A stretch of DNA of 64,000 bases, taken from Sistotremastrum niveocremeum HHB9708. Lineage: Eukaryota > Basidiomycota > Agaricomycetes > Sistotremastrales > Sistotremastraceae. The notes below the pieces were generated by a model, which saw nothing but the letters and a program-made list of their open reading frames with translations, was not told the DNA's origin and did not search any database. The number at the start of each line of letters is the position of its first letter. Position 1 is the first letter of the stretch. Both the position numbers and the translations under genes were made by a program. The stretch is taken from contig KV419398.1 in the NCBI GenBank assembly GCA_001630475.1, positions 1,091,825-1,155,824 on the forward strand. The letters run 5' to 3'. Positions 1 through 64,000 of this stretch are shown piece by piece.

Positions 1-540
1 GGACAAGATGGTAAGGAGCATCATGTGTGCTCTGTAGGTCGAAACGGCAGCTACAGGCTGTAGGCCTACAATCGGTGGTCTGGGAACCTCATCTTCAGAA
101 TCTGATGATCCTGGAGTAGCCAGCTTATCCAGAGTTTCAGGATGGTCTAGGGACAGTGTTCGTTTTGTGGGTGACATGATCGGGGTAAGCGGTGGAGGTG
201 CAGGGCGTGGGGGGACGATTAGGGTGAGCCCAATCAAAAGACATAGGATGACAAGAAGAATGAGTGGTTTAAGGGCAAATATGGTTATTGAGAGAATGAG
301 TGGGGTGACGAGGATGTTATATTCGAAAATAAAAGGCAGAGACCATGATAGTCGCTGTCGCAGAGCCGAGTAGAGCGCAATAGATGCCTAGAGCGCCGCC
401 GTCAAATCTACGTCAAAAATTCTGGGAAAAACGGAGCATACTAGGGCATTACAAGAGACGAGATTTATATGCCAAATGGATGACCCAGAAGTATTCGAGA
501 CGAACGCCTCCTTAGCAGATTTGTAGTCATCAGTGGACAT
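1..540 (-). CDS. GWT1: GPI inositol acyltransferase GWT1/PIG-W, 5' part
   Basis: This is the N-terminal part of the ER enzyme that acylates the inositol of GlcN-PI during GPI-anchor synthesis. Exon 1 (442-540) starts at MSTDDYKSAKEAFVSN and carries the family-typical segment with SSIWHINLVSCNAL. An intron of 54 nt (388-441, GTATGC..CTAG) joins it to exon 2, which continues ASIALYSALRQRLSWSLPF, then two hydrophobic segments (SITIFALKPLILLVIL), a Ser/Pro loop and YRAHMMLLTILS. In yeast Gwt1 the last motif precedes the conserved AVDFPIFPRRF segment, which lies outside the window. About 162 residues are visible; the 3' part is cut by the window edge. It is divergent from the next gene, with only 53 nt between start codons. 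The identification rests on motif order and is strong. Confidence 0.85.
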
Positions 541-593
541 GTCACAAAGTGACCCTCGTGTTCCTCCTCGCACTCATGTCGCTCTCTGGCTGA
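541..593. promoter_or_regulatory. Compact bidirectional 5' region with a short uORF
   Basis: Only 53 nt separate the start codons of GWT1 (minus) and the next gene (plus). On the plus strand a five-codon upstream reading frame (576-593, ATG TCG CTC TCT GGC TGA) ends directly against the main ATG at 594. Both transcripts must start inside the neighbouring coding region or within this short gap. Whether the uORF is transcribed is not known. Confidence 0.4.
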
Positions 594-1673
594 ATGGATA
601 TTGAAGTCAACTGCTTTACGAACAGGATTCAATCTGAGCAGACTTTGATCGACCAAGCTAGAGCTCTCATCGAACAGCCGCGTTGGCGAAATTTGGAGGA
701 AGGGAAATGGGACTCGAAGTTGTTCGACATCGACCCTGAACGCTGCTTCACCTATAACGAAAAACCACCTCGAATACCCTTCGTTGTCAGTGATCCTGAG
801 CTGAAGGAATGGGGTGCAGAAGTTACTGCAGATGAGATTTTTGCCTTGGAAGATTTGGCAGAGTTCGCTCCTCATGTGGCAGTGGCATCCTCTGTACCTC
901 CATCGAAGCGTGGTCTGGACACAGTTGACTTTCAAACGGCGGACCCTAACGAAGCGGAAACATCTGAGCGACTAGATTCAAGCTCTCGGGTTCTTGAATC
1001 CAATGAGCCTCCAGCGAAACGCGTAAAGCGATCGCACACCGTCACTCTCTTCAACGCGATCCCTTGGGTGCGTCTTTCGACATATCCCTTTGACTATGTT
1101 TCCTTATAGTAATACCAGCCTCATCAACACTCACGTCCCTCCCCCGCTATCCCTGCTCCCGCTGGAATACGAATTGTCGAGCCGCACGGTGTCTTGATGG
1201 TGTACAAGGCCATAACTGAACCACAAGCTCATTGGCTCGTCCCAATCCAATGTTCTCCCACTCTATTCTCCCACCTCGATGACACCCCTTCCACGGCTCT
1301 CTATAGTATCAACTTACTACCCGATAATCCGCCTTCCTCCCAGTCAAATCGAATATATTGGACCTATCATTCTCTCGTCTCATTCTGGGTCTTCCTTCTC
1401 GAAGTTCGCAAACGCAATAAGTTTGGCCCGCTCGCCATAACATATCTGTATAATTCCCCGGAACTGGCGTTTGTCAAGATCACATGCGACACGCCGAACG
1501 TGATGCGATTTAGGACGGTGTTGAGAAGCTGGAGGTGTCAGATGGACGCGAATGATCCACCTCCTTCTACCGTGGAGAAGGAAGTGCTTAACTCATCTGC
1601 TTCCGCTCGGCCCCTGAAGTTCGCTCGTTTACTATTGGTCGACGAGAGTGGTGATAATTTGCTCATTGCATGA
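594..1673 (+). CDS. Conserved-looking hypothetical protein, 342 aa
   Basis: I do not recognise this protein. Exon 1 (594-1067) and exon 2 (1119-1673) join across a 51-nt intron (GTGCGT..CCAG) to give 343 codons including the stop. The N-terminal third is acidic and Trp-containing. The middle has a basic PPAKRVKR patch that could be a nuclear signal. The C-terminal half is compact, with many hydrophobic strands (YWTYHSLVSFWVFLLEV; LAFVKITCDTPNVMRF), which suggests a folded domain. It shares a very short 5' region with GWT1. An alternative acceptor at 1109 would hit a stop at once, so the one at 1118 was chosen. No function is proposed. Confidence 0.6.
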
Positions 1674-1908
1674 CGATCATTAATGAATCTATCGAAGCAG
1701 ACATGATAGAAGAGACGTCCGTGTATTGGAGTTCACTGTATTTCTACTCATTAGACAATGGATATCGTTATTATGCACGTTGTGAACGGATGCCAGTTCA
1801 AAAGTATGGTAAAACATGAAAGCGCGAAAGAGGCAATAAAATTAGTATGCCAAAAGATGAGAGAGAAACCAATTGTCCAAGATAACACCGTGAGTAATAT
1901 CATGACGA

Positions 1909-3629
1909 TCATTGAGTCGTTATACTCCTTTTTGACCGAATGCTATCGGCAGGCGTAGTAGGTCGACTATTCGACCCATTCCCACCACCCCCAAACCGTT
2001 TCCACCATCCACGTTCTTTCCCAACATCCACTTTTGAATGTTCGGAATGAGCAGTGTTCGTATTGGTAGATAGAGACGAAGCCTCCGAGGAAGAATCGCA
2101 CGACGATTTCCGAGTATTTGAAGTATGATGTGGACGTAGACGATCACGATCAGGATATAGAGTTGTATGACCCGTCTCGGAAGAATATTCCGTCATAGAT
2201 CGGCTTGAACCTCCATATCCATGACCATGACTGCTTATACTCGGTGTATTATCCGTCGCCGAAGTTTCGGAATCCTCGTTGTCGGCTTCCATCTCACGAC
2301 GTAACGATGACTTGTGTCTGACGCTACGCCCGTGCCCATGAGCATGTCCATGAACGTGATTCAGCTGATTGGGACCATCTGGACTTGTCACACGGTGTTG
2401 CGGGTGAGGCCGAGATGACGTTGGTGTGGGTGCGATAACATTCGGAGAATGGTATGTGAATGGACTGGGGGTGGTTGATGCCGTCGGAAAGGGATTGAAG
2501 AGAGCTTCAATTATATCTTCAGTTCGTGCGTTCGTCGGGAGGTTTGAGCCGGCCCGGTTGATGTATGATGCGCGGGAACCTTTGTGATGGAGGTGATGTC
2601 GTGAACTATTCGGGGAGTATCGGTGGTGCCCGTGACGACTATGGTGATGGTGGGCAGAGAGAAGGTTGGTCAGAGAGGATTGGATGGATGCAACCTGTAA
2701 ATGCGGTGCAATAAACCCGCCTGGGGGAGTTGAGACGGGTCTAAGGTGAATCGTAAGCTAAAGCAGCAGATGAGTCAATTTGCCGCGGTTTTGAAGTAGC
2801 TTAGAGTACACACCTTTAGAATGGCGTTCGTTTTACTTTCTCGTAAAAGGTATTTTCGCGTCACCGGTCCTAACGACGGTTCCGCGTATTCAGCCAGGTC
2901 CAGGTATACAGCACCTAGACGCGGGTCTGAGGGAGCATCTGGGTCTCCTGGGGTGATCTTCTGCGTAATGACAAGCTTCAGAGGACATGGAAGTAGCTTT
3001 CCGGCGCGTGGTTTCTCAGGAGCCTTTCCCTTCGCGGTCACTGGTGGAGCTGGCGACTTCGGGGGGCTCTCCTTCGGCGGTTCCACACCCATTTGTAGCA
3101 TAACATCAATTGTCTCCTCCCAATCGATTTTGTGCTCGCGAAGTTTGACGAACGCCGTTTGGCCGCGCGAATCGGTGGTATATGAGACATCGCGCTTGTC
3201 CTCTGCCAGTTTGGCCGCGGGCATAATGGTGTCATCACGCGTGGCGGTGGAGTCCAGCGAAGTCGAGTTGTAAGATGAAGTGGAAGAAGATGAGCCTGTT
3301 GAGCCAGACTTTGATTCGGTGGCGGATGAAAGAATCACTGCCGGCAGTGAGGTGGTGGACTGAGTAGGTGATGCAGTCAGGGGCTTCTTTGCAATATACT
3401 GTACAGGATACGGCTCGTTTGAACGAGTGCGACTGGGCTTTGGAGGTGCTACGACACCTCTGAACTTCCATTTGGTGGCAAACTCGCCGGTGAGGAAAGG
3501 AACGCTGGAGAGCTGGTGGATGGTAAGGGTTGCGTGGAACTTTGCATGGGCGTGTCTATGGATGAGGCTATTGACTTGGGCTCTGATTGCCCCGGTGTGA
3601 GGGTGCGGGTCTCGATAGTAGTGAGACAT
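1909..3629 (-). CDS. NT-C2 domain protein (EEIG1/EHBP1 N-terminal type), 554 aa
   Basis: Exon 1 (2814-3629) and exon 2 (1909-2757), joined over a 56-nt intron (GTGTGT..TTAG), give 555 codons. The N-terminal about 280 residues match the NT-C2 pattern: FHATLTIHQLSSVPFLTGEF near residue 31, a long low-complexity Ser/Thr loop, then HKIDWEETIDVMLQM, LKLVITQKI, and LGAVYLDLAEYAE followed by RKYLLRESKTNAILKLTI. The remaining half is disordered and rich in His, Ser and Gly (HGHAHGHGRS). In animals this C2 variant sits on endocytic and actin-linked adaptors and binds membranes or GTPase effectors; the fungal role is not established. The start at 3629 was chosen because the domain begins soon after it. 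Confidence 0.75.
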
Positions 3630-3911
3630 TGGACGGGCGTAGGGTCATCAGAGAATTGGGGGAACGGGTTGCATTTTGGATGGACCTGTGCCACTTTTGT
3701 ACGGGGAACGGCGGCTGACCTCGATCACCGATATGTCCGAGTCACTCAGGTTTCGGCTCAACTCAAACTCGAACACAACGCCCGCGCAACAACGTGCATT
3801 ACTATTCCTATCCACCCAATACAACCCGACGACTGACGATCTCTAAGCCGTCCCCAACGCGAACACGTATGTCCGACCGAACGGTCTGCACCGATTAGTC
3901 ACCCACGCTCA

Positions 3912-5367
3912 CTAAGCTTTGCCGCCGGGGCCGACGTTCTCTCTGTTTTTCCAGGCCTGGGACTTTCTGGAGTTTCTTCCGAGGGCTGCCTTCAACTTCG
4001 GGGGAGACTTGCTGGTCGCAGTTCTTATGATTTCGGTGGGCCCAGGGGCTGGCGGCATGATAGACGCGCGGGGCGCAGGGTTGAGCCCGGACGGCCTGGG
4101 CGAGCGTCCGCGTATCGCTTTCTTCGTCGTATCCTGAGTCTTAGGGGCATCATTAGTCTTCTGTCGCCAAGCCTGGCTCGATGCGCTAAGAAGGAGCGAC
4201 CCGGCGTCATAATCTCTCCAAGACTCATGGATGGGCGCCGACATAGCCGAGCCATTCCCGAGAACAGGAAGCTGCTCAGTATGAGTGTCTGAGACGGGTA
4301 TGCCCAACTTCGCGAGCCTAGGATTCCTGATTTTCGAGACTTCTGGGGGATCGGGAAACGTGGCAGAAGTTTCCGACTTGCTCGATGACGACATCAGGGC
4401 AGGATTGCCGCCGGTTCCTTGCTTCTGGGAATGTGTCTTGGCCCACTGGCGGTCTAGCACCTGCCCGAATTTCTTCAATCGCAGTAAAGCAATCGAGACT
4501 TCTTTGATGTATTCTGACATCGTCATCCTGTACATTTCCAGGGTTGGAATTGTAACGTACGTCCAATCTAATGAACAATTTACTTCATTTCGGTACCGCA
4601 AGACATCATGTAGAATGATTACCTTTCAAAATCCATTTCTCGACGCCTATTCGCCGAGGGTCGAACAATATCGTGCCCGGTTCCGGAGAGTAGGCACCTT
4701 GAGTGATAATGAGTCGAAGAGCTTCCTGGATCCTGGTCTTGAGGCTTCTTCTTATCACCGCTGATTTATGAATACTTGATATGTTCAGATTGAACATCAT
4801 TGGCATGACCCGACGCCCTTTCCCTTCATTGTCAGCGGTGTAGAGTCGAAAAGGGGGGTCCTGAAGCGGGTATTCCGGTACGGAGAGGACGCCATGAGGG
4901 AAACATCGCATCGTTAGCTGCTTGGAGCGATAACTGGGAACGAGTTTCGACAGTGGGAATGGGTGTATTCGCGAGAACGGGTGATCGGGATCCACAGGTA
5001 TACGACGGAAACTCTCGTCAGTGCCATAGGTCACATCTTTAATCGATCCCGGGACCGTTCTTTTGAACTGTTGACGTCTTAGAAAGGTCAAGGACAGAGA
5101 AGTGGCACGAACCCTGAGTGAACGGATGCCCTTAGTCGGAGGAAGTCTACTGAGAACACTCTCTTTGCCTCTCCGCCTGATTTTCGTGCTTTTGATGGCT
5201 GCTAATTTGACCACTGCGCTGGGATTCAAAGTCTTGAAGTGGTCTTCAGCTTCTGCAGCCTTCTGAACAGCATCCCGTAGATAGTTGAACTTTGGCTTCT
5301 TCGACTTCTTAGACAGAATGGGGCGCAGACTTGTTTGTGAGAACAAGGCTAGGCTCGTTGATTTCAT
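3912..5367 (-). CDS. Probable mitochondrial protein with possible RnpA-like segment, 466 aa
   Basis: Exon 1 (4623-5367) and exon 2 (3912-4567) join across a 55-nt intron to give 467 codons. The N-terminus (MKSTSLALFSQTSLRPILSK) is Ser/Arg/Lys-rich without acidic residues, as in a mitochondrial presequence. Around residues 198-290 there is FNLNISSIHKSAVIRRSLKT followed by RIQEALRLI, and then DWTYVTIPTLEMYRMTMSEY. This order, with basic residues on a helix then a strand and a helix, resembles the bacterial RNase P protein RnpA (pattern AVxRNxxKRxxREAxR, then xxVxIxRP and a helix). The C-terminal 170 residues are low complexity. The RnpA reading is inference from eye-alignment only. An unrelated mitochondrial ribosomal or RNA-binding protein is an alternative. 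Confidence 0.5.
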
Positions 5368-6235
5368 GCAGCTAAGCCATGAGCAGGTTTTGCGCGATGA
5401 TGAGCTTGAAAGACGCCCAGCCGAAAGAGAAACTAAAATTAAAAGTCCGCTTTTGATTTTCCTTTCTCATCCAAATCATGAACATATATTCAGAACACGA
5501 GAGAACGAGGTCCGTCGGACGGATTCACACCTTCCAAGGTAATTGATATATTTACCAAGCAGAACCCTCGGAATTAATTGACCTGTTGGCTGGTAGCCAT
5601 CCTTTTCCAATCACCCTCAATCATGATGCCGCAGCGTTGATTCGCCATTGAATGCGCGTTCCAGAGGATAACACTATAATTCGCCCGCACTGCAGCCTCA
5701 GGACGTTGTTTCGACACTTACTCCATCCAACGTTTTCAACGTCGCCTCAGAATAAAAACTAGCTGCATGGCAAAAATCCTGGACGAACGTTCACCCAGAA
5801 AGCGTTCGTTGACGTAAAGATCTGCAACATCAGTTGACAAACTGCACTTCGCTGTTCCTAGAAGTACGCAGTCGAATGAATCAGGTCCTCGAGGCACGTC
5901 CCCGCTGTAATGGAAATCTGCCAGACTCACACCAGAATCACAAACAGGCTTTGGACCGTTCCTGGCGCTCACGGCGTTTTCCCAGCCTCCTGTTGCGAAC
6001 CCTCTATCTGCCTGAGGCAAGGAAGAGCAACACCGCTCTCATAAACAGGCGGGAATACATCTATCGGTCAAATTCCAGTCCGAACTGTCGATCGTGGGAC
6101 CTCTCTGAGACCAGAGTGGCTGCACTGTGGCACAGCATTGCTTCGCATCCGATCTTCCATTAAAATCGCACAAGTCATAACACGCGGGTTCTCCTCTGAT
6201 CTCTGAGCTCTGGTGTCTACGATTCGATTCGATCC
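5368..6235. other. Intergenic, divergent 5' region
   Basis: 868 nt separate the starts of the RnpA-like gene (minus) and the CHS7-like gene (plus). Short open frames occur on both strands but none shows family motifs or convincing splice partners. It presumably holds two promoters; no specific motif is claimed. Confidence 0.5.
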
Positions 6236-7583
6236 ATGAACATCAAGTTCGGGTCTTTCGATAGTATATGTCAAACCGCCGCTCTAATTGTATGCCCCTT
6301 GGTGGGGACGGAAGGAAATCGTGAACCGAGTTGTTATAGTCGAAATGTTTTACTTGGAGGGACTCTGATCTTCCAGCCTTGTGAGTACTGCCCTCTGAAC
6401 GATGAATTGAAATTAACTTCGAGGATGTGTTTGTAGCAACGTGTTTCGTTCATATCGCGGCAGTCATGGTAGCTGCCATGATGATCAACCTTGTCACCAC
6501 AAAATACATAGCTCAGAGTACGTCAAGCCTTTTTGATTTGACAATTCCACAGAATGACCAATGATCCACGCTAGCTCGCCTAGAAATGCTTGTGTTCCTC
6601 TACTTGTATGCCATCATTGAATTTATGGCCATATTCTTGGATTCGGGTATCATTCACACGGCTAGCAGCGCTTATATGGTAAACTTATTGAATTCCCGAC
6701 TCCTTACAATCTATTCTGACTGTCTTAGGGATTGGCTGCGCTTTATACCAGTCTAGTAGCAGCTGCATATTGCTGCTTGTTGCTAAATGGATTCGGGGGA
6801 TTTGAGATTGCGAATTATGGGCCTCTCGTCCCTCTCAAGGTAAGCGAGATTGACAAATATTCGACATTAAGAAGGACCAACTAATCTGCCCTTCCTTGCC
6901 ATTAGCGGCTGTCTCTAGGATGTCTTGTCGTCTTCAGCATTACTCTTTTCATCTCCACGGCAACATTCAAATCATCCGCTGGACTGTCAGCTTCAAAACC
7001 CATCGGGTTGTGGATAATCCATTTCTTGTGGCCCCTGTTCACCGTCGTGTCCACTGTCGTCATCCAGCTCTACCTCACCATCACATTTGTCCATGATAAA
7101 TGGCTAACGGGCTGCGTCCTCCTAGGCGTCTTTTTCTTCGCAGCAGCTCAAGTCCTTCTTTTCGCATTCAGCGTGGAGATCTGCAACTCCATCAGTCATT
7201 ATATCGACGGCTTATTCTTTTTCACGCTCTGCATGCTGCTTAGCGTGATGATGGTTTACAAGTATTGGGATTCGATGGTGAAGGAGGATCTTGAGTTTAG
7301 TGTTGGACAGAAAAGGAATCCGTGGCAGGTTCCAGAGGCGGAGTTGCAAGCCTCTGAAGTCGCACAGGATAACTCGTATCCTGACTCTCTCGATATTACG
7401 GACCAGCGAGATAGGCACCTTGCGTTGTCTTCGTCTTCGTCTTCGTCGGTCGAAGACTACGGACAAGATAACGGTTATCGGTCCGTCCTGGCAAGATACC
7501 CACTTATTGACAGTGAGCGACACAAACGACTCCCGCCCATTCCTTCAAGCCCGCGTCATTCTTCCCACCGCGGCGATCAATGA
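6236..7583 (+). CDS. CHS7: Chitin synthase export chaperone CHS7 family, paralogue A, 372 aa
   Basis: This multi-pass ER protein is expected to help chitin synthase leave the ER. Five exons (6236-6380, 6437-6517, 6575-6678, 6729-6839, 6906-7583) sum to 373 codons. Motifs of the family are clear: [20 protein letters not shown] at the N-terminus, [57 protein letters not shown], and [20 protein letters not shown] followed by VKEDLEFSV. About seven hydrophobic segments are seen, with a polar Ser-rich tail. A second copy with the same gene structure lies at 41774-43079 on the other strand. Confidence 0.92.
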
Positions 7584-7941
7584 ACAGACGATGCTTTTTA
7601 CATGTATTTCTATGATCATCCGATTTGGCGCCCACCAGTTATTTGGACGGGACATTTTGGATCAACAAAGCATGCTCTCTTGCTGAAATTGGTCGAAGAG
7701 GCCTTAGCGACACGAGGCCGCTTTGTCTGTCTCATCTAATGGAGGTTCGAGAGGAGGAATAGTCTCTAGCTTACGATAGTTGATATAAAAAGATTCGTAG
7801 TTTCGAATTCCAAGACAAGTATTAATGACTTCTAACACTAATGTACAACACAATGCGACGATAGTAGATACATACATATACTCCCAGAACAACAAAGCGA
7901 TTAAAAACTAAAGAATCCCAAGAAATCAAACACAAGTAGAA
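7584..7941. other. Convergent 3' intergenic region
   Basis: 358 nt between two gene ends. It is AT-rich from about 7780 to 7940 and probably holds both polyadenylation regions. A 63-codon minus-strand frame with one hydrophobic stretch is present but has no support as a gene. Confidence 0.4.
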
Positions 7942-9816
7942 TCATGGATCGTCCCGACTCAACATCCTCCTCGATGAAGACGGTCTCGAACGACTGCTCC
8001 CGAAACTGCTCTCTCCTATCCGCAACGCCTCATCTTCTGGAAGGGATTTAGTGACTACAAGAGCCCCATAATCATTCTCTTCTGAAGGCGGATCAATATC
8101 TATCCGTTCCCCAGGTATTCGCTGGAGATGAGACTCAGGATCGACAATCCTCGGTTCGTTATCCTCGACATATGTTTCGTCGTGTCCCAGTCCATCTGCA
8201 TGCTCGTGATCTCGTCTCTCAGGAACTGTTGCGAATTCCATATCGGTTGTTACGGTTGCGTTGAGTGAGTATGCTTCCATGTGTTTGTCTTGGGATTGAT
8301 GGACGTTGAGGATCATTCGAGAGGTAAGGATTGCGATTAGTACAGAGGTTGGACCATCGATGAGAGTGAGATCTTGAAGCTGTGCATATACGATAAGTCT
8401 GGTGCTCTGGTGACGTTGGAAAATACTGACAGCAGCATATCTCCACATCAGACCGTTTGCCAAGAAGAGTATGAGTGCACTAAGAACCTTTCAGAACGCG
8501 TAATGAGAAACCTGTATGGAGACGTACCTAGCAAAGTACAAAAGGGAGTCTCGGAATAAGATTTCGAGTATACGAGCGGCGGACAGGGTATTCCTGATAC
8601 CAGCAGGACGAAACCGGTTCAATTCCCGCATATGTTCATGCGTCTTGTATGCGGCAAGACCGAATGCGGTACACTCGAATACAAGTATCGGGAGCCTGAT
8701 AGACGGTCTACTAAGAACAGAGCGGAACACACTGGCACAGGATTGACTGACCAGAAAGCATACAGAAAATTTCGGTTGGTAATCGTGTGACAAAATCTCA
8801 CTGGGTAGGTCGCCATTTCCGTGCCTGTGAATGGAGCCGTCAGTCCAGATGGTCAAATCGAAATAATAGTTCGTACGTTTTGCTTGCGCGAACCAAAGAA
8901 CCACCAGTGAGACGCCGCTGGTCACTGAGAGTAGCGGAACAAGGCAGTAGAGTATCATTTTATTGCTTTCGTAAATCGCGTAAAGACGGAGAATAAGAAT
9001 AAGCTCTGCCAAAGAGACTTGAACAGAGCCTGTTCGCAATGAGGCGCCGTTGCGTGGGGAGATGTGAATGTAGCGTACCGGTTGCTGCAATGAAAAAGCC
9101 ACCCCAAGAACCGCCTTGCATAATATCAGCACCCTGAAGGAGAGGTAAACTTTGAAAGCTCACAGCTATGAAGAATGTAAAACGAAGTAAGTCAGATATT
9201 GGAAAAAGAGCAACGTACAACTGCGGGGAAGGATAAGTTACATCGAAGAAAACGCGCTCATGAGTCAACACACCTCGTTCCCAATTGTCATGCTCATACT
9301 CGCTGAAGCGGAGATTGAGGTTTTGCAGAGTGATTGAACACGAAGATACACACCCGCGACGTTAACAATGGCAGCAACTAGAGCAAAGTAGCGATTCTAT
9401 GGCGAGTGACTGTTAGGAAGTGTCGAAGGTGGTCGGTGAAACTACAAACCAGAAGGAAGATGTACTTGATGAAAGAAGGACGATCGATCTAGGTGCCACT
9501 GGATCGATGACGAGTCGAGGACGGTGAATTCAGGGGCATACCCAGATAAAGCGAATCTGAGTCAGGAACGTTAAAACTGACTGTCCAATGGGCCAAAGAA
9601 AAACCGACGCACTTCACGTTCCAGGGTGAGAGCATAATCATAACAGAAAAGAGCAAGAGCAGCGACTTTCGAAGAGCAAAAATGAGCATCAAATTGACGA
9701 TAGGCCCAGTAATCAAACCAGGTTTGGCTGTGCTCACCGAATGAATATTTTGTCCATCCCAGCCTTTGGAAACTCTGTATTAGTTCCGCTTTCGACTCCT
9801 CATATAGTGGGCCCAT
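7942..9816 (-). CDS. DUF6533 seven-helix membrane protein
   Basis: This belongs to the large agaricomycete family of seven-helix proteins with an N-terminal DUF6533 segment; the function is unknown. Eight exons can be read by homology: the first starts at 9816 and ends ...VAALALFCYDYALTLERE. It is followed by a 15-nt microexon (9542-9556, IRFIW), then IDRPSFIKYIFLL, NRYFALVAAIVNV, a short SMSMTIGNE exon, and QGADIMQGGSWGGFFIAAT. A long exon follows with AELILILRLYAIYESNK, RLPILVFECTAFGLAAYKT and EILFRDSLLYFA. The last exon ends in an acidic cytosolic tail. The upstream in-frame codon at 9942 is not ATG, so 9816 was chosen. Exon borders near the N-terminus are less certain. Confidence 0.8.
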
Positions 9817-10939
9817 GGCAGGACGAGTGTAGACGTGAGAGGAGGTCAGAGTAGGAGAAGAACATAAAAGCCTGGGACCAGGAACTGGAGCACATGAAAC
9901 GTCACGTTCCACCCTTTCGCCGTCGTGGGGCTTATTTGCCAATGGAGACTACAGGTTGCGACGAGTTGACAGTGGGCGTTTGACCAGTGCGAAGGCTCTC
10001 ACGTCGTTTTCTTTTGGATGTCTTGAGCGCAGAATGAAGGGTTTGGAGAGGGAAATTTGCCGGATTCGGAACGACGGACTTTGTTCTTGGGAAGTCCGAG
10101 CCGGGTATCCGGCTCAATTTTACTCTCCGGTCAAGTGCATTCCTCGAGCTAACCTAACCCAAATTGCTTTGTATTCATTCATTAGAGTTATAGCCATGCG
10201 AGAGTCACCAGAGTTCGCGAGAATATCGAATTGAAACCAAATTATTCTGCTGATGCGACCTTCCTCAGCTCCTGCTCACGAGATAATCAGGAGCACATGA
10301 ATAGATCGCATTGATAACGCCGATGATGGCTTTCTAATTATGCAATGCGGCGATACTATCCCTGCACCTCGTTGCAGCGTTGTATCATTTCGCCCAAATC
10401 CCAGTCATTATGTCGCGTTTGAAAACGAGAAGTGTCAAGGGAACGTGCGATGTTGCGTCGGCGGCTGAGAAGGGCCCGGCTGATGACCGACATTCTCCAG
10501 ATTCAAGTAGATAAACGTGCAGAAGATACGCTGATAATATCACGAGCACACGACTCCCGTTCGAAACCGTGCCTAGAGCTGAAGATGGGAAAGCCAAGCA
10601 GCTGAAGATGGCAAGTCGTCATCACGGTGACCTTGGAGAGGTAGGGCTTCCGATCGGCCTTCGGCTCATCCTATTTTCTCTTGATTGACCCGTCCTCGCC
10701 GCCGCTCGTCCGTCTTTGCTCTTTCCCAAAATAATCGTCTTAGGCCCTCATCCTATCTTATTTTCTCTCACCACTTTTCCTTGAACTCAGCTTTCAAGCC
10801 CGTCTTCAACTAATTTATTCGGGGACCTCCACGTCCCAACTTCTCTCTTTCTCGCCGACGCGTATAGAACACAGCATTACCCCCTTAACAAGACTGGGTA
10901 CTTGGAGACCCCGCGGGGCACTCACTCGAGAGAGTGAGA
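9817..10939. other. Intergenic, divergent 5' region
   Basis: About 1.1 kb between two divergent genes. Short frames on both strands lack motifs. The 10,660-10,860 part is pyrimidine-rich on the plus strand (runs such as CTCTTTCCC and TTATTTTCTCTC), typical of fungal promoters, just before the SANT-protein gene. Nothing else was recognised. Confidence 0.45.
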
Positions 10940-12330
10940 ATGGACCCCAAAGAGCGCACGTACGCAAATCGTCGTTTCGTGCCCTGGGAACACCCACTGA
11001 CGCATTCCAAATTCAGTCTTTCCGCACTCTCAACTTATGTTGCGAGTCAACGTGTTCTATTGACACGCATGAAGTCGGACCTGGAGAGGCTGAAAGAGCT
11101 CAAAGCAAGCGTCGAAAAAGACCCAGAAGAGGTTCTGAACAACCTCTACGACAGAGTGAGTATTCCTAATCTGGCCATATCTAATGTCATTTCTAACGAG
11201 CGCGAAGCTTGGGGGTGGCGGGTTCAGTATCTCCAGTGATGCAAAGGAGTTGGACGATGCGCGCCGGGTGCCTGATATCGATTGGTCTCTTTTTCATCAT
11301 CGAGGTACGTATATGCGTCATTCTCAATGTGGCCACTAGTTTGATTTTCTCGAAGACCCCGACCCTTTCCATGACATCTCCGTACACGCCAGTCGGAGGT
11401 TCATACGTGAAGAACCACTTCCTGAGCCCAGCGCCCTGCAATTGCTCGTCCGCAGCTCTGCGGCCACCATGCTCTCCTCATTCCGCTCCCTCTCACCTTC
11501 CTTGTGCGACGAAGGCACAACACCTATCTCACCTTCCACCTCAAATCTTGACAAACGACTTACCCTCAAAACCTCCACGTCTCTACCTACGACACTCAAA
11601 ACTCCCATCCTCGACTCTCCCTCCGAGCCACGACGGACGACAAGGGTGCATAAACCCAAAGTTATGGACGGAGGGGCTGAAGAAGCCGAAGTAATAAGAA
11701 CTTGTGGACTTAGACTCAGAGCATCCGAGAGAAATCTGAAAAAGAAGCCGAAGGAGAGAGCGGCGAGTGTGGCTAGATCTGTCAGTTCGGTACAGTCTGC
11801 TTCGACTTCCGCTCGCCGTCGTGCCTCTACACCCGCTCCTCACCCGGTTCTCAAAATTAAACTCCCTCCGCTGCTGGACCATCAACGATATGCCATTCCT
11901 GACTCGCCCTCCCCTTCTGCTTCAACTTCCCTGGCAAGGTATGCTCGTTCCATTATTTGCACGTCTTCGTCCCTAATGTTGTATTGTAGCCCGCCTCCAC
12001 AGGAAGAGACTAATGATGTGGCACCTGTGGTGTCTGACTTTGTTGTTCCGAAAGGTCTACCTCAGCGACCCGATACGTACAAACAAGCTTGGACCCATGA
12101 GGAGCAACATATACTAGAACGATTACTGGCAGAGATACCGGAGGGCGCGAAAAACAGGTTCGTAATCATGCTAACCGAAGAATTCTCATTCTGATTCTTG
12201 TTTTCTTGTCAGGTGGGCAAAGATTTCACAGGGCATGATGGGCCGACGAACGCCGAGACAAGTTGCTTCAAGAGTTCAGAAATACTTCGCAAAATTGAAG
12301 AAGTTTGGCGTCCCGGACCCAGGCTCATAA
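10940..12330 (+). CDS. ZZZ3-like SANT/Myb domain protein, 393 aa
   Basis: Five exons (10940-11155, 11208-11304, 11356-11938, 11990-12157, 12213-12330) sum to 394 codons. The C-terminal domain reads [20 protein letters not shown], then [20 protein letters not shown] and [13 protein letters not shown]. This is the SANT domain seen in ZZZ3 and related fungal proteins, where the [14 protein letters not shown] stretch is diagnostic. ZZZ3 is a chromatin reader of the ATAC acetyltransferase complex. No ZZ zinc finger was found, because the frame stops right after the SANT domain, so this is a SANT-only form. The N-terminal part has a predicted helix ([16 protein letters not shown]) and a long Ser/Pro/basic linker. 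Nuclear localisation is likely; membership of an acetyltransferase complex is inference. Confidence 0.8.
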
Positions 12331-12884
12331 TGCATATCATATCGCATGGTCATCTCCTCGACCTCGATTCTCAACCTTACATCACATTTGATATCCCCCT
12401 TCTCATTGAATTATTTCTTTTGACCTTTTTACCTTCAATCGACGGCTACGTTATGCTATGCTACTAGTAAGGTACATGTTATTTTTTTTGTATTTCCTCA
12501 AGCAAGGTTATTCTTTCACTTCGGACTTATTCAATACACTAGACAATGCAACTTTTTGTCCATGCTGCTGATGAGTTGGGACCGCCCAGAAAAATAAATG
12601 GATTTCGAATGGATCATATTGGACAGTTTGCGTTCTCTAACACATTCTCTGGTGTCGACAGTAAGCATCATGAAGCAGGAGAAGAGATTCCGGAGCAGAC
12701 CGAATTGTTGCCGGTCGCATCTGATAGTGAGATGATCTGATCGTCGTAGCCGACGGAGGTGACACGCTATAACATCTTCCGATCAACGCTCTGCGCTGGC
12801 AATAACTCTCGCTCTTCTTACTCTTTCCCCACATCGTCTCGCTTGAATACCAGACTTCCATTTGACTACTCGGACGACTTGATA
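12331..12884. other. Intergenic
   Basis: 554 nt between two genes on the plus strand. It contains a T-rich run near 12,481 and short frames without motifs. It probably holds the 3' end of the SANT gene and the promoter of the PBDC1-like gene. Confidence 0.4.
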
Positions 12885-13791
12885 ATGTCTAAACGATTTG
12901 ATCCTAATACTGCTCAAAACGCCGTCGAGGTTCGTCTCTTCTCATCGCTTTTGTGGTCCGTGGAGAAGAGGTACTGACTGCGTGAAATAAGTAGATTGAG
13001 AAGCAGTACGTGGTTCCAACTGAGCCAGGTGGGAGGTAGATGGCTTATGGAGAGATTGTAGATTCGCTGTGGTCGCCGTTGAACACGCCCAGGCTCGTCC
13101 GGACCTTCCAGCGCATATACACGTCACTGAAGCTCGTCCACAGACATACTGGAACCTCCTTGAATCCGTCGAACCTAAAACTCTCAAGCTCACTCGGTAC
13201 CGTTCCTTCAAATGGCAATGTCGTTGCGCTAATCTTGAGCGTTGTAGGCTGGACGATGAGATATTTCAGCATCTTTCGGAGACTTTCCCTGAGATGGTGA
13301 AGGAACCCTATGCCGGACTCATCAAACTGGACGAAGACTATATGAAGAGTGACGAAGGAAAAGCGAAATGGAGAGACTTTATCAACGCGTAAGTATCTGT
13401 TCTTTGTTCTGAAATCCCTACTAAGATGGAGCACGTCAGGTACGAAAAGAAAGTCAAAGACTTCAACTTTGGATCTCTGATACGAACGGATGCGACGGAC
13501 GAGTATGGACAAGATAACTCAATATTTGGTGAGCGTTGTGCTCGTCTGGTCGATGTTCTCATATTGACCTTGGATAGTGACGCGGATGCAATTTTACGCC
13601 ATCGAGGTACGCCGCCGATCGATACTCCTTCGAGCGAAGTGAGCGTTGACTGACTCATTTCCTCATTTGTACAGATTGCCCGGAACCGTCTCGGCCTGAA
13701 CGACATTATCCACGAAAAAGCGAAGGCGGATAAAGCAAAAAGACTGGCAAAGGAAGAGAAAGAGAAAGCCAAGGCAAAGAAGAAGCCTTGA
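12885..13791 (+). CDS. PBDC1: PBDC1 / yeast YPL225W homologue, 171 aa
   Basis: Eight exons (12885-12929, 12995-13005, 13062-13092, 13144-13196, 13248-13388, 13440-13528, 13578-13606, 13675-13791) sum to 172 codons. The product starts MSKRFDPNTAQNAVEIEKQF, then AVVAVEHAQTYWNLLES, KTLKLTRLDDEIF, KAKWRDFINAYEKKVKDFNF and DNSIFVTRMQFYAIEIARNR. This follows human PBDC1 and yeast YPL225W along the whole length. YPL225W has been linked to biogenesis of translation factor EF1A at the ribosome. The tail is Lys-rich. Two oddities: an 11-nt microexon, and a 51-nt intron (13093-13143) that must start with GC rather than GT to match homologues. Confidence 0.9.
13093..13143 (+). other. Likely GC-AG intron in PBDC1 homologue
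   Basis: The 51-nt stretch after CAG begins GCTCGT and ends CCACAG. It is in frame and without stop, so it could be read through as 17 residues, but yeast and human homologues have HAQ/HAE directly joined to the TYWNLL-type motif. Its length equals that of neighbouring introns. Retention would insert residues into a conserved helix. Confidence 0.6.
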
Positions 13792-13957
13792 TCCAGTCGA
13801 TCAGGAGGGTATTTATTGCGGTGGGAATGGCTTGTATTCGATGGCATATTTAAGCATTGCCTTATCACGCTATATATCGTTGAACGTATAATCGGGATGT
13901 CTTGGAGCTGTTGTCAGTCAGCATACACTGGGATTCGGGATGATTGCGGCCAACCTG

Positions 13958-14509
13958 CTATAACTTCGATGTCTCGTCGACGAGTAAATTTCGCAGTCCT
14001 TCTCTTGTCTTGTCGCGGAGGGATATCGACTTCCGTGTCTTAGCATCCACAAAGACATGTGTATATCCACCAACTGCTCTGACTTCTTCAACTCCATCCT
14101 CAAATACTCCCACCTCATATTCAACCGAGCTTTTCCCTAGTTTGTTCACGCGGAGGCATAGTTCAAGACAGGTCGGAAATGCAAGGGGTGCAAAGAATTG
14201 ACAGTGAGATGAAACGACCAAACCGATTGTCGGGGAGTTGAGTGGATCCTGAGCGCAATGAGAAATGAGGTAGGCATTGATGATGGAGTCGAAGAGGTGA
14301 TAATAGATGGAGTTGTTCATGTGCCCATACTGATCATTATCTGACCTATATTCCATACGTATCAAAGGACAAACAGGAGGTTTCGGAGGGCATACCAGCG
14401 CGTCCGATATGGAAGAGAATATTTGTAGGATTTTCGTGTTCTTTGTTTCAGTGACATAGCTTCGGCGCGGAGTTCGGAAGAAGAGCAACAACGTCACCGA
14501 CTGCCTCAT
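13958..14509 (-). CDS. Hotdog-fold acyl-CoA thioesterase-like protein, 183 aa
   Basis: A single open frame of 184 codons. The segment RMEYRSDNDQYGHMNNSIYY is the thioesterase signature (D-x-Y-G-H-x-N-N-x-x-Y) of 4-hydroxybenzoyl-CoA thioesterase-type enzymes; Asp and His/Asn in this loop line the active site in the family. Downstream strands (GLVVSSHCQFFAPLAF; VEYEVGVFEDGVEEVRAVGG) complete a single hotdog domain. The first about 25 residues (MRQSVTLLLFFRTPRRSYVT) are basic, hydrophobic and free of acidic residues, suggesting mitochondrial import. The start at 14509 is the first true ATG in frame. It is divergent from the EI24-type gene with 59 nt between starts. The substrate is unknown. Confidence 0.78.
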   Translation of the reverse strand: MRQSVTLLLFFRTPRRSYVTETKNTKILQIFSSISDALVCPPKPPVCPLIRMEYRSDNDQYGHMNNSIYYHLFDSIINAYLISHCAQDPLNSPTIGLVVSSHCQFFAPLAFPTCLELCLRVNKLGKSSVEYEVGVFEDGVEEVRAVGGYTHVFVDAKTRKSISLRDKTREGLRNLLVDETSKL

Positions 14510-14568
14510 ATACAGACAGCCTTCATCCACGATGCACTCATTTTCGTTGCTCCTTCATCCATACCACC
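14510..14568. promoter_or_regulatory. Compact bidirectional promoter region
   Basis: 59 nt between the start codons of the thioesterase (minus) and the EI24-type gene (plus). The two genes must share or overlap promoter elements. No TATA-like motif was recognised. Confidence 0.4.
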
Positions 14569-15541
14569 ATGTCCATCAAGAACAAGATCACAAATGAAGC
14601 CTCGCATGTCGCCCATGTCTCGTCGGATGCGGTGACATCCCGCGCGTATTTCTACCCACCCCTCGGGCTGATTTACTTTATCACCCATCCTTCGTTATGG
14701 GCCCCTCTGAGGGCGAATATACTCCCATGCCTACTACTCTCGTTCGGTGTCATCGTACCGATGTTCCTGTTTACGTATCTTCCTCAAGCAGCCATTCTAT
14801 CGCTGTTGAATGGCCCGCTTGGACCAATAAATGCTGCTGCACTCGTTTTGTCCGAGTCCGCATTTATTGTGACCACTGTTGCGAAGAGCTTTCTGCTGGA
14901 ACACGCTCTTCTTGATGTCTTCGACGCAACCCTTGTCAGCGAGGGTCAGGAGGCGCTTGTGAGCAAAGGAAGAGAGTTGAAACCCGGAAAAAGTGGCCTC
15001 GAGGGCGTCAAGAAGCTGGGGAAATCTATTTCCAAGCCTTTGCAGAAGTAAGAATTGGTTTCATGAAGACATTTTTCGACACTGACTTGTTGTGAAGGTT
15101 TTCACCTGAACATATCATTCAATATGTCATTTTCCTTCCCCTGAATCTGATTCCCATCGTGGGCACGGCTGCTTTCCTGATCATTCAAGGCAGAAAATCT
15201 GGACCTGGATATCATGCCCGTTACTTCCAGCTGAAGGGCTTCTCTAACGAGGAGAGAAACGCGTATATCGCGTCACACAAGGGTGCATATGTTGCGTAAG
15301 TTCAACCTCTTATATCCCCACACCTGATGTGACAAGAATTTCTCTCAGCTTCGGAACAGCGTCCATGGTCATGAACCTTGTACCCCTTGCGTCCATCGCT
15401 TTCACCTTTACTTCCACAGTCGGTGCTGCGCTTTGGGCCGCAGAGCTAGAGAAGGGAACCAAGAACCCAGGAACAGAAGTTGATGTGAAAGGCGAACAAG
15501 TCAAGGACCAGTGGGCTTCTTCGTCCAAGAAAGATTTGTAG
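14569..15541 (+). CDS. EI24-domain membrane protein (RRT8/LDS outer-spore-wall type), 289 aa
   Basis: Three exons (14569-15047, 15098-15295, 15349-15541) sum to 290 codons. Hydrophobic segments include ANILPCLLLSFGVIVPMFLF, a Pro/Gly-rich break (LNGPLGPINAAALVLSES), YVIFLPLNLIPIVGTAAFLI and MVMNLVPLASIAFTFTSTVG. The LPLNLIPIVG motif with a following GxGyhaRYFQLKG segment is typical of the EI24/CysZ-like family, which in yeast includes Rrt8, Lds1 and Lds2 of lipid droplets and spore wall. The C-terminus is polar. Location in ER or lipid-droplet-associated membrane is inferred from family. Confidence 0.8.
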
Positions 15542-15738
15542 ATTTTCAGGACTGGAATATTTTTTCGCATATAATGACGTAATTTCGAGACCATGTGAAG
15601 CGAACGCCTGTAATTGCGCAATCTTAGCCTGTAAGCTTGCCAGTGACAGAACGAGCCTGAGTGCAACCTCTTGATGTGCTCTGCTATTGAGCTCGTCGCC
15701 TTTCAATTCTCTCTACGTCCACGGTGCAAAAACGGCAA

Positions 15739-17960
15739 ATGGGAGACGACCAGAAAGACTTAGAGTCGACCCTCACTCCTCCAGCTCCAACCGACGACTC
15801 AGGCGAAGGCTCCTCGGCTCGACGACCGTCCGTGGATTCGGATACACGCAGTCATGTTGGTCTGCTCCCGAATGTCGATCCTGACTTTGCTCCCAATGTC
15901 GCAGGGTTGAGGAGGGCATTGTCTGCACGTCAGGTGCAGATGATCGCTGTAGCTGGTACGATCGGGACTGGATTGTTTCTCGGAACTGGCAAGTCACTTG
16001 CTGAGGGTATGTCTTTCTGAATCCGACGTTTCTACTCCTAATATCTCTGTAGGCGGTCCAGCGAGTATATTGATATGTTATTCGCTCGTTGGATTCGTCG
16101 TGTACATCACACTGCTCCTGCTTGGCGAAATGGCAACTCAGTACCCTGTCGCCGGCTCATTCAATGTCTATGCCAATCGATTCGTGGATGACGCGTATGG
16201 GTTTGCTCTCAGTTGGAACTACTGTAAGCCGTTCTTTCCCTCTGGCTGCTTGAAGGAAGGGATCCAATTTTGACCTTGGCGGCAGGGTTCAATGACGCGG
16301 TTTCTGTTGCTTCAGACTTGACGGCTGCTCAACTCGTATTGGCGTACTGGACGGGCTGGAACCTCTGGCTCGTCTCCCTGCTATTCCTGCTATTCCTCCT
16401 CACGGTCAATTCGTTTCACGTCAAAGCCTATGGAGAACTAGGTCTGTCCACGTTGCCGCGTAGATCATTGAAAGAAGGCTTATGGACGGTGTAGAGTATT
16501 GGTTGTCATTTTTGAAGGTCGCCACTATCGTGCTGTTTATCATCCTGGGCATCGTTGTTAATGCGGGCGCGAATGTCGAACACCGTTATATCGGAACTTC
16601 GAATTGGAGAATTCCTGGAGCCCCGTTTGTAGGCGGCTTCGGAGGCTTTGCTAGAGTGTTCGTCACCGCCAGCTTTGCTTGTAAGATTTTCTTTTGCCTC
16701 GCGAGTGCAAAACTGATCGCGGTTAGATGGTGGCACTGAGAGCTTGGGCATAACCGCCGGCGAGACGAAGAACCCATCGAAAAACATGCCGCGCGTAGTC
16801 AAGTTTGTGTTCTTCAGGTACTTTCATCGTTCCATGTCTTTCCATGTGTCCTGAATTTTCTTTCAGAATCCTCCTATTTTACATCTTGAGTATCTTAATC
16901 GTGGGCCTCAACGGTGAGCGCGGTCCCGTCATTCTCAACATCGTCAGTGATTAAAAACTTCATTGACAGTTCCCTATGACTATCCAAACTTGTCGAATCG
17001 AAGCACAACCACGTCACCCTTCACAATCGTCTTTGCCCTCGCCGGTTCTCGCGTTGCAGGATCATTCATGAATACTGTCATACTTGTACGGCCCTTCTTT
17101 CTCCTTTCTCATCAAAGCACATTCTGATAATAGGGTCATCCGTAGACTTCTGTCCTCTCAGCTGGAAATCACGCCCTCTTCGCCGGCACTCGCGTTCTCT
17201 ACTCTCTGTCGGTAGCGAAGCATGCACCTAAATTCCTTGCCATGACGAATAGACACGGCGTCCCGTACATTGCCCTTCTATGTACTGCATCTCTTTCCGG
17301 TATTTGCTTCGGGAGCTCGTATATCGGAACCGGTGTTTTATGGGGCTGGTTGCAGAACATCGTTGGGGTCTCAAATCAGGTCAGTATCGAATTGATTCCA
17401 TTGAACCGTCACTGAAATCTGCACTTGCAGATTGCGTGGGTTAGTATCGGGCTCGCGAGTCTGCAGTTTAGGAGGGCCTGGAAGGCGCAGGGACGGGACT
17501 TGCATGAATTGAAGTTTCAAGGCGCCAGGTGGACTTGGGGCTGGGGTCCGCCGTTTGTTGTGAGTATTTTCAAGTTCTCGGAACGTCATCATGGAAGAGT
17601 TATGAATTCACTCTTAGATCGTAACCGTGACTGCTATCATTTTAAGTGAGTCCTGACAGCATGACTGATTCGCACTGAACTGATAAACGTTTGCTTCCAG
17701 TACAGGGCTGGTCTTCCGTCATCCCCCGATTTTCGATCGTAGACTTTGTATCGTTTTACATCGAGCTTCCCGTCATGCTCATATTCTTTGTCGCATGGAA
17801 GCTGGTTCATCGGGCCTCTTTTGTGGATATTCGTACGGTTGATCTCCGTAAAGACGAACATCTCGAAAGAAGCGAGGATCACGAGGACACCGCACAAAGA
17901 CAGAAAAGAATGGGAGGGAAGCAAAGATGGTTGTGGAAAGCGTATTATTTGATTGCATGA
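15739..17960 (+). CDS. Amino acid permease, APC superfamily (YAT type), 561 aa
   Basis: Eleven exons (15739-16006, 16053-16223, 16286-16441, 16495-16680, 16727-16817, 16867-16913, 16970-17085, 17146-17379, 17431-17559, 17618-17645, 17701-17960) sum to exactly 562 codons. The protein has a polar N-terminus, then LSARQVQMIAVAGTIGTGLF, GGPASILICYSLVG, GEMATQYPVAGSFNVYANRF, YGGTESLGITAGETKNPSKN and LSAGNHALFAGTRVLYSL. These are signatures of fungal plasma-membrane amino acid/H+ symporters. About twelve hydrophobic segments are visible, and the cytosolic tail is charged. The substrate cannot be read from sequence. Two exons are very short (47 and 28 nt). An earlier in-frame codon at 15724 is not ATG. 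Confidence 0.92.
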
Positions 17961-18237
17961 GCTAATACACATACGCGCTATTTTAGTCAAGTACCAACTG
18001 TAAGATATAATCGTAACAAAACATCAAGAGAGGCAGAAACGGAAACAATGAAAAATACAAGAACAGGTTACAATCAAAACAAGCACAATCCTCCTCAAAT
18101 CTAGAGGAAGGACGCAGCAAGAAATAGGAGTAAGGTATATGTACTTTGGGGCCATTCGGACCTTGTCTAAAGCGGGACGTTAAAATAAGATTGGACATGA
18201 CCGGAGAATAAAAAAGAATAGAGATAGCAGCTCGAGT

Positions 18238-21200
18238 TTAATCATCCTTGATCGACTTGGCGCGTGTCTCTCCCGCTGTCATCCACAGGTTGACAAGAGA
18301 TTTTAAGCCAACTAGCTTATCTTTCAATTGGTTGCGTGCGAGGTGTTCTTGAACGTCATCTTTTGGAATTTCCCAGAGGACAGACATGCAAATTTCGACC
18401 TGTCAGGTTCAACCTCAACCAAAGTGTGGTCAGTATGTGAAAATGGGCGTACCTTGTTTGCGAGTTCGGCCAGAGATTGATCCAAAGTCTCGCCGACCGC
18501 CTCGGCAGCAACGTCCAAACGACCGAGCAGCAAGTCTGCGCCGTCAGTGAATATATCTCCTCGATTGCGATCAACGAAGTTGCGGAAGACAAGCTGGGAA
18601 ACTGTTAGTTGATTCCAAGCAGGTTATAGATGGTCGCTAATATTCACCTTCTGCCGAGCCACACTGCCTTTCCCTCGTTCTTCCATAGCCAGATCGTACC
18701 CATCACCCAGCTGATCTTGAACGTGCGGAGAAAGACAACGAGACACCTCCTTCTGCTCGTTGCTCATTTTGCTTTTGACTTCAGCCATAATCTTCTTCAT
18801 GACGACTTTGGTTTCTTCATGTGCGAGATCACCCTGAGTCTTGCACCGATCTTGCAGTCCGGCAGGGGCGGAGGCCTCGACTTCCTGGAGAAGCTTCTGA
18901 ATGTGTCTGGTAGCACTCTTTTCGACATCGGCGAAGAGATCGGATTCAAAGACTCGGGACCACGAAGAGGCGATCTCTGTTGTCAAGGGGTTGACCAATT
19001 CGGCATTCAGATCACGACGCCATTCGCCGCGACGGCGGAGAGCTAAACGAAATTTCGATCACCAGAATTCAAGAACATTAACATCACACTCACTGGCTCG
19101 GTACGTGCCCCAGTGCATGGAAGCAGCAAAGGCATCGGAAGTCTCAACTGCTGCAGCCTCTGCCTTACTAGCGCCCGATTGGCAACGATCCTCAAGCCCA
19201 TCACGGAATTTGACTTTCAGACTGGCTACTGTGGTAGAAACAATCTGGTCAATGACCTGTAATATGCCTTAATACAGTGTAGTGCGAAATTTAGATGCAA
19301 CCATACCTGCTCTAGGCGTAGTGCTATACCAGTCGCTTTTCCGACCGGCTTCGTTTTAGGTTTCTGTCCGCCGAGCATAGCGTCGATGTCCTGGAACCAT
19401 TCCTCTTCGGAGGCCATGCGATACAGCCTTTCGCCGGATTGATCGACGATCACACTCTCGTCATCATCGGGATACGACTGCCATAGGTCTCGAAGGGCCA
19501 TCCGATCTCCCAGGTTTACTCCTTCTACGTCTTGCAAATAGGAAGAGATTCCCTCAATGAAAACTTTGAAGCGCGACATGAAATTCCTCGCGGCGCGTTC
19601 CCGCGAGGTGATGGTGAGATCATGACACCAAGCTTGCAGGGCCGGTACACCTGTGTCAGGTTTGTCCAGGAAGCACGTTGGTTCTCCATCACCCTTCACT
19701 TGCTCTGTTGGAAACGTTGAGGCATGACAATTGTAACGATAAGGATGAGCTTACTCGTCAGGCGAATATAATCTCGCGAAGAACACGTGAAGACGGGAAG
19801 ATCGATTGCCTCATAATCTACGAGAGCAGTCACTATAGCCGATCGAGTAGAGTAAAAACCAAATACTTCTCAGATCTTCCGATGGATCAAAAGTATCAGG
19901 GTTGTTCTGCTCGGCGGCTGCCTCTACACAAGTAAGGCATTCAGTAAGTCATCCGATGTCCGGTGTCGTGAAGACCCTTACGATCAAGTTCTCGCAGACC
20001 AACTCGGAAATCCTCCTTGAGAACGTCACGAGAAAACTACGCCGCCGATTTAGTTCAATGCCTGCCATCACAAGCGTGAAAGCTACTGACCTCGGATCGT
20101 TTCAACGAGCAAAACGCGTTCTTCTTCTTCTGAACCTTAGCGATGGTCTTCTTGAGATTCGCAAGTTCGTCGTTAGCTTTCTTGCGATCGGCTTTCGCGG
20201 TAGTTAGGCGTTGCTTGAGAGATTTCAGTTCGTCCTCTTTCTCCTTGATCTTCTCCTTGAGGGTCTCTTCTGTGATGACCTCTTTGATTTCCTGGACTTC
20301 GTCGTCATCCTCGGCTTCGCCGTCTTTGTCCGAGTCTGAGCCATCGCTGTTGTTGCTGCCTGCATCGGATCGATCGTCGTTGTTGTCGACATCCATGTCC
20401 TTGTCACCTTCGTCCTCGTCTTTGTCTTCGTCGAGGTCGGATAAATCGTCGTCATCGTCGTTGATGAAACTATCATCAGATCCGTAGTCACTCCTTCGTC
20501 GTTTTGGTGAACTGCCATAATCGCTGCCGACACTCTTGCGCTTCTTGCCCTTAGGCTTGTTCTTGGCTTCGAAATCGACCGGTGTATATTCCTCCCCATT
20601 TCGCAGAGCCTCGAGATGGTTCCGGTGATCGTCGATGACGTCTCGCAAGGTCTCGACTTCCTTGTCCAAAGCTAAAGTGTCTTCAGTAAACCCGCAGTCA
20701 ACGATTTCGAGCTGGTGTACCTTTGACAGCCCGCTGAGCCTCAGCCTGTGTTGCAGTCCAAGTGCTCATCTCGATAGTCGCTTCGTCGATCTCGTCAGTT
20801 ATCGCTTGCAGCTCCTCGTTTTCGTCAAGATTCAGGGCTCGTATAATTTCAGAGCAAGAGATATCGTCAGTCTTCGTGGCGATGAACGTGATGCAGCTGT
20901 CGTCATAGCTTGAGAAGTACCAAATGCTACATCAGCAATCGGATAGAACGATTGAGGGTGTCAACTTACTTTCCGTCTGATCGAATAAATCAAAGAAAAT
21001 AGAAACGGTAAGCAGACATTCATTATTGAATGACACCGAGGGAACCTTACCCACTGAGAGTCATCAGCACGAGCTAAATGGCATGAAATGTGATCACTCA
21101 CTCATCAACTGAGTCCTAAATGCTTCTCCGAGGAGGTCTAAGCAAGCGACGATGCTCAGAAGCTGATCCAAGAGTGGCATTTGCAGTCTACATACCTTTT

Positions 21201-22927
21201 GCAGTTTTATCGTCGACAGCTCTGCATCAAAGGAGTGCAACGTCAGAAAAGAAGAACCAATGTGATGGATTCTGACCTCGTGATAGGTGCAGCAATCCAA
21301 ATGCAGTCGCATTTCTTCATATAATCTCTCGCAATCGCGCTTCGAGCCGCATTAGCATCCGCCACACCGGGAAGATCTACAAGAATCGCCCCAGTACTTA
21401 AAGCAGCCGCCGGGCATCGAACTTGGACCAGGCGGATCAAGGGCCATAGCGCGGGTTCATTATCCTTCTTCTTATCCTTCTCTCGTTGGGCCTTGTCTTT
21501 CTTATCTTTGCTGTTGCGCTTTTGATCCTTGGAATCGATGTACTTCCCGATCTCCTTAGCAAACATCTTGGAGTCGGGGGCACAGATTCGCTTGGTGGTG
21601 CCAAGAATTTTAGCAATGGCTACATCCTGGTCAGCGTACACATGTGCAGGGTGTTAATTAGTCATACCAGGATGGCGCTTAAGGATCTCATCAGGATCGG
21701 ATTTGGCCAACTGCTCAATGGGCATCAAGGGATGTACAGCATGGACCTGATACAGAGCTTAGTACAGCGTTCAGAAGAATCAGAATCACGACCCACTTTG
21801 TGCCAAGCTACACCTGCCTCGCTCCTGAGGTCAGTGCTGCGACGCACGTTCCCATCCTCGTCAGTCAGTTCCTCCAATAAGATGGTCAATTCGGCTTTCC
21901 ATTCCTCAAGAGTCAGGAAGGAGACGTCGGCATCAATGGTCTTCTTTTTGTGGTGAGAGATCTCAGTTATAACAGCAGTGCAAGCTTTCAAGGATCAGTC
22001 GATTGAAACATGAAAGTACTGAAATATCACCGACCTCTCATGCCGCTAGTGGGGACGATATTGTCTATGAAAAGATGACGTCAGACTTCATGATGCTCAG
22101 TTGTCGAGAGACGTATACTATACCATCGAGGACAGCGTTCAAAAGGGAAGATTTTCCGGCACCCGTCGCGCCACAGACGGCAATCATAGTCTTGGGGGAA
22201 CCTTGCTTTGTCAAACTGTTTTGGGTGAGTAAGTCTTCACTCGTCGTCAAGAGGAAAACGCACTCGTCAATCTCTCGGTACCACGTCTGTGCTCGACGTC
22301 CTTTGCCAAGCTCAATCTTCTTGACGAGGGTAGCGAGATCTTGAACCATCCCAACGCCATTTTGCAGCGCGTTTTCCGGTGTATATTCGATGTCTTGAGC
22401 ATCGGTGTACACAGTATACGAAGGAGCTTTTGGAATAGCTGGCGCTCCGGGCTTCTGAGCATTGATCTGCGACTGGCCCGTCAGGCGATCCAAACGACAA
22501 AGCCGATCGTGTTCTCACATTCTGGTGGGACAACGGTGTGGGACCAACGGCTGTGGCACCAGTCGGCAACGCGTCGACTGGCTCCGGCTTGATTGTACGG
22601 GTGGTATTGGCAAGGTTACTCTGAAACGGGAACGATAAACGCGTCAAAACGCGTCGATTTCACAGGAATCAGCAGTTTCGGCACTCACAGATGGAATCGT
22701 GGCGTGGGTGTAGTTCTCCACCGATGAGAAAGGAATTGTTGGTTCAACGCGTTCTGATTTGACTTGTATGGTCGAGTATATCGGCTACAGAAGAGGGAAG
22801 TGTGAGCCGTCAGTTCCAGAAGAGGTACAAAGGCGACGGAGAAGAAGCGGCGAAGGAACCGAAAACGAGGGAACCCATAAGGAAAGGCACTAACTTGATT
22901 TTCAGCCTCTCTGTCGTGAGGCGCCAT
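18238..22927 (-). CDS. SLIP-GC-like nuclear GTPase (dynamin superfamily)
   Basis: A long multi-exon gene starting MAPHDREAENQ at 22927 and ending KSIKDD at 18238. The first exons are disordered and hold VKSERVEP and IKPEPVDA, which look like SUMO-site consensus (ψKxE). The GTPase core is readable: G1 GATGAGKSSLLNAVLDG (about 22,150), G3 DLPGVADAN (about 21,375) and G4 FIATKTDD (about 20,870). It is followed by a Lys/Arg nuclear-signal-like patch (KPKGKKRKS), a very acidic run (about 20,290-20,470), a coiled coil (ETLKEKIKEKEDELKSLKQR) and a long helical C-terminus. Vertebrate SLIP-GC (NUGGC) is a nuclear GTPase limiting AID-linked genome damage; the fungal role is unknown. Exon borders were only partly resolved. 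It is divergent from the helicase-AAA gene. Confidence 0.75.
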
Positions 22928-23915
22928 TTTTGAAGGATTATTGGACGCGAATCGCTTTGTCGAGCGCGCTCCCGGGCTGTGGGTGACGGAGGGTGGCAAA
23001 GCTTCTGTGGACGCGTCGGAATCGGACTTTGTATTTATGGCGTTTTCGCGTTATTTGCTCATGTTTGGTTTGTGCCCGCCGTTACGTCCGCCGGAAACCG
23101 CCGAAGGTCTTGCTTTCAGTTTCGCTCATGCAATCGTAACTTACCGTGACCCAGTCTCTGGTATACTTGCAGACTCGCTGTCATTGTTCTGGTGCACGAC
23201 ATCGAATAGTTACCCACTACACGATATATCGACTTACATTGGTCTTGTGTGTCTCTATGTCAAAACGTGTGAACGTTTTGAACGAGAGACTTCTTTCAAC
23301 TTGAAATGCTGTGATTGCTGCTTCACCCATGGCCTGCCTGTCGTTTCCTCTCTCAGATTTCGCGCAGCTTTGCTTCTGACTCTTTCATAAGGAAAGAAAG
23401 AGTGCAAGTCTCACATACGTGCCTTGTTGGAGCAAACCCTGACTGTCCAAAGCAGGAATCTGATCAGCGGTGCAATGTCCTGTGGACTTCGAATGAATTC
23501 GAACATTAGAACCATGATCCATCCGCAGTCTCATTCGCCAGCGCCCTCACTCGTGCACGAACAACTTCTTGTTGTAATCTGGATCAGGGTCTAGAGAGCT
23601 GCACCAAACGGTAGCGCACTGGAAATCTTCGCTATTCATGGTGATGGCACAACTACGGGCGTTGACAGTGCTCAGACGCGTAGAGAATATCAGTGTCGAG
23701 GTGTGTTTGTTATGAATGGTGACGGATGTCTGTGTAACCCTTTGTCCGACATAGATGTGTTCGATCCACTCGTAATCATAAGTAGCGGTGCGGGCACCCT
23801 CAATTAATACACCGCTCGAGTTGGACAACCCTATTATTACCTCCCACACGAGGCGTCCTGCACGCTCTGAAGTACTAACAATCCGCAGAATCTCTGATCC
23901 TTCCTCCAAACCATC
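22928..23915. other. Intergenic between two divergent large genes
   Basis: About 1 kb. It must contain the promoters of the SLIP-GC-like gene and the helicase-AAA gene. A 201-codon minus-strand frame with an ATG (23547-24152) overlaps the first exon of the helicase gene; it has no recognised motif and is treated as doubtful. Confidence 0.4.
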
Positions 23916-26900
23916 ATGAATCGCAAAGCCAATCTTTCCCGTCACTTGAAAGACATTCTCGGAGGACAGAAGCCTCTGGACGAGACGACTGGACCTCTCT
24001 TTCTTGAGGCTATATGCGACCAGTCGGACCTTCTGACTTGCTTGAAAACTATACGAGGCAACGCCAATGGCCTCTCGCTCGTACAACAGGCGATGCGCAT
24101 GGACATATCTACCCCCTTCTTGAACGGCATCGCTGCTACCTTCATTTTTCATCTGTCATCCAAACCGGAGGTCGCCAAAGTCGCCGACGGCATGTATATC
24201 CGAGACCTGCTCCTCGCCATTGTCGAGCCTGACATATACTGGGCTCAATTAATTGAGGAGTTCAAGGCTGGTCGACTTCAAGAACGTGCACAGCAAGGCT
24301 TCGCCTGGCTCCTACTCCAACTTGTGTCGCTGCGTGACGCCGAACGCGCCGCCCCATACCGACAGTTGGCCCAGGATCCAAAGATCTTGAATACCTTGGT
24401 CACATCAAGGCACTCTCAGATACGAGCTCGTGGGGCTCTCATTCAGCACTTGGTTACCCTTACCAAGCCAGGATCCTTCAAAGGTCTCCAGTACACACCA
24501 GGCGGCCGCCATGACAACGATTTTGAAAACTTCAGAAAGATAGCCATCCTTCCCACTTCGGACGAACTGGAGTCGACAGAGAAACCTTTTCTGCGCCCAG
24601 CTAGTACTCTGGCCGATGTTTCTTCCGAGCTGCTTCTTACGACCCATCTCGATAATCAGTTTCGTCTTCTTCGCGAAGATATGATTTATGAGATGCGAGA
24701 CGAGTTGCAGATTGCCCAGGGGAAGAAGGCAGGCAAACATCGCGGGCGCGTCCTGAAGCCACTCTACGTCCATGGCATGTATACTCAACGACAGGTGCAA
24801 TGGCCGGGGCAGGGGCAGGGACGAGGCCAGGAGGAGAGACTCGTCAAATGGGGTCTCATGCTCGAATGTCGCGCAGCCCTTGGTCCACAAGATCAGACCG
24901 TACAAGTTCGCAAAAAGTTCTTCTTGGAAAACAAAAATATTCTTCGACATCAATCCATGGCATGTCTTATGGACGGCAACGACGTTTTGGCTTTCGCCAC
25001 TATTCACCGAGATGAAGATCTCCTCAGCAAAAAGCAATCCATCATCGTCATTCAGATTCAAGGTTCCCAGGTTACTCGCCCTCTACTTCAGCGTCTGAAG
25101 AGCCCGAAAGAATTGAAACTCTTCCAAGTTGACACCGCGCTCTTCGCGTACGAACCGGTTCTCAATGCACTGCAGAGTATGCAACGCTTTTGCCTGTCTG
25201 AAGACCTATTTGACTGGAACGTGACTCGCAATGTGGGCATCGTGTCTGGTCCCCTCAGCGAGAGAGCGGAACGGGTGCAGCATCAAGTAGGGCAGGACCT
25301 CCGAGCCATGCTAGAAACGCAGCGTACGGTCTGCCTTGATGCCGCTCAGACTGCGTCCTTGTGTGCAGGTCTATCGCAGAGAGTCTCCCTTATACAAGGA
25401 CCCCCAGGTGTGTCACGTTCAAGTTCGACGCTCTGCGATCGCATTGACAGTCCTTTATAGGAACCGGCAAGTCTTTCATTGGGGCCCTTCTGGCCAAGAG
25501 TATACATGATCTTACTCAGCAAACTATCCTCGTCGTCTGTTATACGAATCACGCCTTGGACCAATTTCTTGAAGACCTCCTAGATATCGGGATTCCGATG
25601 ACAAGTCTTGTCAGGCTGGGGGGGAAATCGACGCCCCGAACATTGCCCTTCAGCATACAGACTCTCTCTCGAACAAGCTCTCCCAGACGAACCAAGTCAG
25701 ACTGGGACGTGATCAATGTATTTCGAGAAAGAGCGAAAGAACTATCTGAAGAGCTGCATCAGACCTTCCGGGAGTATCAATCTTCCAACGCCTCCGACCT
25801 GGATATCCTCGAACATCTGGAATTTCAGCACTCAGAATATCATGCCGCTTTCAAGGTTCCCGATCCTACTGATGACATGCAAGTAGTGGGCCACAAGGGA
25901 AAAGCCGTGAAGCCCAACTATCTGTTAAAGCGTTGGGCAAGTGGCAAAGACGCCGGTCTATTCAAAGCTGCAATCAACGTGCAGTCCGCTTCGCAGATCT
26001 GGAATTCTACCAGGGCATTCCGAGACGATCTGTTGGACACGTGGAGAGCAGAAATGCTAGAGGAACAAATTGGTCAATTCTCCACGTCCAGTGTTCAGTA
26101 CAATAGTTACTGTAGTTGCTTGGAGAGCCTTTTCAACACCCAACTCGGCGCCCTTCTATCTCAGAAACGCATCATTGGTTGCACCACGACAGCGGCAGCA
26201 AAATACAGAGAGGACATTGAATCGGCATCTCCTAGTGTCGTCCTCGTCGAGGAAGCCGGCGAGATCTTGGAAAGTCACGTTTTGACAGCGCTAGGGGCCG
26301 ATGTCAACCAACTCATCTTGATCGGAGACCACAAGTATGTTTGTTCTCGCGTGCAATTTTCTTAGTGTAATAATTCACATCTATCCCAGGCAGCTCCGCC
26401 CAAAGGCAGCCAATTACCTGCTCACAGTAGAGAAGGGCGATGGTTACGACCTGAACAGGAGCCTCTTCGAACGACTTGTTATCTCTGGTTATCCTCATAC
26501 AACATTAAGACAACAGCATCGCATGCGTCCCGAGATTTCCTGCCTAGTTCGGGAACTGACATACCCTGAACTTATGGACGGGCCGAACACTCACAATCGC
26601 CCAGACATCCGTGGTCTCCGAAACAATGTTGTTTTCATCAGCCACGAGCGCGCTGAAGAAGAAATGAAGGGCACTGAAGAACGAGATACAACGACATCGA
26701 AGCGCAATATGTGGGGCCTACTGCACTGTCACTGGAAATATATTGATGTGCTTTGTTTAGGTTTGAAGCCCAAATGGTCTGGAAAATCGTACGATATCTG
26801 GCACAACAAGGCTACGGAACCGAGGATATTGTCGTCCTTACTCCATATCTCGGACAATTGAGACTCTTGCAGGACACTCTGGCCAAAGAACATGATACCA

Positions 26901-29900
26901 TATTGAGCGATCTTGACACGCATGATCTCGTCCGAGCCGGCCTTATGGATCCCGCTGCAGCCAAAGAGATAAGGAAGCCCCTTCGACTGTCTACTATCGG
27001 TAAGCCTTCTGCCTTGTCTTCAGCCGCGAGATAGATCCTGATCAGAACGCAGATAATTATCAAGGAGAAGAGAGCGATATAGTCGTTGTGTCGCTTACAA
27101 GAAGCAATGCCAATTGTGATATCGGATTTATGATAGCTCCCGAGAGGTTGAATGTTCTTCTTTCAAGAGCTCGGAACGGTCTCATCATGATCGGAAACTC
27201 CAGCACTTTTAGGGGCTCTCGTAAAGGCGGAGAATTGTGGAGCAGATTTTTCAGCCTGATGAGCAAGAACGGACACATGTACAGCGGGCTACCCGCAAAG
27301 TGCGAACGACATCCAGCGCGTACCACAGATTTAATGTCGCCGGCGGATTTCGAGGAGAAATGCCCAGATGGTGGCTGTTCTGAACCCTGGTGAGTCATTT
27401 CTCATGATCAAGACTTAACTGGAATGCTTTCTGACGGGACGGACTCAGTGGCGCACATTTGCCTTGCAACCACGATTGTCCCTTGAGATGCCACCAACTC
27501 TCAGACCATACCAAATTCCCTTGCGAACGAATATGCAATTCGAACTGTGCTAACGGCCATTCCATGCAGTGGAAATGTAGCAAGGGCCCTTCCCTCCAGT
27601 GCAAGAGATGCATACGCGAGGCAAAGCTCGCGGAAGAGAAAAAGAAGCGGGAGTTCGAGCTACAGGAAAAGCGTGATGCAGCGCGGCAAGAGCATTTAAG
27701 GGCGATGGCTGAACTGGATTCTCAGCTTGCGGGAGTGGCCGAGAGCCTGAAAGACCAGCAGCTCACGGTAGAGATGCAGCGTGCCCTCGAATCGAAACGC
27801 CAAGAACTCCTGCGAGCGAAGGAACGAGCCGCGAGCCGCCCCTTGGCCACTGAGCCCGTCCATCCCCCAAGCGGTTCGACGTGCGCGACAGATCCATCGA
27901 CAAGAGACGCTCCTGCGAACATCGACACTCGAAGTAGTTCACCTTCACTCGAACCTTCTGCTGAGACAAAGCAGGATGCCGCACCGCTCGAGTCTGCGGC
28001 TCGCTTGGATTGGCAACGGCAGAAAGACATCGACGGCGCTATCAACCCCGCGATTGATTCTGTCATGGATATGACGGGCCTGGAGGATGTCAAGCAACAG
28101 ATCCTACGCATCAAAGCAAAAGTCGATACAGCCAAACGTCAGGGAACAGACCTCAAAGGGGAGCGATTTAACGTATCGATGCTGGGAAATCCAGGGACTG
28201 GTGCGTTCAGCTACTTAGTGGATGGGATAAAATTTTGACAGTGCTACGCAGGGAAAACAACTGTGGCCAGACATTACGCCAGATTTTTGGCCTCTATGGA
28301 CGTTATTCCCGGCCACGTGTTCGTCGAGACGACAGGTTCGAGCCTAGCTAATGATGCGGTCCCCGGAGTAAAGAAGAGCCTGGAAAATATCAAGAATGCT
28401 GGTGGAGGCGTTATGTTTATTGACGAGGCATATCAACTTGTCAGTGAGACCAACGTCTCTGGGAAGCAAGTCCTAGACTTCCTATTGGCCGAGATGGAGA
28501 ATCTCGTTGGTATCGTCGCTTTCATTTTTGCCGGATATAACAAGGAGATGGAAAAATTCTTCGAACACAATCCCGGACTACAAAGTCGAGTGCCTTACAC
28601 ATTGCAGTTCCAAGACTACACAGACGACGAACTGCTGGACATGTTGAGGAAGAGGATTGAGAAGAAGTATAATGGACTCATGAAGCTTGAAGGAGGCCAT
28701 GGTGGTTTATACACCAGGATCGCAGTTCGTCGCTTGGGTCGTGGCCGTGGCTGCCCTGGTTTTGGAAATGCCAGAGCTCTCGAGAATCTCTTGGCCAAGA
28801 TAGGAGAACGTCAAGCCGAGCGTCTCAGCAAGCTTCGTCGGACTGGCTCAGCTCCAGATGACTTTACCTTGACAAAGGAAGACTTGATTGGTCCTAGGCC
28901 CGCGGATGTTCGAAAAGATAGCAAAGATAGGAAAGCCTTGCAATCTCTGATCGGCCTAACGCAAGTAAAGCAATCCGTTGAGGAGTTGTTCGCCATGACG
29001 GATACCAATTATCTGCGAGAACTCAAAGAGATAGAACCTTTTGCCATCCCTTTGAATCGCGTTTTTATCGGCTCACCCGGGACCGGGAAGACGACAGTTG
29101 CCAAGCACTATGGGCAGATTCTAACAGACTTGGGCCTTTTGAGTAATGGAGAAGGTCGGTCCCGCCCTGTGTTCAAAATATCTGAACTCTGATAAGTAGA
29201 CAGTGGTTATCAAAAATCCTTCCGACTTTATCGGTGCTTATATAGGACATTCTGAGTCCCAAACCAAGGCAATTCTAGCTGCTACGCGCGGCAAGGTCCT
29301 TATTATCGATGAGGTATCTAGATGATCTTCGCTCGAAAAGGCTCCAAACACGACTCATTGCTTTTGCAGGCTTACATGCTGTATTCAGGCACAGGTGGTG
29401 GTGGCAATACCGAATCTTTCAAGACCGCTGTCATCGACACCATCGTAGCTGAAGTACAAAGTGTACCTGGAGAGGACAGATGTGTATTACTTCTGGGATA
29501 CAAGAAGGAGATTGAAAATATGTTTCAGGTAAATAAGCGCCTCATTTTCTTTCTTTCAGGATCTAGCTCATGCAGTGACTTCAGCATGTGAACCCAGGTC
29601 TAGCTCGGCGATTTGCTATAGAGAACGCCTTTCAATTTCAAGACTACACAGACGAAGAATTGGCAAAAGTTCTAGACTGGAAGCTCGGAGTCCAAGATCT
29701 GACGGCGACCGACAAGGCTAAGCAGGCGGCTCTTGAGGTTCTCAGCAGGAAGCGGAATCGTCCCAACTTTGGTAACATTGGAGAGGTCGAAAATCTGCTC
29801 AGCGAAGCAAAGTCACGTTACCAAGGGCGACAAGCTTTGTTACCTCTAGCTCAACGTTCGCCTGACGCGCCATTTGAACCTCTTGACTTCGATCCTGATT

Positions 29901-31444
29901 TCAATCGTGGAGACCGAGCAGGTGACAATTTGGTCAAACTCTTTGAGGATGTCGTCGGCGGCGATGAAATCGTACAGAAACTTCGTGAGTGGCAGCAAGT
30001 CTCGGAAAATATGAAAGCGGTTGGGCAAGACCCGCGAAAAGTAGTCCCAACTGCCTTCATTTTCAAGGGCCCGCCTGGTAAGCAAAAGTCGCCTTTTACA
30101 ACTCAAAATCATGCTGATGGACAGCTACTTTAAGGAACGGGGAAGACAACCACTGCGCGAAAGATGGGTCAAGTTTACTCCGACATGGGATTTTTGTCCT
30201 CTTCCGAGGTAGTTGAATGTTCAGCAACCGAACTCGTCGGGCAGTACGTCGGACACACGGGTCCAAAGACTCGCAATGTCTTCACGAAAGCCCTGGGTCG
30301 TGTGCTCTTCATTGATGAAGCTTATCGCCTTGCCGAAGGACACTTCGCGAAAGAGGCCATTGACGAAGTTGTCAGCATCATGACAGAGGAGACGTTTCGA
30401 GGAAAGCTTATCGTCATACTCGCGGGGTACGACAAGGATATGAACGACCTCCTGTCGGTCAATCCGGGGCTCTCGAGCCGCTTCCCCGAAGAGATCTATT
30501 TCAAAAACTTCTCTCCCGAGAACTGCTTGAAGATCCTGGCGCTCAATTTACAGAAGCAGCGAATCCGGTTAGAGGCACTTAATTCCCCATCCTCTCCAGA
30601 ACACGCGACTATCTTGGATCATTTGAGACAGCTTTCTGAGCTCCCGGAGTGGGGTAACGCCCGCGACATGGAGACTTTGTCTAAGAAAATGATCACCGCG
30701 GCATTCTCTGATTCATCGGCTACCCGCTATCAGGATGAAAACGGTGCGACTACGGGCATACTTCTGCCATTCCACAAAGGACTCGTTTGCATACAAGAAA
30801 TGCTCTCCAGTCGATCAGAGAGAGCCAAGAACACTACCTCCCGGAACATTCAAAGAGGCCTGAACTCTCGTGTTCTACAGGACCCCACTCAACGCCAACT
30901 TGAGCCGCCTGCCCTCAATTCCGCGCCTCCCAAGGTCCAAACTAGTCGACCGTCGAAACCAGCCCATCAGGTCGCCGAAAGCAAAGACTCGTCCGATGTG
31001 TCGATATCAGATGGGCGCGACGACGGTGTCACTGATGAGGTGTGGAATCGCTTAAAGCAGGACAAGATCGCAGAGGAACGCGCTCGGGAGAAAGCGCAAG
31101 AAGAGCTCGAGCGATTGAATGCGGAGGTGGAGACAGCGAAACAGAATGAGAAAGAGATCGCGAAGAAGCGCAAACAGCTCGAAGGAGCGCAGGGACAGCA
31201 CGATGAATTGTTGCGTCTCCGAGAAGAGGAGCGACTTCGGAGTCTTGCATTGAGAACGGCAGAGGCGAAAAGAGTTGCTGCTTTGGAAGCAGAGGAGAGA
31301 AAGAAGCGGGAAGAAGCAAGGGTTCAGTCAAAGATTCGGAGGATGGGTGTTTGTGTGGCAGGCTTCCAATGGATCAAACAAGCCGACGGATACAGGTGTG
31401 CTGGCGGCGGCCACTTCTTAACCAATGCACAGCTCGGTCTATGA
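23916..31444 (+). CDS. NFX1/ZNFX1-like SF1 helicase fused to three CbbX-type AAA+ modules, 2,329 aa
   Basis: Eleven exons (23916-25407, 25461-26334, 26390-26710, 26761-26999, 27053-27389, 27449-28200, 28252-29154, 29204-29313, 29370-29528, 29585-30077, 30135-31444) sum to exactly 2,330 codons. Residues 1-490 form a helical region. The helicase follows: GPPGTGKS (about 495), VLVEEAGEILESH (about 760, the ZNFX1-type Walker B), IGDHKQLRP, QQHRMRPEI, DNYQGEESDIVVVSL (975) and VLLSRARNG. A Cys/His-rich segment (about 1,057-1,140) resembles NFX1 zinc fingers, then comes a coiled coil. Three AAA modules have Walker A GNPGTGKTT (1,335), GSPGTGKTT (1,614) and GPPGTGKTT (1,890), each with a DEAY Walker B. 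A second coiled coil precedes a short tail (GVCVAGFQWIKQADGYRCAG). All four nucleotide sites look intact. Relatives act in RNA silencing and antiviral RNA sensing. Confidence 0.9.
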
Positions 31445-31631
31445 TGCAGACTGGTAACAGCCACTCTGCTTTGCTTTCCCATCAGCATCAGTACTGGCAC
31501 GCTCGGTGGTTTGCCTGACTTGAAGCCACCTGTCTGGGATTCTCATACTGAGAGTTGGCGCGTCATAGAATTACTAGTAACCACAACAGACTTTTTGGCA
31601 ATTGGGGGATCCACAGTATGTTGATGATTGA

Positions 31632-33038
31632 ATGAAAAGATTTGCGGCACGAAGTGAATGGGAGTTTGGGGGAATACAGTACCAAAAAAGAGGGTCACGC
31701 GTGACGTGTAACACATTTCGCAGAACGAGTTGCGAACTTACCTTTGCCATTGATTCTATGGTTTCTTCATCTCTCTCAAACGCTTCTGACGTGTCTCCAG
31801 CTCCTCTGGTGTCCCAAGGGCCTCAAGCCAATGTGCAACAGCTGCGGCTGTTAGGCAACGGGACGGAGTCCGTCTCGTCTGTTCCTCTCGTTGCAGAACC
31901 CGCCGCCACCGAGCCAGCAGCAATGCTTTGGATGTTGTTACCTGTTCAATCAGAGGACGTCAAAGCCGCGGCTCTCGCGATGGAAGCTCCAATTCCTTCG
32001 AAATCTTTCACCGTCGCGCCATCCCTGCCCTATCGAACCTTTCCTGCCCTTTGGAATTCGAGTAGACAGCAAGGACCCATTGTCACTAATCTGAGTTTGT
32101 CGCAAATCGATTTCTTGTCGACTGCTTCCAATGTAGCGGATGTGGATTTGGGTGCTGTGACCTCCGAGTCTTTTTGGAGCGTTGATGTTAGTCAGATCCA
32201 GATCCTGAAGCATCTTTGGCTCAATCCTGAGCTAGCACCAGATGACCTCAAACTGATGGTCTCTTCGCTAGCACTCCGTCGGTTCGTCCGTGAATGCGGC
32301 CCCTGCATGTCGAAAGCTGATGCCGTTACATGGCTACGTTCGCGTCGCATTCCCCACTCCGTTCTCTTTCACTCTCACATTTTGGACCGCCGCCTGGCCG
32401 ATTCGGCCTTGGAGGCCCCATACTACTCGGCGGTCGGCTATGAACTCCCTTTTGCCTGTGTCAATTATCCACAGGGTACTAGCTTGACCGAGATACATGT
32501 TCCGCGTCAACACTTTCCTCTTTGGGTAAAAGAAGCTACGCAACTCACGCATCGGCTCCATGGATCACGCTTTTTGGATGAAGGAGGAATCATATCGAGA
32601 GTTGCTGAATGGTTAAATCCTTCCCTTTGCTCTTCTGATGCACTTCCCCCAGTTCCTCCGTTTCTTTGTTTCGTAGCATTTGTGGTGAGAGCGATGGGCC
32701 TTATCGGCGTGAATGAGGCCATGTTCCTTGAAGGAACCGTCTTTACCTGCCTCGCAGATCGACGTTTTGTGCGCCGTTCCTACTTCCCTCCTCACGCTCT
32801 GCTCCTCCGCAGTCCCATGTGGCCGGGGTACTGGTCTCAGTCATGGGAGACTTGGTTCTGTCAGCGCATCACCGACTGCATTTCTGGTGCCCCTCCTTTG
32901 GTGGCTTCAGAATGGAAGGACTTTTTGAGGGGTCGGAAACCTCTCCGTGCTGCTCGTGCTATATTCCGTGAAGACGCTGATGCGTTCTTGTCCGGGTACG
33001 AGAAACTGGTCTTGGACGCCAGCGTCTTTGTTGCCTGA
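31632..33038 (+). CDS. Unrecognised intronless protein, 468 aa (or 426 aa)
   Basis: One uninterrupted frame in a genome where most genes have many introns. The first ATG is at 31632; an alternative at 31758 (MVSSSLSNASD) gives 426 residues and a cleaner Ser-rich start. The N-terminal third is Ser/Ala/Pro-rich. The rest looks folded and is rich in Trp, Arg and Leu, for example KHLWLNPELAPDDLKLMVSS, DAVTWLRSRRIPHSVLFHSH, GIISRVAEWLNPSL and MWPGYWSQSWETWFCQRITD. I see no nuclease, helicase or transposase motif. It starts 188 nt after the helicase-AAA stop on the same strand. No function is proposed. Confidence 0.6.
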   Translation: MKRFAARSEWEFGGIQYQKRGSRVTCNTFRRTSCELTFAIDSMVSSSLSNASDVSPAPLVSQGPQANVQQLRLLGNGTESVSSVPLVAEPAATEPAAMLWMLLPVQSEDVKAAALAMEAPIPSKSFTVAPSLPYRTFPALWNSSRQQGPIVTNLSLSQIDFLSTASNVADVDLGAVTSESFWSVDVSQIQILKHLWLNPELAPDDLKLMVSSLALRRFVRECGPCMSKADAVTWLRSRRIPHSVLFHSHILDRRLADSALEAPYYSAVGYELPFACVNYPQGTSLTEIHVPRQHFPLWVKEATQLTHRLHGSRFLDEGGIISRVAEWLNPSLCSSDALPPVPPFLCFVAFVVRAMGLIGVNEAMFLEGTVFTCLADRRFVRRSYFPPHALLLRSPMWPGYWSQSWETWFCQRITDCISGAPPLVASEWKDFLRGRKPLRAARAIFREDADAFLSGYEKLVLDASVFVA

Positions 33039-33356
33039 TCGAGAGCCTCTTCATTCTCTTTTATCTCTATCCGCTTTTGACTGGGGGATGTAACCGGTTG
33101 TACATCTTCAATGTATTATTTCTTTATTAATAAGATTTTGTATATGATGGCTCTATACCTTCTCAAATTGAAAAACAAAAAACCCCTGAGATCCAGATGA
33201 AGATGGTGGGGGGACCGAAAAATCCACGTGGCAATTGCCCAACTTGAACAGTTGTCGCACTCCGTTGACGCCGCCCTTGCATCAAGCCTGGTACTGCGTC
33301 GATATGCATGTCAAGAGCAGTTCGTCTGCATCTCTCAGACCGCTCTTGTCGTGCAC
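33039..33356. other. Intergenic or 5' region of F-box gene
   Basis: 318 nt. It holds an AT-rich stretch (about 33,110-33,150, probable 3' end of the previous gene). From 33,201 the F-box reading frame is open but has no ATG before 33,357, so an unrecognised upstream exon may lie here. Confidence 0.4.
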
Positions 33357-34454
33357 ATGAAGTCTCTTCTCAGTTTTACTCGAGGTGGCCGGGCTCACGT
33401 CACTGACAAGAGTACCGCTGATACTGCCGCGGCACTGAATGTAGCGGTTATGAAACTCAAGAAAATCCTGAAGCGACAACAGTTCACCCAGGACAGGTCC
33501 TTGTCGTCGATTAGAGAGTCGGTGCCTTTGGTCCCACGTCTTCCCCTCGATGTGCTCCGACTCATCGCCGACTGGGCACTCCAATCAGACGATTTGTCGC
33601 GAATAGTGTGCCTTGCTCGAGTATCTCGCGCTTTCTGCTCATGGTGAGTCTGTATTCGATATGACAACTTATCCATTCAAAATCGATAATGAAGGATTTA
33701 TCCATCGCTCAACGTTACATTGGACCTCTCACGACTACGACACACATTCTTCATTAACCGTTCTCCGACCACCTGGGCCCAAACGAAACACCTCATCCTT
33801 CCTCCAGCCAGACAAGCATCTGACTCGCACATAATTGCTCGATGCGTGAACCTGGTCGATTTGGCCATTATTTCAGTCGGCTACGTCGACTCGCCGCACA
33901 GCGATCTTCTTGAATTTGATCTCCCTCAATTACACTCGATCACAGTGTATGGCTTCGACAGATACCTTGGCTATCTTGGCTCGCCGCCAATCCTTGGACA
34001 CTGTACGCATCTCTATCTGACGATCAATGGCGGCGGCCCTCCAGCCACAGTTTTCGGTACTTTGCCCGCCCTCACCCACCTCGCTCTCCAAACGGGCATC
34101 CACGAGTTTGCTCCAGGATGGAGTGACGAGTACCTGCCCATAGCAAGAATGTTTCCCACGCATAACATTGACAGTGCATCTCCTGCGATCCAAACTTACT
34201 TCCGGCTTCTCGTGCAGGACCCCAGATTGGTCCTGATCGTCCTTGAGATTTTCGACCCACTCGGTTCAGTCATGGGAGTGAAGGACTTCAAACCTTCCTT
34301 ATTGGAAGAGATAGATGGCAGGGTAGTGGTTCTGCGCTCTTCGCTTACCGTGCGCGATCGATGGGTGGCGTCCAGGCGACAAGGAGTGAAGTCGGTCTGG
34401 GAAAGGGCCCAAGCTCGTTTCTTAGCTGTTGCTGATGAGAGGCAGGAATTATAG
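33357..34454 (+). CDS. F-box domain protein, about 348 aa
   Basis: Exon 1 (33357-33643) and exon 2 (33695-34454) join over a 51-nt intron to give 349 codons. The F-box core is VPRLPLDVLRLIADWALQSD followed by LSRIVCLARVSRAFCSWIYP, the typical agaricomycete form; the intron splits the codon for W. After it, Leu-rich strand segments (VDLAIISVG, LPQLHSITVYGFD, LPALTHLALQTG) suggest degenerate leucine-rich repeats. Such proteins recruit targets to SCF ubiquitin ligases; the target is unknown and this family is greatly expanded in mushrooms. The true start may be upstream, because the frame is open to 33201 without an ATG. Confidence 0.75.
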
Positions 34455-34626
34455 GAACCATAGCCCCCCAATCTCTATGTCCCTCCTCGTTCGCCACGAT
34501 TTGTTGATTAGGAGAGAATAGCTTGGTGATCACCATATGGGCTACTGATGCGATTAAGTACCATGATCAAATTTTCATTTCTTCCTTCAGGACCTACGTA
34601 GTGTGTAGTATACATTTCTCCTAGAG

Positions 34627-36720
34627 TTAGGTACGACAGTGTGGACAATGTGACAAGACTTTTGTTTCATTAGCAATTCCAACAGTACGACCCGATTGAA
34701 GCATCCGAACATGGGCGCATTGCCAACATTCCAAGGAGTGAAATATATAAACTTTCTTACCAAGAGCACCTGCTAAAATCACTATCGGGTCTGGGGGCCC
34801 CTCCATTGAACCGCACCGGACGATGCAAACTTTATTCTTTGACAGAGGACCAGAAGCATCGGTAAGGTCTTTGATTCGATCAGCCCAATTCTCCAGCAAT
34901 TCTTGAAGGGCCATTTCGCATTCCTCACGAGACATTGGTAAATAGGGTTTGTTCGTTTCTTCTCGTCTCAATCTGAATTCTTCACTCTCGGGCTTGATAC
35001 GCGAAAGCAAGACATTGGAAGCTACGGAGCATCGAGTTTGTACTCCATAGTCCTCAGAATGTCCACAAGCCCGACCGACCATGACATCTGGTCTAGTCCA
35101 CGTGCGGATGAACCGATCTTGGTAGTACGTCGAAAGTTGCATGGCCAGCGCCCCTTTCCGATGTTTCTGGAATGGGGATGCGACTGTGAGTAAAGGGAAA
35201 CCGGAGATCGTTGAATTCCGGAGATGGATGTACAGGTGACACCGCTCTTCGTGTATTCCCTCTGACTCGACGGCAGGAAGAAAATTAACTTCGCTATCAG
35301 GGATGGCCTCGTGATCGACTGTTGGGATGAAGGGGATATCTGGCTTGGCAAAGGGAAGGCATACTGCAGGGTTTGCGACTCCGGCGAGTACAGCATAGTC
35401 AATTGTGGTGTCTTTGTCATCGAACACGAAGTGTATCAGTTGTGAATTGTCATCTCCCGGTCGGGTAAGACCAAAGTCGTACAGCCATCCACCACAAGTG
35501 ATCAGCACGAAGGACGTGGTATCATTTTTGTTGAGAACTTTCAGACCTGGACTGGACGGGACTTCAGCGAAGACGAACCCTAGGCCGTCCAGATCACAAG
35601 GAAGAGGGATGTATATCGGAAAGGTCCGATTTTCGGGCGAATGGTAGTAGTATATCATCAAGACCGCTTCTAAGGTCTCGATAAAAGAAAGGCGCCGCTC
35701 GAAGGACCATTGTGCTGAATGCATGACGTCTAGTATGGTAGGGCCAAGTCGACGCCCATCATAATCCGGAAAGACGTCTTGCGCGGATACGACTCGATGC
35801 ATATGTTGCTCTAACCACTTCTCGGCCTTCTCGAGAAGGGGGTCCCAGGAATCCTCAATAGCAGAGCATCCTCTGCCACTGGCGTTCCCGGTGATATCGA
35901 AGTAAGAGGTCCGAAGGTTGTGTGACTGTACCATTTCCGCATTGATCGCTGGACATTCTCCACAGCTGCAACGGCTTGAGAGCATTTTGGGGAGAAGAAA
36001 TTCAGCGTGCCTTGCGGCATCTTCTGAGTGATAAATTCTTTGTTCGGAAGCAGATCCTCCGGTACTCAGTGGAAGACTGACTACGTCGACTTCGTCAGGC
36101 AATGCTGTGTGGGGGTCCAATAAGAATGCAGTGATTCTGGAGAGAGCATTCCCGCCTGTGCAGAAGAGTGTGCCAGTGTAAAGCAACTTAACTGCATCTG
36201 AACAGATAGCAGTCATCCCTCTTTCATTCAAAGACAATGATGAAAGAGGAGGATCCCAAACTTCCTCATCCGCCCACTCAAGGAGTTTCCCTCTCTTATC
36301 TCTGGACCAATCGATCAATCCGGAGATTATGAGCAAGTCCACAATGACCTCCCATATTTCATTTGGCAATTGCGATAGAGCAGGGAGTCGTCGTGAGATA
36401 TGTACTGCTTCGGGGACCAGTGCCGGCGTCGGTAGCTGCTTGCCCGCTGCGAAGTGGCTGAACAGGATCGCCCTTGACATAGGATCGTGGATCCACCCAT
36501 GCACTTTGTAGACGTAACAGAAGCGAAGGTGTATCCACTCGTCAAGCGAGCTTGAATTGAGAGCATGGATGTAGGGCGACATGGATGCAAAAATCTTTGA
36601 TTCGTCCATGGGCCAACCTTCCGCAAAATTGAGAGGGTTTTCATCCTCCTCTGATCCTGACCAAGCTTCGATGTCACCCATATCGTCGGTGGCCACGTCT
36701 GGATGCGTTATGAAATCCAT
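34627..36720 (-). CDS. Unrecognised intronless protein with CxxC pairs, 697 aa
   Basis: A single open frame with ATG at 36720. The N-terminus is acidic. Residues about 115-130 (LSQLPNEIWEVIVDLLI) resemble the first helix of an F-box, but the rest of that domain is not clear. A CSCGECPAI motif lies in the middle. The C-terminus has SLECWQCAHVRM and HCPHCRT, that is two CxxC pairs about 28 residues apart, a pattern that fits a zinc ribbon. The body has many compact hydrophobic strands (SFVLITCGGWLYDFGLT). Family unknown; a divergent F-box-type protein is one option. It is divergent from Argonaute across about 840 nt. Confidence 0.65.
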   Translation of the reverse strand: MDFITHPDVATDDMGDIEAWSGSEEDENPLNFAEGWPMDESKIFASMSPYIHALNSSSLDEWIHLRFCYVYKVHGWIHDPMSRAILFSHFAAGKQLPTPALVPEAVHISRRLPALSQLPNEIWEVIVDLLIISGLIDWSRDKRGKLLEWADEEVWDPPLSSLSLNERGMTAICSDAVKLLYTGTLFCTGGNALSRITAFLLDPHTALPDEVDVVSLPLSTGGSASEQRIYHSEDAARHAEFLLPKMLSSRCSCGECPAINAEMVQSHNLRTSYFDITGNASGRGCSAIEDSWDPLLEKAEKWLEQHMHRVVSAQDVFPDYDGRRLGPTILDVMHSAQWSFERRLSFIETLEAVLMIYYYHSPENRTFPIYIPLPCDLDGLGFVFAEVPSSPGLKVLNKNDTTSFVLITCGGWLYDFGLTRPGDDNSQLIHFVFDDKDTTIDYAVLAGVANPAVCLPFAKPDIPFIPTVDHEAIPDSEVNFLPAVESEGIHEERCHLYIHLRNSTISGFPLLTVASPFQKHRKGALAMQLSTYYQDRFIRTWTRPDVMVGRACGHSEDYGVQTRCSVASNVLLSRIKPESEEFRLRREETNKPYLPMSREECEMALQELLENWADRIKDLTDASGPLSKNKVCIVRCGSMEGPPDPIVILAGALGKKVYIFHSLECWQCAHVRMLQSGRTVGIANETKVLSHCPHCRT

Positions 36721-37558
36721 GAGGAGAGGCCGCCCCTCGGATACAGATGACCAAGTGAAAGCTGAGGTGGCTCAATTTCCTAAGATTAGAATCGTTTCAG
36801 GCAAGCGCCTCGAAAGCTGCGGGAAACTCACTCTGGCGCTCCGGAGAGGTGCCATGCCTGACGGCGAAAATATTCTGCTATATGACCCTTGGGTACACGT
36901 CTCTCTTCTGCGTAGGTGCAAAGAGGCCACGGCAGCTCCAGTCGCCCATCGACACGACGCTCAGGCTGTTATCAGTCTTGTGGTGAGACTCATTGCGGGC
37001 TCGAGGTCGACTTCCGTTGATGGTTGAGAATAAAGTGAGCAAGCATGTTAGATGGTTGAGACGACGATGGAATTGCTTCCGACGTCGGTGCCGGCGCGCC
37101 CTGAATGACTCAACGAGGAGGTCGACTCGGACTCGGCGCTAGTTTTTGTCTAGTACATCCATTCGACATCTTCAATACAAGCCAGCTGGCAATGAATCAC
37201 TGAATGATCATTCGGGGATTTGAGAACATCACTACTATATCCGACATTGGACCTATCAAAATCGACAGTCCTCGCCAAGTCAGGCGAGTCCAGCGACCGA
37301 CACGAACTGCGGCTTAGCGTCAACATTCTATAGAGTGAACACTCTCAATCCGATTTTGGCACAACTGGGCGATTGAGCGGCGTTGTATCGTCTCGCCACT
37401 CCTGGAAACTTAGTAACACGAGACGAAGTCTTGAGAAAACCTGATCTTGCTTTGTCCTGATCATCTGATACCTGTCAAGTCGAAGAACATTCTTGCAATC
37501 AACACGATATTCCCATCAAACTTCTTGCACACCTCGATCTACTATCTCGTATTCTATC
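36721..37558. other. Intergenic, divergent 5' region of Argonaute
   Basis: 838 nt between the minus-strand unknown gene and Argonaute. A plus-strand frame over the first 300 nt has no motifs. The last 100 nt are relatively AT-rich with TCATC-type stretches before the Argonaute ATG. No specific site is claimed. Confidence 0.4.
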
Positions 37559-40500
37559 ATGGCTGAGAACCTTGAACTTGGGACTTTCAAAGGGACCAAA
37601 GGTCGTGTCACTGCTGTTCGAACGAATATGTTCGAGATCACTAGTTTACCTTCCCGACCAATCATGCATTACGATGGTATACAGTCTCATCTCTCTCCCG
37701 AAGAATGTCACTTCTCACCTTAGTTTTGTCGCAGTCTGTATGTACCTACGTTCTCCGAATATTCTTTGGTTCAACACCTGGATATGCTCCCAGCTTATTT
37801 ACCCGAGGTCAGGAACGGGGCACTTGCGCGAGAATTAGTGGACAAAATGTGAAATTTACCTGAAGTGCAACACAAACGTCCGAATGACACACGATTACAG
37901 GCAAACCATGCATGCCCACATTTTCGAGCCGAAGTGTGCCCTCGACGGCAAATACAATCTGTATGCCGCCAGGAATCTGCCATTTCCAAACCCAGCAGAC
38001 GCACGAGTCAGTATCTTTCGTGCCGTCCAATCTGCCCGAGACTGAGATTAGGGGAAGTTTACTGTTGACGTGGGCCGCATTCAGTACACGGTCCGCTTGA
38101 GGAAGGTTAATGAACTTGGTTTGGAGTGCGCCGCTCTTCTCAGCACGGCGAATGTTTCGTCTGATCTGAACCTCCAGAGCAATTCGTACATTCTTGGATA
38201 CTCGGACAAACCATACCGTAAGCGAGGCTGATGCAATGGCAGCATTTCAGGTCTTGCATGTCATAATTCGGCATGCCGCCATTCAGTGTGTATATCCGAC
38301 ATTTTTGAGACATCTCTTTGACTATGACTGTTCCCTCCGTCCTGACATTCAGAAAGAACCCCCACACTCGAAATGCGATATTTATTGGTACGGAAACGAA
38401 AGTCCTAAGAAACGGCCTGATCGCTTGGAAAGGCTACCATCAGTGGGTAAATACCAGCTGCTCTGATCGCATCTTGACTCTCTCTTTAGGAGTATACGAC
38501 CCTCTATTAACCGCCTGTATGTCAACATGGACACGACAGCTGCTGCGATGTGAGGATTTCTTGGATCTTTTGCAATCCCTGACTCAACTCTTCTCAGGTA
38601 CCAAGACGGTCGCCTCATTGACCTTTGTCTGAGCTTTCTGGGAAAACAAGACATTTCATACCTTTCATGTGCATACATGGAGACTGATAGGCGGAGTTTC
38701 TCCCGGCTCGACCGTTTTCTCAGAAAGCTCAGGGTCACAATCAAAGTCGGGAACAGAGCCGAGAGTCGACCCCGTCAGATCACTGAACTCGTCCCGAAAG
38801 GAACTAGATATAAGTTTGAGTCCGGAGGCGTTGAAACTACAGTCGAGGTAAGCATTAAAGCATCATGAAGCTTAAGTTTTTGAAATATTGTTCGTCAGCG
38901 ACATTATCGCGATCATCACAACATAGCTCTTCAGTACCCAACCTTGGTGGCAGTCGGAATAGGCGACACGGAAGTTTTCCCCATTGAGTTCCTGCGTGTC
39001 GTCACAGGCCAAATATTCCGAGGACAGATCCCACCGGAGTCCACAACGGAGATGCTTCAGTTTTCTAAAGCAAAGCCTGATATGCGGTTGAGGCAAATCA
39101 TGGATGGCGGCCATCTTCTGGATCATGAAAATTCTCCCGTCATGCGCAGCTCGGGTATTCGAATTTCTCGCACTCCGGCAGAAGTCCGTGGTCGCGTCCT
39201 CGACCCGCCGATTGTAAGATTCCAGGAAACGAGCCAGGTAACGACATCATGACACTTTTTCCCTTGAGTGAGCCAATGGGTGTCGTTCTAGATCGTGAAT
39301 AAGGGAACCTTCAATATGGTTGGGCGGAAACTGGCGTCCCCCGCTGTCATCAAGGCGTGGGCTGTCGTCGTCTTTGACACAACAAACGTCCAAGTTGTTG
39401 CTGATTGGGTCGGATACCTGCGGCAGAATTGTATAGATTTAGGTCAGTCTCTTCAGGAACTCCTATAATTTGCTCACCTTCTATTCAAAGGCATCAGTGA
39501 GTCATTACTAGAGTCGGAAGACCGAGGCCGATCGCCTGATGTTCTTTAGGGATACTCGTGGATCAGCCTCCCATTTTTCCACATAACCCATCAGCAAATA
39601 TTGAACAGGTTGCGTACACTTCTCGCAGTCCAGGGAAGAGAAGAGCTCTGACACGTGTTTAGATACTTCTTGACGCAGCTAATCGCGCTGTAGCCGACGC
39701 AAGGCGCAAGGCGGAGGAGCTCGGCCTAAGCCGGAACATTGTTCCTCGACCAGATCTGATAATAGTCATCTTACCTCCTGCTGTTGAAGACTTGAAGAAC
39801 CGAATCAAACACTGGGGCGATTCGGGGGCAGGCGTCAGTACACAGTGTCTGGTGAGCATTAAGATCAACCGCTCTCACCCGAACTCCGAGAACACAAAGT
39901 TAATGATAAATCATTAGATTGGCGATAAATGTCGCAGGTTGACACCACGAAATCGTGACCAATATTATAAGAACGTTGTGTATGTACACGAAAACGCTCG
40001 TAGTCTTCTTTACTCACGAATGCACAGCTTAAAGTAGAACATTGTTGATGATTTATGTGGCACCACACTCAATCATCTGCGTTTTAGGATCAATGCAAAA
40101 CTTGGCGGGACCAATTTTCATCTCACAGGAGACCATAACGCGCCAGACGCTATCCGTTGGGTCTATGAACGTCCTTCTATGATTGTTGGTATGACGTCCT
40201 AATAGCTGTTATGGCCAATGTCTAGGCTGCTAAAGTATAATGCTAGGGGCGGATGTGAGCCACCCCGGTCCAGGACAGACCCTACCATCATTCAGTGCAG
40301 TCGTGTCTTCGGTGGACCCTAAAGCCGCGAGGTATGTTGCAGCTAATCGCGTTCAGGAGGCGAGAGTCGAGCGCATCGTAGATTTGGCAGACATGATCAA
40401 GGCAAAAATACTCCTGCCTTCAAGATATAAGCTCATTCATTCCAAATAGAACTCCTTGAGACTGTTTTGGCAGACGCGCAATGATGAGCGGGTAACTTGG

Positions 40501-41359
40501 TCTCTGACGCCGCGAGACTGCTGGCCAGAACGGATATTGTTTATGCGCGATGGTCTCAGTGAGGGTGAATTCACTGAAGTCAAAGACGACGAATTGGCTG
40601 CTTTACGAGGTGATCCTGCTGCCTAGTATTACTCGGGATATTGGACTAACTGAAGAACGACAGAGGGCATCAGGTCCTTTTTCGCCGAACTCAGACGGGT
40701 CAAACCAGATTTCGCTTTGCCGGCAGTTGACCCACCCGTCAAGATATCGTACCTTGTAGTCATCAAGCGACATCACGTCCGCTTCTTTCCTAGATCTCAA
40801 ACCCTTACCGATGACTCGGGCAATGTCCATCCCGGCTTCGTGATGGACCACACCATTACAAACCCGAAACATCGTACTTTCTTCCTGCAATCCCAGGCTG
40901 GTCTTCTCGGAAGTAAGTTCATTAGGACGAGTCCAAAGATGAGTATGACCTATCCCGTTTTCTAGCGAGTCGCCCCGCTTTATACACCCTGCTGCACGAC
41001 GAGAACGGGTTCACGCCTGATAGCTTGCAAGAGCTCTGCAATGGCTTGTGCTACCACCACGCACGTTCGACACGAGCAGTGTCGATTCCTGCGCCAATCT
41101 ATTGTACGTGCATTCTACTACGGGTGTGAATTCATAAGTAATTTACTTATCTTCATCTAGCTGCTCATGTCAGTTCAAATGAAATTTGAAAGATTGTTCG
41201 CTAACATCCAGCCAGATTGTCAGCCGGCGCGGAAAGATTCATATGCCTCAAGATCATGATGGTGCTTCAACCGCAACCGGCGACGTTGACTGGGAATACT
41301 GGCGAGATAACTTCAAGAAGACCGCGGACACCCAAGAACGTCTACAATATTGGCTATAA
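37559..41359 (+). CDS. AGO: Argonaute (PAZ-PIWI) protein
   Basis: A multi-exon Argonaute with all domains readable. The N-terminus has [20 protein letters not shown] and [23 protein letters not shown]1785 has [23 protein letters not shown] has [33 protein letters not shown] has [10 protein letters not shown] and KINAKLGG-type [15 protein letters not shown] has [49 protein letters not shown] and the end PIYSAHIVSRRGK. The catalytic DEDH residues therefore all appear present (D of GADVSHP, E of VERIV, D of RDG, H of SAH), so slicing activity is plausible. The last exon ends QYWL. One PIWI intron (40402-40449) starts with GC. The first intron near 37,677 was not resolved. Confidence 0.9.
40402..40449 (+). 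other. Likely GC-AG intron in Argonaute
   Basis: This 48-nt segment follows ATGATCAAG, begins GCAAAA and ends AAATAG. Removing it joins LADMIK to [14 protein letters not shown] in frame, as in other Argonautes, and leads to RDGLSEGEF. Reading through hits a stop. No GT donor nearby keeps the frame. Confidence 0.65.
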
Positions 41360-41773
41360 CTTTTAACCCTTCAATCTCATCTTGACTTCAAACCTTCTTC
41401 AAGCCTTCTTACTCTTTTTTGCTCTTTTTGTGCCAATCACGAATTCTTGCCAAATTCAAAGTATATACTTATCTCTCATTGCTTGAATATTGTATGCTCC
41501 TTGTGTAGGTTAGGGCGGTCTAGGCTTCGTCAACTGATCCAAGCTCGCCGTAGTTCTGTGCATATCTTGACCTGATTTGATATTCTTGAGTCAAATCTTC
41601 AGATTTCGGAGTCTATCTGGATGATATCGCCAATTCAATGAGAGCATTTCACTTTCCAGGGTGTTCACGAAGGCGAGCACAAGCCACGCCCTACACGAGA
41701 TTATAGCCAGTATAACATTGCAGGGTGGAAAAAGCAAAAAGACGATACAAGAGGAAAGTCACAAAGTGTCCGT
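41360..41773. other. Convergent 3' intergenic region
   Basis: 414 nt between the ends of Argonaute and CHS7 paralogue B. It is T-rich just after the Argonaute stop. No gene or repeat was recognised. Confidence 0.45.
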
Positions 41774-43079
41774 TCAATAGCGTCCGTTTTCATAACCATT
41801 ACTAGCAGGAGGATACCCCGCATGTCCGGGTCTGTAATAATCTCGTCCTCTCTCTCCTCCAACAAGCGATGCAGTCCCCTGATAGCTACTCTGATTATCA
41901 TCAGGTTCATAATCCACTGCACCCGGTGTTCCTCCTGCGAGGAGAGGATCCTTGGGCGATAATTCCCACACGGCGGCTTTTGATCCGACACTGAATTCCA
42001 GATCTTCTTTCGTGATCGAGTCCCAATATTTGTAGACCATCATCACACTCAAGAGCATAGCGAGAGTGAAGAAGAAAAGACCATCGATGTAATGCTTGAC
42101 GGCGTCACAGATGGTTACGCTGAACGCGAAGAGGACGATTTGTGCGACCGTGAAGAAAGCCACACCGAAAAGGATGTCGCCAATAGGCCATCTGTCATCA
42201 AGAGTTCGAATAACAAGGATGAGCTGGAGGACGACGTAGATGACGACAGTGATGAGAGGCCACAGGATATAGATGATCCATAATCCAAGGGGTTTTGTCG
42301 GTGCAAAGCCAGCGAAACCTTTGAAGGTGGCAATTGCGACGAAGAACGCAACGCCAAAGACTGCGAGACATGATAGACGGAGGAGCTGAGCGAGGACGAA
42401 GGAGGAAGCGATTAGTCGTTTGTTATGCCCAAAAAGGCAAGTGGATAAAAAGGCTCACCCATAGCGACAATGGCGTCCCATCCTCAGCAAACTGGAATCC
42501 AACAAATCCATTGATCAACAGGCAACAGTACGCGGCCGCTATTAATCCCGTATACACTGCTGCAAACCACTAGAAGCCACTGATCAGCAAGTGATGCATG
42601 ACGTCGGAGAATAGACACCTACGGGATAAGCACCACTCGCGGTAGGGATCACACCTGAATCCAAAAACATGGCGAGGAGTTCGATGACAGCGAACATGTA
42701 GAAGAACATGACGATCTCCTTGCGGCCTGGATGAGGGATAGTATGCCATTAGGAAAGCCACCTTGGAAAGCACGATGGAAGGTACGCACCAACAGCTGTA
42801 TATTTACTGCGGACATGGTAGATCATGATAGCCGTCATGATGATGGCTACGATATGGACGAAACATGTTGCTTCAGAGAGTCCATCGTTAGCCTTCGGAG
42901 TGGACCGCTGGAGCATGTTGCAACTCACAAGGCTGGAAAATTAAGGTTCCTCCGACTTGGACATTTCGACTGTAGCAAGTAGGTTCGACGCCCTGCCCTG
43001 CGGTCGAGCCTACTAATGGACAGACTACGAGAGCAGCAGTTTGACAGAGGCCATCAAAAGAGCCGAATTTGATTGTCAT
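41774..43079 (-). CDS. CHS7: Chitin synthase export chaperone CHS7 family, paralogue B, 352 aa
   Basis: Five exons (42929-43079, 42790-42870, 42623-42726, 42459-42569, 41774-42385) sum to 353 codons. Motifs match paralogue [96 protein letters not shown] and [11 protein letters not shown]. Exons 2, 3 and 4 have the same lengths as in paralogue A (81, 104 and 111 nt) with the same phases. The C-terminal tail differs, being Tyr/Gly-rich and ending NGYENGRY. The expected role is ER export of chitin synthases; the two copies may serve different synthases or stages, which is inference. Confidence 0.92.
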
Positions 43080-44023
43080 GGAAGGAGGGAGGTTCGGAAT
43101 AAAGAGGGAGGCGGGTCAGGTGGAAAAGAACGTCGAAGGCAAGTCTTGTGAGGAAAATCTATGAAATGGATTAGGGTGGAACGCGTTGGGGGTGTGCGAC
43201 GGCGTCGACGTCGAGGCTGGGTTTGAGGTCAGGGTCACATCACGTCACACATTTCTTCCTTCTTGAACCGAACCAGCTCTTTCGGGTCAATCCACGTTCG
43301 CCGGCAAGTTCTCACAGCTCATTTGATGGAGGAGTCGCTTCAAAATGTGCAAGGTATATCGTCTGGACCTACTTAGCAAATGTTCCGGTCCCCTACTGCT
43401 TCGCGGAGGACTACGGGAATCGACGATTGATATGTGCGCATGCTGCTACCATGGGCAGTAAATGCAGCCCTCCCAAGCTTATAGTACAACTTCTCATCCT
43501 TGCGGACTCTTTCATTATGCTGTGGCCTTTCCACATCAGTCGCTTACACTACGATGATAACAAGATCACATCTTCCATCTTCATCTCCACTCATGTAGTA
43601 CTGCTTAGCGCTACGGGATGATCTATTTCCCTTGATAAACAACGATGAATTTTTCAAAAGCAAAGTTGCTGAGGGACCTTCAAACATCCCTGTAATTAGC
43701 TATGACACAACCAATGATGAGATTCGTGTGGCCTTGTTAGCATAAATGAATTGATCACTGAGTTCGTTGTCGTCGGCCAAGCCCGAGGTTTGACCCTGCC
43801 TCTTCCTTGGACGTCTCTGACGTCTCTCATACGACACAGTAGAGCTCGTTCTGTGCCACCTTCTGTGCTCTTATCTGCATATCTTCGCCCGCGGTCGTTA
43901 CTTGTTTCGTTTTTCGTTGTTGGATTTTCCTTGGGTACTGTGGATGAGAGCTTGAGCACCTTCGCGATCACCGACGTTCAAATCACTCACTACATTTCGT
44001 CGTGAACGTTCAGAGCATTCAGG
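43080..44023. other. Intergenic, divergent 5' region
   Basis: 944 nt between CHS7 paralogue B (minus) and the Zrg17-like gene (plus). A 132-codon plus frame at 43223-43621 has no motif or splice partner and is not called. Confidence 0.45.
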
Positions 44024-46358
44024 ATGTCGACGACAGGAATACATCGTCGTAGCAAGTCCAAGGAAGACGTTGCTTTCCCATCAATCACTCCAATACCCAC
44101 ATCTCCGACTATCACTCTCAATGACGATGAAGAGCCCACGGTTGCTACTCAGAATGGCTTTGGCCACACTCCCCAGGAACGTTTTCGTTTTCATTCGAGC
44201 CCCTCTCAACCTTCTTTGAACGGTGTAACTACAAAGATATCGTACCCGACCTCTCCATCGGCCGTGCAGGCGAGTCTGCCTAGCTCAGCAACTTTCCCGT
44301 CTTCATCGCACTCTCACACCAATGGAATCAACGGACATGGATCTCATAATCGTGTCAGGTCAATTTCCTCACATTCATTCACGCCACCCTCTCCTTCACC
44401 ACTTGCATCATCGACCCCGCTTCTTTCACCGTCTTCATCCGACTTCCAGTTCCCTCAGTCTTCAATGGACATGTCCACAGTTGATTCATCACCCCCAACA
44501 CACGGCCGGAGACACTCGAGAATCCACTCTCGTAATCTCTCGATATACTTCCCACGTCCAGGAACCTTGCAGAGCGCAGCAATTGCCGAAGACGGTGTCC
44601 AGGAAGTAGACGTTGAAGAGTCCTCAGACGGCACACCCGTCGATGACATCCCGGTGACGTCTCCTCGTATCAGACTGAGCTCTGCGCCGGTGGGAAAGCG
44701 ATTGGGTGAAGGCTTTCAATTCGGGGGTCGTCCCCCAGGGTCGTCATCTCCGTCTTCGAAGCAGAACGGGAACGCCGGACCCACGAGGAGAGGCCACCAT
44801 CATAAACATTCATTATCACACAACTTCTTTTCATTCCTCGATCCCACAGCAACCGCCGCCCCATCCACTTCGTCCACCGGACCGACCTCAGCTCCTCCAG
44901 AGCCTTGGGAGGCCATCACTCCGTTCTCTCCATCTGCATCGTCTAAACAGACGAATTTCATCCAGACGCAACAAGTGACACATCCACTATCATTACCCTC
45001 TCCTTCTGCAGAAGAGCCTATATCCAGATCTGCTATTGTGGCAGGGAGCCTTCAATTCGTGCTAGGTGCTTGGCTATGGGTATCCGGCCAACAGAATGGC
45101 TCTTTGTCGTGTACCGGTCTGGGATATTGGATAGTGTTCGATGCGTTAGGGATTTTGTTGATCAAGGTTCTTCCTCAATATCTGGCATTGCCTTCGTCTC
45201 AGACTTCCGCTCGATCGTACGGGTAAGTCAAAACCCGACGTTCTGATATGTTACCTCAACTTACTCATACAACGCAGGAATGCACGCGTTGACGCAGTCG
45301 CTTTCTTCTCCCAATGCGTGTATTTGCTCTTCGCATCAGTCTACATATGCAAAGAGACCGTGGAGCATCTGTTACTAAGCGTCGGTAGTGATCAGGATGG
45401 TGGGGGACATCACCATCATCATAGCGAAGAAGCGACTGCGTGAGTTGGAGTGACCATAGACGCTTAACAACCCCTAACAAGAATACAGTATCAACTTTCC
45501 TATTTTCCTCATATCGTTATCATTGCTTTCTTTGATTGGGTCAAGTTATTTATTCGATAATCATGCTAAGCTCGTGGACGGTATGCTGATGTTCCAACCT
45601 TCGCATCCGCATCTAACTGACTGCGAACGTCGCAGCGACTGGCAGGCACATTGTATATCCCAGGATCGATATCCACGCATTATTTCGCCCCTCTCAAACA
45701 CCCCATGTCGTCCTCTCAAGATCATTAACCTCCAATCCCTGGAAAACCCTCCTCACCAATCCTTTCTCTGCCACCCCCCTTCTTTTCGCCGTTTCACTAG
45801 TGCTAGTGGCAGGACTTGTTCCACCGTAAGGAGCTTGACGCCGTACGGCTCCGAGTATATTTTAATTCTTTGCACGCAGGTCGCAACATCATCACATGGA
45901 TGTCATTCTTGCCACTCTTCAGACAGTCATGACCTTCAGCATTGCTTACCCCGCAGCTGTCGCCTTGGGTCGCGTCCTTCTTCAAACCGCTCCACCGCGC
46001 GGAATAGTAGGTGCAAGGCTAGAATCTTTCCTACGAGTCATGCGCGAGGTACGTTCGCAACGCGGTCCTTTTCCGAATCCTACTTACTTCAAACCAGCTC
46101 GAGCGTCATCCAGACGTCCTGCACCTCCCTCCTCCACACATGTGGCAACTAACCCCCTCATCGCACTCACACTCACAGTATATCCACACTAACAAACTTC
46201 CTACCGAATCATTAGTAGTCACTATGGAACTTCATGTGAGGAAGGAAATGGACGACGCGTCTGTTCTACGGATAACGAGGTGGGCTTGGGAGACTGTTAC
46301 ACATGCTTTGGGCGGAAGCGGAGCATGTGAGGTCACGGTTGGGATCGTTCGCGGGTAG
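44024..46358 (+). CDS. Zrg17-like cation diffusion facilitator protein, 690 aa
   Basis: Six exons (44024-45222, 45278-45439, 45489-45580, 45636-45825, 45880-46048, 46098-46358) sum to 691 codons. A long disordered Ser/Pro N-terminus (about 280 residues) leads to RRGHHHKHSLSHNFFSFLD and six hydrophobic segments: SAIVAGSLQFVLGAWLWV, LGYWIVFDALGILLIKVLP, VDAVAFFSQCVYLLFASVYI with CKETVEHLLLS, and a His-rich loop (GGHHHHHSEE). The C-terminal cytosolic domain has LRITRWAWETVTHALGG. In canonical CDF zinc transporters the second helix carries HxxxD; here the equivalent FDALGILLI keeps only one acidic residue. This fits Zrg17, which pairs with Msc2 to supply zinc to the ER. The partner is not in this window. 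Confidence 0.75.
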
Positions 46359-46819
46359 CAATATAATGAAGACTTGTGTATATTTGGGAGATTCTTGCTG
46401 GCATCAGAAGACATTACTTGGGTGGTTGGAAATATAGCAATACCCTCTGCTCGCAGTATGACGTGCTTCATTTGGGTTTGTTAATCGAGCCCGTCGTCAA
46501 GGGTCTTTTCATCACGGAGAGCGCGGGTTCCCCTGTTTCGGGAACGGATCAATATTTACGCGGCTTGTCCTGGTTTATCCAGTCGAATTCGCGATCGCAA
46601 TTATGACACTCAAGTCTCAATCTGAGTGACCAAGTTGTGCTGAGGATTCATTCAGAGCATGACACAGACGTAGATACTCGTGAATTGTCATTATAGGCCT
46701 CACTGGCCGTCGTTGGAATAAATTACTACAAAAAACCCTGTATGGTTCGGACGCAACGTCTAATTATCCACAGAACTAGTAGGATGTATTATAGATTATA
46801 CTAACACTGAGCCTATACA
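46359..46819. other. Convergent 3' intergenic region
   Basis: 461 nt between the ends of the Zrg17-like gene and the CSC1-like gene. AT-rich around 46,700-46,810, as expected for polyadenylation regions. No gene recognised. Confidence 0.45.
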
Positions 46820-49800
46820 TCATGGATAAGCACCTGGGACAGTCTGCCTTCTTTTCTCTGGGTGATGGAAATATGTCCCGTGTCTTTTGGATGGAGTAGC
46901 AGGATTAACAGACTGAGATACATTGTCACCTTCAGGAGGAATATCAACTGGTTCTGATGGTGAACCATCGGAGGGAGTTCCATAGTCGACATCTGAGTCA
47001 CTATCGTTGATCTCCAACCAGTCTCCATTCTCGGGTAACATAATAACACCAGTCGCTTGATCGAAACTCAGCTGATGGTGAAGAGGATGGCTGCCTGGAG
47101 TAGACAGGTGAGGCTGGGAAGGACCTGCAGCAGTTTCGCTCCAAGGATTCGAAACTTGATCAGGAACGCCGCCGTCCTGTGCTGGAGGGCTGCTGCTCAG
47201 CAAATCATTGAAGACAGGAGTGCTTCGTCTTCTGTTGACTAGTCTTCCGACGCCCTTGCCTACAACACTGTAACGTTTCCGAAGTGTCAAAACAAGCGCA
47301 GATCCTTGATCTGATTTCTGTTGTTGCAGACCGCCACTATGATTGGCTAGTGATTGATTCTTCTTCAATGGTAGCCAAGGCTGAGGAAGCACTCCAGTCA
47401 AAGCTGGATGTCCATATCGGCGTTTCCCAGTGCTATGTACGATCAGAGACTAGATCTTTCAGACATAGAGGCACATACTTCAATACCCCATAGTACCAAT
47501 TGGTCATAGGCGGCTGAGACTACGATGATCGTCAGCTTCGCAGATCTTAGGGTGAGCGAAGATGACTTACATAATCAGTTCTTTGATCCTCGGGAGCAAC
47601 ATATAGTGTTTCATCGTTCTCCGCATATCTCCGCCGGTTTAGGTTGCTAACAGCAATATTAAATTTGGCCAAAGCAAAAGAGAAACACACTCGCCTTTGC
47701 GACCAACTCACGGGATGTCCTGCCTTCAGTCGAATCGTCTCATCGGTGTCTTCGCCCCGTTGGACTTCACACACGGAGCTTAGACTAACAAAAGAGCTAA
47801 ATGACTTGAACTCTTTATGAATGTACCATGACCACCAAACGGTGAACAGGATGAGTGGCGTCATCAAAGTTGCGGACACGAATGATTTTCGCAGGGTGAA
47901 AATGCCGGTCATGAAGACTTGGAATATTATGATACCCCATGTGAGTCGAGCGAATGTTATGGGCCACGCCTCTCCCTGGGATTCATATGGCTTGTAGAAT
48001 ACTAATGCGATATCAGCGAATGTACAGCCAAAGAGGGACAAGACGAACCAAACAACAACTTATACTTGTAAACAACGTAACCCAACCCGAAATAGACCGT
48101 GCCAAAGAGCAAGATCAGAGGCTGGATAACGCTGTACAGGAGAGTGATGATGAAGATTAGGATTGCCTGAGGATAAACCGCCCCATAATTTATCATCGGG
48201 GGAGCGTTGAGTTCGGCATAATCTATGGGCGTTCATCTCAGATAAAAGAAATGCTATATAAATCTAAACCGTCAAACCTCGTGGGGTCCGTGTCACAAAA
48301 ATACGGAACAAAAGATTTGGGAGGACGACACCAAGATTCAAGAGTTGGAGGGGAATAATACCGAGTCCTGAGGATCATGCATGAGGTAAGGTATAGATAC
48401 GCAAGATTCACAATACCTTGCAATATCACATAACAGACAAAATAGTTTCTCGCCGTTCCTTGATGTAACGCATCCGCTAACTTCTCCGGGATTTTTCCTG
48501 GTCTTTCATAGAAATCTCGTACGACCTGCCAATACGTCGAGGCAAGCAGGAATATGAAGATGACGTTGACAAGAAGGAACAAAAAATATCTAGAGGTCTT
48601 ATTTCAGAGTTTTAATACCAGGAATCAAACACCATATGGTTACCTTCGCAGCATCGAATATTCAATCCAGCTTCTTGCTCGTAAACCCTGAAAGTATGCC
48701 AAAAACTCAAGGATGAACGGCAGTAGAGCATTCAGCGCGATGACTCCCACACTCGGAAGTGAGTGCAAGACAATGGCACGAAGACGATCACTCTGATCGA
48801 TGAGCTCTCCAAGCCAAGGCATGATTTTTTTGATCTCCTTATAACTCAACAAACTCGCCAGCGATCCTATTGGAATGGTCCAGAAAAGGAGCAGGAGGGC
48901 CATGAGACCGAAAGATATGACCTCCCGAATGCGAAGTGACCATGGACTCAAATTTACGTTTGACCATACAATGTCACGAGGCTCTGGGGCAAGACAGGTG
49001 ATAGATTCTGACGGTCGGGAAGCATGAAGGACCTGAGAGGCGATTTGCGCGCTGGACATCTTCTCGAAGGTGACGAAGGCGACGCCCGTAGCTTTCAACT
49101 TGCCATACTTGCGTTTTCGTCGCACATCCCCATCATGCTCTTCGAATTTGCTTTGCAGATATTCGATAGCGTCCACTTTGGGCTTGAACCAGCCCGGGCG
49201 GAGAGATGGGCGAGCTCGGTTAGGGACAACGATCCGGTGTTGGGCTTGTCCTTCGAGGTCAATGTCAACCAAAGGCGCGACAACAGACGAACGATCGTAG
49301 TTTTCGGCGACACTTGGGTTCCCCACGTATGAAACCCATGCCTTTTCAAGTGCGAGCAACGATTTCGTTCGTTGCTCAAGAAGTCGATTTATAGCTTTGA
49401 CATCTCGACATACATTAACGCTTTCCACATTGAGGCCCATGCTCTCGAAATATATAGCGAGGGTCCTCTCGCCTTGCAGGTGATTAGGTAGGTTAGTAAC
49501 CATGACGGTTCGAGGGGCAATAGAGTGCACGAGCTCGAGTGAGTAGAGTTGGCGAGAGCGGATGAAGCGGGTATAGTTCTTGTAGAGGAATCTCATGGCG
49601 ATAAGCGTGAATATATATGTGAAGATTAGCTGGAGGAAAAGATAGTTGTTGGCGTCACTGATGAGGTCTAGCCAGCCGGGAGAACGTGGGGGTTCATCAG
49701 ATGGTGCATCCGGATTGCGGGTATATTCGTCCTCTCCAGGGAGGATTCCAAGGTTTGACTACATCGGTTGAGTGAATCGAGTCTTGCAAACCAAAGCCTG

Positions 49801-50340
49801 CTACGCACCTTTAAGTTAATTGGCATGATTACGAGTACAGCGAAAGTAGATAGGACCAAGAATAAGCGAAATGACATTTTGAAGAAGTTGAGGAGCTATA
49901 AGAATTATTGCAGAGAGCACCGAGTTAGGTCAACTTCGAACGTACCACTGCAGCATCTAAACCAACAATCTGTAAGACCGTGAACTCTGACGTCCTTATA
50001 GTAGGCATTATCCATCCAAAGAAAGCTTGATGTGCGTGAGCCTCATGAGGAGAGAAGCCTAGCTGGAGCAGTAAGTACGCGCAGTTCACAGATAGATATC
50101 GTGACTACCTTTCAACTTCGTTCGAGGGGCAAAGAGCACTGGCCATCTTGTTCTGCAGTACGAGAACAAGAAGAAAGAGACCAAGCCGATTGAGAGTGAG
50201 AGGGTAATCTGAGTCGAAAACCAAGGCCCTTCAAATCGTTGGGTTGGAGGAGTGCCCGGTGGTGCTCCGCCACCAGGTTCATCGGTGTCATCGTCTTCAG
50301 GGTCGAATAATATTCGAAGTATTGGCCACAGGTCTGCCAT
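46820..50340 (-). CDS. CSC1/DUF221 osmosensitive cation channel-like protein
   Basis: A multi-exon member of the CSC1/TMEM63 family, mechanically gated cation channels of plasma membrane. From the start at 50340 (MADLWPILRILFDP): a Pro/Gly-rich segment, the first helix TQITLSLSIGLVSFFLFSY, PHEAHAHQAFFGWIMPTIRT, FKMSFRLFLVLSTFAVLVIM, then the cytosolic RRM-like domain (SIAPRTVMVTNLP; ATGVAFVTFEKMSSAQIASQ). The DUF221 core follows (VISFGLMALLLLFWTIPIGS; FLAYFQGLRARSWIEYSMLR; NYGAVYPQAILIFIITLLYS; YKYKLLFVFYKPYESQGEAW). The C-terminus carries MTNWYYGTGKRRYGHPALTG then LPQPWLPLKK, typical of the fungal family, and a disordered acidic tail. About ten introns; those near 48,200-48,640 were only partly placed. 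The codon at 50349 is not ATG. Confidence 0.88.
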
Positions 50341-50845
50341 AGAAACCAACGAGATCCCGGATGGTGAATGTGGAGAGCGCGATGACTGCCTTACCCAGTG
50401 AGCTCTAAACTGGTTGCGGAGCTCATCCGAATTCCGCTACTACTCCTGGTACACGCTCGTTTGCATCATCGGGCGCGTCACTAGTTGCTAAACTCAAGAC
50501 AAAAATAGTAGAAGTATGGCAGTGCAGTCGACAATGTTCTTTTCAAGGTACCCGTCTTGCTTGCCAGACCTTGACTATGGCACCAGAATGAACATTTGCG
50601 CCTTTTCCGAGGCGGCACTGATCATTTTAACATGTTGGGCACAGGAACAAGCTCTATCCCAGACACACTCCAGAAGAGAATCCGAAAGTCCTTCGACTAA
50701 AGTAAATACACGCACTAGATTATGGTCGTGGAGTCATCAGAACGAAGAAAAAAAGTAACGGAGAGTAGTCTGGGGAAAGAAAACGAGCAAGATACCTGCT
50801 TCCTTGACAATCAATGCCAATTATGCAAGAAAAAATGGGACGAAA
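50341..50845. other. Intergenic
   Basis: 505 nt between the CSC1 start and the end of the GPI-protein gene, both on the minus strand. It should hold the CSC1 promoter and the GPI-protein 3' UTR. No motif recognised. Confidence 0.4.
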
Positions 50846-51788
50846 TCAAAGGGTCAAGGCAAACAGGGCAGCGCCGACGAGAGCAGCGCCGGAGACGGCG
50901 AGACGGCTCGCACCGCTGCTGGAAGATGACTTGGGAGCAGCGGAGGTGGTAGAGCTGGCAGCCTTGCTTGAGCCGGTAGAAGAAACACCGGAGCTTGCTG
51001 CCTTTGAGGAAGCAGAAGTGAGGGAAGCAGGGGTGGTGGGAGCTGAGAGGGGAGGAACGGTAGAAGCGACGCCACCGGCGCTGGTGATTCCCGCGATCTG
51101 AGAAGAGACGGAGGCACTATCAAAACAGTTAGCAAATGCAAGACCAGATACACTAGAATACGCACTTGAAGCTGCCAGTCATGCCAGTCAATCTGTGGCC
51201 CAGTTTAGCAAGAGACCACTGAGGCAAAAGGAAACGTACGTGAATTTGGCAGAGAAGGCTTCGGCGGGGATAGCAGCGTTACTGGGATCTTTCGCGACCT
51301 CAGAGATGAACTTGATGAAGCTAGACGTTGTTCATCAGTGAGTTGTTTGAAACATAGATTGAAGAACGCACTAGAAGTTGCCATTGGGACCGACGGAGGC
51401 GCTGGGAGTGAACTGGATGCCACTGTTGACCGCGACATTCACGCCTTGCTGAATGGGCTGGAGTTCGGTCTAAAAATCGCGTTTGGTCAATTCATGGGCG
51501 CTTTTCTATATTCGGATACCCATACCTGTTGCTGAGAATTACCAACCCAGAGACCAACATCGGCAGCTGCGAAAGCGGCAAGAGCAGGAGCGGTGCCATC
51601 ATCCTGCCAGGAGATGGTACAAGGGGTTCCAGCAGTGCAGGTAGTGCTGCTAATAGGGCTGGTGACCTAAGATCGACACAATGAGACCGGATGTGCGCCG
51701 AGACTGGATTTCAACTTACGAAGACCGTAGCAAGAACAGAAGGGGCGGCGGCAAGAGCGGCAACGGAAAAGATAACGCTGGAGAACAT
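50846..51788 (-). CDS. Kre9/Knh1-like GPI-anchored cell-wall protein, 228 aa
   Basis: Six exons (51720-51788, 51526-51666, 51372-51469, 51240-51320, 51166-51192, 50846-51116) sum to 229 codons. A signal peptide (MFSSVIFSVAALAAAPSVLA) is followed by VTSPISSTTCTAGTPCTISW, the start of the Kre9/Knh1 N-terminal immunoglobulin-like domain (PF10342) that is abundant in agaricomycete secreted proteins. The second half is a Ser/Ala/Thr linker, and the C-terminus is hydrophobic (GAALVGAALFALTL) after SSSSSGAS, which fits a GPI-attachment signal. The mature protein is expected at the plasma membrane or wall; a beta-1,6-glucan role is known for yeast Kre9 but is not certain here. Confidence 0.85.
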
Positions 51789-52335
51789 TTTGTGAAATTT
51801 CAAAGAGGAAGGTGGGAGAAGATGTTATGTGAGCGGTTCTGAGTAGTTGGAAGTAGCTTGGTGTAAGAGAGTGTGATGGCAAAAGAGCGCAACGATCTTG
51901 GATCAACGAGCAGAGCGATGGGGGCAACGCGGGATAGAGAGCAGAGGGAAAGCCGTTCAAGCTTTTGATGTTTAGCTGAGTTCGAACTTTCATGATCGCG
52001 TGTATTGATTACATAATAATCCGATAACAATAGACCGCTAGAATAAGTAAATAGCAGCCTTGTCCTCCTTCTTCCAAGATATTTGAGGCGGACGACGTCT
52101 TACCAAGTACGAAATCTTTCATCTCCGTCGCCACCAACTTACATATTACAATGGGTATAGAAATAGAATTTATTACGAGAAATATAGCATTCTGCCCTCC
52201 ACGTGGTCCTCTTCCTTCCCACGCTAAGTCCGATCACGATCACTGATCCGGGCCAGGGACCAAGCGGCCTTTCATCCAAAAGGAAGCTCGGAAATTCCAG
52301 TCGTTCAATGACATTGACAACGACTGAAGCAGGTA
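51789..52335. other. Intergenic
   Basis: 547 nt between the GPI-protein start and the ORC3 stop, both minus strand. It holds the promoter of the GPI-protein gene. A GATCACGATCACTGATC stretch near 52,232-52,248 is partly palindromic but unassigned. Confidence 0.4.
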
Positions 52336-55012
52336 TCAATTGCTGTAGAGATTAGTATCGAAAGCAGTCCGCATGACATGGTCTGCCTTCCTCCCAGTCT
52401 GTTTGAGGAATCCGAGGAAGTCGAGTTCGTGCATGGCTCGCAGAAACCGCCCTTGAACTTCTTCATTCCACTCCGCATCAGTCTTCTGAGCCACTTGGCG
52501 CTCATTCTTGGCTTCCTTGGCTTCTCTTTCAGCATCGAGCGTCCCAGAGAAAGACTGAAACCAGTCGTAGACGTTGATCATTCGACCGCTTTCCATATAC
52601 CGCTCGAAAAGAATTGCTGCGTCAGGGAGAGCACCGGTCGGGGTCTGTACATTCCCATTTGATTCGGCGCCGGACGTTGCCAAAAGTCCCGATACGACAG
52701 TTGCATGAGGGGCAGGGTTTAACAACTAAAACGAAGGAATGTGAGAAAGGGTGTCCAGGTGCGACGATAGATCGCTAACCTCCTCGGTTACGTCTCTCGA
52801 TGTGAAATGCCAGATGAGATCCAATGAACCTGGTTTTGGCTCCTGGAACCCCTCGCTGTGCCACAGATTGAGGCTAACTATACGGACAAAGGTGTGATGC
52901 ACGGACCTCATATATCCAGAAATCCAGTCACCCATCTGCGACGCAAATTCGCGAAGTTGTTCGTCCGTTTGACCATCCGCCAAGACTGCTTGCCAATGAA
53001 CGGCCTGTGCGCCAAGGTCTGCACCAGGCGCGTTCGGTTCCGTTGACAGGCCTTGAAACGTGCCATGAATCTTTGAGCACAAATCTGTTATTTGCGACAT
53101 GGAAAGCTTTCTGGGTGTCTAGTTAGCACCTGGAAGACTTTTCCATAAGAAATGACCTACTTAATTATCAAACACAGATATTTTATGACATGCTTCCGTC
53201 TTAAGGGTGTAACGAGATCTGCGAGCCCGCCTTCGAGATCAGGATGTTTACTAGCGACGCCTCGTAGGAAATGTTGCAGGAGGTGTGCCAAAGCGAGTCT
53301 GTGTCGGAAGCGCAACGCTCGATCGCGCACTAATTTGCGCATCTGCACCAGAACGACGGGTGTTGAGGATTCGGGTAGATAAGGAGATTCAGATATCTCC
53401 GTTGTGATATTATCGGGTAAGCGGTTTTCCATGGCGTCGATGGCGTCGATGAAAGGAGATTTTTGGTAAACGGTAGGAAGGAGAAGGTGAGGGACGGTTA
53501 ATAAAGATACTGGATTCGAAAAATGATACAGGTGCATGATCTGCGAAACCTGTTACCATAGTGTGGGAATCAGGAAGCGGCAATGGAACATACTTGAATG
53601 TACGAGATCAAGGCGTCGATACTTAGAGTACATCGCGTACACCACTCCAAAACGCGTCTGATCGAATCGCCATACATGCCAATGTCTGGTTCAAAATCTA
53701 CATCGAGGAAAGTCTAGGGTGGCATGAGCATTAGCGATGTTTGCATACGCAGTACATACCTTGCTAATGATTGTCTCGACCAATGGCAGACCACACGGAA
53801 CATCGATTCTATGATTCCGCAGGAGCCTCAACGAGCTCCAGGGAATTATGGATTGCAAGGCTTTTTTGGTCGCAGAAGTAATAATGCATGTCAAAGGAAC
53901 ATCATCAACGATGGAGCTGAATGGTCGTTCAAAGAGGCGTAAAGATCTGACCAATTTCACCTACTTCAAAATATGAAGAGCCTCTGCAAATATGGCAGAG
54001 TCCATAGATTCAATGTGCGGAAACACAACGACCAGGTTTGGAGAGCCTCGTTTTCCACGTCTGAGTTAAGATGAAATGTGCGAGGCCGAAATCTTACCAA
54101 GGTCATTCTTTATTGCGGTCCACCACGCCTTTAAGATGCCGGGGTCGTAAGGGGCCAACGTCGCGTGGGCTTTCCGTTTGGGATTATCTGATTGGTGATT
54201 GTCATTGACCACCACTCAACTGAAGGGGGCTGAGATACCTTTCTGCGGGGCCTTGGGATTGGATGTGATACCATGAATGATGGTCTTCATCAAAGTTGTT
54301 AAGCTGGAGCATTCTGATATCGACAAGCAGACAATGAGCGCATCCACTCGATTGACGACTTCTTCCAGACAGTTGTTCAGAAGTGAGCTGTCCAGTCCTA
54401 CTATTGTCAACACGTCCTGTGACTAAAAGGCGAGCTGGTACCTGAGAGTTGGACTGTAGGGAGTTCTTTGAATGGAATGAGAGGATTGATATTCTTATAC
54501 GCGTCTTCGACATAAGAAATGCATTCGTCGGCCGCGGCCCCTTGGATTTGTTCCAACAGTTCCTGCAAAGGTTGAGTGGCTTTTCAAGCAAAGCTCGGCC
54601 TGACGTACTTTGATTCGCGAAAGACACTTATTCCAAGCTTGACGATAGGCGGCCAGACGTAATATGGGACCTTCGGGGATGTCTGGGAGATATGACACTG
54701 CAGGTATACCAACATCTTCGGAAGTTTCGTCGTCTGTACGCGTTCTTAGAGGTGTATCGGAGATATAGAATTCATAAAGCTGACCTCCCGTATACTCTAT
54801 GCAGATCACGCTCTAAATATTCGTCAGAACTGCTCCATTGCGAAGGCTTGCCAGGTACCTCTGCCATCCTGCTCGTCCACGCGGAATGCAAGCGCCCGAG
54901 CTTGTCCCAATTGGGAGGAAGACCACGGGCCACGTGACTGCGGAGTTCGAACCCGAGATGTCCACGGGAGCAACGAGACGCGCTCAGACGCGCTGCACCC
55001 CTTGTCCCCCAT
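52336..55012 (-). CDS. ORC3: Origin recognition complex subunit 3 (ORC3)
   Basis: ORC3 helps the six-subunit ORC mark replication origins. Family features: near the N-terminus PEGPILRLAAYRQAWNKCLS followed by RIKELLEQIQG, then LIPFKELPTVQLSGLDSSLL. The long middle region carries the AAA-like fold; one stretch reads FVRIVSLNLWHSEGF. At the C-terminus are RFLRAMHELDFLGFLKQTGR and KADHVMR, which closely follow the conserved ORC3 end (ELxFLGFxKxTxRKxDHV). About ten introns. The first exon is uncertain: the conserved frame has no ATG of its own, and the only simple solution uses the ATG at 55012 and an intron (GTACCT..CATAG). That ATG overlaps the SCC3 start on the other strand by 2 nt. Confidence 0.8.
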
Positions 55013-58000
55013 GAGTGACAGCGAGAACACTCCACGACCTCGTCGTTCCGGAAGGGAGAGGAAGATTATAAGTAGATTGGGTGAAGGTATGCTCGAAATG
55101 CCTAATCGTTATCGCGAGTCTCATCCTAAATTCAGACGGTGGCCTTTCCGATTCTCAGACTAGAAAGAGGAAACGATCCGTGCTCAGTGACACGGACGCC
55201 ACGGGAGATGAAAGCGAGCTTACCGCGCTATCTGAGATAGACAATGAAGAGCCAGAAGAAGAGCCAGAGCCGGAAATCGAGAGCGACCGCGACGATGCCT
55301 ATAAAGCACCAACTTACAAGGCAGCTCACACTAATGGCAAGCGCGTACCGAAACAAAAGGCTCCCAAGAAACCGCGTCTTGTGGCACCCAAAGAGCGCAA
55401 GCGGAAATCGAAGAAAGCCGTTCCCTTCGATATCACCCAAGTCGCCGCCGATATGACCATCAAGAATGATAATGCTTTATTCAGTAAGTCAATGGCAACG
55501 ACCACGCGGAATATTTCTAACCACCTATCAATGTATTCAGACGCTATATTAAATCCGGCATCCGCTCTTCAAACAACTGTCGAAGATTTCCTCTCGTCCT
55601 TCGCCCAAACCCCAAATCATTCATTAGCCGATCTTATGAACTGTGTACTACGGTGCTGTGGTTGCAATGATTCTGTCGATCAAGATCAGGTGGTCGATTA
55701 TGATGGCATTGTGGACGCGTTAGAGACTTTCACTGAAGGGATGCGCAACGTGAGTTATGTTCGCTATAATGCCCGCTTATTAGATTCACACACATCTATT
55801 GCTGTCTACAGGATGACTCTCCTGTATATCCCTTAACTTCCAAATTGCCTGCTTTTAAGCGATTCCGGAAGTCCATGGGAGAATTTCTCGAGCGGCTCGT
55901 GAAGTCAGCGGCAGAAGCAGGCGTTCTGCACGATTCTGATCTCCTACCTACCATCCTGCCTTGGGTGGTTGCCATGTCTTCTTCGGCCCTCAGAAACTTC
56001 CGGCATACGGCCACCAGCATTGCATTGGAGATCGAGACTGCTCTCTGTGATGTGGCATCAGCAGTGGACCAAGAAGTAGAGATCGTCCAGAGACAAATTG
56101 ACGGAGAGCGCAAGAAGAAGGGCAAAGCGGCCGGGGCTGGAAGGGACAAAGTTCTCGAAGCGAAGCGCAATGAAGTCAAGGAGCGGAAGGCGAAAATCGT
56201 GGAATTTATCAAGGAATTCTTTGACTCGTAGGTGTCCCATTTATAGGAATGGTTCAATTCTCATCCTGCTTTTTAGCGTCTTTGTTCATCGTTACCGAGA
56301 TCTCGATCCTTCGATTCGATCTGATTGCGTACAGGCTCTCGGACAATGGTTTCTCAAATACTCGGCTTATTTCCTCGATGGCTTAAACCTACGATACATC
56401 GGATGGCTACTCAATGACTCTGTCACCACTGTCCGATTGGCTGCTGTCAAAGCTTTGGGTGCTCTCTACGCCAAGAAAGACTTCTCCATCTCCCTTAGTC
56501 ATTTCACAGACAGATTCAAGTCTCGCCTCGTCGAAATGGCCATAGGAGACATCGATATTGGCGTTCGCGTCGCCACAATTGGCCTCCTCCGCAACATCGA
56601 CAGGCTTGAGGAGCATGAGAAGGACAAGCTATGTCTAATGGCCTTCTCGGGCGAACCTCGAGTTCGCAAAGCCATCAGCATCTTCGTGAAGGGGATCTGG
56701 GAAGAGGAAGTCGAAGAGCGCATGGTCGGGCAGCCTAATACTGCCAGAATGTTGAAACGGGTTGGAATCAAGGTCTTGGCGTCTCTCTTGGTCAAATGGT
56801 CGCAAGCCCTGGATCAGGTGGCCAGCGATCCAGATAGCCAATCTCAATCTCAGTCTCAAGGCGACAGTCACGGACAGATCAAAGAGATTAGCTGGCTCGT
56901 AAATGCCGCCGATCAACGTGGCCGCATGGCAATGATCGTCGAGGCTCTATCTGATGAAATTGACGTGATTGGCGATTGGAAATCCTTACTCGAGCACTTG
57001 CTGCTGGATCACTCCGCTGAAGGTGAAACTACGGTACAAAAAAAGGGAAAGAAGAAGCAGGCCCCATCGAACACCAATTCAGACGAGACCGCAGAAGAGG
57101 TTTCTCGACTCACCGAAGAAGAAGAAGGTGTAATGCTAGAGGTTCTCACGGCGGTCCTACGCATAGAATCTGGTGACGCAAAGGTTGGTATCAGTTGACT
57201 CGCCCTGCTCAGTTCTGACCAGTCGACTGCAGAACAACAAGGAGGGCGACGAAGCAGTCAATGCGGAAATCACTCGAGCATTAATTGAAGCCTTGCCCAA
57301 ACTGTTTGCTAAACACCAGACAGATGAGGGGCGGATATCCGAAGTACTGCTGATTCCGCAATGCATGGCTCTGGATATGTATCTCGAAATGAGACTGGTA
57401 CCCGTAAGTCTCGTGACTTTTGGCCGGACTGTGGCTCATCAAACTTAGGCATACGAAGCCCTTTGGGATGCCGTGCAGAAACAGTTTGTCACCCACTCTT
57501 CTCCGACAACGTTAGCACATGCAGCAGCAACGATTCATCACATGCTCAACGTGACTGCGCTTTCAAAAACGAATGCTACCAAGATTGCAGAACTCGAAGA
57601 CGACTTGTCCTCGTCTTTGCGGGATGTTGTGTCCTCAAAAGAGGAGCTTGAAGTTACAACGTTTGACGACGACGAGCTCATCGCCTTGACCGGCGTATGC
57701 TCAAGACTAGCAGTACTCATTCAATATAAGGACATGGTATCATGGATGGAAGAAAACGAAGATGGCAAGCAGGCATCGATTTGGGAGATATTGCGTGCCA
57801 TCGCAGAACGAGGAAAGCTTGGGTATAAAGAGGAAGAATACGTAAGCTCTCGCTACCCTCCAACAAGTCCTTGACCATAATGGCTGCTTCAGTTGATTGT
57901 TCAAATCCTTGATGTCCTTGTGATGCACGTCACCTGGAAAGTTGACGCGATTCCACAAGGGACGACCTACAGCCAGGACGACGACCGTTTCTGTGAACGC

Positions 58001-59801
58001 TTGCGACAGCAGCGTGATGCGCTCATCGAAATTTTCACTGAATATGTGGTCGGGAACAGCTCCAATGCGTGTGAAAGCGTCAAGCGAACGGTGCGTGAAC
58101 ATGTCTATACATATACAAATGGGTCGCTAATACAGCAGCAGGCATTTCATCATCTATTGAACTTCCACATTCTGTTCTCGTCTCCAGAAGAATCTGGGCC
58201 ATACCACATCCTACTGACAAGGTCTGACTTGAAACTGTCCTTAACGGACGAAGCACAATATCGGCTGGCTGGTTTCGTTCAATCTGAAATAGAGCGATAC
58301 GCAGAAGAATTGGCTGACGAACGACCTCGTACCACGAAGGAAAATCTGGCTGACACTGATAACTCTGACGACGAAGTGGTCTCTGTTCCTAAGAAAGGGA
58401 AAGGCAAGGGGAAGAAATCTCAAAAGAATGCTGATGGGAAGGGCAAACCAGCTGCCGAGAGCGCTGGTATGTTCACCATCAATTCGACCTTCATTTCAAT
58501 CTCACTTTACCCGCAGACCTTCCTCGCCTGACCCGTGCCAGCTTGGAAAGAGAATATGCATTCAATTCTATCTCCAGCACCTTCTTGAGAGCAGTGCGCG
58601 GCCACACCTTCAATGTCCGGCACTGCGGAATCCTGCTCGCTCACTATGGGCGTTTGGATCCGATCTTCGACAGCTGTATGAAACTCATAGTCGACGTTCT
58701 CAAAGAGGAGGGCATGTTCAAAGGAAATGGTGAAGTTGTGGTTTCGGTCGTTTTGCAGGCACTTCGAGATGTGAGTGTTTTCCTTTCGACGATCTACAAC
58801 CGACTTAACGTTGTGACAGTCCTTCACCCTCTTTTTGGACGATATAGAGCCAGATGAAACCCACACTCTTGCATTAGCCAAGATCTTGGCTGGCTGTTTC
58901 GTCATCCGGGGTCCTCAGCTATCAATCATTCGGCGTCTGGATGCCAAATTCGTGGTCGATCTGCATCTCACAGCGCTCTCATGGGTCGTGAAACAGATTG
59001 CCTCATATCAAACGTCTTCCAACAAGCGAATGAGGAACAAAACCATCATCTATTTCCGTGTCCTTATCCCGTTCTTGGCAACGATCAAAAGCCAAGACGC
59101 CCTTAAAATGTACGACAATGATGATTTTATCTTCACCACTGTGTTCTAATCTCTGAACAGCAAAGCGCATTTGGATCAGATCATTGCTCAGGCCAAATTC
59201 GAGATTCCGCCTAACAGCAAAATTTGGGAGCCATATAGAGCGTATGAGAAAAGATTAACAGCGGCGCTCATGAAAGATAAATGTGGGTTCTTGTATTTAT
59301 ACTCACTGCACAATCTGACCTGTCCCAGCAGCTCGGGCCACAAAGCAACGGAAAGAGCCTGGCGTGAATGGAGTTTCGGACGCCGAGCAAACGGAAGCCA
59401 CCGGGCTTTCAGCGAGCGAAAATGAGGCGGATCGACCACCTCCCTCTCAACGGCGTGGGCCACATCCTCGCCCTCGTCCTACTCAACGTAGCAATGCACC
59501 TGCCAATGGCATCTCGCTTCCAGACGATGATTTCAGTCTCAATTTCGACCCGAATGCACCACCTCCCCAACTTTTCTCTCCCACCGCCCTATCCGAATTG
59601 ACTCCAAGTGTTGCTGGGTCCAATCAGGAATTCGAAGACGATAAGCCTCCCACGACCACCCAGGATGACACTAATGATGCAATGGAGGTAGATCAGGAAC
59701 TTGCCCAGATCAATAATACCCCGACACAAAAACGTGTGTCAGACGTCGCAGAACCCTCATCCGATCTTCCTACTTTCAAGAGTCGGCGAAAGCGATTCTG
59801 A
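55011..59801 (+). CDS. SCC3: Cohesin subunit SCC3/STAG, 1,410 aa
   Basis: Twelve exons (55011-55086, 55136-55483, 55541-55749, 55812-56227, 56277-57183, 57233-57403, 57449-57841, 57893-58466, 58517-58770, 58820-59109, 59161-59282, 59329-59801) sum to exactly 1,411 codons. The product starts MSDSENTPRPRRSGRERK. An acidic and basic N-terminal tail precedes the STAG domain (ILNPASALQTTVEDFLSSFA; LADLMNCVLRCCGC). The SCD follows, with DLDPSIRSDCVQALGQWFLK, YFLDGLNLRYIGWLLND and TTVRLAAVKALGALYAK, the conserved stromalin motif. HEAT-like repeats follow, and the tail is disordered with KSRRKRF at the end. SCC3 binds Scc1 and DNA and holds cohesin on chromatin. It is head to head with ORC3. Confidence 0.93.
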
Positions 59802-60104
59802 TCTGACTGTTCATATACCTGTAACGTTTCCTTATTCTTTCCTTTGATCTCTTATTTTTATGATATTGTCTCGGGGCTTTTTTTTCTCCTAACCTGCTCT
59901 GCTCTGTTTGTGTTGCACGCTGTGTGTTTATGATTGTAACGACAATGCTAATAATAATGTTAATGCGATTCTGACTCTCAAAGATACCAAGAAAAATATG
60001 CAAGAAAACGAATGACGCTGGACTACAGCACAAGAAAGAATAATACGACAGTAAATAAGTTAGACCTCGATGAGAACATCGAGAAACATAATAAGATAAT
60101 AGGC
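59802..60104. other. Convergent 3' intergenic region
   Basis: 303 nt, AT-rich with a T run near 59,879-59,886. Probable polyadenylation regions of SCC3 and the next gene. No gene seen. Confidence 0.45.
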
Positions 60105-63100
60105 TCATCGCAAAGTAAGTAATTCGAGCTTTGGCTCAGACTATGAAAAAGGGTTAGACTGGTTGAGACACGGGATTAGAAAGAGTCTCACCTGATCTCC
60201 TGCATTCTGAGCTGGCGAGTAAAGAGGAGCCTGCGATGGCATCGAAGATATAGAATGTCTGCGTACGCGCAGCGGCGCAAACCCATCAGACGAAGGTCTC
60301 GAAACCCTCGATCCCGGACTCTCAAAATAATAAGAAAATGAAGACGGGGGATTCGATTCAACAGGAGTAGTCTGCGATTGCGATACGCTCTGCGAACGTC
60401 CTCTACCATGACCGAGTTCATGTAGTGTGATGCCGAGCATTTCCATGACGTCGTCTTGGGCGCGGGATAGGGCGTGGTTTGATGTGGAGGGGGTCATCAT
60501 TAGGGAACTTTGAGTCGTGAGTGGCCAGTCGTGGGAGACGAAACGGCCGGGCATGGGCATGGGTGGTACGGGAGGAATGATGTCTGCTGTATGACCATGG
60601 GTGACGAATGCGGAAGGAGGGGTGCGTAGGAGGGAAGTGCTACTTGCGCGACGCATACTACTCGCCATAGAAGACCTCACGCTCTTCTTCGACGTAGAAA
60701 GGCGTAGCGAAGCTTTCGATGCACGCATCGAAGTCTTGCGAGCTGCCGAAACACGACTGGATGGTCTGCTATTCGTAAGACCCGATGAAGAAGGCGTCGA
60801 CACGCCATCGCGTTCAAGTTTGAATTCCAACTCTTGCATCTCCGAAGCAAGCGATTCAGCCATTCCCCAAGCTTCCTCTCTCTCCGCTTCAAGCGAAGCG
60901 ATCTTCGTCTTGAGATCATTATTCTCCGCCGTCTGTCTGAGCAGACTCTTGTTAAGCTTCTGAAGCGACATTGCGAGTGCACTCGCATAATGTACGTCTC
61001 GCAGCCTATTGATCTGAGCCAGCTGATCCGTAGCTTGAAAGATCTCCTCAGCAAGCTTATCACAGCTCGCCGTGACCTCCGCCAGATCCTCCGTATATCG
61101 CACAGCAGCAGCCGCATCAGACCCATCACAATAAAGACTCAAACTCCTCAAAAGCACTCTCCGTCTCCTAACCTGCGCTTTATACTTCTGCTTCGCTTCC
61201 TCCCTCATCTGTTCCAATTTCTCAACTTCCATCGGTAAATCCTGATTATACACTTTCGGAGGAAGAATTCGGATCGAAGACGGTCCTGCGGATTTTCGAA
61301 TCGCGGCGCGAGCGATGTCTTGGAGTTCTGAGGAGGTGAGTGTCCATTGGGCGGCTTCGTAGGTGAGACCTTTCCAGCGGACTGAGAGGGGGAGGAAGCG
61401 AGGTGAGGAAGGAGTGACGAGACGGGTGTTGAGAGATGATGCGTCTGATGTGGCCTTTTTATGACTCATCGCAGGGGACGAAGACGCCATCGACGCTCTC
61501 TCAAATGTCGACGGAGGCCGTGGTCTAGGACCCGATATCCTCGATCCCTGCCCGTACTGACTTTGAGTCTGACCCTGACTCCCACTTTGCATCTGAGACT
61601 GAGACTGAGACTGAGAAGTAGGAAACCGATTCGGCAAAGGCGGGTGCTGATCCAAAACACTCGAAGTGGGAAAATCACCCATAAGCACCTGTTCCATCCC
61701 CCCTCCCATTCCCTCAGAGTGCGATCGATGCATCTGCACGTCCGCCGAAAAAAGCGGTGAAAAAGACCTCGGAGTCTCCGGAAACAGCGTCTCACGCTTA
61801 TTCTCCCTCTTAGTCCACGTCAATACCATCCTGGCTGGAGGCCTTCGTTGATTCGCACTGGGGATCGGTGAACTGCCCGAACGCTGCCTTTGGAGTTTTC
61901 CGAGGATTGTGGGTTTTGCGCTGGGTGGAGGAAGATTCGAGGGCTTGGGGTTTGGGGAGGGGGTGGTGGCATTTGTGGATAGGGATGCTAGAGATGCGTT
62001 GGACGAGTTTGAGCCGATGGTCGACGCTGTGCCTTGGGGTTGTGAGTAGTTCGATGAACTGGTGGACGCAGCCAAGGAAGAGGATTTCAGATCCGGCATG
62101 GATGGTTTGGCATGTACACCAGTGGCTCGGGCAGTCGATCCACTAGCAGTCGTACTAGTCCCCGTACTCGATGCACTTGGATTTCGACGATGTCCGTTCA
62201 CGAGCGACTCAGAGCTCTTCTTCCCTTTCTTCACCAGCTTCCTCGGCGCCGAATTCGAGTTCAAGTTCGAGGTCGAGGTCGAAGGACCAGGTGCCGATCC
62301 GTTATAATTGTTCAAAGTGCTAGGTAAGGAAGGTCTTCGTTCCTCTGAGGAGAGTTCAGAAGCTCTCTCATTCCTAAGAATCGGTTCACTAGGTCTTCGC
62401 TCTGGCATCCCCATCCCCATCCCGGTTCCAGTACCAGTGGCAGGAGTAACAGCAGAAAAAGGCCCAGGAGTCCCTGCAAATCCAATAGGAATCATCGCAC
62501 TCGTCGGTAGTCCATTCACCATCGCAGACCCATATGCAGACCCAAGACCACCTTGTACTTCACTCGCGAAAACGGGCGGTTTGAGAGGTTGTATACCCGC
62601 TCTCCCAGTTGCATAGTTCCTCATTGCTCCTGTGTTTCCTGAGGATATACTCGTACCGCTGGTACTTCCACTTCGTTCTCGAGAGTGTAATCTCAGCGGC
62701 CCTCCACCTCCAGGAAGACCGGAAAGACTTGATGAAGGGATAGGTGGAACGGCAGGAACAGCGGGAACAGGGACAGGAGGAGGCGTATAAGGCAACACAC
62801 TACCTTCCTCCTCCCCACCATCCCCCACCGCACCCGTCAGAGGAAGAGGAAGAGCAGGAGTCATACTCATCGTCGTTCTGGCACTATGAATTCCCGGTCC
62901 TATATAATCCCATATCTGATCAATGACAGGATCATATTCTCTTCCTTCGCCTTCCCCTGAAGGCGAGATGGAGTATGATGGCGAGTGAGGAAGGGATATA
63001 GCTGAGCGAGGAGCTGAGCTAGTAGATACTTTCGACCGGTGGGAAAAACCAGAGCGCGAACGCGAGTGAGAGTGAGAGTGCGAGGCAGAGGACCGAGATG

Positions 63101-64000
63101 CAGAAGTCGTAGAAGTGGAAGTAGAGCTCGTCGAAAGCCCACTCGAGAGCGAAGGCGAAGGTTTGCCCGTAATAAGCGGTCCTAAATCCAAGATGATCTC
63201 TTCTCCTTCTCCTTCTCCTTCACCCTCCTCTTCGCCGTTCCCTTCCTCGAAGGAGGTCTGGGTGAGTATTTCTCCTGTAATACTCGGTTCGTCTCTCCCC
63301 ATCAGCATAGGAGGAGAATGAGAAAGATCAAAAGATCCTTGACCAGTCTTCGAATATTGTCTCCGATGTCCCCACCCCATCTTCCTCGCAGGCACACGAT
63401 CTTTCTCCGTCGCCACATCAGTGCGAGCAAAAAATTGCTCGTCTCTCATCCGCTGTGCGAGTAAAGGACTCGAAATTTTCACCGGTGAACCAGGCGGACT
63501 CGGATCTTCAGGAATCAAACTGATCCTATGTCCCTCCCTCTCCCTCTCCCTCTCCCTCAATCCTCCTCCAATCGAATAATTCGACCCCGAGGCATTCGAA
63601 GGCGGCGTCTTCTCCGCACTTCCAAAAGATCCCGTAGATCCACTCCCAGATTTACTTCCACTGCCAGAGCTCTTCACACTTCCCTCTCCTCGAGTTCTTA
63701 TTGACATAGACCCATTAGAGAGTGAATCGACTTCTGTGATTCGGGATATACGGTGTGGGTAGGGAGTTACGAGGGACGGTAATATTATAGGAGGGGAGCC
63801 ATCGGAGGGATGGGATGATTGAGAATATTGTGAGGAGGGAGCAGACAATTGTGATGGAGGAGCGGAAGATTGGGAGGAAGGAGCTGAGGAGTGATTTTGG
63901 GAGGCAGGAGATATGGAGTGAAAAGGACGGGAGGGAGATAGGGCGGATCCAGAAGGACCCGGGGGAGAGGGGAATTGAGAAAGATCAACTGATTCAGTGG
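60105..64000 (-). CDS. Very large Ser-rich coiled-coil protein, 3' part
   Basis: The frame is open from the window edge, so the start lies outside. One exon runs from 64000 to 60192 and a short last exon (60105-60140, SEPKLELLTLR) follows a 51-nt intron (GTGAGA..CATAG); about 1,280 residues are visible. Most is low complexity: Ser/Thr/Gly, RERERERE, EGEGEGE, SHSHSHS and SQSQSQSQ tracts. A folded part lies near 60,800-61,400: LSVRWKGLTYEAAQWTLTSS, ELQDIARAAIRKSAGPSSIR, a basic helix (AKQKYKAQVRRRRVLLR) and a coiled coil (NNDLKTKIASLEAEREEAWG). This looks like a lineage-typical fungal scaffold protein; I do not recognise a named family. Reading on past 60192 without splicing would stop at 60141. 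Confidence 0.7.
61590..61616. repeat. GAGACT-type hexamer tract
   Basis: Several tandem copies of a six-base unit (GAGACT on the plus strand) inside the Ser-rich gene, coding for alternating Ser and Gln. Likely length-variable. Confidence 0.6.
63531..63558. repeat. CCCTCT hexamer tract
   Basis: About four copies of a six-base pyrimidine unit on the plus strand, coding for an Arg-Glu repeat on the minus strand in the Ser-rich gene. Replication slippage could vary the copy number. Confidence 0.6.

Follow-up and report, generated by a model that had tools for sequence, protein, structure and literature searches.

Roles in small-RNA silencing are described for C. elegans ZNFX-1 and S. pombe Hrr1 in the available passages of PMC9276528, and for N. 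crassa SAD-3 and Mucor RnhA in those of PMC5384783. Hrr1, SAD-3 and RnhA, all fungal ZNFX1-type helicases with silencing roles, are given there as 999, 1,160 and 1,231 aa, respectively, and, compared by length and description, are too short for the helicase part described below together with three AAA modules. The same passages report that exogenously triggered RNAi proceeds without RnhA, and the tree suggests that Cryptococcus neoformans has no Hrr1/SAD-3 orthologue; because this species bears RNAi, helicases of this type appear not to be required for fungal RNAi (PMC5384783). The C-terminal region of human ZNFX1 contains the RZ finger known from the E3 ligase RNF213, including its catalytic Cys/His pair (PMC12075652, in part), and the references of a later review (PMC13196369) include titles that present ZNFX1 as an RNA-ubiquitinating E3 ligase. 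RNF213, by description a giant protein with an AAA core that is tied to ZNFX1 through this common finger, differs from the fungal protein in having six dynein-like AAA units and an E3 module.

In the window, the whole 64,000-nt stretch from Sistotremastrum niveocremeum HHB9708 that was analysed, splicing of ten GT-AG introns out of 23916-31444 (+) gave a coding sequence of 6,990 nt (2,330 codons, i.e. 2,329 aa and the stop). The earlier note had counted 2,330 codons and ten introns and had assigned a helicase, a Cys-rich segment and three AAA modules of CbbX type to a single chain; the codon number was exactly reproduced with the stop included, an open model with ten GT-AG introns was recovered, and the domains lie in one frame with shared exons. 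The observation is confirmed as real at the level of the predicted gene, of which the sequence gives the order as helicase, Cys-rich segment, AAA1, AAA2, AAA3 and Cys/His tail. Its anatomy is very probably that of a genuine single-gene fusion between a ZNFX1/Hrr1-type SF1 helicase and a tandem trio of CbbX/SpoVK-type AAA+ modules, with the following features.

23916..31444 (+), whole gene, 11 exons, 10 introns, 2,329 aa (splice search, sequence only)
24435..24707 (+), pre-helicase region, aa 174-264, aligned with human ZNFX1 residues 387-475
25398..25474 (+), helicase Walker A GPPGTGKS, aa 495-502, interrupted by intron 1 (25408-25460)
25538..25564 (+), CYTNHALDQ, aa 524-532, aligned with the corresponding ZNFX1 stretch
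26237..26263 (+), helicase motif II VVLVEEAGE, aa 757-765, from the ZNFX1 alignment (EEAGE, aa 761-765)
27061..27171 (+), late helicase motifs QGEES (aa 979-983) and ERLNVLLSRA (aa 1006-1015)
27301..27611 (+), Cys-rich segment, about aa 1059-1142, ZNFX1 alignment to query residue 1132, intron 27390-27448 inside
28050..28874 (+), AAA module 1, about aa 1289-1546, CbbX/SpoVK type, intron 28201-28251 inside the Walker A
28344..28379 (+), module 1 stretch LANDAVPGVKKS, aa 1370-1381, whose CbbX counterpart is the pore loop LVGQYIGHTA
28932..29827 (+), AAA module 2, about aa 1566-1810, retaining the pore loop FIGAYIGHSE but not the sensor-2 Arg (GNIG)
29924..30784 (+), AAA module 3, about aa 1843-2110, retaining the pore loop LVGQYVGHTG and GNAR, intron 30078-30134 inside the Walker A
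31352..31414 (+), C-terminal Cys/His motif C-x14-C-x4-H, aa 2300-2320

Pfam analysis of the protein identified AAA_11, AAA_12, three AAA stretches and two AAA_lid_6 stretches. The best solved relative of the helicase half is human ZNFX1 (PDB 9q9z, E 1.5e-84), matched in four stretches, one of which lies ahead of the helicase (aa 174-264) and another extends past it. The two proteins share the motif wording NHALD, VEEA, GDH.QLRP and YQGEE, an alignable pre-helicase region and a Cys-rich segment after the helicase, and SF1 motifs I, Ia, II, III and later ones, in the usual numbering, are all present. The proposed ZNFX1-type identity is therefore well founded, as human ZNFX1 is the closest solved structure and the homology extends beyond the helicase core. 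The Cys-rich part aligns as far as ZNFX1 residue 1425, Pfam NFX1 was not matched at E values up to 1, and the 9q9z match stops at query residue 1132 of the 1,183 given; 9q9z was absent among the best 60 of the 66 structure matches for the AAA half. Unlike in human ZNFX1, no RZ finger was found in the scanned pieces of the fungal protein, which lay outside the helicase core (aa 472-1042), and a host genome search with PF20173 returned no match, at a sensitivity left unproven by 14 control genomes that likewise gave none over the cut-off. The N-terminal fold prediction (pLDDT 42, best Foldseek E 0.031) allowed no conclusion.

Walker A sequences start at aa 495 in the helicase and at aa 1334, 1612 and 1891 in the AAA modules, the latter being spaced by 278-279 residues and followed by the Walker B DEAY at aa 1396, 1675 and 1954. 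All three modules retain NPG(L/F)xxR, the Walker A/B pair and the SRH arginines. The best solved match of each is CbbX, with E values of 3.4e-31, 8.5e-34 and 3e-30 for modules 1 to 3, respectively, and all three also match EccA1 structures. Moreover, the predicted fold of module 3 from the split Walker A onward (pLDDT 92.2) has CbbX chains as its closest structural matches (E 3.6e-13, TM-score 0.69 by query, rmsd 4.7), in agreement with the CbbX-type assignment made from the sequence at the outset. In the NCBIfam scan, which covered modules 1 and 3, matches to SpoVK, CbbX and EccA profiles fell short of the equivalog cut-offs (151.7 and 171.2 bits versus 422.95 for SpoVK). The AAA_lid_6 lid of Pfam was matched in modules 1 and 2 and had no match in module 3, whereas the aromatic pore loop is carried by modules 2 and 3 and missing from module 1. 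Four intact nucleotide sites had been suggested, and all Walker A and B motifs are indeed present, but the modules are not equivalent, given the loss of the pore loop in module 1 and of the sensor-2 Arg in module 2. Hence the domain identities of the original interpretation stand, while three equal remodellers would be too simple a picture because module 1 lacks the pore loop that threading modules use. CbbX, SpoVK and EccA differ from the fungal protein, in which three modules stand in tandem, two of them with lost elements, fused to a helicase.

Alignment scans for relatives of the AAA part gave at least 591 and at least 600 matched stretches, and 94 loci were examined, comprising 80 of the 458 confirmed prokaryote loci and all 14 confirmed loci of the viral collection. 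Bacterial relatives have one to three AAA modules each, and the viral contigs and the prokaryote contigs, scanned once each, yielded no close relative of the whole trio. The bacterial tandem CbbX-like proteins L086, L129, L083 and L082 resemble the fungal protein in having three AAA modules with a Walker A pitch of 272-278 residues, but have no ZNFX1-like helicase, which was not found at any of the 94 loci either (ORFs of at least 80 aa, E 1e-3). In a module tree, the fungal modules were placed apart from the bacterial tandem ones (97/76) on long branches, too long for the fungal duplication to be dated, and the grouping of modules 2 and 3 was flagged as possible long-branch attraction.

The combination of domains suggests one protein that could act on both RNA and proteins, and the likeliest reading is that it engages RNA and remodels ribonucleoprotein in silencing or RNA defence. 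The N-terminal helicase would engage silenced or foreign RNA, like its animal and yeast relatives, and the AAA trio would then pull on or reshape a protein of the helicase-bound ribonucleoprotein via the pore loops of modules 2 and 3, with module 1 serving mainly as a structural or regulatory ATPase. A six-module ring could arise from two chains. Taken together, the anatomy and a remodelling role in silencing or RNA defence have slightly less than an even chance of both being right, the much shorter Hrr1, SAD-3 and RnhA, the unreached Pfam NFX1 finger and the missing RZ finger match being counted against it. It is doubtful, and the least probable of the functional readings, that the protein is a two-motor fungal RNA-defence machine whose helicase recognises silenced or viral RNA while a two-chain, six-module AAA ring dismantles the attached protein (Argonaute, RdRP or viral coat), fungi thereby having an alternative to the ubiquitin-ligase output that ZNFX1 provides in animals.

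Part of the AAA trio may not thread at all, given the missing pore loop of module 1 and the missing sensor-2 Arg of module 2. The trio could instead be an ATP-sensing scaffold or switch that controls oligomer state or helicase recruitment, in the manner of the RNF213 core, for which ATP/ADP sensing has been proposed and in which just two of six AAA units are able to bind and hydrolyse ATP (PMC12075652, in part). We consider this alternative unlikely, if a serious one, because the Walker A/B pairs and SRH arginines are kept throughout, modules 2 and 3 retain CbbX-like pore loops, and the searches found no RZ ligase finger that a switch of this kind could regulate.

For a remodeller, the likeliest setting is small-RNA silencing or defence against RNA viruses or transposons, since the host genome, in which no second ZNFX1-type helicase was found, contains Argonaute, RdRP and paired RNase III matches. 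The helicase query gave five matches outside its own gene, all of 43.2 bits or less; the AAA queries returned their own gene alone or with two weak matches (23.4 and 18.2 bits), and an AAA_lid_6-type lid was not found in any other gene of the genome. Five loci have Piwi matches and five have RdRP matches; RNase III matches occur in pairs on C1, C6 and elsewhere. An Argonaute-like gene lies inside the window, 6 kb downstream of the helicase-AAA gene, a proximity with P of about 0.004 (five Piwi loci) or 0.007 (Piwi and RdRP loci) that is a single after-the-fact observation. The matches to silencing proteins, the Argonaute-like gene in the window and the failure to find a second ZNFX1-type helicase lend indirect support to a link with RNA silencing. 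A P-loop DNA pattern searched across the window was uninformative (6 matches versus 3.47 expected).

Work on RNA outside silencing, such as general RNA quality control, translation stress or nuclear RNP recycling, is improbable, and slightly more so than a switch. It would fit the next solved matches, namely the pre-mRNA-splicing factor 9l5r, Upf1/Nam7 and Aquarius, and the best NCBIfam prokaryote model, an IGHMBP2-family helicase under its cut-off (139.5 of 348.9 bits), but ZNFX1 is far ahead of these matches (E 1.5e-84 vs 1.6e-30). Furthermore, the nine other AAA_12 places in the genome carry motif wording that is, as judged by eye, Upf1-, Sen1-, MOV10-, Dna2- or Aquarius-like, or are unclassified, which argues against this gene filling such a role. 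N. crassa and Mucor do possess further putative RNA helicases more distant from the Hrr1/SAD-3 cluster (PMC5384783, in part).

The splice search considered GT-AG introns between fixed ends, taken from the earlier note as the ATG at 23916, the earliest past an in-frame stop (ORF from 23898), and the stop at 31442-31444, and gave an open model with ten introns. Eight of these were retained as found, while intron 4 was reset to 27000-27052, which regained the helicase motif TIDNYQGEESDIVVVSL, and intron 7 to 29155-29203, which regained GEVVIKNPSDFIG; later ZNFX1 and CbbX alignments cross both junctions ungapped. About 107 stops would be expected in a random frame of the same composition. Exon 5 holds the late helicase motifs and the beginning of the Cys-rich part, exon 6 the remainder of that part and AAA1 as far as its Walker A, exon 7 AAA1 and the AAA2 Walker A, and exon 10 the AAA2 end and the AAA3 beginning. 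Although the model comes from sequence alone with an adopted start and stop, a wrong joining of two adjacent genes is very improbable, since these four exons are common to adjacent domains and thereby rule against separate genes, the helicase-to-AAA linker in exon 6 is stop-free, and each of the ten introns (49-59 nt, all GT-AG), when retained singly, causes a premature stop.

Among the papers listed, mostly ones outside subscription, no helicase-AAA fusion was recognised by title, abstract opening and passages. Cryptococcus Znf3 was set aside as a published counterpart, as C2H2 fingers and a putative ribonuclease domain, and no helicase, are described in the available text, and the RDE1-5 factors likewise, again with no helicase described there. 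Generic annotation of related proteins, as had been anticipated, fits partial records from two other fungi, an Inonotus transcript named after its best match, NFX1-type zinc finger-containing protein 1, and an Aspergillus protein labelled 'NF-X1 finger and helicase domain protein'. Fusions of a similar kind are probably present, generically named, in fungal databases.

The fungal protein thus joins a helicase of the ZNFX1 kind to AAA motors, with no RZ finger found, whereas human ZNFX1 has the RZ finger. If the fusion acts in silencing, it would offer a one-protein test of ATP coupling between RNA recognition and protein remodelling, as well as a natural contrast for asking the role of the ligase part in animals. 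As to the C-terminal Cys/His tail, a similar one terminates one other gene in the same genome.

A splice search of the window, using as fixed ends the start and stop proposed in an earlier note, gave a single reading frame with ten GT-AG introns for the gene at 23916-31444 (+), in which 23916 is the first ATG past an in-frame stop. The coding sequence spans 6,990 nt (2,330 codons including the stop), the introns measure 49-59 nt, and retention of any single intron causes an early stop; about 107 stops are expected in a random frame of the same composition. Introns this short, and the presence of genes like those for chitin synthase export chaperones, suggest a fungal source. Two of the ten introns were moved to sites restoring family motifs, and both moved junctions are crossed gap-free by alignments to ZNFX1 and CbbX. 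With this predicted frame open over its full codon count and the motifs restored, the coordinates, count and motif assignments of the earlier note are therefore correct at the sequence level. Exon 5 carries the late helicase motifs and the beginning of the Cys-rich part, exon 6 the remainder of that part and the first AAA module (AAA1) as far as its Walker A, exon 7 AAA1 and the Walker A of AAA2, and exon 10 the end of AAA2 and the start of AAA3; any gene-gene boundary inside 23916-31444 would have to sit within an open exon of this model. Domain order and motif state have been demonstrated for the chain as predicted. Three of the ten introns (25408, 28201 and 30078) split the Walker A of the helicase, AAA1 and AAA3, respectively, those at 25408 and 30078 at the identical codon and phase (chance of the Walker A intron pattern ~0.0003, calculated post hoc).

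Among solved structures, human ZNFX1 (9q9z, E 1.5e-84) comes closest to the helicase half; a pre-mRNA-splicing factor (E 1.6e-30), Upf1/Nam7 and Aquarius rank behind it. The ZNFX1 match comprises four stretches, of which one lies upstream of the helicase (aa 174-264) and another crosses the Cys-rich part and ends at query residue 1132. Pfam assigned AAA_11 and AAA_12 to this half and gave no NFX1 finger in the pieces of the gene scanned. Animal ZNFX1 has an RZ finger, whereas Pfam detected none in the protein pieces scanned; none was found in the host genome either (six frames, exon by exon), in a search of unproven sensitivity in which zero control genomes passed the cut-off. Exon 1 folded poorly as a single sequence (pLDDT 42.0), with no structural match at E 0.001. 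Among NCBIfam models, which are made for prokaryotes, IGHMBP2-family helicase ranked first, under its cut-off. The second match of the helicase part (~25400-27600) was 'PLuB system helicase-like protein' (E 6.3e-28), followed by two weak anti-phage models, all far under cut-off.

In the AAA half, the Walker A motifs (aa 1334, 1612 and 1891) and the DEAY motifs (aa 1396, 1675 and 1954) recur with a pitch of 278-279 residues. CbbX (3zuh/3syk) is the closest solved relative of every module (E 3.4e-31, 8.5e-34 and 3e-30 for AAA1 to AAA3). An NCBIfam profile scan of modules 1 and 3 matched SpoVK (E 1.9e-44 and 2.1e-50, respectively) as well as CbbX and EccA, with scores far under the equivalog cut-offs. 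For module 3, a model that starts mid-Walker A was predicted from 20 aligned sequences; its pLDDT is 92.2 and its nearest structure CbbX (E 3.6e-13, rmsd 4.7). AAA_lid_6 was matched by Pfam in modules 1 and 2 and unmatched in module 3, and was found nowhere else in the host genome at E 0.001. Pore loop, sensor and SRH serve here as motif names. The CbbX pore loop LVGQYIGHTA is kept in modules 2 (FIGAYIGHSE) and 3 (LVGQYVGHTG), and module 1 has LANDAVPGVKKS in its place; the NAR stretch within the second sensor of CbbX reads GNAR, GNIG and GNAR in modules 1 to 3. The AAA trio might accordingly be read as a scaffold or ATP sensor, which we regard as somewhat unlikely.

Two protein scans gave no close relatives in viral or prokaryote contigs; the fungal sequence searched was the window's own genome. 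Among the matches listed, the alignment scans yielded 458 confirmed prokaryote loci, of which 80 were kept, and 14 viral-collection loci. Exact Walker A motifs at the 94 loci listed numbered three per ORF in 6, two in 11 and one in 71, with a pitch of 272-282 in the six three-motif ORFs, and no helicase match was obtained at these loci at E 1e-3 (ORFs >=80 aa). By eye, the pore loops of the middle modules at two numbered loci, L105 and L109, are altered too. A 45-row tree placed the three fungal modules apart from 42 bacterial rows (97/76) and grouped module 2 with module 3, on long branches flagged as unreliable. Giant-virus proteins also carry CbbX/SpoVK-type AAA modules (best Foldseek match Catovirus, E 2.1e-12), some under the name 'stage V sporulation protein K', and one viral-collection contig (L131) encodes such a module with 35% identity. 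Similar fused proteins probably exist in databases under generic names. No published description of such a helicase-AAA fusion was recognised in the open-licence literature, among results viewed in part. Each half is of a known kind; what is new is that the two are joined and that AAA elements have been lost unevenly.

The helicase query found no second ZNFX1-type gene in the host genome (five outside matches, all <=43.2 bits). The motif NHALD is absent, in the frames scanned, from the nine other AAA_12 places, several of which, as classified by eye, have motifs worded like those of Upf1, Sen1, MOV10, Dna2 or Aquarius. Piwi and RdRP matches occur at at least five loci each, and RNase III matches include at least the pairs on contigs C1 and C6. 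Other features of the window are as follows.

6906-7583, (+), Chs7 (chitin synthase export chaperone) paralogue 1
37559-41359 (ends approximate), (+), candidate Argonaute-like gene with ArgoL2 and Piwi matches
41774-42454, (-), Chs7 (chitin synthase export chaperone) paralogue 2
56080-57198, (+), cohesin SA/Scc3-like gene (stromalin conservative domain, E 1.4e-28)

The Argonaute-like gene (ArgoL2 at 38884-39252, Piwi at 40231-41102) starts ~6.1 kb downstream of the helicase-AAA gene and has many short introns, for which the automatic splice model is incomplete. Its Piwi matches lie 13 kb away, centre to centre (P ~0.004 if each of the 5 Piwi loci could have been the near one; ~0.007 if Piwi and RdRP loci, 10 in all, are counted), and an RdRP locus lies at 70 kb (P ~0.02); all these values were computed after the fact.

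C. elegans ZNFX-1 has been proposed to hold targeted transcripts ready for small-RNA amplification, Hrr1 being named as its S. pombe orthologue (PMC9276528), and a dsRNA-sensing role is ascribed to mammalian ZNFX1 (PMC11574294). A requirement of the helicase for RNAi is counted against, because C. neoformans possesses RNAi and is suggested to miss an Hrr1/SAD-3 orthologue (PMC5384783). That the product acts outside silencing seems to us unlikely. We tentatively favour, at a little short of an even chance, a role in silencing or RNA defence in which the helicase half would engage RNA and the AAA trio would reshape a protein of the RNA-bound complex.

The chain closes with a Cys/His tail (31352-31414; YRCxGGxH), terminating in QLGL. 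The tail pattern occurs at three places in the host genome, one of them on contig C9, versus one in the reversed control. A look-alike on contig C2 (C2:454910; locus L148, 1501-2181, (-)) has C-x16-C-x4-H after a charged stretch (E 0.08). In the divergent neighbour at ~18300-22500 (-), a P-loop resembling that of GTPases (GATGAGKS) is accompanied by the stretch VDLPG; matches to RsgA_GTPase, MMR_HSR1 and Dynamin_N are weak, each under cut-off, and by eye the neighbour resembles dynamin-like GTPases.
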